Below are positions 1-39,915 of a stretch of 39,915 nucleotides of DNA, piece after piece. The translations under genes and the position numbers were made by a program. The stretch lies in the NCBI GenBank assembly GCA_902515765.1, contig CABXVZ010000009.1, positions 1-39,915 on the forward strand, written 5' to 3'. Below the pieces are notes generated by a model, which saw only the letters and a program-made list of their open reading frames with translations, was not told the origin of the DNA and searched no databases. Within the stretch, counting starts at the first letter, position 1. Every line of letters begins with the position of its first letter. This stretch comes from an uncultured Alphaproteobacteria bacterium. GTDB lineage: Bacteria; Pseudomonadota; Alphaproteobacteria; HIMB59.

Positions 1-150
1 CGCTCAACATGGGGAAAAGCGGGAGATACAATGAAATTAGAGATAGACCCACTTTCCCATCCAGCTTGGAATCAAGGTTCTGGGAAAATGGTTGACTCTG
101 GTGGAAGAGTTGCTCGATTTAAAAATAAATATAAATCTTTTAACATTTAA
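1..150 (+). CDS. rpmE: 50S ribosomal protein L31, C-terminal part (5' end outside window)
   Basis: The first 150 bases read in frame 1 as the last 49 residues of ribosomal protein L31, ending in TAA. The segment [20 protein letters not shown] followed by [20 protein letters not shown] matches the L31 C-terminal consensus (GDTM, IDP.SHPAW, GGR..KF). L31 is a small protein of the large subunit. The N-terminal half, with the Cys residues that would tell a zinc-binding from a zinc-free form, lies outside the window. The next gene, trcR, starts 17 nt downstream on the same strand, so the two are probably cotranscribed. I am confident of the family despite the truncation. Confidence 0.9.
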
Positions 151-167
151 TTGTTTTAGTAAGAACT

Positions 168-755
168 ATGTCTGACAATAAACCCTTAATGCCCTTAGCT
201 ACTGCAGTTTGGCTTGTTGATAATACTGCATTAAGTTTTCCACAAATATCTCAATTTTGTCAGCTTCACGAACTAGAAGTTCAAAGTATTGCCGATGGTG
301 AGGATGCCTATAAAATGCAGGGTTTAAATCCAATAGCTAGTGGGCAATTAACTATGGATGAAATCAAGCGATGTGAGAGTGACCCGCTTGCAGAACTACA
401 ACTTCAAAATAAAAAGTCTGAGTCAATTCAATCAAGTGTTAAAGCGAAAAAATATTTACCCCTATCTGTAAGACAAGAGCGTCCAAAAGCAATTGGATGG
501 CTGATCAGAGAATACGGTAAAATACTTACTGATACTCAGATAGCAAAATTAACTAGTTCTACTAAACCGACTGTGGCTAATATTAGAGCTGGTAATCAAT
601 CTCAACCCATTACTGAATTTCGTAATCCTACAGATTTAGGGTTATGCTCTTACGAAGATTTAGAGGCTGTTGTAGCAAAAGGTCAAAGAAAAGCAGAAAA
701 AGAGCAAAAGGCTAAAGATAAAGCTGCCAAACTAAGCCAAACTATTCCTTCTTAA
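168..755 (+). CDS. trcR: DUF1013 family cell-cycle transcriptional regulator TrcR
   Basis: This 195-residue protein begins with the hallmark DUF1013 segment PLMPLATAVWLVDNTALSF (residues 6-24), continues with a predicted helical region (FCQLHELEVQSIADGE), and has a second DNA-binding-like region at about residues 108-140 (WLIREYG, DTQIAKL, TKPTVANIR). The tail from about residue 170 is Lys/Glu/Ala-rich and probably a charged helix. DUF1013/TrcR proteins are a near-alphaproteobacterial family of small regulators linked to cell-cycle control. The position directly behind rpmE supports a housekeeping gene. Its last 14 nt overlap the convergent DUF3833 gene, so neither can have a terminator between them. 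The family call is firm; the regulatory targets are not visible here. Confidence 0.88.
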   Translation: MSDNKPLMPLATAVWLVDNTALSFPQISQFCQLHELEVQSIADGEDAYKMQGLNPIASGQLTMDEIKRCESDPLAELQLQNKKSESIQSSVKAKKYLPLSVRQERPKAIGWLIREYGKILTDTQIAKLTSSTKPTVANIRAGNQSQPITEFRNPTDLGLCSYEDLEAVVAKGQRKAEKEQKAKDKAAKLSQTIPS

Positions 756-1269
756 AGAAAAGATAGACATCTCCTAAACGAATACCAAATTTCTTCATAG
801 TTGCTTTATTAAAAACATGTTTCTCATCTTGCATTATGAGCCAATCATCAAATTTAACTAGCATAATTCCATCTTTATATTTTAATTTGAGGGTGTAATG
901 CCAATTTATAGCGTTACCGGAACGTGCACCTAAAGCAATTCCTTTTATATCTGAAGAACGTCCTTCATATGATTTATCTCCAGTTTTTTTTATTTCCCAG
1001 CGACGAAATTCTTCTTCCCCATCATCATAAAGAAAAGTCTCATTTAAAATAAAAAGGTCTCCTTCTTGGATGCCCTCCATATCTACCGTAAACTGACGTT
1101 TTACCTTACCTAATCGATCAATGAAAAGTCCTGATGCAGAAGTTTTGCCAAGAAAATATTCTTCTATTTTAAATTCGGGTTTTTTTTCAGTAAAATCTTT
1201 TAAATTCATATCTGAACATCCTGTTATAGTTAAAGCTAAAATACCTATTAATAATAGTTTTTTAAACAC
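742..1269 (-). CDS. DUF3833 family lipoprotein
   Basis: A 175-residue protein with a lipoprotein signal: MFKKLLLI, a hydrophobic core and the lipobox LTITGC, putting the lipidated Cys at residue 18. The body has the DUF3833 pattern: an acidic/aromatic start (EEYFLGKTSASGLFIDRLG), then F.VDM.G, a DDGEEEFR.W strand pair, G.A.GARSGNAINWHYTL, and a C-terminal DDWLIMQDEKHVFNKATMKK. It is probably a periplasm-facing membrane-anchored protein with a beta-barrel-like fold; no enzymatic activity is established. It is the last gene of the minus-strand run with cfa, DUF1365, FAD oxidoreductase and photolyase. DUF3833 genes recur in exactly such loci in other proteobacteria, which supports a role in the same lipid or stress function. 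It overlaps trcR by 14 nt. Confidence 0.8.
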   Translation of the reverse strand: MFKKLLLIGILALTITGCSDMNLKDFTEKKPEFKIEEYFLGKTSASGLFIDRLGKVKRQFTVDMEGIQEGDLFILNETFLYDDGEEEFRRWEIKKTGDKSYEGRSSDIKGIALGARSGNAINWHYTLKLKYKDGIMLVKFDDWLIMQDEKHVFNKATMKKFGIRLGDVYLFFKKE

Positions 1270-1341
1270 TATTTTAAATACGCAATTTACTTTAACTAGA
1301 TTTGAATGATAAATAATTTTTATATTAAAGTTTGATAACTG

Positions 1342-2517
1342 TTAATTACTGTTTTTAGTAAAATCTATTTGGAAGACATCAATTGTTTTGGCTTTAAATC
1401 CTCCTGAGCAATAAGATAAATAGAAGTTCCACATTCTTTTAAATTCATTTGAATAACCTAAGTTTTTAATTTTGTACCATTTGTGGTTGAAGTTTTGACG
1501 CCACATTTCTAGAGTTTGGTGATAACTATCTGCCATTTGATTTTTAACAAAAAAGTCTAACTTATTTTCAATAGCTATATTTTCTAATGTTTTAACAGTT
1601 GGTAACATGCCACCTGGGAAAATATATTTTTGTATAAAATCAATTTTTTGACTATATTTCTCAAAAAGTCCTTCAAAAATTACAATTGTTTGCATCGAAA
1701 AGACACCCGATGGTTTGAGTAAATCTTTTATTTTGTCGAAATAGATCTGCCAATATTGCATTCCTACGGCCTCAAACATTTCTATTGAATAAATTCGAGA
1801 GTATTCACCTTGGTGTTCTCGATAATCTTTAAAAATTACATTTAGTTTTCCTTGTAGATGATTTTCTTCAATTTTAGATTTTACAAAATCGTATTGTTCT
1901 TGAGATATAGTCAAAGTATCAATAGTAATATCAGGATATTTGGAAATAAGATAAAATGCAAAACTCCCCCAGCCCGATCCAATTTCTAAGACATGGTCGC
2001 CAAATTTTGGCTCATTTCCGTTTATCAAACTATCAAACTTATTTTTTTGAGCCTGAGATAAGGTTTCTTTACCTGTTTTAAAAAAACCGGAAGAATAAGT
2101 TAAGGAGTCGTCTAACCATTCCTCATAGAAATCATTACCTAAATCATAGTGAGCATGAATATTTTTTTTACTTTGACCTAAAGAATTTTGTGTTTTATTC
2201 ATATAAGACTTTGAAAGATATCGATATAATTTAGATCCCCCCATTTCTCCACCAAAAGCTCTTTCATTCATAGCTCCAAATTCTAAAAATTTACTAAGAT
2301 CATCTGCTTCAAACTTGCCTTTGATATAAGCATCTCCAAGCCCGACGGAGCCTCTAAAATATAAATCCCAAAGCATTGATAATTTATGAACAGTTAAATG
2401 AACACTGGGACCCTCATTTTGGCCCTGAAAATAATACTTTTTCCCTTTAACCTCTAAATTTAATTCTCCATAAAGAATTTGAGTACAAACTTTATTAATG
2501 TAGTGGTCTACGATCAA
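1342..2517 (-). CDS. Cfa-like SAM-dependent fatty-acyl phospholipid methyltransferase
   Basis: A 391-residue member of the cyclopropane-fatty-acyl-phospholipid synthase family (COG2230). Visible landmarks are an N-terminal region of about 115 residues, HAHYDLGNDFYEEWL (121-135), the SAM-binding VLEIGSGWGS (176-185), a SIEMFEAVG segment, and the C-terminal FIQKYIFPGGMLP and QTLEMWRQNF. Enzymes of this family methylate double bonds of membrane phospholipid acyl chains at the inner-membrane surface. Two bicarbonate ligands of E. coli CFA synthase appear changed: the YSC motif is YSS (Ser143), and the HTIG motif is QTIV. The acid in MFE is kept. That favours a non-cyclopropanating methylase, such as the UfaM type in furan fatty acid synthesis, over classical Cfa. 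It lies 17 nt behind the DUF1365 gene in one operon. Confidence 0.85.
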   Translation of the reverse strand: MIVDHYINKVCTQILYGELNLEVKGKKYYFQGQNEGPSVHLTVHKLSMLWDLYFRGSVGLGDAYIKGKFEADDLSKFLEFGAMNERAFGGEMGGSKLYRYLSKSYMNKTQNSLGQSKKNIHAHYDLGNDFYEEWLDDSLTYSSGFFKTGKETLSQAQKNKFDSLINGNEPKFGDHVLEIGSGWGSFAFYLISKYPDITIDTLTISQEQYDFVKSKIEENHLQGKLNVIFKDYREHQGEYSRIYSIEMFEAVGMQYWQIYFDKIKDLLKPSGVFSMQTIVIFEGLFEKYSQKIDFIQKYIFPGGMLPTVKTLENIAIENKLDFFVKNQMADSYHQTLEMWRQNFNHKWYKIKNLGYSNEFKRMWNFYLSYCSGGFKAKTIDVFQIDFTKNSN

Positions 2518-2534
2518 ACCTCAGTCCTCCAAAA

Positions 2535-3287
2535 CTAATCTAAGTATAGGTTATCTTTAATACGATGGGAATATTTAAACAGCTTACTTTTTTTTATAAA
2601 TAACTTTAAGGCTTGAAAATGAATAAGTATTATGGCTTTCAAACTTCCAAAAATATTTAAAATAAAAAAATTAAAAACATTGAGAAATGAAATTCTTTTT
2701 AACTCCAAGGAAATAGATGCAAAAAAAATTTGTTTATTTTTATTATCAAACTGATTTATAGAGCAAAAAAAATTTGATGCATTTTTTAGTTTAACAGAAA
2801 TTTTATAATAGCAGTCCATCTCAATAAAAGGTGATACATACATATTTTTTTTAAACTTCTTATTAGAAAAATCTCCCAGTGATAGGTAGTGAACTTGGTC
2901 ACCATGTGTATTTTTTACTTCATAAAGAATTGCAACTAATTCATTTTTATCATTTAAAAAGAGATAAAAACTTATTGGATTAAATGAATAACCTAGAGTG
3001 GAGGGTATTGAAATAAAACTTACTCTTTCAAAAATGATATTATACTTATCTGCTACGTCTTGAGTAAAATTTTTTAAATTTTTATTTTTATCTCTATACC
3101 CATGTTGCTTATAAAAAATAGAAAAAAAATTAAATCGATTCAGAGATATTAGAGGGTGAATTTTTTGAGTTTGATTTAAGTTTAAGCATAAATAAGGTGC
3201 ATTATACTGAAAGAAGTTTTCAGTATCCTTAGTTCTTTTATGAATAATTTTACCTTGACCAATACAATGGTGATTATTTAGTTCCAT
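2535..3287 (-). CDS. DUF1365 domain-containing protein
   Basis: A 250-residue protein of the DUF1365 family (COG3496). It starts with a HRR-like segment (GKIIHKRTKDTENFFQYNAPYL), has the conserved block LGYSFNPISFYLFLNDKNEL (about 109-128) and the VKNTHGDQVHYLSL segment (about 133-146), where family members carry N.HG. A hydrophobic stretch near the C-terminus (FFILNIFGSLKAIILIHFQAL) may touch the membrane. The biochemical role of the family is unproven; it co-occurs with the FAD oxidoreductase and the Cfa-like methylase, as here, so a step in acyl-chain modification is likely. The gene overlaps the upstream oxidoreductase by 10 nt, indicating translational coupling. Confidence 0.85.
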   Translation of the reverse strand: MELNNHHCIGQGKIIHKRTKDTENFFQYNAPYLCLNLNQTQKIHPLISLNRFNFFSIFYKQHGYRDKNKNLKNFTQDVADKYNIIFERVSFISIPSTLGYSFNPISFYLFLNDKNELVAILYEVKNTHGDQVHYLSLGDFSNKKFKKNMYVSPFIEMDCYYKISVKLKNASNFFCSINQFDNKNKQIFFASISLELKRISFLNVFNFFILNIFGSLKAIILIHFQALKLFIKKSKLFKYSHRIKDNLYLD

Positions 3288-4543
3288 TGAATTCTCGATG
3301 TATCGGCTTCATTAAAACGACCTAAATTAATATTAAGTTTCTTGCAGACTTTCAGGGCAGACTGAATACCATCCTCATGAAAACCATAACCTAGATAGCT
3401 ACCTACGTAAAAAGTATCACTCAATCCTTGAATTTTTCCAATTTCTTTTTGAGAGTTAAGTGTATTAAGTGAAAAAATTGGATGTTCATAAACTGTTTGG
3501 TAGAGATTAGAAGTTTGATTTTGATTGAGAGAGACAAAGAACTCATCCTGGGTATCCAGTGGTTGTAATAAATTCATCCAGTAACTTAAAGTACATTTAT
3601 TATTAGTATTTGTGTGAAAATTCCAACTAGACCAAGCCGCTTTATGAGGGGGCATTAAAGATGAATTTTGATGGAGTTGGGCTAAATTTTTTTGAAAATT
3701 AAATGCATTTAGTATAGATACTTCTTTCTCTTTTTTATCCCCTAACAAAGGTAGAAAGTGGTGAGGCGGGCAAGCTAAAACTAATAAATCAAATTGATAT
3801 TTCTTATCTTGAGAAAAAACTTCAACTCCCTTGTCTCTAATAATCTTATCTATTTTAAATGATTTTTTAATATCAAAATGTGACACTTGAATAAGTTTAT
3901 TTATATAATTTTTAGAACCACCTTTTACTGTTTTCCATTGTGGACGATTTATAAAATTAAATAGTTTATGATTTTGAAAAAAACTAATAATACTACTTAA
4001 TGGTTGATCTAATGAGTTAGAGTCTGGAGATGACCAGATACTTGAAATTAATGGTAAAAAATGATTATGAACAAACTCTTTAGAAAATTTTTTTGTTTCT
4101 AGATATTGGCGAATAGAGATATCAGAAGAAATATTTTTATTTTGAAATGTTTTATAAAACTTAACGATATCTTTTAGCATTAGATAGAATTTCCAATTAA
4201 TGAGATTATGAGGTTTAGCAAATAGAGCTCTCAGACTCCCTCCGCCATATTCAAATTGGTTACTTGAATTATAAAAACTAAAAGACATATTGCTTTTAGA
4301 AACAGGTACTTGGAGTTCTTCAAATAACTTTGTAAGATTGGGGTATGTCAATTCATTGTAAACAATGAAACCTGTATCTATTGCAATATTGTTTTGTTTT
4401 GAGTCTTTAACTTCTTGTGTATTTGCATGCCCACCAAGATAATGATTTTTCTCAAATAGAGTGACTTCAAATTGATTTTGTAAAAAATAAGCAGCCGATA
4501 ATCCCGCAATACCGGAACCTATAACTGCAATCTTCTTTTTCAA
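3278..4543 (-). CDS. FAD-dependent amine oxidase-type oxidoreductase (COG2907 family)
   Basis: A 421-residue flavoprotein. The N-terminus is a clear FAD-binding Rossmann motif, IAVIGSGIAGLSAAY (5-19), followed by the acidic strand end VTLFEKN and LGGHAN, then IDTGFIVYNELTYPNL. A C-terminal FAD-contact region is visible as FYVGSYLGYGFHEDGIQSAL (about 378-397). Related proteins are annotated as amine oxidases, desaturases or cyclopropane-related FAD proteins. In alphaproteobacteria, a desaturase step on a methylated acyl chain (UfaD) is part of furan fatty acid synthesis, and this gene is a candidate for such a role by neighbourhood only. It is separated from the photolyase by one base and overlaps DUF1365 by 10 nt, so it sits in the middle of a tightly coupled operon. 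Confidence 0.85.
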   Translation of the reverse strand: MKKKIAVIGSGIAGLSAAYFLQNQFEVTLFEKNHYLGGHANTQEVKDSKQNNIAIDTGFIVYNELTYPNLTKLFEELQVPVSKSNMSFSFYNSSNQFEYGGGSLRALFAKPHNLINWKFYLMLKDIVKFYKTFQNKNISSDISIRQYLETKKFSKEFVHNHFLPLISSIWSSPDSNSLDQPLSSIISFFQNHKLFNFINRPQWKTVKGGSKNYINKLIQVSHFDIKKSFKIDKIIRDKGVEVFSQDKKYQFDLLVLACPPHHFLPLLGDKKEKEVSILNAFNFQKNLAQLHQNSSLMPPHKAAWSSWNFHTNTNNKCTLSYWMNLLQPLDTQDEFFVSLNQNQTSNLYQTVYEHPIFSLNTLNSQKEIGKIQGLSDTFYVGSYLGYGFHEDGIQSALKVCKKLNINLGRFNEADTSRIQWN

Positions 4544-4544
4544 T

Positions 4545-5951
4545 TTATGATTTTATCCGTTGATAAGCTTCTAATGCCCGATTTCTTGAGTCTTTTAAAT
4601 CAACTATAGGATAATAATATTGGTTATTTTTGACAAGATTATTGAGAGACTCTTCACTCAGATACGGCTGAAAAATTAATGAGGGTTTTTTCAGCTCTTC
4701 TAAATCAGGTAAGTACTTTAAGATAAATTTGGCCTGGGGATCAAATCGCTCTGATTGTAAAACAGGGTTGAAAACTCGAAAATATGGTGATGCATCTGCG
4801 CCACATCCAGCAATCCACTGCCATCCTGCAGCATTGCTAGCCTCATCATAGTCTAAGAGTGTATTTTGAAAATATCTCTCTCCATAAGTCCAGTTTAATA
4901 ATAAATTTTTTACCAAGAAACTTCCTACTACCATCCTTAAGCGATTATGCATCCATCCATTATCATAAATTTGTCTCATAGCAGCATCTATTAAAGGTAT
5001 TCCAGTTTTTCCCTTTTTCCACAAATTCAAATCTTTTTCATTTTTGCGCCATGGAAATTTAGAAAATTTTTCATTTATGGGCATAGTCGAAAGATCTTTA
5101 GAGTAATATAGAAGTGAATAAGAAAACTCCCTCCATCCAATTTCTGATAGAAAAGTTAGTGAGGATATATCAAGTTTTTTAGATTTAATAACTTGGTTGA
5201 CTATCATTCGTGGAGATATTTCACCAAATCGTAAATGAGGTGAAAGTCTAGAAGTTTGATCTAAGTCAGGTCTATCTCTTCCTTCTTTATAATTATCAAT
5301 ATGGTTATTTATATAATATTTTAATTTTTCTAAAGCTGCTTCTTCGCCAGGCTTCCAATAATTAGAAAATTTTTGATACCATTTTTTGGATGGTAGAAAA
5401 TTCCATTGATTTTTTTCGTTGTGCTCAAGGGGATCAATAAATTTTAGTGAAGTAATTTGATATTTTTTTGCCTTATAAACATCAAAAGCTTTTCTCCAAT
5501 AAGGAGTAAAGACTTTAAAATATAGGCCTGAATTATTTTGAACCTCCCAAGGTTCATTTAAAAGATGGGCATTAAAAGTCTCAACCTCAATATTTTTTTC
5601 TTTAAGGTCTTGTTTAATTTTTGTGTCACGACTAATTGATTTTTTAGAATAAAGTCTGTTCCATACTACTCTATTTATCTTATATTTTTTAATGAGTTTA
5701 AATAAAGACTCTTGAGCACTTCCCTTCATCACAATTAAGTCAAGTTTGAATTCTTTTTTAAAAGAATTCTCTAATTTTTTTAAAGACTCGTGTAGCCACC
5801 AATGGCCTGCTTCACCAGTTGCTTCCCTTTCAATTTCATCATAAACATAAACAATAAGAGCTTTTGACTTATCCTTTTGTATGGATAGCAAGCAAGGGTT
5901 ATCTTCAATTCGAAGATCTCTTCTTAACCAATATAGAGTTTTATTTTCGAT
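4545..5951 (-). CDS. phrB: Deoxyribodipyrimidine (CPD) photolyase, non-canonical ATC start
   Basis: A class I CPD photolyase: it repairs UV-induced pyrimidine dimers using blue light, FADH- and an antenna cofactor. The C-terminal FAD domain is typical: TSRLSPHLRFGEISPR, GIPLIDAAMRQ, GWMHNRLRM, FLVKNLLLNW, DYDEASNAAGWQWIAGCG and ADASPYFRVFNP. The problem is the start. The first in-frame TTG (5891-5889) would remove the conserved first strand, but upstream codons still encode LYWLRRDLRIEDNPC, the normal N-terminus. The frame is open only back to a TAA at 5963-5961, and contains no ATG, GTG, TTG or CTG before this strand. The best placed rare start is ATC at 5951, giving 468 residues, the usual family length. 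No Shine-Dalgarno is evident, and rpmG ends 18 nt upstream in the same frame, so reinitiation is possible. A base error turning ATG to ATC is the alternative. Confidence 0.88.
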   Translation of the reverse strand: MENKTLYWLRRDLRIEDNPCLLSIQKDKSKALIVYVYDEIEREATGEAGHWWLHESLKKLENSFKKEFKLDLIVMKGSAQESLFKLIKKYKINRVVWNRLYSKKSISRDTKIKQDLKEKNIEVETFNAHLLNEPWEVQNNSGLYFKVFTPYWRKAFDVYKAKKYQITSLKFIDPLEHNEKNQWNFLPSKKWYQKFSNYWKPGEEAALEKLKYYINNHIDNYKEGRDRPDLDQTSRLSPHLRFGEISPRMIVNQVIKSKKLDISSLTFLSEIGWREFSYSLLYYSKDLSTMPINEKFSKFPWRKNEKDLNLWKKGKTGIPLIDAAMRQIYDNGWMHNRLRMVVGSFLVKNLLLNWTYGERYFQNTLLDYDEASNAAGWQWIAGCGADASPYFRVFNPVLQSERFDPQAKFILKYLPDLEELKKPSLIFQPYLSEESLNNLVKNNQYYYPIVDLKDSRNRALEAYQRIKS

Positions 5952-5969
5952 GGAGTAATTTTAGCAAAT

Positions 5970-6164
5970 TTATTTGCTGTGAGGTGGCATTTTCTTTTCT
6001 ACAAACCAAACATGTTGTCTCAGAACAGGATCATACTTTCTCTGTCTTAATTTATCAGAAACTTTCATACCCTTAGTTGGTTTTCGAACTATATATTTAG
6101 TGCCTGTTTCAGGTTTTTCTTCAGGAATTAGCTGTTTTAGTTGATATGTTGACTTTTTTGCCAT
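5970..6164 (-). CDS. rpmG: 50S ribosomal protein L33
   Basis: A 64-residue basic protein. The C-terminal two thirds match L33: TGTKYIVRK, then KLRQRKYDPVLRQHVWFVEKK, corresponding to the family pattern TG..Y.T.KN, K..KYDP..R.HV.F.E.K. It lacks cysteines, so it is the zinc-independent form. The N-terminus MAKKSTYQLKQLIPEEKPE is longer than the usual MAK..T.KI.L, an insertion of about seven residues. It is the first gene of the minus-strand run into the photolyase operon. There is no Shine-Dalgarno before its ATG, and a promoter-like pair ends only 6 nt before the start codon, so the mRNA may be leaderless. Confidence 0.85.
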   Translation of the reverse strand: MAKKSTYQLKQLIPEEKPETGTKYIVRKPTKGMKVSDKLRQRKYDPVLRQHVWFVEKKMPPHSK

Positions 6165-6170
6165 TGGCGT

Positions 6171-6198
6171 AAAATAAACTAATTTATGCTTTGGTCAA
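6171..6198 (-). promoter_or_regulatory. Candidate sigma70-type promoter for rpmG, placed for a leaderless transcript
   Basis: On the minus strand, TTGACC (6198-6193) is followed after 16 nt by TATTTT (6176-6171). The -10 element ends 6 nt before the rpmG ATG at 6164, so initiation at the normal distance would begin at or next to the start codon. This is inferred from motif and spacing only; a 5'-end map would decide. Confidence 0.4.
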
Positions 6199-6217
6199 GA
6201 TTGTTTGTTAAATAAAG

Positions 6218-7081
6218 TTAAGAAATTCGCTTCCAATGCTCTCTTTTGTCACTTAAAGATCTTTTCTTTTTGTTTGATAGATGCTTGTAGCAATTTGGAC
6301 AAGAGAAACCCTCTTCATAATAAGGAGATGAGAGCTCTTCGTCTGTTAAAGGCATATTACATCCATAGCACAACTTACACTGCCCTTTTTGTAAGTTCTT
6401 GTTTACCGAAACTCTATAATCAAAAACAAAACATTCTCCAATCCATGATGAAGCTGGAGTGTTCTCAAAATATTTTAAAATACCTCCTTTAAGTTGGTAA
6501 GTATCAATTCCATTCTTTTTCATTAAAGGGCCAGCTTTCTCACAACGAATACCTCCCGTGCAGTAAATGGCTACTTTTTTATTTTTAAATCTTAATTTAT
6601 TATCTTCTATATAACTCTTGAATTCTCTGAATGTTTTTATATCTGGATTAATGGCTTTTTTAAAACGACCTATCTTAAATTCATAATCATTGCGAGTATC
6701 TAAAATAATAACATTATCTTGGGTAATAAATTCTTCCCATTTTTTTGGGTTGATAAATTGACCTTTTTTAATTTCATCAATTGTTAAATTGAAATCTGAA
6801 GTAACAATTTCTTCCTTAATATGTATTTTAAATTTTTTAAAAAATGTTTTTCCGTCAAAATTAGAGAGTTTTATATTTTTTTTTTGAACTCCAATTTTTT
6901 TTATAAAATCAATAGTTTCATGCCTATCTATATTATTTACAGCTATTGTTCCATTAAGACCTTCGGGACCAATAAGAATTTTTCCTTTAATTTTAATTTT
7001 TTCAAAAAAATTATGAATATCATTTTTAATATTATTGAGATTTTTAATTTCAAAAAAGCTGTAGAAGGCAATTACAACCAT
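6218..7081 (-). CDS. trhO: Oxygen-dependent tRNA uridine(34) hydroxylase TrhO (YceA family)
   Basis: A 287-residue rhodanese-fold protein. It has the N-terminal acylphosphatase-like domain typical of the family (KGKILIGPEGLNGTIAV, about 32-48), then a rhodanese domain with the catalytic loop YCTGGIRCEKAG, active Cys174. A C-terminal cysteine cluster (C235, C238, C241, C261, C264 in CKLCYGC and CPNC) should bind a metal. TrhO uses O2 to form 5-hydroxyuridine at wobble U34 of tRNAs. Length and domain order agree with the family. It lies 44 nt behind hemA on the same strand, so cotranscription is possible; no functional link beyond shared oxygen dependence is known. Confidence 0.9.
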   Translation of the reverse strand: MVVIAFYSFFEIKNLNNIKNDIHNFFEKIKIKGKILIGPEGLNGTIAVNNIDRHETIDFIKKIGVQKKNIKLSNFDGKTFFKKFKIHIKEEIVTSDFNLTIDEIKKGQFINPKKWEEFITQDNVIILDTRNDYEFKIGRFKKAINPDIKTFREFKSYIEDNKLRFKNKKVAIYCTGGIRCEKAGPLMKKNGIDTYQLKGGILKYFENTPASSWIGECFVFDYRVSVNKNLQKGQCKLCYGCNMPLTDEELSSPYYEEGFSCPNCYKHLSNKKKRSLSDKREHWKRIS

Positions 7082-7125
7082 AATTACTTTTTACAATAAA
7101 ACTAAACTGAGAGCAAATAGGAGTG

Positions 7126-8394
7126 CTAAAGGGCTTTAGTTTTGTCGATAAATTGGTTTTCAAATTTTGCCAATTGTGGCATAAATTTAAACCAAGCATC
7201 TTTTAGTGCCTCTACAAACTTCTCAGTAGAGTCATTGGAATGGCAAGGTGTTGGGGTAATTCTTATTCTCTCAGTTCCTTTAGGGACTGTAGGATAATTA
7301 ATAGGCTGAACATATACTTGATGTTCATTTAATAAAAAATCGCTAATTTCTTTGCACAGCTTACTATCTCCTATTAAAACAGGGATAATGTGAGAACCAG
7401 AGTCTAAAAATGGAATTCCAGATTGACGTAATTCTTTTTTGACATAGTTAACATTTTCAAAAAAAGTATTTCTGAGTTCTTTATTCTTCTTGACTTGTTT
7501 AATGCTCTCTAAACTACCTGCGGCTACAGCAGGACACATCGAGGTGGTGAATATAAAGCCTTTAGAAAAGCTTCTGACAAAATCAATTATAGTATTAGAA
7601 GAGGCGATATAACCACCAGCAAGACCAAAGGCTTTAGCTAGTGTTCCGTTTATAATATCTATATGCTCTGATAATCCTTTTTCATCAGCTACTCCCGCAG
7701 CATTAGGTCCGTATAAACCTACTGCGTGAACTTCATCTAAATAAATTAGCGCTCCATTATCCTGAGCAACTTCAATTATATCCTCCAGGGGAGCGAAGTC
7801 TGACTCCATAGAATAAACAGACTCTAGGACAATTATTTTAGGTCTTGAAAAATCTACACCCTTAAGAATTTCTTTTAAATTTTTAACATTATTATGTTTA
7901 AAAATAGCTTTTTCTTTTTTACTAGCCCTAATACCTTCGATTAAAGAAGCGTGATTAAGTTCATCACTTAGCACTAAACAATTATCAAAGGCAGATATGA
8001 TCGACTTCAAAGCTGATTCATTAGCGCTGTATCCTGAGTTGAATGCAAGAGCCCTTTCTTTTTTATGTAAGTCAGCGATTTCCTTTTCTAATTGGATATG
8101 AAAGTTAGTTGTACCAGAAATATTTCTAGTGCCACCGCTACCAGCGCCTAGTTTTTCTGCAGCTGTTTGCATGGCAGAAATTACATGCTTATTCTGACTC
8201 ATTCCCAAATAATCATTAGAACACCAGACATCTATTTCTTCAGACCTACCTTTACTATGACGAGTTGCTTTGGGATATTGTCCAGCTTTTCTCTCGATAT
8301 TATTAAAAACTCTATAATGGCCTTCGTCTTTAATCTTATCAATCTCTAGTTCGAGTTTACTTAAATAATTTGATTTCCAATTATGGCTTTTCAC
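7126..8394 (-). CDS. hemA: 5-aminolevulinate synthase (C4 pathway)
   Basis: A 422-residue PLP enzyme condensing glycine and succinyl-CoA to 5-aminolevulinate, the first heme precursor in alphaproteobacteria. Visible features are CSNDYLGMS (58-66), GAGSGGTRNISGT (83-95), the PLP-contact DEVHAVG (220-226) and NGTLAKAFG (249-257), with Lys254 the Schiff-base lysine. The C-terminus has QPINYPTVPKGTERIRITPT, the typical glycine-site segment. The length is slightly above the usual 400-410 because of a C-terminal tail. This choice of ALA route, rather than glutamyl-tRNA reductase, marks the organism as alphaproteobacterial. It lies about 1.9 kb upstream of, and divergent from, the hemC-B-E-H-F run. 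Confidence 0.95.
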   Translation of the reverse strand: MKSHNWKSNYLSKLELEIDKIKDEGHYRVFNNIERKAGQYPKATRHSKGRSEEIDVWCSNDYLGMSQNKHVISAMQTAAEKLGAGSGGTRNISGTTNFHIQLEKEIADLHKKERALAFNSGYSANESALKSIISAFDNCLVLSDELNHASLIEGIRASKKEKAIFKHNNVKNLKEILKGVDFSRPKIIVLESVYSMESDFAPLEDIIEVAQDNGALIYLDEVHAVGLYGPNAAGVADEKGLSEHIDIINGTLAKAFGLAGGYIASSNTIIDFVRSFSKGFIFTTSMCPAVAAGSLESIKQVKKNKELRNTFFENVNYVKKELRQSGIPFLDSGSHIIPVLIGDSKLCKEISDFLLNEHQVYVQPINYPTVPKGTERIRITPTPCHSNDSTEKFVEALKDAWFKFMPQLAKFENQFIDKTKAL

Positions 8395-8473
8395 AGATAT
8401 AAATTTATTTTTTTCAAAATGAAAAGAAACAACAATAAAGACGCATAATGCTTCAATTAATGGTCTTTTTGTC

Positions 8474-9478
8474 CTAGTTTAGCCTTGGAATAACTTCCGT
8501 ACCTATTAATTCAATTGATTTCAATAAATTATCATGAGTAATGTCTGCAATATCCATTTGAAATTGAAATCTATCTATTCCCCCTAGGGCCTCACTGTGT
8601 CTTCTAATTTTTTCAGAAACTTGCTCTGGATCTCCTAATACAATTGCTCCTAATGGCCCTGTTTGTTGATCAAATTGTTCTCTAGTAACTGGTCCCCATC
8701 CTCTTTCTCTCCCAATTTTAGTAAACATTTTTGCATAACCCTCATAATATAAATTAACAGCTTCATCCATACTCTTAGCAACGTAACCTAAAGAATGAAG
8801 ACCTACTTTTAATTTGTCAGGACCATGCCCTGCCTCTTTCCCCGCTTGTCTATAAATATCTACTAAAGGTCTGAATCTATGAGTATTGCCACCGATAATA
8901 GCAACCATTAGTGGTAGACCTAGGGTTCCCGCTCTAGCAAAAGATTGGGTAGTGCCTCCTACACCCAACCAAATTGGAACAGATTGTTGAATGGGTCTTG
9001 GGTAAATAGGTAAATTATTCAAAGCTGGTCGAAACTTTCCTGACCAATTAACAAACTCATTTTCTCTTATATTTAAAAGGAGATCGAGTTTTTCGATAAA
9101 TAAGTCGTCATAATCTTTAAAGTCAAAACCAAATAACGGAAATGCTTCCGAAAATGACCCCCTACCGGCAACCATCTCTGCCCTTCCGCCTGATATTAAA
9201 TCCAGCGTTGATAGGTTTTGAAAAACTCTTACAGGGTCAGCAGCACTGAGGACTGTAACTGCACTAATTAATTTTATATTTTTAGTGCGGGCAGCGGCGG
9301 CAGATAAAATCATAAAAGGTGCTGAGTCTAAGAACTCTTTGCGATGATGTTCTCCAATGCCAAATGTATTTAAACCAACCTTATCTGCAAATACAATTCT
9401 TTCAATAACGTTATTAATAGATTGGACACTATTTGCTCCTTCTCTTTTATCTGCAAAACTATCTATACCTATTTCCAA
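8474..9478 (-). CDS. LLM class flavin-dependent (luciferase-like) oxidoreductase
   Basis: A 334-residue TIM-barrel member of the bacterial luciferase family. Supporting segments are FGIGEHHRKEF (about 39-49), TKNIKLISAVTVLSAADPVRVFQNLSTLDL, SGGRAEMVAGRGSFSEAFPLFGF (the flavin-phosphate region), and PIWLGVGGT (about 166-174). Such enzymes use reduced FMN and O2 for monooxygenation or desulfonation, or act as F420-like reductases; the substrate cannot be read from sequence. The SDR gene lies 8 nt upstream on the same strand, so the two probably form a two-gene operon acting on one pathway. Sequence is more conserved-looking and slightly less AT-rich than the flanking hem genes. Confidence 0.85.
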   Translation of the reverse strand: MEIGIDSFADKREGANSVQSINNVIERIVFADKVGLNTFGIGEHHRKEFLDSAPFMILSAAAARTKNIKLISAVTVLSAADPVRVFQNLSTLDLISGGRAEMVAGRGSFSEAFPLFGFDFKDYDDLFIEKLDLLLNIRENEFVNWSGKFRPALNNLPIYPRPIQQSVPIWLGVGGTTQSFARAGTLGLPLMVAIIGGNTHRFRPLVDIYRQAGKEAGHGPDKLKVGLHSLGYVAKSMDEAVNLYYEGYAKMFTKIGRERGWGPVTREQFDQQTGPLGAIVLGDPEQVSEKIRRHSEALGGIDRFQFQMDIADITHDNLLKSIELIGTEVIPRLN

Positions 9479-9486
9479 ATTTTTAA

Positions 9487-10164
9487 CTAAAATTTTTCAG
9501 TGTTTGACCTAATCTCAACTTCCCAAGACCAAGCAGATTTATCTTGTTCATAAAAATTTAGATATTGTTTTGCGATCTCATCAGGATGAACCATTTGATA
9601 GTCTCCAATTGGTTTTCTACCAATTCCCCCGTCAATGATAAAATGTCCTATGTGGATATTTTGAGGATGAAGCTCCCTTGCAAGAGATTGTGCTAAACCT
9701 CGAAGACCAAATTTACCAATTGCAAATGAAGCTGATTTTGCAAATCCTTTAATGCTTGCGGAGGATCCTGTAAAAAAGATATTTCCCCCACCTTCTTCTA
9801 ACATTCTTTTTGCAGCTTCTTGAGCTACAAGGAAGGCTCCGTAACTATTAACCTTTATAGTTTCAAGCATTTCATCTTGATCAAATTCTATGAATGGTTT
9901 AATGATTCTTAAGGAGGGGTTATAAATAACAATATTAGGTGTTCCTAATATTTTGTCAGTTTCTTCAAATAAATTTTTAACACTATTTTTATCTGAAGAG
10001 TCACAACTAAAGAGTTCAGCCCCTATCTCATCTTTTAAAGAATTTAGCTTATCTGTATTTCTAGCTACTAAACCAATTTTCATACCTTTGGCATGGAATG
10101 TTCTAGCTAAAGATGTGCTCAGACCTGGACCAGAACCCACAATTAACAGAGATTTTTGACTCAT
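9487..10164 (-). CDS. SDR family oxidoreductase with Phe in place of the catalytic Tyr
   Basis: A 225-residue short-chain dehydrogenase fold. The cofactor loop is LIVGSGPGLSTSLA (about 7-20), a GxGxGxS-like variant; the downstream elements are SCDSSDK, YNPSL (the NNAG position) and GSSASIKG (catalytic Ser region). At the active site the usual YxxxK reads FAIGK, in ASFAIGKFGLRGLAQSLAREL, so the catalytic Tyr is Phe. A group of SDRs with FAxAKFALRALAQ-type sequences shares this, so it is probably a subfamily trait and not a mutation. Reductase activity is therefore doubtful and a different role is possible. It shares an operon with the downstream LLM gene and diverges from hemC. Confidence 0.82.
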   Translation of the reverse strand: MSQKSLLIVGSGPGLSTSLARTFHAKGMKIGLVARNTDKLNSLKDEIGAELFSCDSSDKNSVKNLFEETDKILGTPNIVIYNPSLRIIKPFIEFDQDEMLETIKVNSYGAFLVAQEAAKRMLEEGGGNIFFTGSSASIKGFAKSASFAIGKFGLRGLAQSLARELHPQNIHIGHFIIDGGIGRKPIGDYQMVHPDEIAKQYLNFYEQDKSAWSWEVEIRSNTEKF

Positions 10165-10191
10165 ATTTATAATATTTATTAAGTATCATAT

Positions 10192-10219
10192 TTGTCAATC
10201 ACTTCAAATTAGCTATAAA
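10192..10219 (+). promoter_or_regulatory. Candidate sigma70-type promoter for the hemC operon
   Basis: TTGTCA (10192-10197) and TATAAA (10214-10219) are separated by 16 nt in the 114-nt divergent gap between the SDR gene and hemC. Transcription would start near 10226, leaving a leader of about 50 nt before hemC. The motif pair is good for this AT-rich genome, but such pairs also arise by chance, so this is only moderately supported. No operator or known riboswitch is apparent in the leader. Confidence 0.4.
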
Positions 10220-10278
10220 GTCTCGCTAAAATTGTATTAGTGACCATTATTTGTTATGTCTTAATTCCATCTTAATTT

Positions 10279-11757
10279 ATGAAAAATTTAATTTTATCAT
10301 CGCGAAAAAGTTTCTTAGCTAGAATTCAAACAAGAATAGCTTCAGAAAAAATAAAAAAATATTTTTCTGGCATTATACAATTTGATTATTCTAACTCTTT
10401 AGGAGATACCGACTATTCAAAGAAAGCTTGGGAAAATCATGGTTTTGGGATTTTTACTAATACTTTAAGTAAAAAATTAATAAATAAAGAGGTAGATGTT
10501 GTTGTTCATTCATTTAAAGACTTACCAGTAAAGAGATCAAATAAATTATCATACATGTGTCTTGAAAGAGAAGATCCTAGAGATGTTGTCTTAATAAAAA
10601 AAACTTCTTTAAAGAAAAAAAAATTGGTTATAGCTACCTCTTCCCCCAGAAGAGAATACTATTTAAAATTATTAAAAGACTTTCTTCCTTATCAAAATTT
10701 AAAATCGGAACCTATTAGAGGCAATATTCAAACTCGATTAGAAAAAATATTAATATCTAATAATCAAGATGGGGTTTTTATAGCTAAAGCTGCAATTGAT
10801 AGAATTTTTAAATATGGGGGAAAAGTAAGCTTAAAAGAATATAAAAAATTTAAATTTATTTTTCAAAAGTTTGAAAAAATTATACTTCCATTATCAGAAT
10901 TTCCTAGTGCGGCAGCTCAAGGTTGCATAGTCTTAGAATTTAGAAAAGATGACCTTAAAATAAAGAGGATATTAAATAAAATAAATCATATTTCTTCACT
11001 GGAAGATTGTTTGATGGAAAGAAAATATTTAGCAAAATGGGGTGGAGGTTGTGCTCTAGATATCGGGGTTACAATAGAAAATTTCCTAGATAAAAAAGTA
11101 TTATTCACAAGAGGACGAGACGCTCATACAAAAAAATATTTTAAAGAGAAAAAATATCTTAACAAAATTAATACCAAAAAAGTTCAAAATGTATTCCCTT
11201 CAAAGCTCTCCAAATATCAAATGTTTAAAAGAGAATTAAATGACTTTTCAAAAAAATTAGATAACAAAAATCTTTTGCTTACAAGAGGTGACTATAAAGA
11301 GACTAAATCATTGAAAAATGCATCTAATATTACTACTTCCGGTATTTCTACTTGGAAGAAAATCAATCAAAAAGGTATTTTAGTTAATTCCACCTTGGAT
11401 GGATTTGGTGAGGATTATCGAGAAATTGAAGACTATTATAAAAGTAAGAAAGCACCACTTTTTAAACTATCTTATAAAGGAAATTCTTTTAAATCGAAAT
11501 ATTCAATAATTTCTCATTATAGCTTAGTTCCCTCCATTAATGAATTTACAGTTGATAGTTTATTCATTTCAGAAAGCTTTTATTGGATGAGTTTTTCGGC
11601 CTTTAATCTTGCCATACAATTAAGGCCTGATATTTTAAATAAGCGTAATTCCTGTGGACCAGGACAAACTTATCAGCAGATATCTAGATTTATTTCCAAA
11701 GAGAATTTAAACATATATCTTAGTTATGAAGATTTTAAAAAATATGAACTAAAATGA
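10279..11757 (+). CDS. hemC: Hydroxymethylbilane synthase with a ~185-residue C-terminal extension (possible HemD-like domain)
   Basis: Residues 1-300 are porphobilinogen deaminase: SSRKSFLARIQT (7-18), VVVHSFKDLPV (74-84) with catalytic Asp81, ATSSPRRE (119-126), EPIRGNIQTRL (144-154), AAQGCIVLEF (212-221) and KWGGGCALDIG (253-263), with Cys258 the dipyrromethane anchor. It polymerises four porphobilinogens to hydroxymethylbilane. The protein is 492 residues against about 310 for normal HemC. The extra part (about 305-492) alternates strands and helices and ends with DSLFISESFYWMSFSAFNL, then CGPGQTYQQISRF and LNIYLSYEDF. That order (strand, helix, GxxT-like turn, helix, final strand) resembles the second half of uroporphyrinogen III synthase. 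No separate hemD occurs in this otherwise complete cluster, so a HemC-HemD-type fusion is my inference. The stop overlaps the hemB ATG by 4 nt. Confidence 0.88.
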   Translation: MKNLILSSRKSFLARIQTRIASEKIKKYFSGIIQFDYSNSLGDTDYSKKAWENHGFGIFTNTLSKKLINKEVDVVVHSFKDLPVKRSNKLSYMCLEREDPRDVVLIKKTSLKKKKLVIATSSPRREYYLKLLKDFLPYQNLKSEPIRGNIQTRLEKILISNNQDGVFIAKAAIDRIFKYGGKVSLKEYKKFKFIFQKFEKIILPLSEFPSAAAQGCIVLEFRKDDLKIKRILNKINHISSLEDCLMERKYLAKWGGGCALDIGVTIENFLDKKVLFTRGRDAHTKKYFKEKKYLNKINTKKVQNVFPSKLSKYQMFKRELNDFSKKLDNKNLLLTRGDYKETKSLKNASNITTSGISTWKKINQKGILVNSTLDGFGEDYREIEDYYKSKKAPLFKLSYKGNSFKSKYSIISHYSLVPSINEFTVDSLFISESFYWMSFSAFNLAIQLRPDILNKRNSCGPGQTYQQISRFISKENLNIYLSYEDFKKYELK

Positions 11758-12674
11758 AAATATACTTTCCAAATAAATCATCATCCAATTTAAGTAAAAA
11801 GATGCTAATTCAACCGATATTTGTTGATCAACGTCTCAAAGTCAAAAAAAAAATAAAAGGACTAGGTAATAATTATAGCTGGACACAATCTACTATTACA
11901 AAGGCCATTGAAACTGATCTTAAAAAAGGAATAACAAATTTTTTGTTATTTATTGTCCCTACAGATAAACAAAAATTACCTGAGGATTTTAGTTTTCATT
12001 ATGATGTAATCCACAACCTTAAAAAAAAATTTAAAAAAGATATAACTTTATTAATTGATACTTGTTTATGCTCCATTACTCCTGATGGTCATTGTGGTAT
12101 TTCTCATAAGAAAAAAATTGATTTAAAACAAACTCATTATGCTCTGGGTTTAGCTGCCAATACTTATCTAGAGGCAGGAGCGGACATTATCGCTCCTAGT
12201 GATATGATGAAAAACACTACCCGCTACCTTAGAAAAATTTTCAATGAAAATGGTTTTCATCAATCTCAAATCATGAGCTATTCAACTAAATTTAAAAGTG
12301 GTTTTTATGGTCCCTTTAGAGATGCAGCAAACTCATCCCCAAAAGGGTTTGATCGTTCCTCTTATCAACTGCCAGTGACTGATAGAAATAAAGCTATTAA
12401 TAGCTCCATTATAAATGCTGCCCAAGGAGCTAATTATTTAATGGTTAAGCCTGGAATGACTTCTATTGACTTAATTGCTGATATAAAGAGAGAAACATTA
12501 TTGCCCACTGGGGCTTATCAGGTCAGCGGTGAATTTGCTAGCTTACAGCTTTTAGAAGCCAATAAATTAGGTAAATATATTGATCTCTTAAATGAGTCTT
12601 TAAATGTATTTTCCAGAGCTAAAGCAGACTTTATTATTACTTATGGAGCCAGAGATATTGTCAAATATTTATAA
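11754..12674 (+). CDS. hemB: Delta-aminolevulinic acid dehydratase (porphobilinogen synthase)
   Basis: A 306-residue enzyme that joins two ALA molecules to porphobilinogen. The active-site metal motif is LIDTCLCSITPDGHCGI, giving the zinc ligands Cys104, Cys106 and Cys114. The two Schiff-base lysines are present: Lys179 in MSYSTKFKSGFYGPFRDA and Lys232 in YLMVKPGM. YQVSGEFASL follows, as in the family. The enzyme is about 20 residues shorter than usual, mainly at the N-terminal arm (it begins directly with a strand region before IQPIFV), which could affect octamer assembly. It is translationally coupled to hemC (ATGA overlap) and overlaps hemE by about 32 nt. Confidence 0.95.
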   Translation: MKIYFPNKSSSNLSKKMLIQPIFVDQRLKVKKKIKGLGNNYSWTQSTITKAIETDLKKGITNFLLFIVPTDKQKLPEDFSFHYDVIHNLKKKFKKDITLLIDTCLCSITPDGHCGISHKKKIDLKQTHYALGLAANTYLEAGADIIAPSDMMKNTTRYLRKIFNENGFHQSQIMSYSTKFKSGFYGPFRDAANSSPKGFDRSSYQLPVTDRNKAINSSIINAAQGANYLMVKPGMTSIDLIADIKRETLLPTGAYQVSGEFASLQLLEANKLGKYIDLLNESLNVFSRAKADFIITYGARDIVKYL

Positions 12675-13659
12675 CAAGAGATTTCATAACTCACTTCAAA
12701 AAAAAGAACAAGATGTTCCTCCTATTTGGATGATGCGCCAAGCTGGCCGATATCATAAACACTATCAAAATTTAAAAAAAAAATACACATTTGAACAACT
12801 ATGTCGAAATCCTGAGCTTGCTTGTGAAGTAACATTAGGTCCTATTCTAGATTTTGATTTTGATGCAGCCATATTATTTAGTGATATTCTGTTTCCTTTA
12901 GATTATTTAGGAATGAAACTATCTTTTAGCCCTGGTCCAGTATTTCAAAATAATCTTACTCATCTAATGCTAAATCAGTATAATATAGATGAATTTGATG
13001 ACTACATCCAATTTCAAAATCAATCTCTTCAATTAATTCGTAAAAGCTTACCCAAAGATAAAGCATTAATAGGATTTGTAGGAGGGCCAATAACCCTTTA
13101 TCACTTTGCTATTAGAAATAATCCTATAGCTGATAATCTACTTTCTACAGCTATTCCTGTGTTAGAGAATATTTTATTTAAAAATATTGAGATACAACTT
13201 CGAAATGATATCGACTTGTTGATGATTTTTGACACTGAAGCAAACAACCTTAATGATGAGGATTTTATAAAACTTAGCATCCCTTTTATTGAGAAAGTAT
13301 CTAACAAGTACCCTAATAAAATAGGATATTTCACAAAAAATATATCCTCCAATAAATTTCAAGAATTAAAAAAAATTAACTCGTTAAAACTAACCGTACT
13401 TGGCACTCGATATAATCTCCTTGAGGAACTTTCACAAACACACTTAAGCCTCCAAGGAAATTTTTCAAATGAACTTTTAACAATAACTGACCAAGATGAT
13501 TTTATGTCAACTTTAAATGAGTTCATAAATTTTTATCAGTCTCACAGTCCTCTCCAAAGGGCTGGATGGATTGCTAGTCTTGATCATGGCGTTCAAAAGA
13601 GTACACCTGAGAGAAATATTCACCTTTTCATTGAGCATATAAGAACTAAATTATGTTGA
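12643..13659 (+). CDS. hemE: Uroporphyrinogen decarboxylase
   Basis: A 338-residue enzyme decarboxylating uroporphyrinogen III to coproporphyrinogen III. Signatures are PPIWMMRQAGRYHKHY (26-41), AAILFSDILFPLDYLGM (75-91) with the catalytic Asp81, and GFVGGPITLYHFAI; the C-terminus has SLDHGVQKSTPERN where relatives have NLGHG. I chose ATG at 12643, which places PxWxMRQAGR at a normal distance from the start. A farther ATG at 12604 would add 13 residues inside hemB, and TTG at 12658 is also possible. With the chosen start, hemE overlaps the end of hemB by 32 nt. The middle is divergent but all expected blocks are there. Confidence 0.93.
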   Translation: MEPEILSNIYNKRFHNSLQKKEQDVPPIWMMRQAGRYHKHYQNLKKKYTFEQLCRNPELACEVTLGPILDFDFDAAILFSDILFPLDYLGMKLSFSPGPVFQNNLTHLMLNQYNIDEFDDYIQFQNQSLQLIRKSLPKDKALIGFVGGPITLYHFAIRNNPIADNLLSTAIPVLENILFKNIEIQLRNDIDLLMIFDTEANNLNDEDFIKLSIPFIEKVSNKYPNKIGYFTKNISSNKFQELKKINSLKLTVLGTRYNLLEELSQTHLSLQGNFSNELLTITDQDDFMSTLNEFINFYQSHSPLQRAGWIASLDHGVQKSTPERNIHLFIEHIRTKLC

Positions 13660-13677
13660 AAAACGTACATTTTTATA

Positions 13678-14700
13678 ATGGCATCATTTAAAGGCAATAA
13701 ACACTACGTTCATGACTCTGGACTTAAGACTGGTGTTCTTCTGACTAATTTAGGAACTCCCGATGAACCAACTATCCCCTCTTTAAAAAAATATTTAAGA
13801 CAATTTCTCTCCGATGGAAGAGTTATTGAAACTCCCAAAGCTATTTGGTGGTTAATTTTAAATGGTATTATTTTAAATACTCGTCCAGCTAAATCAGCCA
13901 AAAATTATAAATCAGTTTGGACTGAGGAGGGCTCACCTCTTCTGCTTTATACTAAAAAACAAAAAGAGCTTATCAAAAGTCATTTAGAGAAAAAGTATTC
14001 TAATTTAGTCTTTGATATAGGGATGAGATACGGCAATCCTAGCATTAAAAAAGGACTTAATAATTTACGTAATCAAAATTGTGATCGGATTGTAGTTCTT
14101 CCATTATATCCTCAATACTGTGCTGCTACTACAGGCTCTACTTTTGATGCTGTTTCTGAAGAGCTACAACAGTGGAGATGGGTTCCATCACTAAGGTTTA
14201 TTGGAAGTTACTATGATCAACCCTTATACATAAAAGCTTTAAAAAATAGTATAGAAGATTTTTGGAGTAAGAATAAAAAACCCTCTAAATTAATTTTTAG
14301 TTATCATGGGATTCCAAAAAAATATTTAGATAAAGGAGATCCCTACCATTGCTTTTGTAGAAAAACTACAAGATTAGTTGCAGAAGAAATGAAACTTTCT
14401 GAAGGTAGCTATATGACAACTTTTCAGTCAAGATTTGGTCCGGCAGAATGGCTACAACCTTATACAGATAAAACTATTGAGAGTTTAGCTAAAGATGGAG
14501 TAGAAAATATTCATGTAATCAGCCCAGCATTTTCCTCTGACTGTTTAGAAACGATTGAGGAACTTAATGAAGAAAATAGAGAGATATTTATGGAAAATGG
14601 TGGAAAGGAATTTGGATATATTCCTTGTCTTAATGATCGAGAAGACCATATTAACTTACTTACTTCGTTGTTAGAAAACGAATTACATGGTTGGGTATGA
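13678..14700 (+). CDS. hemH: Ferrochelatase
   Basis: A 340-residue ferrochelatase inserting Fe2+ into protoporphyrin IX, the last step of heme synthesis. Visible features are GVLLTNLGTPDEPT (19-32), LPLYPQYCAATTGSTFDAV (141-159), the catalytic His210 in FSYHGIPKKY, GDPYHCFCRKTTRL (220-233), and TTFQSRFGPAEWLQPYTD. The acidic segment CLETIEELNEENREIF carries the conserved Glu of the active site. No transmembrane tail is present. It lies 18 nt behind hemE and ends in an ATGA overlap with hemF, so it is expressed with its pathway neighbours, although in reaction order it comes after HemF and HemG. Confidence 0.95.
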   Translation: MASFKGNKHYVHDSGLKTGVLLTNLGTPDEPTIPSLKKYLRQFLSDGRVIETPKAIWWLILNGIILNTRPAKSAKNYKSVWTEEGSPLLLYTKKQKELIKSHLEKKYSNLVFDIGMRYGNPSIKKGLNNLRNQNCDRIVVLPLYPQYCAATTGSTFDAVSEELQQWRWVPSLRFIGSYYDQPLYIKALKNSIEDFWSKNKKPSKLIFSYHGIPKKYLDKGDPYHCFCRKTTRLVAEEMKLSEGSYMTTFQSRFGPAEWLQPYTDKTIESLAKDGVENIHVISPAFSSDCLETIEELNEENREIFMENGGKEFGYIPCLNDREDHINLLTSLLENELHGWV

Positions 14701-15515
14701 GTGATAAAATAAAAGATCAACAGAATAAGGCAGAAAAATGGTTTCAACAACTTCGAAATCAGATGGTAGGTGCCATCCAAAATCTGGACGGATCAGCCTT
14801 TATGGAAAAAAAATGGGAACGACCAGGTGGTGGTGGTGGTTTAATGTCTATATCAAAAGGTAATCTTTTTGAAAAAGTTGGAGTGAATATTTCTACTGTC
14901 TACGGTGAATTTAGTGAAGAATTTAGAGAAAGCATGCCAGGTACAGAAGAAGATCCTAGTTTTTGGGCTAGTGGAATTTCTGTTGTGGCCCATATGAAAA
15001 ACCCAAAAATAGCTGCAGCTCATTTTAACACTCGATATATTTCCACTAAAGGCAATCAATGGTTTGGTGGGGGCTGTGATTTGACACCTGCAATTCCTGA
15101 GAAAATAGAAACAACAAATTTTCATGAAGGTCTTGAACGAACTTGCAATCAACATGATGAAGGTTACTACAATAATTTTAAGAAACAATGTGATGATTAT
15201 TTTTACTTAAAGCATCGAAAAGAACCCAGAGGGATTGGGGGTATATTCTTTGATTATGTTAATACAAATTTTGAGAAAGACTTTTCTTTTATTAAAGATA
15301 CAGGTCAATATTTTATTAATTTTTTAATTGATAACACAAAAAGGAAAAAAGATTTTGAATTTGATCAAAATGATTTAATTACTCTTTCAAAGAAAAGGTC
15401 TCGGTATGTAGAATTTAATCTTTTATATGATCGAGGAACTTTATTTGGTCTTAAAACAGGTGGGAATATAGATGCTATACTTATGTCTATGCCACCAAAT
15501 GCGAACTGGGATTAG
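14697..15515 (+). CDS. hemF: Oxygen-dependent coproporphyrinogen III oxidase
   Basis: A 272-residue aerobic coproporphyrinogen oxidase. The conserved blocks are WERPGGGGGLM (40-50), GVNISTVYGEF (62-72), ASGISVVAHMKNP (91-103), AAAHFNTRYI (107-116), WFGGGCDLTP (122-131), PRGIGGIFFDYVNT (177-190) and the C-terminal SRYVEFNLLYDRGTLFGLKT, GNIDAILMSMPP. It oxidatively decarboxylates coproporphyrinogen III to protoporphyrinogen IX using O2. I start at ATG 14697, which overlaps the hemH stop as ATGA, instead of the TTG at 14691. It is somewhat shorter than the about 300 residues of E. coli HemF. The last 4 nt overlap convergent hemG. No oxygen-independent HemN is in the window. Confidence 0.95.
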   Translation: MSDKIKDQQNKAEKWFQQLRNQMVGAIQNLDGSAFMEKKWERPGGGGGLMSISKGNLFEKVGVNISTVYGEFSEEFRESMPGTEEDPSFWASGISVVAHMKNPKIAAAHFNTRYISTKGNQWFGGGCDLTPAIPEKIETTNFHEGLERTCNQHDEGYYNNFKKQCDDYFYLKHRKEPRGIGGIFFDYVNTNFEKDFSFIKDTGQYFINFLIDNTKRKKDFEFDQNDLITLSKKRSRYVEFNLLYDRGTLFGLKTGGNIDAILMSMPPNANWD

Positions 15516-16024
15516 ATAAGATCTATATCTTTCGAGAAAAGATCTACCTCTTTCCAATCTGTAAAATCATAACTTTTAGAAGTATCAGTGGGTCCCTTAG
15601 TAATCCACATAATCAATTTGATAATATTTTTATCTATAAATCCATAATTGGGGAAATCTATTTTTCCAGCAAAAACACCAAGTTTGTCAGGTAACCATTC
15701 AGTCTTTTTTAAAAATTTTTTTATGTAAGGATTTGTAGAAGGCTTATTTTTTTCTATTTTTCTAGCAGTTACATTTACTGAGAAAAAGGTAGTTCTTTTA
15801 CTTTCAAGTAGTGATTTATTGTTTTTTATAAATTTATATAAATTTTTACTGTGATCTCCATATCTCACTGATGCTCCTATAATTATATGATCAAAATTTT
15901 TTAAATCTCCAATTTTGATATCAGATATGCTTTCCATAGGTGAGTGACTAAAGTTATTTTGTAACCTCTGGCATATTTTTAAGGTTTGCCCATCTACGGA
16001 AGAGTAAATAATAAACTTTTTCAT
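15512..16024 (-). CDS. hemG: HemG-type protoporphyrinogen IX dehydrogenase (flavodoxin-like)
   Basis: A 170-residue flavodoxin-fold protein. The FMN phosphate loop is YSSVDGQTLKIC (7-18); GASVRYGDHSKNLYKFI and the long-loop segment NVTARKIEKNKPSTNPYIKK are diagnostic for HemG and set it apart from ordinary flavodoxins. LPDKLGVFAGKIDFPNYGF, IKLIMWITKGPTDTSKSYDF and TDWKEVD complete the match. It should oxidise protoporphyrinogen IX to protoporphyrin IX at the membrane, passing electrons to quinones. The gene faces hemF and overlaps it by 4 nt, so its place beside hemF and hemH makes biochemical sense. HemG is mostly a gammaproteobacterial form; most alphaproteobacteria use HemJ, so acquisition by transfer is plausible. 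Confidence 0.9.
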   Translation of the reverse strand: MKKFIIYSSVDGQTLKICQRLQNNFSHSPMESISDIKIGDLKNFDHIIIGASVRYGDHSKNLYKFIKNNKSLLESKRTTFFSVNVTARKIEKNKPSTNPYIKKFLKKTEWLPDKLGVFAGKIDFPNYGFIDKNIIKLIMWITKGPTDTSKSYDFTDWKEVDLFSKDIDLI

Positions 16025-16081
16025 TAAGTTTTATTACATAAGTTATTTGAATAGAGCAATTATTTAGTGTATGAAAAAGTT

Positions 16082-16474
16082 ATGCCAACAGAATTTAAAT
16101 TTTTAGGTAATAATATGGAGAAAATTTCATCTTATTATGGTGCTTTCTTAATTATTTGGGGGTTCGCAGTCAGTTCCTTAAGTAACAGTGAGTCTCTGAC
16201 TTCACTAATACCTACTTTTCTTGGTATCTTAATCTTAGTATTTGCTTTATTTGCTTTATTTATTCCATCCAAAAAAAAACTTTTTATGCATATAGTAGTA
16301 ATGTTTGGACTAATTACTTTTATTGGTGGTTTAGATCTTTTTAGAAATTATAACAGTTTATTCAATAATTTTTGGGGTGATTTATCTAAACTTATGATGT
16401 TGACCACAGGCTTATTTTTTACATATCTTTGTATAAAATCTTTTATACACGCAAGAAAACAAAACAGTAAATAG
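16082..16474 (+). CDS. Small four-helix membrane protein of unknown function
   Basis: About 130 residues, dominated by four hydrophobic segments: YYGAFLIIWGFAVSSL, LIPTFLGILILVFALFALFI, LFMHIVVMFGLITFIGGL and LMMLTTGLFFTYLCIKSFI. The short loops and basic C-terminus (HARKQNSK) suggest an inner-membrane protein with a cytoplasmic tail. I do not recognise a named family with certainty. The start is uncertain: ATG 16082 is used here; GTG 16067 would add five residues, and ATG 16115 has the better spaced purine-rich upstream (TTAGGTAATAAT). It diverges from hemG and is followed by a weak terminator. Confidence 0.65.
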   Translation: MPTEFKFLGNNMEKISSYYGAFLIIWGFAVSSLSNSESLTSLIPTFLGILILVFALFALFIPSKKKLFMHIVVMFGLITFIGGLDLFRNYNSLFNNFWGDLSKLMMLTTGLFFTYLCIKSFIHARKQNSK

Positions 16475-16493
16475 GTAAAAATTTCTTAAATAC

Positions 16494-16523
16494 ATCTCTT
16501 TAAAAGAGAGATATATCTTTTTT
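16494..16523 (+). terminator. Weak rho-independent terminator
   Basis: An 8-bp stem (ATCTCTTT at 16494-16501 with AAGAGAGAT ending at 16512, one G-T wobble, three-base loop) is followed by ATAT and six T residues. It falls just behind the four-helix membrane protein gene and before the MATE gene at 16529, so it may partly separate the two units. The stem is A/T-rich and probably leaky. Confidence 0.45.
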
Positions 16524-16528
16524 AAATT

Positions 16529-17884
16529 ATGGATCTCACACAAGGGAATATAAAAAAACAACTTATAAATATGGCAATTCCAGCTGGAACAGGCCTATTT
16601 TTCTACACTCTATATAATATCGTTGATACTTTTTATGCTGGCCTAATTAGTACAGAAGCAGTTGCAGGGTTAGCTATCTCTTATCCATTATATTTCATTT
16701 TATTAGCTTTTGCTGTGGGATTTGGGCAAGGCGCAACAGCACTTATTTCCATCTATATTGGTAAAAAAAAAGAAGATGAGGCAATTAAAATTCATACTCA
16801 AGCATTAATCATCGCTTTATTTATATCTTTGCTTGTAGGTTTCATAACTTTTGTAACAGCCAAATCAGTTTTTATTTTTTTTGGAGCAGATGGGATTTTT
16901 TTAGAAAATGGTCTCAAATATTTTCAAATTCTATCTATTGGAGCTCCTATTTTTATAGTTTCATTTGTGATTAACTCTCTTTTATACGCTCAAGGAGATA
17001 CAAGAAAAAATAGAAATGCTCTCATTATAAGTTTTTTTATTAATTTAATATTTAGTCCTTTTCTTTCTTTGGGCTTAGGTCCTTTTCCTGCTTTAGGAAC
17101 TTTAGGAATAGGCTTAGCTACTGTTATTTCTCAACTTTTTCATTTTTTTTATTTAGGATATTTTGCTTATAAAAGTCCTTTATTTAGGAAGTTCAAACTT
17201 AGCCATCTAAACTTAGAACTTGAGATAATTTTAAAAATTTTGAAGCAATCTTTACCCTCTTGTATGAATATGTTGCTAATTGCAATCGGTTATTTTATTA
17301 CTCAAAAATTTGTAACAAGTTATGGAGCCAGTGCTAGTGCGGCTTATGGCATAGCCTTAAGAATAGAACAAATTATTTTATTACCAGCTATAGGTTTTAG
17401 CAGTGCTTTATTAAGTATGGTAGGGCAAAATTATGGAGCTAAGAATTTTGATAGAATTTATAGGGCTTTTATAATTTCCCTTCGAATTTCCATTTATATG
17501 ATGATTTTTGGAGCCTGTATTCTTTTTTTTGCCGGGGAAACTATCGCTCTACTTTTTTCTAGAGACAAAAATGTGATTATGATTGCTGGTAATTATTTAT
17601 TCATGGCAGCTTTTTTATGTTTTATTTATCAAATCATAGATCGTAGCGACTCTGTTTTATCAGGTATGAGAAAACCTATAGTAAATGTTATTTATACTTT
17701 TATTCGTTTAGTTATGCTCCCTCCATTTGTGATTTATCTTTTTTCAGAAAATTTAAAATATGGGCTTAATGGAATTTGGTGGGCAATATTTACCACTAAT
17801 GCACTTGGTTCAGTCTTGATTTATATCAGTATGAGGTACCTATATAAGAAAGAATATAACAAGAATTTAATTAAAATTACTTAA
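16529..17884 (+). CDS. MATE family efflux transporter
   Basis: A 451-residue inner-membrane antiporter with twelve expected hydrophobic segments in two related halves. The start MDLTQGNIKKQLINMAIPAG, followed by YNIVDTFYAGLISTEAVAGLAIS (about 28-50), is typical of the family (VD..F.G..), as is the second-half repeat SYGASASAAYGIALRIEQIILLPAIGFSSALLSMVGQNYGA. MATE proteins export organic cations, drugs or metabolites, powered by Na+ or H+; the substrate cannot be told. No Shine-Dalgarno is evident upstream. It ends in an 8-nt overlap with the convergent DUF2721 gene. Confidence 0.9.
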   Translation: MDLTQGNIKKQLINMAIPAGTGLFFYTLYNIVDTFYAGLISTEAVAGLAISYPLYFILLAFAVGFGQGATALISIYIGKKKEDEAIKIHTQALIIALFISLLVGFITFVTAKSVFIFFGADGIFLENGLKYFQILSIGAPIFIVSFVINSLLYAQGDTRKNRNALIISFFINLIFSPFLSLGLGPFPALGTLGIGLATVISQLFHFFYLGYFAYKSPLFRKFKLSHLNLELEIILKILKQSLPSCMNMLLIAIGYFITQKFVTSYGASASAAYGIALRIEQIILLPAIGFSSALLSMVGQNYGAKNFDRIYRAFIISLRISIYMMIFGACILFFAGETIALLFSRDKNVIMIAGNYLFMAAFLCFIYQIIDRSDSVLSGMRKPIVNVIYTFIRLVMLPPFVIYLFSENLKYGLNGIWWAIFTTNALGSVLIYISMRYLYKKEYNKNLIKIT

Positions 17885-18290
17885 AATCTTTGAGGTCTTC
17901 TAAATGCTTACTAAGAGCTTTAGTTGAAAGTTGGATTTCATAGATAAAAAGTATTATAGCAATGGAAAAAATTAAAACACTTAATCCAAACAAATTTAGA
18001 GCTAAAACTTCTATATTTATATAATTAGTAAAAATAGTGAGTAGATTAAATAAGAAACTTATACCAGACAAAGTTTGGACTGATCTCACCAATGTGAGAC
18101 GACGAGTTAATATTTTTATTTGATCAAAATAATGGTCAATCACTATTTCTGATGATTTGGTTGTTATTAATTTATCGTGTATTTTTCTAATTAAAGTAGC
18201 TAAGGATGTATACCTATTGCCAAAAGATATCATCATTAGGGGTATAGCAGGAAACAGCAGTGCTGGATAAAGTGTTGAGAAATTATTCAT
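17877..18290 (-). CDS. DUF2721 domain membrane protein
   Basis: A 137-residue protein with the DUF2721 layout: N-terminal hydrophobic TLYPALLFPAIPLMMISFGNRYTSL, a middle amphipathic stretch (DQIKILTRRLTLVRSVQTL), then two transmembrane segments and the C-terminal IYEIQLSTKALSKHLEDL, which matches the family's E..LS..AL..HL.D. The function is unknown. It is an integral inner-membrane protein. The ATG lies 9 nt downstream, on the minus strand, of a long inverted repeat whose base could hide its translation start region. It overlaps the MATE gene by 8 nt. Confidence 0.75.
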   Translation of the reverse strand: MNNFSTLYPALLFPAIPLMMISFGNRYTSLATLIRKIHDKLITTKSSEIVIDHYFDQIKILTRRLTLVRSVQTLSGISFLFNLLTIFTNYINIEVLALNLFGLSVLIFSIAIILFIYEIQLSTKALSKHLEDLKDFK

Positions 18291-18298
18291 TAAAATTT

Positions 18299-18392
18299 TT
18301 AAGAAGAGTGGTTAGTTACGAAACTTAGGAGGGTTTAGCTGAGAAATTCTAACTAGGAAGATAGAAATATTCTTAAAAACCACTCTTCTTAG
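18299..18392. repeat. Long inverted repeat, possible structured RNA or regulator of DUF2721
   Basis: AAGAAGAGTGGTT (18301-18313) pairs perfectly with AACCACTCTTCTT (18378-18390). The outer T18300-A18391 and T18299-G18392 pairs can extend the stem to 15, enclosing 64 nt with its own short inverted parts (GTTAG at 18311-18315 with CTAAC at 18349-18353). The element sits in a 197-nt gene-free gap between lysE and DUF2721. It may be a free-standing small RNA or, on the minus strand, a 5'-leader structure ending 9 nt before the DUF2721 ATG. I do not match it to a known riboswitch family. The rest of the gap up to 18487 shows no feature. Confidence 0.45.
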
Positions 18393-18487
18393 TTAAACTA
18401 AACTACATAAAAGATGAATAAAAAGAATTGCTATGTTCGCACAATCAATATGCATATTTTAGATATCAAAATTTAAGGTTAATTTAA

Positions 18488-19108
18488 TTAATAGATGATT
18501 TTAAAAATTTTATTATAAGAAATAAATATTACTAGAAGAGTCAAATAAGAAACAATAATTATATTAACTATGTTCCAAATTTTTTTATTTAAAAAATATA
18601 TTCTTAAAAAATAAGCACCATAACCAATGAAATAAAAGAAAAGAAATGATGCAAAACTAGCCCCTAATCCAAAATATATCTTTTGTTCAAGCTGATTATA
18701 AGATTTCGATAAATTTCCTAAGATAAAGACAGTATCAGAATAAACATGTGGATTTAAGAACGTAAAACCTAGAGTTAAAGAAATTATTGTTGTTTTAGAA
18801 ATTTGATTATTATTTAAAATCTCTAGTGGTACTTTGAATGTTTTGAGTTTACCCCAAATAAAATACATCAAAAATATTATTAATAAGATATTTAAGATAA
18901 GGGTTAAACTATCTGTTAGATAACTCTGCACTGAGTAAAAAATAAAAATACCTAAAAAAATTAAAATAAAATCACTTATGGCACATATAGTAGTAACTAA
19001 GAAAATATGATTTTTTTTTATTCCCTGTTCAATTACAAAGAGATTTTGTGCACCAATAGCTAAAATAAAGCTTAAACCTGTTGTAAAACCGAAAATAAAT
19101 TCATTCAT
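18488..19108 (-). CDS. LysE/ArgO-type amino-acid exporter
   Basis: A 206-residue membrane protein with six hydrophobic segments. The N-terminal block LSFILAIGAQNLFVIEQGIKKNH (about 13-35) and the middle LTLGFTFLNPHVYSDTVFILG (about 111-131) are the two signature regions of the LysE/ArgO group, distinct from the RhtB-type exporters elsewhere in the window. These carriers export basic amino acids such as lysine or arginine. Exact substrate is not readable. Its start is 131 nt from the TAXI-like gene start on the same strand; the upstream gap contains only a very short plus-strand frame. Confidence 0.85.
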   Translation of the reverse strand: MNEFIFGFTTGLSFILAIGAQNLFVIEQGIKKNHIFLVTTICAISDFILIFLGIFIFYSVQSYLTDSLTLILNILLIIFLMYFIWGKLKTFKVPLEILNNNQISKTTIISLTLGFTFLNPHVYSDTVFILGNLSKSYNQLEQKIYFGLGASFASFLFFYFIGYGAYFLRIYFLNKKIWNIVNIIIVSYLTLLVIFISYNKIFKIIY

Positions 19109-19166
19109 GACAATTTTGCACAGTTTATATTCTTTACACCTAAAATCTATTTAGTAAATTCTCAAT

Positions 19167-19256
19167 GTGAAAGTTTTTATTGGAGCAATTTTTTTTGTAA
19201 CATTATTCGTATATGTAGTTACTGAAGGATTTACAAAAATTACTCTACCTCTATAA
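19167..19256 (+). CDS. Possible 29-residue membrane peptide (tentative)
   Basis: A GTG-initiated frame of 29 residues, VKVFIGAIFFVTLFVYVVTE and a short tail ending in ITLPL, forms a single hydrophobic helix. It sits in the gap between lysE and the TAXI-like gene and overlaps the last 17 nt of the latter on the opposite strand. No convincing ribosome binding site precedes it. Small one-helix proteins are often missed in annotation, but chance frames of this size are common in A/T-rich DNA, so support is weak. Confidence 0.25.
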   Translation: MKVFIGAIFFVTLFVYVVTEGFTKITLPL

Positions 19257-19821
19257 ATCTTTTCTTTTTTTCTCTTTTCCACTCATCACTGAAACGCAAC
19301 GTGCCCATGTGCATAGGTATTCCCTTTTTAACAATAAGATTATCTTCTGTAAAATTTATAAAAGACGAGTGAAGATATTTAAATTCTAGTAAATGGTTAA
19401 GAATTCCATAATTTATTTCTTTGATAATTTCACTATCGACGTTTTGATTAGTAATAAATACATAGTTTTTATCAGCCGGAAAATATAAAACAGATCTAAT
19501 AGCCAAATTTGAAGGCCTATTAAATAAATCATCTTTTTTTACTACGGCATATTGAAATTGATTTTGTTCAATTTTTTTAATGATTTCATCGACACTTTCA
19601 TCAAAATGGATTTGGCAATCTAATGTATTTGAACCACCAAAACTATGAGAAATTCTAAGCTCTCTATCTAAAACCTTACAAATACTTTTAGATAATACAT
19701 ACTCCATATCAAGGGGTGATTTCACCATTATTGTTAAAGAAATATCCTGAGTAAGAGCTAGTAAAGAATTAAACTTCAAAATTATTATCAATATTATTGA
19801 TAGAAACAATTTTAAATACAT
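19240..19821 (-). CDS. Short TAXI-like periplasmic solute-binding protein
   Basis: A 193-residue exported protein: a hydrophobic signal (MYLKLFLSIILIIILKFNSLLA) is followed by ISLTIMVKSP, a helix with KSICKVLDREL, a GGS turn, then ESVDEIIKKIEQNQFQYAVVKKDDLF. That order resembles TAXI-type TRAP solute receptors (strand, helix, glycine turn, NL..L..GE.DLGIVQ.D). The C-terminal GIPMHMGTLRFSDEWKREK echoes the TAXI ending PLHPGAxRYY. A normal TAXI protein has about 320 residues, so the middle lobe is largely missing here. No TRAP permease gene is nearby. It may be a sensor or orphan binding protein; the family call is tentative. Confidence 0.5.
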   Translation of the reverse strand: MYLKLFLSIILIIILKFNSLLALTQDISLTIMVKSPLDMEYVLSKSICKVLDRELRISHSFGGSNTLDCQIHFDESVDEIIKKIEQNQFQYAVVKKDDLFNRPSNLAIRSVLYFPADKNYVFITNQNVDSEIIKEINYGILNHLLEFKYLHSSFINFTEDNLIVKKGIPMHMGTLRFSDEWKREKKKRFIEVE

Positions 19822-19870
19822 AGATTACTTTTAACATAAAACATTCTAAATTAAGCCTTTATTTTAATTT

Positions 19871-20584
19871 ATGCTTAATTTTTCAGTCATAGCTATAATT
19901 GCAAGTTTTGCTTATGCCTTAGAGAGTATTTTTGGTTTTGGTGGAACAATTATATTTTTAGGAATTAGTGGTCTACTTTACGATTTTAATTCACTACTCA
20001 AACTGGCAATGTTTGTTGCCATTTCATCAGGTCTGGCTGTCTTAATCCAATCTTACAAACATGTCTCTTGGAAACATCTCATTCAGATATTAATTTATAC
20101 AATCCCAGGGGCATTGTTGGGAACCTATTTAATAACATACCTCGACTCGAACTTGCTCATTAAATTATTTGCGATAATTCTCATAATCTATGGGTGTTTT
20201 AACCTTTTTTTTCCAGATCGTGAGATACCCAGTTATTTAAAGAAAAGCCTTGTAGTATTAGGTGGTGTAATTCAAGGAATTTATACTATTGGAGGTCCTT
20301 TTGTATTAATGGGCTATAAAGATCATTTTTCTTCTAAGCAAGAGCTTCGCGCCACAATGGCTGGATATTTTTTCTTAATCAATTTAGGAAGAGCTATTTT
20401 TCTAATAACCCTTGGTGAAAGCTACATAGAGATTATACAAACATACTATCCGGTAGCTATTTTAGTCATGATTAGTGTTTGGCTTGGATACCTTGTCCAT
20501 AAAAGAATACCTGAGTTCTTATTCAAAAAATTAATTATTTTTGCTATTACTTTGATTGGTGTATTAATTCTATTAACCAAATGA
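19871..20584 (+). CDS. TSUP family (TauE/SafE) membrane transporter
   Basis: A 237-residue inner-membrane protein with about seven to eight hydrophobic segments. The N-terminal half has ALESIFGFGGTIIFLGISGLL (about 16-36), the second half the repeat LVVLGGVIQGIYTIGGPFVLM (about 127-147); both are the G-x-GG or GG signature of TSUP carriers. These transport organic sulfonates, sulfite, acetate-like anions and related compounds, usually as exporters. It is coupled to the next gene by a 4-nt ATGA overlap, so the DUF3445 protein is likely to act on, or produce, its substrate or to share its regulation. The TSUP call is firm, substrate unknown. Confidence 0.85.
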   Translation: MLNFSVIAIIASFAYALESIFGFGGTIIFLGISGLLYDFNSLLKLAMFVAISSGLAVLIQSYKHVSWKHLIQILIYTIPGALLGTYLITYLDSNLLIKLFAIILIIYGCFNLFFPDREIPSYLKKSLVVLGGVIQGIYTIGGPFVLMGYKDHFSSKQELRATMAGYFFLINLGRAIFLITLGESYIEIIQTYYPVAILVMISVWLGYLVHKRIPEFLFKKLIIFAITLIGVLILLTK

Positions 20585-21288
20585 TTGATTGGAAGTCTTA
20601 TGGACCTATATATACAGTTGCCCCGGGGATAAAAAAGATTGAAGAACTTCCCATTATAGAATTTGATGATCAAGAAGAGAGATATTTAAGACTTAAAAAA
20701 AAAGCTAAAGAAAATATTTTTTTTGATAAGCTTTTTTCGCTTGAGCATGATGAAGCTATTTGTAAAAAATTTAATTCTATATTAACAAATGAATATCCAA
20801 ATAAGGATTTCAGCTTCAATAATTTTCAAGAACTAGGATTTTGCCTTCAAGAGGATTTAGCCGTTTTTCATAGAAGTAATAAATTAATTGCTCTTCATGT
20901 ATCTTTTCCCTCAGTTTGGGTACCAAAAGAAAAAATAGGTCTAACATTTAGTGCTGTTCATCAACCTGTCCCAGGAATGGAGGCTTTTTTAAAAAATGAG
21001 GAAAAATATGTTCAAATGATGGTAGACGCCACGTCTCCTATTATTCGATATGTATGGGGTGAGCATTTTGGTTATTTTTTATCTAAAGAAGAATCTTTGA
21101 GCCCACAAGAAAAGGTCATGCATACTGAGAGACAAACTTTTATAGGCATTCCTGATAGTGATATTGGAGTATTTCTAATCAAAAAAAAAGTAATTTTATA
21201 TAAGGATACAGACGAGGACTTCAAAAATTGGTATCAGAAGCAAGTAGACTCTATGTCAGATGCGCAAAAAAGTTATAAGATTAAATAA
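20581..21288 (+). CDS. DUF3445 family protein (heme-dependent oxidative N-demethylase alpha-subunit-like)
   Basis: A 235-residue protein matching PF11927 (HODM_asu-like). The segment FCLQEDLAVFHRSNKLIALHVSFPSVWVP (about 87-115) fits the QEDf.ll...g.l.a..v.fPs.W pattern, followed by KIGLTFSAVHQPVPGME and the C-terminal MHTERQTFIGIPDSDIGVF where relatives have RERQTL.RLP.tgavlF. The characterised relative is a heme protein that demethylates dimethylamine with O2, releasing formaldehyde. I do not see which residue would bind heme, and the beta and gamma subunit genes are not nearby, so this may be a stand-alone subtype. It overlaps the TSUP gene by 4 nt. Confidence 0.75.
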   Translation: MIDWKSYGPIYTVAPGIKKIEELPIIEFDDQEERYLRLKKKAKENIFFDKLFSLEHDEAICKKFNSILTNEYPNKDFSFNNFQELGFCLQEDLAVFHRSNKLIALHVSFPSVWVPKEKIGLTFSAVHQPVPGMEAFLKNEEKYVQMMVDATSPIIRYVWGEHFGYFLSKEESLSPQEKVMHTERQTFIGIPDSDIGVFLIKKKVILYKDTDEDFKNWYQKQVDSMSDAQKSYKIK

Positions 21289-21345
21289 TATATGAGTCGA
21301 TACTAGAGATCGAAAAAATTCCTGAAATGAATAATAATCAGAGTT

Positions 21346-21531
21346 TTATTTTTCCTGATTATCTTCTGGTGATGCGTTTGGGTTCGTTAGTCGCTCTAAC
21401 TCCGCTAACTCTTCTTCCTCACGTTTAGCCTCACGTTTAGCTTTTTTGGCCGCTAGTTTTTCCTGTTTTTTGCGTTCTTTTTCCATAGCTCGCTCACCTG
21501 CTTTGGATTTATAGTCAAAGTGTAGTCCCAT
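21346..21531 (-). CDS. Small Lys/Glu-rich protein, function unknown
   Basis: Sixty-one residues. The N-terminus MGLHFDYKSKAGERAMEKER looks conserved-type and non-random; the rest is a charged helix with repeats such as KKQEKLAAKKAKREAKREEE, ending in a short acidic, Asn/Pro-containing tail (NPNASPEDNQEK). It may be a nucleic-acid or ribosome-associated small protein, but I recognise no named family. The gene stands alone between convergent DUF3445 and the M19 dipeptidase gene. Codon use matches its neighbours, so I think it is real. Function unassigned. Confidence 0.55.
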   Translation of the reverse strand: MGLHFDYKSKAGERAMEKERKKQEKLAAKKAKREAKREEEELAELERLTNPNASPEDNQEK

Positions 21532-21598
21532 GACTTTATTATAACATAAAAAATTATAGACAAAAGTTTCCTCTCATCTTTTTTTTCAAAATTAATAT

Positions 21599-22675
21599 TT
21601 ATTTTAAAATATGCTTAATTATTTCAAGCCAATTTTGGTGATAAATTTTATGCATAAGATTATCGTTGAAACCTTGGTCGACTAGTAATTGGGTTAACTT
21701 TGACATTCCCAATACACTTCTTAAGTCCTTAGGCATCATAGCACCATCAAAATCAGATCCAAAACCAACATGATCTTCTCCTAAATAATCAATAAGATAC
21801 TTAAAATGATCAGCTATTAATTGGATATTAGTATCAGATAGCATTTTTCCATCTTTTCTTAAAAAAGCGGGAGCAAAATTTACCCCTACCATACCTTTTG
21901 TGTCTTTTATAGCATCAAGTTGTTGGTCTGTTAAATTTCTAGTATGAGGGCATATTGCATGCGCATTACTGTGGGTAGCTATCAAAGGGTGAATAGAGTT
22001 TTTAGCAACATCCCAAAATCCTTTTTCATTAAGGTGTGAGGTATCAACAATTATATTTAAATCATTACAATGTTTTATCAGCTCAATGCCAAGATCTGTT
22101 AAACCTCCACCAACATCAGGAGAGCTTGGGAAAGAAAAAGGAACGCCTTCTCCAAAAATCGTAGGTCTTGACCAAACAGGACCTATTGATCTAAGTCCTG
22201 TGCGGTAAAGAGCCTCAAGGTTATAAAAATTTTCATCAATACATTCTGCTCCCTCGATATGCATGATAACAGAAAGTGATCTTTCCTGAAAACTTTGCTC
22301 TAGTTCTTCTCCATTTGTGCAAATTTTAACCTCACCTTGAGAATATTTTTCAATTTGGGATAAAAGAGAGATTTTTCTCATCACTATGGGGAGTGCAATA
22401 TCACTTTCAATTAGCTCAGGTAAAGGAAGAGAGTATTGGTCTTTTTTCATATCATCATATTTAATAGGTTTATCACTATCTGTAATGGCCGCCTCTTGAG
22501 ATGGTACATATATTGCAAAGAAACCCCCTTTAAAATTAGCTTCTTTCATTCGAGGAAGGTCGAGCTGACCTTCATTATCTCCATTTAAGAAATCTTGATA
22601 AGCAAGAATATGATTTTTTAGATATAATCGAAAAAGCACATCGTTGTGACCATCAAAAGTATTATATTTTTCCAT
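21599..22675 (-). CDS. Membrane dipeptidase family (peptidase M19)
   Basis: A 358-residue amidohydrolase-fold metallopeptidase. It begins with the zinc motif DGHNDVLF (His10 and Asp12), continues with IMHIEGAECID (the bridging Glu), LGIELIKHCNDLNIIVDTSHLNEKGFWDV, ATHSNAHA (metal His) and HVGFGSDFDGA near the C-terminus. M19 enzymes hydrolyse dipeptides including those with D-amino acids. No signal peptide is seen, so it is cytosolic here. It diverges from a LysE-type exporter gene, with a start gap of about 45-60 nt, and such pairing could serve to dispose of released amino acids; that is inference. Confidence 0.88.
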   Translation of the reverse strand: MEKYNTFDGHNDVLFRLYLKNHILAYQDFLNGDNEGQLDLPRMKEANFKGGFFAIYVPSQEAAITDSDKPIKYDDMKKDQYSLPLPELIESDIALPIVMRKISLLSQIEKYSQGEVKICTNGEELEQSFQERSLSVIMHIEGAECIDENFYNLEALYRTGLRSIGPVWSRPTIFGEGVPFSFPSSPDVGGGLTDLGIELIKHCNDLNIIVDTSHLNEKGFWDVAKNSIHPLIATHSNAHAICPHTRNLTDQQLDAIKDTKGMVGVNFAPAFLRKDGKMLSDTNIQLIADHFKYLIDYLGEDHVGFGSDFDGAMMPKDLRSVLGMSKLTQLLVDQGFNDNLMHKIYHQNWLEIIKHILK

Positions 22676-22719
22676 TTGATCATCATCATAACATTTTGTT
22701 CTTGTGGAACTATAGTCAA

Positions 22720-23349
22720 ATGCTTATTGTGCCTGCGATGGATTTAGCAACTTTTTTCTCTCTTGCTTTAGCGGCTTTTATTTTTGGCATTTCACCAGGA
22801 CCTGGAACACTAGCAGCACTATCAGTTTCTACAACTCAAGGGCTTCGATCAGGTTTGGTATTAAGTGCGGGGGAAGGAGTTGGTGATATTATTTATCTTT
22901 CTATGGCTATATTATCTTTGGGATATCTTTCACAATATTTAGAACCCGTTATGAATTTAGTGAGATGGGTTGGTGCTGGATACCTGATTTATTTGGGAAT
23001 ATCTCAATTCCGATTAAAGTCTTTAGATTTTAATAGGAAGTCAAATCAAACAAAAAATTTAATTAAGCAATTTTTTATTGGATTTCTAATCGGTGGAACC
23101 AATCCAAAAGTTATTCTTTTTTATTTGTCTGTTATTCCATTATTTTTAGATCTAACCAATATTAATCTCATAACAGGGTTTCAAATAATTATTACTGTTT
23201 ACGTAAGTGTTTTTGCTTCTTTAGTGGTGGTTTGTACTGCAGGAAATCAAATCAAATCTTGGGTATCACACCCTTCTTCGGCTCAAAAACTAAATAAGTT
23301 TACCGGCATAATAATGATAATAGTTGGATTACTGTTGGCAGTCTCATAA
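22720..23349 (+). CDS. LysE family (RhtB-type) amino-acid exporter
   Basis: About 209 residues with six hydrophobic segments. The N-terminal FGISPGPGTLAALSVSTTQGLRSGLVLSAG has the ISPGP signature of the RhtB/LysE group, and a second block GFLIGGTNPKVILFYLSVIP carries the family's NPK motif. It exports amino acids or related compounds; the specific substrate is not readable. Start codon choice: TTG at 22696 would add eight residues; I use ATG 22720, while ATG 22738 (MDLATFFSLALAAF) is also credible. It diverges from the M19 dipeptidase gene. Confidence 0.85.
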   Translation: MLIVPAMDLATFFSLALAAFIFGISPGPGTLAALSVSTTQGLRSGLVLSAGEGVGDIIYLSMAILSLGYLSQYLEPVMNLVRWVGAGYLIYLGISQFRLKSLDFNRKSNQTKNLIKQFFIGFLIGGTNPKVILFYLSVIPLFLDLTNINLITGFQIIITVYVSVFASLVVVCTAGNQIKSWVSHPSSAQKLNKFTGIIMIIVGLLLAVS

Positions 23350-23430
23350 CGTAACATTAGCTGTCTTATTTTAGCAAAAGTAAATTCCTAATTAAGTAAT
23401 ATAAATTTATTCATGAAAGGAAAAATAAAC

Positions 23431-23613
23431 ATGAATAAAATTTACGGATTTACAGGAAAATCATTAAACTTTTGGCTTGGTCTTTTTAGCTTTGCTAAAG
23501 AGGATGGAATTGAAAACTTTTGTAAAGTAGAATATGGAAATGATTGGAAATGGGCTTATACTCATTATCAAAAAAATAAATCATTCCCATCAGTACTGAA
23601 GCAGGCTGCTTAA
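23431..23613 (+). CDS. Small protein of unknown function, coupled to DUF3563
   Basis: A 60-residue protein starting MNKIYGFTGKSLNFWLGLFS, with SFAKEDGIENFCKVEYGNDWKWAYTHYQ after it, rich in aromatic residues. I chose ATG 23431, which has a good AAGGA motif 8-12 nt upstream (at about 23417-23421); the ATG at 23413 lies upstream of this motif. The stop TAA overlaps the next start as TAATG, so the two tiny genes are translationally coupled. Family unknown to me. It lies in a short gap flanked by LysE-type genes. Confidence 0.6.
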   Translation: MNKIYGFTGKSLNFWLGLFSFAKEDGIENFCKVEYGNDWKWAYTHYQKNKSFPSVLKQAA

Positions 23614-23777
23614 TGGGTGACTTATTTAAAACATTAAAAGAAGTTATCAAACTTAGCAAAATCAACTCAAATTCAATACAAAAAAGAGATGAGCAATACT
23701 TAGCTCAGTCAAATGACTTATTTGATTTAGAGCGAAGACAAAAGGAAATAGACTCTCGTTTTACTAGAAAATTATAA
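23613..23777 (+). CDS. DUF3563 family small protein
   Basis: A 54-residue reading frame beginning at the TAATG overlap with the preceding small gene: MGDLFKTLKEVIKLSKINSN, then KRDEQYLAQSNDLFDLERRQ and KEIDSRFTRKL. The segment YLAQSNDLFDLERRQKEID fits the DUF3563 pattern (YL..s.DL.DLE.R.r.ld), which occurs in small proteobacterial proteins of unknown function. It is helical, amphipathic and soluble. It is followed at once by a hairpin terminator. I consider it a real gene because of family match, coupling and the terminator. Role unknown. Confidence 0.7.
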   Translation: MGDLFKTLKEVIKLSKINSNSIQKRDEQYLAQSNDLFDLERRQKEIDSRFTRKL

Positions 23778-23780
23778 AGT

Positions 23781-23796
23781 GCCCTTTCTTAAGGGC
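23781..23796. terminator. Short hairpin between convergent genes
   Basis: GCCCTT (23781-23786) pairs with AAGGGC (23791-23796) around a TCTT loop, just after the DUF3563 stop at 23777 and before the end of the convergent LysE-type gene at 23804. On the plus strand it is followed by CTTT only, so the U tract is short; it may serve both directions. Modest support. Confidence 0.5.
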
Positions 23797-23803
23797 CTTT
23801 AGC

Positions 23804-24430
23804 CTAATTTAAAAGCCAAATTTCTACAGCAACAAAAATAAAAAGCCCTGCAAAAATAAGATTAACTATATTTTTGGGTCTATTGAAGTAGTTAGAAAAT
23901 TTTTTAATTCCAAAAAAATGTCCGATTATGGAGTAATTCATTGCTGAAATAAAAAAAGACCCTGTGGCAAAAACTAATGCGATATTAAATGTCAAATTAT
24001 CACTGAATTTAATGGTTGCCAAAGCAGACCAGAAAGCAAATGCCTTAGGATTTGTGTAGGCAACTATTATGGCTTTTCTCATACTATAAAAAAAATTTTT
24101 TTCATTAGTAGATTTTATAATTTGATTTTCATTTGAAAAATATTGTTTTCCAATTTGATAGGCAAGATAGAGCATATAGAGACTAGCAAGAATTTTAAGT
24201 AATAGGAAACCCCATCCCATTAGATTAGAAATTAGAAAAGAAATACCTGTCGTTGATAACAAACACCATGTAAATGATCCAATAGCTGTTCCTGTGGCTG
24301 CTCCCCATATTTGATGTTTATTTCCCCCCATTCCTACGGATGCCACAAAAAAAGTATTGGGCCCAGGAAGAAAAACGGCAAAATAAAAGACTATCCATCC
24401 TGAGAGTAAGGCTGAAAATACTTCATACAT
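23804..24430 (-). CDS. LysE family translocator
   Basis: A 208-residue, six-helix membrane protein. The N-terminus contains FAVFLPGPNTFFVASVGMGG (about 17-36), with the PGPN motif of RhtB-type exporters, then GAATGTAIGSFTW; the second half has AIIVAYTNPKAFAFWSALATI, again with NPK. It likely exports an amino acid. It is downstream of the aapP gene (12-nt gap) on the same strand, so it may be expressed with the importer as a release valve; this is inference from position. Its end is separated from DUF3563 by a hairpin. Confidence 0.85.
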   Translation of the reverse strand: MYEVFSALLSGWIVFYFAVFLPGPNTFFVASVGMGGNKHQIWGAATGTAIGSFTWCLLSTTGISFLISNLMGWGFLLLKILASLYMLYLAYQIGKQYFSNENQIIKSTNEKNFFYSMRKAIIVAYTNPKAFAFWSALATIKFSDNLTFNIALVFATGSFFISAMNYSIIGHFFGIKKFSNYFNRPKNIVNLIFAGLFIFVAVEIWLLN

Positions 24431-24442
24431 ATAGAGGTTGTT

Positions 24443-25186
24443 CTAGTGGTTAAGAATTTGACTTAAGAAAAGTTTTGTACGATCACTCTTTGGATTGTTA
24501 AAGAAATCCTCTGGTTTGGCTTGCTCTACTATTCTTCCCTCATCCATAAAAATCATTTGATCAGCAACAGTTTTGGCAAATCCCATTTCATGAGTTACAA
24601 CTAACATGGTCATTCCTTCTTCGGCTAATTGAATCATCACATCTAAAACCTCTTTAATCATCTCTGGGTCAAGAGCCGATGTAGGTTCATCAAATAGCAT
24701 AATATCAGGATTCATGGCGAGTGATCTAGCAATTGCAACGCGTTGTTGTTGACCGCCTGATAACTGACCAGGGAATTTTTGTGCTTGTTCTGGAATTTTT
24801 ACTTTTTCTAAATATGCCATTGCCACTTCTTCAGCCTCTCCTTTTGGCATTTTTTTTACCCAAATAGGAGCTAAAGAAATATTATCTATTACTGATAGGT
24901 GTGGAAACAAATTAAATTGCTGAAAGACCATCCCCACATTTTTTCTTATTATATCAATGTTTTTAAGATCATTAGTAAGTTCTGTTCCATGGACAATAAT
25001 AGTTCCATTCTGATGAGCCTCTAAACGATTAATGCATCTAATCATAGTAGATTTTCCTGATCCGCTTGGTCCGCAGATAACAATCTTTTGACCTTTTTCA
25101 ACAATTAAATCTATGTCTTTTAAAACATGGAAGTCATCATACCATTTGTTGACTTTATCTAACTGAATAACTTGTTCTGTGCTCAT
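24443..25186 (-). CDS. aapP: General L-amino acid ABC transporter, ATP-binding protein
   Basis: A 247-residue ATPase. Walker A is GPSGSGKST (39-47), the Q-loop region [16 protein letters not shown], the ABC signature [16 protein letters not shown], Walker [14 protein letters not shown], and the switch VVTHEMGFA. It drives uptake of L-amino acids through AapQ and AapM. Its ATG overlaps the aapM stop by one base (25186). The gene order aapJ-aapQ-aapM-aapP on the minus strand is the standard alphaproteobacterial arrangement. Confidence 0.95.
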
Positions 25187-26298
25187 TAACTATTATCTGT
25201 TTTTAATTTCTTTTCTAAATATAGACTATAGCGAGACATACCAAAGCAAAATAAAAAGAAAACCAATGAGATAAAAACATAAACTTCGTAATAAAGCTTT
25301 GTCCATGTCATATCCGCAAGAGCGGCTCTTCCTATTCCAAGCAAATCAAACAAACCGATAATTAAGACAAGGGAAGTATCTTTAAACAATCCAATACAAG
25401 TATTAACAATGGGTGGGATAGCTATTTTAAGCGCTTGAGGTAAAATAATTTTTCTTGTTGTTTGCCAATAGTTGAGTCCTAATGATTGGGCAGCCTCTAT
25501 TTGACCCTTTGGAATAGCTTGTAAACCTCCTCTTATTGCTTCAGCCATATAAGCTGATTGAAATAATGTTACTGCTACTAAGGCTCTTAGAAGGTTATCT
25601 GGATTTACTCCATCAGGTAAAAATAAAGGTAGCATAACATTTGCAGTAAATAATAATGTTATTAATGGAACGCCTCTTATAAATTCAATAAACACTACAC
25701 AAAGAGATTTAATTATTGGCATTTTTGATCTTCTTCCCAATGCAAGAATAATGCTTAATGGGAATGCTAACCCGATACCAGTTACTCCTAAGAAAAGAGT
25801 CACTAGCAAACCTCCCCACTTGTTAGTGCCTACTACACTCAAACCTGGCCCACCATAAAGCATGAAGTAAGCGATAAATGGGAATATAAAAGTAAAATAT
25901 ATAAAATATTTTCTAAAAGGTATTTTATCAAAAAGAATTCCAATTATAGCTAAGGGAAGAAGAGCATAAACAAAATTAACTCTCCATGCTTCCTCTATCG
26001 GATAAAGACCATACATGAATTGGTTCCATCTAGCATAAATTATGGCCCAACAAGCACCATACTCACCTGGCATTATATTTTTTGAACAATAAGTTCTATC
26101 TACAATAGCTTCACCATTAAAATTAACTCTAAAGTCTGCTGAAAAAACAGCCCAGTTTAAAAAAAAACTTCCAATTTCATATAAGAAAATCAGTGCTACA
26201 ATTGTTATTAATGAATTAGTCCATGAAGAAAATAAATTTTTAATAATCCAATTATAGTATTTGTTACGGGAAATATTTTGAATACCTAAAGATGTCAT
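25186..26298 (-). CDS. aapM: General L-amino acid ABC transporter permease
   Basis: A 370-residue permease of the polar amino-acid family, with the extended N-terminal part typical of AapM: a first transmembrane segment and a long periplasmic loop ([40 protein letters not shown]) before the core. The core carries [13 protein letters not shown] and [22 protein letters not shown], the EAA loop that contacts AapP. It pairs with AapQ in the inner membrane. Its start overlaps the aapQ stop by 4 nt and its stop overlaps aapP by one, indicating strong translational coupling. Confidence 0.95.
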
Positions 26299-27464
26299 GC
26301 GTTCCCCTTGAACTGGACTGACTTATTATAAATATTCATAAAAACTGATATTGTTAGACTAATTGTTAGATATGTTAACATTACCATTAACATAATCTCT
26401 ATCGCTCTGCCTGTTTGATTAAGGGATATACCTCCAAAACCATGAACTAAATCGGCATATCCAATAGCAATTCCGAGTGAAGAATTTTTAGTTAAATTTA
26501 AATATTGTGAAGTTAGAGGTGGAATAATAACACGAAGTGCTTGAGGGATAACAATTAATCTCATTACTAAATTTGACTTAAGTCCAAGAGCTTGAGAAGC
26601 TTCCCTTTGGCCTTTAGATACAGAAATAATTCCAGAACGAACTGTCTCTGAAATAAAAGCAGCTGTATAAATAGACAAACCTAAAAGCATACCAATAAAC
26701 TCAGGTTTAATTACCATTCCGCCTTTAAAGTTGAAGCCTTTTAAAACAGGTAATTCAAAGTCAAGTGGGCGACCCATTATGTAATAAACAAATATAGGAG
26801 TAAAAATTATAATAGCACTGTTAATTAAAAAAATAGGATATTGCTTTCCAGATACCTCTTGTTTTTTCTTTAAAGATTTTTTTAGAAAAAAAGTGAAAAC
26901 TATTGCTAGAACAAAACTCCAAGCAACAATGGAAAAACCATCTTTAAAAATCGGAGATGGAGAAAAAAGACCTCGATTAGATAAGAAAAAATTTTCAAAA
27001 ATAGGTATGGCCTGTTTGGTTTTAGGAAGATGAAGAAGAATACTATAGTAAAGAATTATTTGAAGAAGCACTGGAACATTTCTTGTGAACTCTACATAAA
27101 CGTATGCGATATTTCTAAAAAGCCAATTTGTTGATAGTCTGATTATTCCAACTAGGAAACCTAAAATTGTTGCCAAAAAACATCCACATATTGCTATCAA
27201 CAAAGTATTTAATAATCCTACAAAGTAAGCTCTTAAATGGGTGTCTTCACTTGTAAAAGGAATTAATCTTATACTTATGTCGTATCCAGCAGACATGTTG
27301 AGAAAATCAAAACCAGAGCTAATACCTCTTTTTTCTAAGTTATATGCAGTCTGCTGAACAATAAGATAAATGAATACAGCAAATAGACCAATAACGAGTG
27401 TTTGGACAAGAAGAGATCTGGACTTCTCATCGAAAATAATTTTCCTGATTAAGCTAGTCTGCAT
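26295..27464 (-). CDS. aapQ: General L-amino acid ABC transporter permease
   Basis: A 389-residue permease paired with AapM. Diagnostic segments are QQTAYNLEKRGISSGFDFL (about 42-60), EFTRNVPVLLQIILYYSILL (about 125-144) and the EAA loop SGIISVSKGQREASQALGLK, with QYLNLTKNSSLGIAIGYADL near the end, as in AapQ. It spans the inner membrane several times. It is preceded by a 66-nt gap holding a perfect palindrome that separates it from aapJ, so its expression is probably lower than that of the binding protein. No strong Shine-Dalgarno is seen upstream. Confidence 0.95.
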   Translation of the reverse strand: MQTSLIRKIIFDEKSRSLLVQTLVIGLFAVFIYLIVQQTAYNLEKRGISSGFDFLNMSAGYDISIRLIPFTSEDTHLRAYFVGLLNTLLIAICGCFLATILGFLVGIIRLSTNWLFRNIAYVYVEFTRNVPVLLQIILYYSILLHLPKTKQAIPIFENFFLSNRGLFSPSPIFKDGFSIVAWSFVLAIVFTFFLKKSLKKKQEVSGKQYPIFLINSAIIIFTPIFVYYIMGRPLDFELPVLKGFNFKGGMVIKPEFIGMLLGLSIYTAAFISETVRSGIISVSKGQREASQALGLKSNLVMRLIVIPQALRVIIPPLTSQYLNLTKNSSLGIAIGYADLVHGFGGISLNQTGRAIEIMLMVMLTYLTISLTISVFMNIYNKSVQFKGNA

Positions 27465-27495
27465 AAGAGTTTAAATTTGTTTTTTTAAAAGTTTT

Positions 27496-27523
27496 AAGGG
27501 TATGGGTTTAAACCCATACCCTT
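27496..27523. repeat. Perfect 28-bp palindrome between aapJ and aapQ
   Basis: AAGGGTATGGGTTT is followed directly by its reverse complement AAACCCATACCCTT. In RNA from the minus strand it folds into a hairpin of about 12 bp with a small A/T loop, 7 nt after the aapJ stop. It is not followed by a proper U tract on the minus strand, so it looks more like an mRNA-stabilising or attenuating element that keeps aapJ transcripts abundant than a full terminator. Function inferred from position. Confidence 0.65.
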
Positions 27524-27530
27524 GATATTT

Positions 27531-28556
27531 CTATCTAAATGGAGGTGCGTATAAAATACCACCATCTTTGTATAATGCGTTTAAGCCTCTTTGAATGTTA
27601 ATTGGTGTATTTGGACCAATATGCTTTTCAAAGCTTTCTGAGTAGTTACCAACCTGACTTAGGATGTTAGCTGCCCAATCATCTGAAAGACCTAGCATTG
27701 CACCATAACCTGGCTCAGCACCTAGAAGTCTTAACACTTCTGGATTATTTGAAGTCATCATAGCATCAACATTACCTGAGTTGATTCCTAATTCTTCACC
27801 AATAATCATAGCATTTAGAGACCATCTTACGATATCACCCCACTCACTATCACCGTGACGAACAGATGGGCCTAAGGGCTCTTTAGAAATGATTTCTGGT
27901 AAAACCATATGAGCAGATGGATCTGGATAGCCAGCTCTACTTGCATATAAACCTGAAGCATCAGTTGTGTATATATCACATCTACCAGCTAGGTAAGCTG
28001 CATCAGCTTCAGAGTTTGTTTCAACAGGTACTGACTCGTATGACATTCCATTAGCTTTAAAGTAATCAGCTAAATTCATTTCAGTAGTTGTACCAACTTG
28101 GATACAAACAGAAGCTCCATCTAATTCTGATGCACTTGAAACTCCAAGATCTTTATTTACCATGAAACCTTGACCATCATAATAATTAACACCAACAAAT
28201 TCTAAACCAAGATCAACGTCTCTTGATAAAGTCCAAGTTGTATTTCTTGAAAGCATATCAACTTCGCCTGATTGAAGAACAGTAAAACGTACTTTTGATG
28301 TTAATGGGATATATTCTACTTTTGAAGCATCACCGAAAACAGCAGCTGCTACAGCTCTACATACATCAACATCAATTCCTTCCCAAACACCAGCGTCATT
28401 AGGAGCACCAAAGCCCGCTAAACCTGTGTTGGAACCACACATTAGTTTTCCTCTTTCTTTAACAACGTCTAAAGTGCTTCCGTGGCTACCAGCAATTGCT
28501 GAAGAAACACCTAGTGTTAAAAGAAGAGATATAAATAAAGACTTTATTTTTGTCAT
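27531..28556 (-). CDS. aapJ: General L-amino acid ABC transporter, periplasmic binding protein
   Basis: A 341-residue binding protein. The chosen ATG at 28556 lies 5 nt after a strong AAGGAGG, and gives a normal signal peptide (MTKIKSLFISLLLTLGVSSA, cleavage near AIA-GS); a farther ATG at 28652 would add an unlikely 32-residue leader. The mature part reads TLDVVKERGKLMCGSNTGLA, FGAPNDAGVWEGIDVDVCRA, SRNTTWTLSRD and VGTTTEMNLADYF, diagnostic for AapJ. It captures L-amino acids for AapQMP. In this genome it has slightly higher G+C and clean codon use, in line with high expression. An upstream A/T-rich stretch with a possible TATACT at 28592-28587 could be the promoter. Confidence 0.95.
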   Translation of the reverse strand: MTKIKSLFISLLLTLGVSSAIAGSHGSTLDVVKERGKLMCGSNTGLAGFGAPNDAGVWEGIDVDVCRAVAAAVFGDASKVEYIPLTSKVRFTVLQSGEVDMLSRNTTWTLSRDVDLGLEFVGVNYYDGQGFMVNKDLGVSSASELDGASVCIQVGTTTEMNLADYFKANGMSYESVPVETNSEADAAYLAGRCDIYTTDASGLYASRAGYPDPSAHMVLPEIISKEPLGPSVRHGDSEWGDIVRWSLNAMIIGEELGINSGNVDAMMTSNNPEVLRLLGAEPGYGAMLGLSDDWAANILSQVGNYSESFEKHIGPNTPINIQRGLNALYKDGGILYAPPFR

Positions 28557-28680
28557 TATTTCCTCCTTATAATTATAAGCTGATGCAGTATAGACATATC
28601 TTTCGCGATACAAAACACTAAAAAAGCCATATAAATCATGACTTTTTGGCATACTTTTATATTATTTTTTAATTTATTGG

Positions 28681-29847
28681 CTAATCTTGACCAAACAGAT
28701 CTCTAGTAAAAATCTTATTTTGCACATCCTTGAGTTCAGAATGATTACGATTGCATATAATAAGGTCAGCTTCTTTTTTAAACTGGTTTAAATCTGTATA
28801 AATTTTTGAATTAAAAAAGGTATCTTCTTTAATATGAGGTTCGTAAATGATTACCTTAATACCTTTGGCTTTTACTCTTTTCATAATTCCTTGCACACTT
28901 GACTCACGAATATTGTCTGAGCCTTCCTTCATAACTAACTTATATACTCCTACTACCTTAGGATTGAGTTTAACTATTTGATCAGAAATAAAATCTTTTC
29001 TTGTGGTATTAGAGTCAATAATAGCTTCCATAATTTTTTGTGGAACATTATCAAAATTTTGAAGAAGTTGTTTTGTATCTTTGGGTAAACAGTAACCTCC
29101 GAAACCAAATGATGGATTATTATAATAGTCTCCTATTCTTGGATCTAAACTAATAGCATTTATTATCTCTTTAGCGTCAAGATCTTTGGATAGCGAGAAT
29201 GAGTCCAATTCATTAAAAAAAGAAACTCTTAACGCCAAGAAGGCATTAGCAAAAAGTTTTGAGGACTCTGCCTCAGTGGATTTTGTAAATAATATTTTAA
29301 CTGTTTTATCTTGAGTGCCTTCTAATAAAAGATTCGAAAATATTTTCGCTTTTTCAGAATGAGATCCAATAACAATTCTTGAAGGGAATAGACTATCCTG
29401 AAGGGCTACGCCCTCTCTTAAAAACTCTGGAACAAAAATAATCTCATTTAATTTATAATTTTTTTTTAGCTTTGAAGTAAAACCTACTGGTAAAGTAGAA
29501 CGAATTATTATTGTAGCTTTACTTCCAATTTTTTCTAAATTTTTAATAGAGGACTCGACTGAGGAAGTATCAAAATAATTACTTTCTGGGTCATAATTTG
29601 TAGGTGTGGCTATAATTACAAAATCAAAAATTTGATCTTCTGGAAATCTGCTTGTAGCTTTTATATTGAGATCTTTTTTAGATAAATATTCACTAACTTG
29701 TTTGTCTTTAATTGGAGATATTTTTTCATTAATTTTATTGACTCTATTTTCATCTAAATCAAAACAAACTACTTCATTTTTTAAAGCAAGAAGTACAGCA
29801 TTAGATGTTCCCACGTAACCCAGCCCTATAACTAATATTTTCAACAT
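28681..29847 (-). CDS. UDP-glucose 6-dehydrogenase-like nucleotide-sugar dehydrogenase
   Basis: A 388-residue NAD-dependent dehydrogenase resembling the short E. coli-type Ugd. The Rossmann motif is ILVIGLGYVGTSNA; IATPTNYDPESNYFDTSSVE, IIIRSTLPVGFT, FVPEFLREGVALQDSLFPSRIVIG and GFGGYCLPKDTKQLL (the catalytic Cys) follow in order. UDP-glucose would be oxidised to UDP-glucuronate for cell-surface glycans. The start is ATG 29847; a TTG at 29853 adds two residues. It lies apart from the polysaccharide cluster at 35-40 kb, separated by fhs, apaG and trkH, and diverges from fhs. Confidence 0.85.
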   Translation of the reverse strand: MLKILVIGLGYVGTSNAVLLALKNEVVCFDLDENRVNKINEKISPIKDKQVSEYLSKKDLNIKATSRFPEDQIFDFVIIATPTNYDPESNYFDTSSVESSIKNLEKIGSKATIIIRSTLPVGFTSKLKKNYKLNEIIFVPEFLREGVALQDSLFPSRIVIGSHSEKAKIFSNLLLEGTQDKTVKILFTKSTEAESSKLFANAFLALRVSFFNELDSFSLSKDLDAKEIINAISLDPRIGDYYNNPSFGFGGYCLPKDTKQLLQNFDNVPQKIMEAIIDSNTTRKDFISDQIVKLNPKVVGVYKLVMKEGSDNIRESSVQGIMKRVKAKGIKVIIYEPHIKEDTFFNSKIYTDLNQFKKEADLIICNRNHSELKDVQNKIFTRDLFGQD

Positions 29848-29943
29848 TAACAAGTTAGTCCATATAAATGAGGTAACAATAAGTTTTTTGTTATTAAATT
29901 ATGTATATATGCGACACATGTGCTAATAATAAATAGAGTAAAA

Positions 29944-29973
29944 TTGAAATTTTTCTTATAAATAGCTTATAAT
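29944..29973 (+). promoter_or_regulatory. Candidate sigma70-type promoter for fhs
   Basis: TTGAAA (29944-29949) and TATAAT (29968-29973), the exact -10 consensus, are separated by 18 nt in the divergent gap between ugd-like and fhs. Transcription from near 29980 would leave a leader of about 50 nt before the chosen TTG start of fhs at 30033. The match is the best promoter-like pair I see in the window. No riboswitch is evident. Confidence 0.5.
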
Positions 29974-30032
29974 TTATTAGACATGTTGGTATATTGTATG
30001 CCAGAAGTCATTGTGAAAGGATCATTAGTACA

Positions 30033-31703
30033 TTGTCAGACATAGATATAGCAAGAAAAGCCAAAAAAATTCATATTCGTGATGTAGCATCAAAAATAAA
30101 TATACCTGAGGAAAATTTGATTCCTTATGGTCATGATATCGCCAAAATTGACTTCGATTTTATTGAAAAAAATATGTCTAATCCTGATGGTAAGTTAATT
30201 CTTGTTACTGCTATTAGCCCTACCCCTGCCGGGGAAGGAAAGACTACCACTTCTGTTGGTCTAACTGATGGTCTTAATGCAATTGGAAAGAAATCTATTG
30301 TTTGTCTTAGAGAACCTAGCCTTGGTCCTAATTTTGGAATGAAAGGAGGAGCCGCGGGTGGAGGTTATGCTCAAGTTGTTCCTATGGAAGAAATTAATCT
30401 GCACTTCACAGGTGATTTTCATGCCATTACTACTGCTCATAATCTTCTTTCATCGCTTATTGATAACCATATCTATTGGGGCAATGAACTTGAGATTGAT
30501 CAAAGAAGAATTACTTGGGGTCGAGTAGTTGATTTAGGTGATCGTGCTCTTAGAAAAGTTAACGTCAACTTAGGAGGTGTCTCAAATGGTTTTCCAAGGG
30601 AAGATAAATTTGACATTACAGTAGCTAGTGAAATTATGGCAATTTTTTGTCTTGCAACTAGTGTTAAAGATTTACAAAAAAGAATTGGTGATATCATAGT
30701 CGCATATAAAAGGGATAAGTCTCCTATTTTTGCAAGGGATGTCAAAGCAGATGGCCCAATGACTGTATTATTAAAGAATGCTTTAATGCCAAATCTTGTT
30801 CAGACTTTAGAAAATAATCCAGCGATTATTCATGGTGGTCCTTTTGCTAATATAGCTCATGGCTGTAATACAGTAATTGCTACTCAGGCTGGTTTAAAAC
30901 TAGCTGATTATGTTGTTACTGAAGCGGGATTTGGAGCAGATCTTGGAGCTGAGAAATTCCTAGACATAAAATGTCGTAAAGCAGGTTTAAAACCTAATGC
31001 AGTTGTAATAGTGGCAACAGTAAGAGCTCTCAAATCGCATGGTGGAGTTGAAAAAGCTGATCTTAATAATGAGAATGTGGATGCAGTAGAAAAAGGTTTT
31101 GAAAATCTTCAACGTCATATTGAAAATATTCAATCCTTTGGTCTTCAAACAATAGTAGCTATTAATAGTTTTACTTTAGACACTGAAGCTGAAGGAAAAG
31201 TGATCAGCGAAGGATGTGAAAAATTAGGTGTGAAATCTGTTCTTTGTTCTCACTGGGCAAACGGAAGTGATGGCACTAAATCACTTGCTGAAGAGGTAGT
31301 TAAAGTAGCTGAGTCTAGTGATACTTCAAAGTTCACATTTACATATGAAGATGATGTTTCACTTGAAGATAAAATCAGAGCTGTCGCCCAAAAAATATAT
31401 CGTGCTGATGATATCGTTATAGATAAATCAATCAGCGATCAACTTAAAGGCTTTGAAGAAAGCGGTTATGGTAAACTTCCTATCTGTATTGCTAAAACTC
31501 AGTATAGCTTTTCAACAAATCCAACTTTAAGGGGAGCACCCACAGGTTTTACAGTACCTATAAGAGAAGTCAGGCTATCAGCTGGTGCGGGTTTTATTGT
31601 AGTAGTTACCGGTGCAATAATGACTATGCCTGGTCTACCAAGAGTTCCTAGCGCTAACTCTATCATGTTGGATGAAAATGGCTTGATACAAGGCTTGTTT
31701 TAA
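30033..31703 (+). CDS. fhs: Formate-tetrahydrofolate ligase
   Basis: A 556-residue ligase making 10-formyl-THF from formate, ATP and THF. The P-loop is [12 protein letters not shown] (about 64-75), followed by [50 protein letters not shown], and the C-terminal [15 protein letters not shown] choose TTG 30033 ([15 protein letters not shown]), which gives the usual family length and has an AAAGGA upstream; an upstream TTG at 29994 would add 13 residues with no family match. The enzyme feeds one-carbon units into purine and serine synthesis; in marine relatives it is a route to use formate. It is divergent from the ugd-like gene. Confidence 0.95.
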
Positions 31704-31752
31704 AAAATCAAAATTATTCTCTATATCTGTTTTATAAGGTATATTTAAAAGG

Positions 31753-32145
31753 ATGTATTCTAAAACCACAAAAGGTGTAACTGTTACCGTAACACCATAT
31801 TTTTTAGATGATCAATCTTCCCCACAAGAAGATCATTATGTTTGGGCCTATCAAGTGAATATTAAAAATTCTAGTAATACTAGTATGAGACTTAACCATA
31901 GAAATTGGGTTATTATTGACGCTAATGGCAAAATTATGAATGTTCAAGGAGAGGGTGTTGTTGGAGAGTTTCCAATTATACAACCTGGAGAAAGTTTTGA
32001 ATATACTAGCGGAACTCCTTTAAAAACAACAAACGGAATAATGCAAGGTTTTTATCTTATGTCTCAAAGCGATGGGGAACCATTAAAAATAGACATACCT
32101 GCTTTTTCATTGGATAGTCCCTACAATAAAAAAAAATATCATTAA
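31753..32145 (+). CDS. apaG: ApaG domain protein
   Basis: A 130-residue single-domain ApaG (DUF525). The conserved blocks are VTVTPYFLDDQSSP, YVWAYQVNIKNSS, LNHRNWVIIDANGKIMNVQGEGVVGEFPI, QPGESFEYTSGTPL and GFYLMSQSDGEPLKIDIPAFSLD. The fold is immunoglobulin-like; ApaG proteins are linked to cobalt/magnesium tolerance and to Ap4A metabolism, with the biochemical activity unresolved. It lies 49 nt behind fhs and 13 nt before trkH on the same strand. Confidence 0.92.
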   Translation: MYSKTTKGVTVTVTPYFLDDQSSPQEDHYVWAYQVNIKNSSNTSMRLNHRNWVIIDANGKIMNVQGEGVVGEFPIIQPGESFEYTSGTPLKTTNGIMQGFYLMSQSDGEPLKIDIPAFSLDSPYNKKKYH

Positions 32146-32158
32146 AGAAATTATTTAA

Positions 32159-33607
32159 ATGTTTAATTTAAAACCAATTGCTCTGGTAGGTGGTACAGTT
32201 GTGTGCGCTGTTGGTTTTTTGTTATTTATACCATTAGTAGTTGAGGTAATTTATAAAACTGGCTCTTGGCAGTCCTATGCAGTTCCTATTCTTTTATATC
32301 TGATAGTAGGTGGGTCTTTAGTAATTACAAATAGAAATATTGAACTTAAGATTTCAACAAAAGAAGCTTTTATAATTACTGTTTTATCATGGCTGCTTTT
32401 ATGCATTTTGTGCTCCGTGCCTTTTATTTATACCCAATCTAATTTGGGAATAATTGATGCTTTATTTGAGTCTATGAGTGGTATTACTACAACTGGATCC
32501 ACTATAATTGGAAATTTAGATGAGTTACCAAAAGGTATTTTAATTTGGAGAGCCCTTCTTCAATGGCTTGGAGGTATTGGTATTGTAGTTATAGCTTTAT
32601 TCATACTACCTTTTTTAAGAATAGGAGGAATGCAACTTTTTCACTTAGAAGGAGATGATCCTTATGACAAATTTTTACCAAAGATTTCTTCAGTTATTTC
32701 TAAAATTTTTGTTATTTATATTTTTTTAACAATAATATTATTTGGACTTTACTATGCTAATGGGATGACAATTTTTGACTCTGTAGCTCATAGTTTTAGT
32801 ACTATTTCTACAGGGGGTTTTTCAACACATACCACATCTTTTGCTTATTTTGAAAACCAATCAATATTAATAATTGCAATTATATTTATGATACTTGGAA
32901 GTTTTCCTTTTTTAGTTTTGGCGCAAACAAGTATGAAAAATCCCTTAGCTACATTTAAAGATCATCAAGTTAAAATTTTTTTAATGATTTTAATGATTTC
33001 AGTAGCTCTCATTTATTTTTTTGCCAAAAATTTTATTAGTGGAGCTACAATAAATAAAATTGTCACGATATCTTTTAATACTATATCTATAATTTCAGGT
33101 ACGGGTTTTGTAAGTGAAAACTATGAAAATTGGGGTAATTATGCATCCGTATTATTTCTAATTCTTATGTTCATAGGAGGTTGTGCTGGTTCGACTACAG
33201 GGGGCTTAAAGGTATTTAGGTTTCAAATATTATTTAAGTTTATATCTCTACACTTAAAGAAAATGTTACAACCTCATGCTGTGATAGCTAAACAATTTAA
33301 TGGAAAAAAAATAAAAGACTCTACTTATGACTCTGTGATGAGTTTTTTCTTCATATATATAATAACCTTTGCGATATCAGCATTGTTACTTTCTTTTAGT
33401 GGCCTTGATTTCCTAACTTGTTTTTCTGCAGCGGCTTCAGCTATATCTAATGTTGGACCAGGTTTAGGTGAAATTATTGGCCCTGATGGAAATTATAGCT
33501 CTTTAACGAACTATGCTAAGCTAATTCTAATATTTACTATGTTTTTAGGAAGGTTGGAAATGCTTACTATTTTAGTTTTGTTCTTGCCATCATTTTGGAA
33601 AAATTAA
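32159..33607 (+). CDS. trkH: Trk-type potassium uptake protein, channel subunit
   Basis: A 482-residue membrane protein with four pore loops, each holding the expected filter glycine: MSGITTTGSTIIG (P1), STISTGGFSTHT (P2), ISGTGFVSENYENWG (P3) and SNVGPGLGEIIGP (P4). FIGGCAGSTTGGLKVFR follows P3, as in TrkH, where GG-K contacts the regulator ring. It forms the K+-translocating channel with cytoplasmic TrkA, whose gene is not in the window. The C-terminal segment LGRLEMLTILVLFLP is typical. The stop overlaps the convergent lipoprotein gene by 4 nt. Confidence 0.93.
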   Translation: MFNLKPIALVGGTVVCAVGFLLFIPLVVEVIYKTGSWQSYAVPILLYLIVGGSLVITNRNIELKISTKEAFIITVLSWLLLCILCSVPFIYTQSNLGIIDALFESMSGITTTGSTIIGNLDELPKGILIWRALLQWLGGIGIVVIALFILPFLRIGGMQLFHLEGDDPYDKFLPKISSVISKIFVIYIFLTIILFGLYYANGMTIFDSVAHSFSTISTGGFSTHTTSFAYFENQSILIIAIIFMILGSFPFLVLAQTSMKNPLATFKDHQVKIFLMILMISVALIYFFAKNFISGATINKIVTISFNTISIISGTGFVSENYENWGNYASVLFLILMFIGGCAGSTTGGLKVFRFQILFKFISLHLKKMLQPHAVIAKQFNGKKIKDSTYDSVMSFFFIYIITFAISALLLSFSGLDFLTCFSAAASAISNVGPGLGEIIGPDGNYSSLTNYAKLILIFTMFLGRLEMLTILVLFLPSFWKN

Positions 33608-34089
33608 TTTAATTCAATAATCTTTTTACTTACGCTATTAAGTGCTTGGTGCATAATATTCAAGACGAGAATTTCTTGATCAGCAATTGAAAAACTTCCC
33701 TTAATTTCTCCAAATTCAGATGCTTTGATATTATATGTCTTTATTCTACTCGAGCTATTACCTTCCTCTTTAAATTCTATAACAAGATTAATTGAAATTT
33801 TAAAATATTCTTCATATTTTGATTTAGAAATATCAATATTTTTTACACTAACAGTCAAAGATCCATCTAAGCCATTAGTTTTAATTTTATTATCAAACCA
33901 ATATTTAGTGATATTTTTCATATTATTCATATCAGTTTCATCTTCTAAGTTTTCTAAAACTAAATTTTTACTAACCGCATTAAATGATATCTTTTCAAAG
34001 TCAAATTTTTCAGGTTTCACAACATTCTGACTATTTAAATTACATCCCAAAAAGATAAGTGGAATAATTAAGATTAAATATTTAACCAT
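33604..34089 (-). CDS. Hypothetical lipoprotein
   Basis: A 161-residue exported protein with a lipobox: MVKYLILIIPLIFLGC puts the lipidated Cys at residue 16. The body (from about 20) alternates beta strands, with KTNGLDGSLTVSVKNIDI and YFKISINLVIEFKEEG, and ends with a helix (EILVLNIMHQALNSVSKKII). I do not recognise a named family. It overlaps the argF-like gene by 16 nt at its start, so it is translated from the same transcript as the carbamoyltransferase and the polysaccharide genes. A role in the envelope is likely from the signal only. Confidence 0.7.
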   Translation of the reverse strand: MVKYLILIIPLIFLGCNLNSQNVVKPEKFDFEKISFNAVSKNLVLENLEDETDMNNMKNITKYWFDNKIKTNGLDGSLTVSVKNIDISKSKYEEYFKISINLVIEFKEEGNSSSRIKTYNIKASEFGEIKGSFSIADQEILVLNIMHQALNSVSKKIIELN

Positions 34090-34952
34090 TGTAAAATGCC
34101 TCTTTGTGCAGTTAATCTATTTTTGGCCTGGTTGAGTGTTATAGATTTATCACTATCTATTACTTCCTGAGTTACTTCCGATCCTATTTTAGCTGGTAAA
34201 CAATGCATAAAAACACATTCATTCTTTGAGAGTGACATTAATTTGCGATTTACCTGAAATTTACTTAATAGTTTTTCTTTATTTGTGGTGTCATTCATTG
34301 AATTGAATACATCAGTCATTATACAATCAGATGATTTAATTACCGTTTCATCAATTTCAAAGAAGAAATCAATATTAACTGATTTATAAATAGTCTTGGA
34401 GAAATTAAGGTAAATATTTTTATCAGTAAATATATTTAGTTTTATATTTGAAAATATATTAACAATTTCAATAAGACTAAATAAGACGTTGTTACAATCA
34501 CCAAACCATGAGATTTCAATATTTTCTTTTCTATCAAAATGCTCAAATAAAGTATACAGGTCAGAGATAGCCTGACATGGGTGAGACTTATCTGATAAAG
34601 CATTAATGATTGGTTTTTTAAAACTATCCTTAAGGATTTTAAATTTATTATGGTCAGAGGTTCTAAGAATAATTGAGTCTAAATATAAATTAAACATTTT
34701 AAAAGTATCCTCGATTGACTCTATTCTAGATAAATTTAATTCATCATATTTAATGTCAATATATTTTCCTGATAAATTATTTATTGCAACTTGAAAAGAT
34801 AGTCTAGTTCTAGTGGAACTTTTTTCAAAAATAAGACCTAAATTATTGTTTTTAAGTATATCTGAAAATTTATTATTTAAAGTTTTAGAATAATCAAAAA
34901 TTTCTAAGATATCATCTTGATTTAGATTTTTTATGTCAATGAGATTTCTCAT
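34074..34952 (-). CDS. argF: Ornithine carbamoyltransferase-like protein (divergent, in polysaccharide operon)
   Basis: A 292-residue carbamoyltransferase. The carbamoyl-phosphate motif is SSTRTRLSF (45-53), HPCQ is at 124-127, GDCNNV (151-156) stands where OTCs have GDGNNV, the substrate loop is DVFNSMN (214-220) where ornithine enzymes have SMG, and HCLPAKIGSEVT is at 250-261. These support a member of the argF family that forms citrulline from ornithine and carbamoyl phosphate, or a relative with another acceptor. The changed loop residues and the place at the end of a glycan operon (4 nt after the dehydrogenase) make a modified specificity conceivable. It overlaps the lipoprotein gene by 16 nt. 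Confidence 0.82.
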   Translation of the reverse strand: MRNLIDIKNLNQDDILEIFDYSKTLNNKFSDILKNNNLGLIFEKSSTRTRLSFQVAINNLSGKYIDIKYDELNLSRIESIEDTFKMFNLYLDSIILRTSDHNKFKILKDSFKKPIINALSDKSHPCQAISDLYTLFEHFDRKENIEISWFGDCNNVLFSLIEIVNIFSNIKLNIFTDKNIYLNFSKTIYKSVNIDFFFEIDETVIKSSDCIMTDVFNSMNDTTNKEKLLSKFQVNRKLMSLSKNECVFMHCLPAKIGSEVTQEVIDSDKSITLNQAKNRLTAQRGILQWLNI

Positions 34953-34956
34953 TTGA

Positions 34957-36222
34957 TCAGAGATAAAAACTTGAATTTTTAAAAAAGTATTTCATATCGT
35001 AAACAGGAATATCACTAATTTTCTTATATAAAGTTTTATACTGATTATGTTTTACAGCAAGAATAATAAAATCATATTGTTTTAAATCTGTTAATTTTTT
35101 TAATATATTTTCTTTGTATTCTATTTTAAGTGAATTATTTAAGTAGGGATCGTGTGCATGAATATGCTTATATTTTTTTAATAAGGATTGAAATAGAATA
35201 ATATTTTTCGAATTTCTGAAATCAGGGCAATTCTCCTTAAAAGTCAATCCAAGAAATAGTATTTTAGCATTAATAGATAATTTTGTCTTTTTTATAGATT
35301 TTATAATGTCAGATGAAACTTTATTTATCATAAGATTATTAATATTTCTTCCTGCGAGAATTAAATCACTTTTTGCCCCTATTCTTTTTGCCTGATATGC
35401 TAAATAATATGGATCGATACCAATACAATGACCACCTACTAAACCAGGCCGGAAATCTAGGAAATTCCATTTAGTTCTGGATGCTTCTAATATTTGTTTC
35501 ATAGGTATATTCATTTTTTTAAATAGAAATGTTAATTCATTTATTAAGGCTATATTTACGTCTCTTTGAATATTTTCAATAATTTTAGATGACTCAGCTA
35601 TCTCAATACTTTCTGCTACATGCAAATTCTTAATAAAAGTTGAATAAAAGTTTTTAACTATATTAAGAGATTTTTTATTAGATGCTGATATTACTTTTGT
35701 AACATTTTTTATATTATTTTTTTTATCACCAGGGTTAATTCTTTCCGGGGAATACCCTAAATAAAAGTTTTTATTAAGAATGAAATTAGTATTTTTTTCA
35801 ATTATTTTTTTTGATATTTCTACCGTTGCCCCTGGATAAACAGTTGACTCTAATATTATTAGATCATCTTTTTTAAGAAATTTTAATATAGTGTTAAATG
35901 CATTTTTAACTAATTTTAAATCAGGCTGATTTCTAATATTCACAGGAGTTGGCACAGTAACAATATAGATATTACAACCCTTAAGAATATTTATATCTGA
36001 TGAAATAATTTTTTTTTTATTTAATTTCTTTAAATCTGAAATACCAATTTGTTTATTATAATCCTTTAATTTTTTTAATGAATCGATCCTGTAGGGATTT
36101 TTGTCATACCCAACAACATTAAAATATTTTGTGCTTAAATTTAATAAAGGTAAACCTACATACCCTAGTCCAATTATTGCTATTTTATAATTTGATTTTG
36201 TTATATTTGATATACCACTCAT
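34957..36222 (-). CDS. Nucleotide-sugar dehydrogenase (WbpA/TviB-type, UDP-HexNAc class)
   Basis: A 421-residue enzyme. IAIIGLGYVGLPLLNLSTKY is the NAD-binding start; TVPTPVNIRNQPDLKLVKNA, ESTVYPGATVEIS, LGYSPERINPGD and GLVGGHCIGIDPYYLAYQAK (the catalytic Cys) are of the long WbpA/WbpO/TviB type that oxidise UDP-N-acetylhexosamines. The product, a uronic acid, would enter a surface polysaccharide. The ATG at 36222 has AGGA 7 nt upstream and lies 38 nt inside the end of the preceding epimerase gene. AT content is higher than in the first half of the window. Confidence 0.88.
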   Translation of the reverse strand: MSGISNITKSNYKIAIIGLGYVGLPLLNLSTKYFNVVGYDKNPYRIDSLKKLKDYNKQIGISDLKKLNKKKIISSDINILKGCNIYIVTVPTPVNIRNQPDLKLVKNAFNTILKFLKKDDLIILESTVYPGATVEISKKIIEKNTNFILNKNFYLGYSPERINPGDKKNNIKNVTKVISASNKKSLNIVKNFYSTFIKNLHVAESIEIAESSKIIENIQRDVNIALINELTFLFKKMNIPMKQILEASRTKWNFLDFRPGLVGGHCIGIDPYYLAYQAKRIGAKSDLILAGRNINNLMINKVSSDIIKSIKKTKLSINAKILFLGLTFKENCPDFRNSKNIILFQSLLKKYKHIHAHDPYLNNSLKIEYKENILKKLTDLKQYDFIILAVKHNQYKTLYKKISDIPVYDMKYFFKNSSFYL

Positions 36223-37201
36223 ATAAATTCCTAATACCTTGTTGATATTGTGTCATTGGATTAAAATTTAAATATTTTTTAGCTAGTGATATATCTGCAA
36301 GTGTTGAGTCAACATCACCTTTAAGTTTTTTTTTATATTTGATTTTTAGTTTTAAATTTAAGTCTTTTACTAAAAAATTGACTATATTATTTAATAAAAT
36401 TGGATTATTGCATCCAAGATTAATAATAGGATTTTTTAGAACTTTATTTATTTTATTGAAATTTACTATAGTTGAATTTATCCCATTAACTATATCATCT
36501 ATGTATGTAAAATCCCTTATCATTTTACCACCCTCATAAACTGTAATTGGTTTTTTTTGGAAATAATGATCTATAAATTTATAAATAGCCATGTCAGGTC
36601 TACCCCATGGACCGTAAACAGTAAAGAATCTTAGGCCTACAAATTTAATATTATATAAGTGATTATAAACATTTGATAAATTTTCACACATTAATTTGGT
36701 GGATGCATATGTGCTGATAGGAGAAGATGTTTTATCCTTTTCATTAAATGGAGTTTTTTTGTTTGATCCATAAACTGATGAAGTGGATGCATAAATTATT
36801 TTTTTACATTTTATGCTATTAGAAAAATCAAATAATTTTAAAGATGCTGTAATATTGTTGTCAACATATGTATGGGGATTTTTAATTGAAAATTGAACAC
36901 CAGCTTGTGCTGCTAAATGAATAATAATATCAAATTTAAATTTACTAAGGACTTTGTATGTTTTATCTTCTTTGAGATCACATCTAATAAAAAATAGTTT
37001 GTTAGATATAGAGGACTTTATTAACTTATTTTTAAAAATTTCTTTATTGAAACCGATTTGTTTAAGCCTATCCTTTTTAAGTTTTGAGGAATAATAATCA
37101 TTAATATTATCTACTCCAAAAACGATGTGATTCGAAATGATTAAAGATTTCATAAGATGAAAACCGATAAAACCTGCGGAACCAGTTATTAATATTCTCA
37201 T
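36185..37201 (-). CDS. UDP-glucuronate 4-epimerase-like NAD-dependent epimerase
   Basis: A 338-residue extended SDR. The NAD motif is ILITGSAGFIGFHLMKSL (3-20); FGVDNINDYYSSKLKKDRL matches the GlcA-epimerase N-terminus, and YASTSSVYG plus the catalytic YASTK in STYASTKLMCENL follow. RFFTVYGPWGRPDMAIYKF and FTYIDDIVNGI are also of this class. It likely converts a UDP-uronate between the gluco and galacto forms for the adjacent polysaccharide. The gene is followed by the dehydrogenase gene, whose start lies 38 nt inside its end, and comes 7 nt after the Wzz-like gene. Confidence 0.87.
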   Translation of the reverse strand: MRILITGSAGFIGFHLMKSLIISNHIVFGVDNINDYYSSKLKKDRLKQIGFNKEIFKNKLIKSSISNKLFFIRCDLKEDKTYKVLSKFKFDIIIHLAAQAGVQFSIKNPHTYVDNNITASLKLFDFSNSIKCKKIIYASTSSVYGSNKKTPFNEKDKTSSPISTYASTKLMCENLSNVYNHLYNIKFVGLRFFTVYGPWGRPDMAIYKFIDHYFQKKPITVYEGGKMIRDFTYIDDIVNGINSTIVNFNKINKVLKNPIINLGCNNPILLNNIVNFLVKDLNLKLKIKYKKKLKGDVDSTLADISLAKKYLNFNPMTQYQQGIRNLYEWYIKYNKIKL

Positions 37202-37207
37202 TTAAAT

Positions 37208-38095
37208 TTAAGTTTTGAAATCTCTTTTAGTCAAGTCATATAGTAATATTAACAATATTGAAACAATAACTGATAGTAGTAATACATAAAATAAAACAAC
37301 TGATTTTTTTTCAAAAGAATATGAGGAGAGTGTTGGATAGTCCTCTGGATTAAAATTATGACTATCTATAGAAGAAGATAAATTAGATATTATTCTGTTA
37401 TTTATTAATATCTTATTTTCCAAACTCGAAATTTTTTGTTTAATAAAACTTATATCGCCATCTAAGACAAAATAATTTTCATAGTAAAAATTTTCTGATA
37501 TTCTTTTATTTTCTCGAAGACCCTCTAAAGTTATAATTTTTCTATTCAAAATATATGCTTGATTATCTAAACTATCGATAATGAAATTCGTTTCTCTATT
37601 TGAATCATTTATAATACTTATTCTATTCATCATTTGTTCTTTTAATTTTTCAATACCAGTTTTAAGCAAGTTTGTGTATGCAAAGTTAATTAAACTAATA
37701 TCTGTATCGATAAATAAAGTAAATTTAAAAAATAAAATACCATCTTCAAAGTAAAATGAGTTAGCCATAGTATCTATAAATAATTCACTTTTATAATTAG
37801 TATTCTTATCTATGAGAATATTTTCTATATTTATTTTTTTTTTTAATTCAATTAATAATAATTCCTCTTGATATTCTTGTTCAACAAAATGATCTCTGTA
37901 CTCAACAATTAAATTTTCTTTATCAAATGGGAAATATTTATAATCATTTATTTCATTTATAATTACAGCTGTGGCAGGTATTTCAGATTGAACTGAGGTT
38001 TGTTGTGGGAGTAATAAAAAAACAGAGCAAAGAAATGTAAAAGATAAAAAAAGAAGTATTAAAAAGAATTTATAATAACCTAGGTATCTTTTCAT
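37208..38095 (-). CDS. Wzz-like chain-length/transport-associated membrane protein
   Basis: A 295-residue protein with one N-terminal (FFLILLFLSFTFLCSVFLLL) and one C-terminal (VVLFYVLLLSVIVSILLILL) membrane segment and a predicted periplasmic, partly helical middle (IIDSLDNQAYILNRKIITLE, FIKQKISSLENKILINNRII). This two-helix plan with a long polar domain is that of polysaccharide co-polymerases (Wzz). No strict family motif is visible, so the call rests on topology and neighbours. I choose ATG 38095, which avoids overlap with the polymerase gene; ATG 38107 would add four residues. It probably controls glycan chain length. Confidence 0.6.
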   Translation of the reverse strand: MKRYLGYYKFFLILLFLSFTFLCSVFLLLPQQTSVQSEIPATAVIINEINDYKYFPFDKENLIVEYRDHFVEQEYQEELLLIELKKKINIENILIDKNTNYKSELFIDTMANSFYFEDGILFFKFTLFIDTDISLINFAYTNLLKTGIEKLKEQMMNRISIINDSNRETNFIIDSLDNQAYILNRKIITLEGLRENKRISENFYYENYFVLDGDISFIKQKISSLENKILINNRIISNLSSSIDSHNFNPEDYPTLSSYSFEKKSVVLFYVLLLSVIVSILLILLYDLTKRDFKT

Positions 38096-38096
38096 T

Positions 38097-39164
38097 TTAA
38101 ATATCATCAAAATTATTTATTAAATTTTCATATGGTATCCATGAATGTGCATTATTAGAAAATGTAAGCCATACTGATAAATATATAAAATATAACAAAA
38201 TTACTATTATTTTTATTATCTTATATTCTTTATTTTTACTCATAAAACTTAAATTTGATAATATAAAAAATTGAGAATAAATAGTGTAAAGACTCAACCT
38301 ATCTATGATTGTTGACAAGATTGGGTAAAATAATAATGAAATTACTCCAATGATATTTATTATACCGAAAGTATTTAAAATAAATATTTCTCTTGGTCTA
38401 AAATGCTTATTCATGAACTGAATTACAATCAAATAAGGAATAATATTAATAAATAATCTAATTAAGGTTCCGCTAGAATACATTTGACCATAATATGTAA
38501 TAAATTTTGAAAAAATTATCTGATTAAAAAATAAAAAAACTATTATTGATATAATGAATAGTGAAAATAAAATTAAATAATTTGCTGTATATATTAAAGT
38601 AAGTCCAAAAATTAATATTGCAGATTTATGAGACAAAAAGGCTAAGGTTGAAAATAATAAATATTTATAAAATTTTTGATCTGTCCAAAAATATACTGCT
38701 ATTAAAACAAACCCAATTGCCATAGATTGTCTTGTATATCCCATGCATATTACAACGATAAAATATGAAAAAGATAACACTGGAATTAAAAATTTATCTC
38801 TTTGCTTAGAGGCAATATAAAATAAGGGTGTTATTGCTAAGATTGCAGATATAAAGTTTACTAAGTGTACTCCTAAATTGAATTTACAAGCTAAAAAATT
38901 AATTGAATGATAAATAGGTTCAGAAATAATAAACGTGATAACTGAATTAATAGAAAAATTTGAAATTATAAAAGGGTTATTACAATTATTGTAATAAAAG
39001 TTATAAGTATACCAATCAGCCCCAACATTATGTCTTAAACCCACAAAACAAATAGTGAGAATATATAAAGTAATAAATATAGATTGTTTACTATAAAGAC
39101 TTAACTTTGTTTGAAAAAAGCAGACACAAGATAAAATAAAAAAAAAGAAATAATAAATTAGCAA
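38097..39164 (-). CDS. EpsG-type oligosaccharide polymerase (Wzy-like)
   Basis: A 355-residue protein with about ten hydrophobic segments. The periplasmic loop GLRHNVGADWYTYNFYYNNC (about 42-61) fits the EpsG family (R...G.D...Y), and further on MGYTRQSMAIGFVLIAVYFW and LLFSTLAFLSHKSAILIFGL (S.. H.s) match the same family. It would polymerise sugar repeats at the periplasmic side of the inner membrane. It overlaps the glycosyltransferase by 7 nt and the Wzz-like gene starts next to its stop, in one operon. The family call is fairly good, the polymer is unknown. Confidence 0.75.
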   Translation of the reverse strand: MLIYYFFFFILSCVCFFQTKLSLYSKQSIFITLYILTICFVGLRHNVGADWYTYNFYYNNCNNPFIISNFSINSVITFIISEPIYHSINFLACKFNLGVHLVNFISAILAITPLFYIASKQRDKFLIPVLSFSYFIVVICMGYTRQSMAIGFVLIAVYFWTDQKFYKYLLFSTLAFLSHKSAILIFGLTLIYTANYLILFSLFIISIIVFLFFNQIIFSKFITYYGQMYSSGTLIRLFINIIPYLIVIQFMNKHFRPREIFILNTFGIINIIGVISLLFYPILSTIIDRLSLYTIYSQFFILSNLSFMSKNKEYKIIKIIVILLYFIYLSVWLTFSNNAHSWIPYENLINNFDDI

Positions 39165-39915
39165 AATTTATATTCTTTTTCATGGTGATGAAAAACTTTA
39201 TTTTCATCAAAATATTTTTCAGCAATTTTTCTAGAATTATTTGAGAAATACTTTTTAAGATTTTTATTATTTAAAATCTTTTTAATCATATTAGCCAGTT
39301 CATTAGGATTTATTTTATTTAATATAAGTCCATTAAATTCATGCTTAACTATCATCTTACAACCATATTTATTTGAAGCAATGATAGGTCTACCTATGGC
39401 TGCAGACTCAATTAAAATTCTAGGAATACCTTCATTATAAATTGTTGGAAGGATTACTATATCTGAGGACTCAATGTAATCAATTATGTTAGAGACATTT
39501 CCTTTATAAGAGCAATTAAAGTTATTGGTAGAAGATATTTCTTTAAATAATTTGGAGGATAGATATCTGGGATCTTTTTCAACATATTTACCCACTATAA
39601 TAGCATTAAATATTACATTTTGTTTACTTAATATCTTACAGGCATCAATTAGTGTTTCGATACCTTTATCTTTTAGTAATCTTGATGCAAATAATAATGT
39701 GTTCGAATTTTTGATATTAACATATTTAAATCTTAACAAATTTACACCGGTGCCATTAACTATTGTGTATTTAGTCCTTCTCGAAAAAAAATATCTATTA
39801 AAGAATCTGTAATCCTGATTTTGTTGGAAAAAAAAATGAACATCTAAATATTTTAGGGAAAATTTAAGAATTATAGAAACAATAGATTTTTGAAAATTTA
39901 GATTATTTTTAGAAA
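39158..39915 (-). CDS. Glycosyltransferase family 4 protein, C-terminal part (5' end outside window)
   Basis: The frame is open to the window edge, so the start is beyond it; the TTG at 39739 is internal. The partial protein has about 252 residues. It contains VHFFFQQNQDYRFF, then IVNGTGVNLLRF (the GSGVd..rF motif of GT4 enzymes), LLFASRLLKDKGIETLIDA (the start of the nucleotide-sugar domain) and NEGIPRILIESAAIGRPIIA, with the E-x7-E of retaining GT4 enzymes. It transfers a sugar to a lipid-linked glycan in the cytosol. It is the most upstream gene visible of the minus-strand polysaccharide operon. Confidence 0.88.
   Translation of the reverse strand, partial: SKNNLNFQKSIVSIILKFSLKYLDVHFFFQQNQDYRFFNRYFFSRRTKYTIVNGTGVNLLRFKYVNIKNSNTLLFASRLLKDKGIETLIDACKILSKQNVIFNAIIVGKYVEKDPRYLSSKLFKEISSTNNFNCSYKGNVSNIIDYIESSDIVILPTIYNEGIPRILIESAAIGRPIIASNKYGCKMIVKHEFNGLILNKINPNELANMIKKILNNKNLKKYFSNNSRKIAEKYFDENKVFHHHEKEYKFC

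Follow-up and report, generated by a model that had tools for sequence, protein, structure and literature searches.

The window, the whole stretch of 39,915 nucleotides analysed here, comes from an uncultured alphaproteobacterium of the HIMB59 order, whose nearest named relatives are genomes of that clade obtained from single cells and metagenomes, and carries a cluster of heme biosynthesis genes. The gene for the first enzyme of the pathway, ALA synthase (7126..8394, minus strand; TIGR01821, E 1e-174), is oriented divergently from an open reading frame for HemC (10279-11757, plus strand). Also on the plus strand follow hemB, encoding porphobilinogen synthase (11754..12674; PF00490), whose start codon overlaps the hemC stop codon in an ATGA according to the ORF coordinates; hemE, encoding the uroporphyrinogen decarboxylase that acts on uroporphyrinogen III (12604..13659; PF01208); hemH, encoding ferrochelatase (13678..14700; PF00762); and hemF, encoding the oxygen-dependent coproporphyrinogen oxidase (14691..15515; PF01218). 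A profile match identifies a Flavodoxin_5 gene of the HemG type on the minus strand at 15512-16024. From glycine and succinyl-CoA to heme, every step has a gene at this locus with the exception of uroporphyrinogen III synthase (HemD). A preliminary description had listed this set of heme genes without hemD, and the list is correct apart from its 'hemA', which encodes ALA synthase and not glutamyl-tRNA reductase.

Between the genes for ALA synthase and HemC, the minus strand encodes a luciferase-like monooxygenase (LLM_2I7G family) and a short-chain dehydrogenase (8474-10164), a pair that is missing from that position in the related SAR11 cluster described below. The protoporphyrinogen oxidase seems to vary among the lineages that share the heme cluster. 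The window has the flavodoxin-type HemG, and in HIMB59 family f2 and the SAR11 genus g124 we found a HemJ-like membrane protein, recognized by eye, encoded after hemF (L076:8285-8704 and L209:12858-13313).

The HemC protein of the window is 492 amino acids long. Its first 285 residues (10279..11133, plus strand) form the porphobilinogen deaminase catalytic part, as identified by PF01379, TIGR00212, PDB and AlphaFold. PF01379 matches residues 5-229 (E 4e-41, 141 bits against a Pfam cut-off of 22.1), and TIGR00212, a model of 293 positions, matches residues 5-279 with a score of 166.3 against an NCBIfam cut-off of 164, leaving the last ~36 model positions unmatched. The match to deaminases in the PDB ends at residue ~271. 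The deaminase motifs HSFKDLP (residues 77-83; 10507..10527, plus strand), SSPRR (121-125), RGN and GGGC (255-258) are all present. HSFKDLP contains Asp81, which we take to be catalytic by its correspondence to E. coli Asp84 in established HemC knowledge, and GGGC ends in Cys258 (11050..11052, plus strand), the expected attachment site of the dipyrromethane cofactor and invariant in our alignments. With the catalytic Asp, the arginines and the cofactor Cys in place, the protein is a member of the HemC family (PF01379/TIGR00212), consisting of a full deaminase plus ~195 residues. These make up a C-terminal extension (residues 296-492; 11164..11754, plus strand) that is conserved in HemD-less lineages and is our proposed HemD domain. 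From residue ~280 to residue 492, the protein has no match in Pfam, NCBIfam or PDB. AlphaFold modeled most of residues 1-250 of the full-length protein confidently. Both the extra C-terminal part of a 492-residue HemC and the intact deaminase residues had been noted in the preliminary description, and the open reading frame and motifs bear this out. A literature search returned no account of this extension.

Few enzymes of central metabolism are as poorly conserved as HemD, and genome annotations often list it as 'missing'. Because of this poor conservation, we supplemented PF02602 with a custom profile built from 29 HemD sequences of related bacteria, among them highly divergent SAR11-order ones, and searched 54 genomes with it. 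PF02602 had no match at E<=10 anywhere in the window's own genome (64% complete) and none over the cut-off in the HIMB59 order, including G030, a genome in one contig that is 99% complete. The same family is present in most other alphaproteobacterial families sampled. With the custom profile, the 39 genomes that encode an extended HemC yielded no credible HemD, the best hit (E 0.008) falling on a stretch with three stops. These 39 genomes belong to related lineages and hence do not represent 39 independent events. All 13 control genomes from HemD-bearing lineages were matched by the custom profile (E 1e-85 to 1e-12), among them G553 and G136, which lack a Pfam match over the cut-off. In three single-contig genomes that are 99-100% complete and encode an extended HemC (G030, G469 and G546), neither profile found a HemD. 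Weak PF02602 matches near hemC in HIMB59 family f2 lie in frames that, judged by eye, resemble an aminopeptidase and a methyltransferase of the RsmI type, and were set aside as chance. The extension is confined to genomes in which no HemD is detectable, and where the rest of the pathway is present it is the only candidate for the HemD step, in 39 genomes from five lineages. The preliminary description had allowed that a hemD might lie elsewhere in the genome; nothing credible turned up in the window's genome or in the other 38.

The extension is widespread in the HIMB59 order, occurring in 93/108 genomes that are at least 70% complete. We checked the 15 remaining genomes along with one that is less complete: in 14 of these assemblies hemC is absent altogether, and in two it is truncated at a contig edge. 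Across the order, we saw no intact hemC lacking the extension. Identity across the extension is 51-81% within the family and 31-40% between the two HIMB59 sister families, and the extension is a single open frame in nearly all copies, a sign that it is under long-term selection. To find further carriers, we screened alphaproteobacteria in which hemC is present and PF02602 finds nothing. This gave two more long HemC proteins, in G148 and G132; with these added, the extension was found in 14/18 genomes of the order to which G148 belongs. It is also encoded by G761, of another alphaproteobacterial lineage, and by G469 and G546, complete genomes of the SAR11 order that both belong to genus g124. 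In total, the carriers span five alphaproteobacterial lineages: the HIMB59 order, a second order, two single lineages and one SAR11 genus. The cluster of G761 (L206, G761:C1:12000-29000) has hemH, the ALA synthase gene, the extended hemC, hemB and hemE adjacent to each other, with no hemD, and continues with genes that look by eye HemN-like and amine-oxidase-like. No relative was found on viral contigs. At the start of one contig labelled Gammaproteobacteria (L059) lies the tail end of an extended HemC, 76% identical to that of the window; it is probably a mis-binned HIMB59 contig.

PF02602 is found in 73/78 genomes of the SAR11 order, and the only two genomes with the extension, G469 and G546, are among those without it. 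Of the other three genomes lacking a PF02602 match over the cut-off, G580 and G617 lack hemC too, and in G553 the HemD frame is interrupted by a stop. This last genome has a normal HemC, and the TAA that breaks its HemD frame (G553:C15:7360-7569) reflects either an assembly error or a recent loss. A maximum-likelihood tree built from only the deaminase part unites all the extended HemC proteins in a single clade (100/100); within it, the two SAR11 members are nested in the HIMB59 family group (100/100), well away from the HemC proteins of other SAR11 genomes. The cluster of the SAR11 genus, with the ALA synthase gene on the minus strand followed by hemC-hemB-hemE-hemH-hemF, has the same order as the window at 47-74% identity, and the SAR11 copies are more similar to the window cluster than are those of the HIMB59 sister family f2. 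On the simplest reading, the heme cluster was apparently passed between these groups and the SAR11 genus has lost its own hemD. The nesting of the SAR11 HemC proteins inside HIMB59 suggests that the transfer was from HIMB59 to SAR11. Loss of hemD in the recipient would be expected if the incoming cluster supplied HemD activity.

We also compared the extension with HemD at the level of sequence profiles, where the evidence for homology is suggestive. With a query of 15 diverse extensions, hhalign placed ~57 extension columns on HemD positions 41-105. In the window protein, the segment that aligns with HemD domain 2 covers residues 327-380 (11257..11418, plus strand) and holds the sequence SGISTW. 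The alignment pairs the HemD FTS-x-NAV strand with [IV]SR-x-NAL of the extension, and HemD VG-x-x-TA...G with SG-x-x-TWKKLAKRG. Its raw score of 21.8 was reached by 0/400 column shuffles (mean 12.2, maximum 19.0), and the decoys, ~20 profiles of neighboring genes, scored at most 17.5. Only 12-13 was reached by two decoy profiles in which HemD is part of a longer open frame. The same HemD region was chosen for 14/15 query rows, and the placement on the FTS strand was stable after sequences of the G148 order, together with L175 and L205, were added. By hhalign's own statistics the match is weak, with a probability of 1-3% and P of 0.01-0.05. An early setting had put an LLLTR strand of the extension at the N-terminal ILLTRP of HemD, which we dropped in favor of the stable FTS-strand placement, and global alignment was rejected as it misplaced segments. 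PF02602 itself had no match to the window protein, to 14 diverse extensions or to L205, even at E 1-10, which leaves the extension below the family cut-off; profile searches of PDB and Pfam with the extension returned nothing. The preliminary description had loosely likened the extension to the second half of HemD. Profile alignment begins ~40 residues into HemD, taking in the FTS strand and the VG..T turn; the C-terminal half around CGPGQT, taken alone, has no significant profile match to HemD.

The most conserved residues of the extension are arranged in a manner reminiscent of HemD. T/S358, Y414, S438 and GPGxT464, all invariant or nearly so, occur in the same order as T124, Y189, S218 and T249 of human HemD (1jr2_A), with spacings of 56, 24 and 26 versus 65, 29 and 31. 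In native numbering, the human residues are presumably T103, Y168, S197 and T228. By order and similar spacing, the invariant Tyr414 (11518..11520, plus strand) is a candidate counterpart of the invariant Tyr of HemD. Spacing likewise makes the invariant Ser438, within FYWMSFSAF (residues 434-442; 11578..11604, plus strand), a candidate counterpart of the Ser in the HemD motif ffS/ySxxsA. The CGPGQTY turn (residues 459-465; 11653..11673, plus strand), in which GPGxT is invariant in our alignment, resembles the GPxTA turn of HemD, and at the corresponding point in the motif order human HemD reads IGPTTA. Thr358, Tyr414, Ser438 and Thr464 may be the residues that matter for activity. Compared with HemD proteins of PF02602 (human 1jr2, 3mw8 and 4es6), the extension would catalyze the same reaction, and it has profile similarity in the TS...VG..TA region and the same T/Y/S/GP..T order. 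It differs in being ~195 rather than ~240 residues long and below any family cut-off, in apparently lacking the first strand and helix (ILxTRP), and in possessing its own motifs (W, FYWMS and CGPGxT), which are strongly conserved. AlphaFold gave low confidence on the extension (pLDDT ~46 alone, roughly 25-45 in the full-length protein), probably because the input alignment is shallow.

Taken with the genomic pattern, these features make it likely that the window protein is a bifunctional hydroxymethylbilane synthase and uroporphyrinogen III synthase, with a HemD part that is probably shortened and highly diverged. The preliminary description had suggested that the missing HemD activity resides in the extension, and the exclusion of HemD together with the apparent SAR11 transfer argues for such an activity. 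In our model, the N-terminal part would convert four porphobilinogens to hydroxymethylbilane, and the C-terminal ~195 residues, probably a HemD homolog minus its first strand and helix, would close the ring with inversion of ring D to give uroporphyrinogen III. Hydroxymethylbilane otherwise closes spontaneously to the useless I isomer, and a fusion would suit such an intermediate: the unstable linear intermediate may be handed from one domain to the next by channeling. Uroporphyrinogen III would then pass to HemE, encoded in the same cluster.

A possible, though rather unlikely, alternative is that the extension has uroporphyrinogen III synthase activity with a different fold, as a non-orthologous replacement, which as far as activity is concerned is a sub-case of the bifunctional enzyme. 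It could be non-homologous to HemD, or rebuilt so far, with the first strand and helix gone and WMSxSAF and CGPGxT motifs peculiar to it, that the cleft forms with HemC domain 3, and at this same tentative level would be a second structural solution to the ring-inverting closure on which all tetrapyrroles depend. The failure of 14 diverse extensions to match Pfam or PDB, the modest hhalign statistics and the low AlphaFold confidence are consistent with such an origin, but an unrelated fold would not lead us to expect the same HemD region to be selected by nearly all query rows, with a score above all shuffles and unrelated decoys, or invariant residues in the order found in HemD. It is improbable that the extension serves a regulatory or structural role for the deaminase while a non-homologous, unrecognized enzyme elsewhere makes uroporphyrinogen III. 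Our searches covered homologs of hemD, which leaves room for such an enzyme, but it would be needed in all five lineages and must have arrived in the SAR11 genus along with the heme cluster, and the HemC extension is the only uncharacterized element that we saw in common among these clusters.

We consider it very improbable that these genomes have an ordinary, if very divergent, HemD that escaped our searches or fell into the gaps of incomplete assemblies. Low conservation of the enzyme and the incompleteness of many genomes, including that of the window, would favor such an oversight, but the three single-contig genomes matched neither profile, and the same custom profile recovered the divergent HemD proteins of the SAR11 order as well as those of G553 and G136. 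Equally hard to credit is the idea that the extension is a relic in bacteria unable to make heme, whose pathway is decaying: PMC10308909 cites Kim 2021 as terming the HIMB59 clade heme-auxotrophic, with members listed as such, and reports heme transporters, but the window holds an intact cluster of the ALA synthase gene, hemB, hemC, hemE, hemF, the hemG-type gene and hemH, and the extension has stayed conserved between distant relatives, unlike a decaying sequence.

Returning to the bifunctional enzyme that we favor, a fusion of this kind has a precedent. The HemC-HemD fusion of Leptospira interrogans is described as having dual activity (Guegan 2003, cited in PMC8698207), combining deaminase and uroporphyrinogen III synthase in one polypeptide as proposed here. 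Going by its description in PMC8698207 as a plain fusion of two enzymes, the window protein differs in that its C-terminal part is shorter, is unseen by Pfam and NCBIfam, and is alphaproteobacterial. Plasmodium falciparum HMBS provides a warning for the present case. There, a missing HemD likewise led to the proposal that HemC does both, and the enzyme was once claimed to be bifunctional, but complementation and HPLC showed no such activity (PMC8698207). Plasmodium HMBS has no fused domain, whereas the window HemC has a real extra domain. As HemC-HemD fusion is, from what is cited of Leptospira, already known as a kind, what is new here is most likely a HemD part that lies beyond the reach of family models, in Alphaproteobacteria.

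If the extension is the synthase, the heme pathway looks complete in the genomes that we examined. Automatic annotation would then mark as incomplete a heme pathway that is whole in HIMB59/AEGEAN-169, an abundant marine group, in part of SAR11 and in three or more further lineages, a point of relevance to claims of heme auxotrophy among ocean bacteria. The extended HemC would also provide a small, fused form of the enzyme in which to study the little-understood ring-inversion step.
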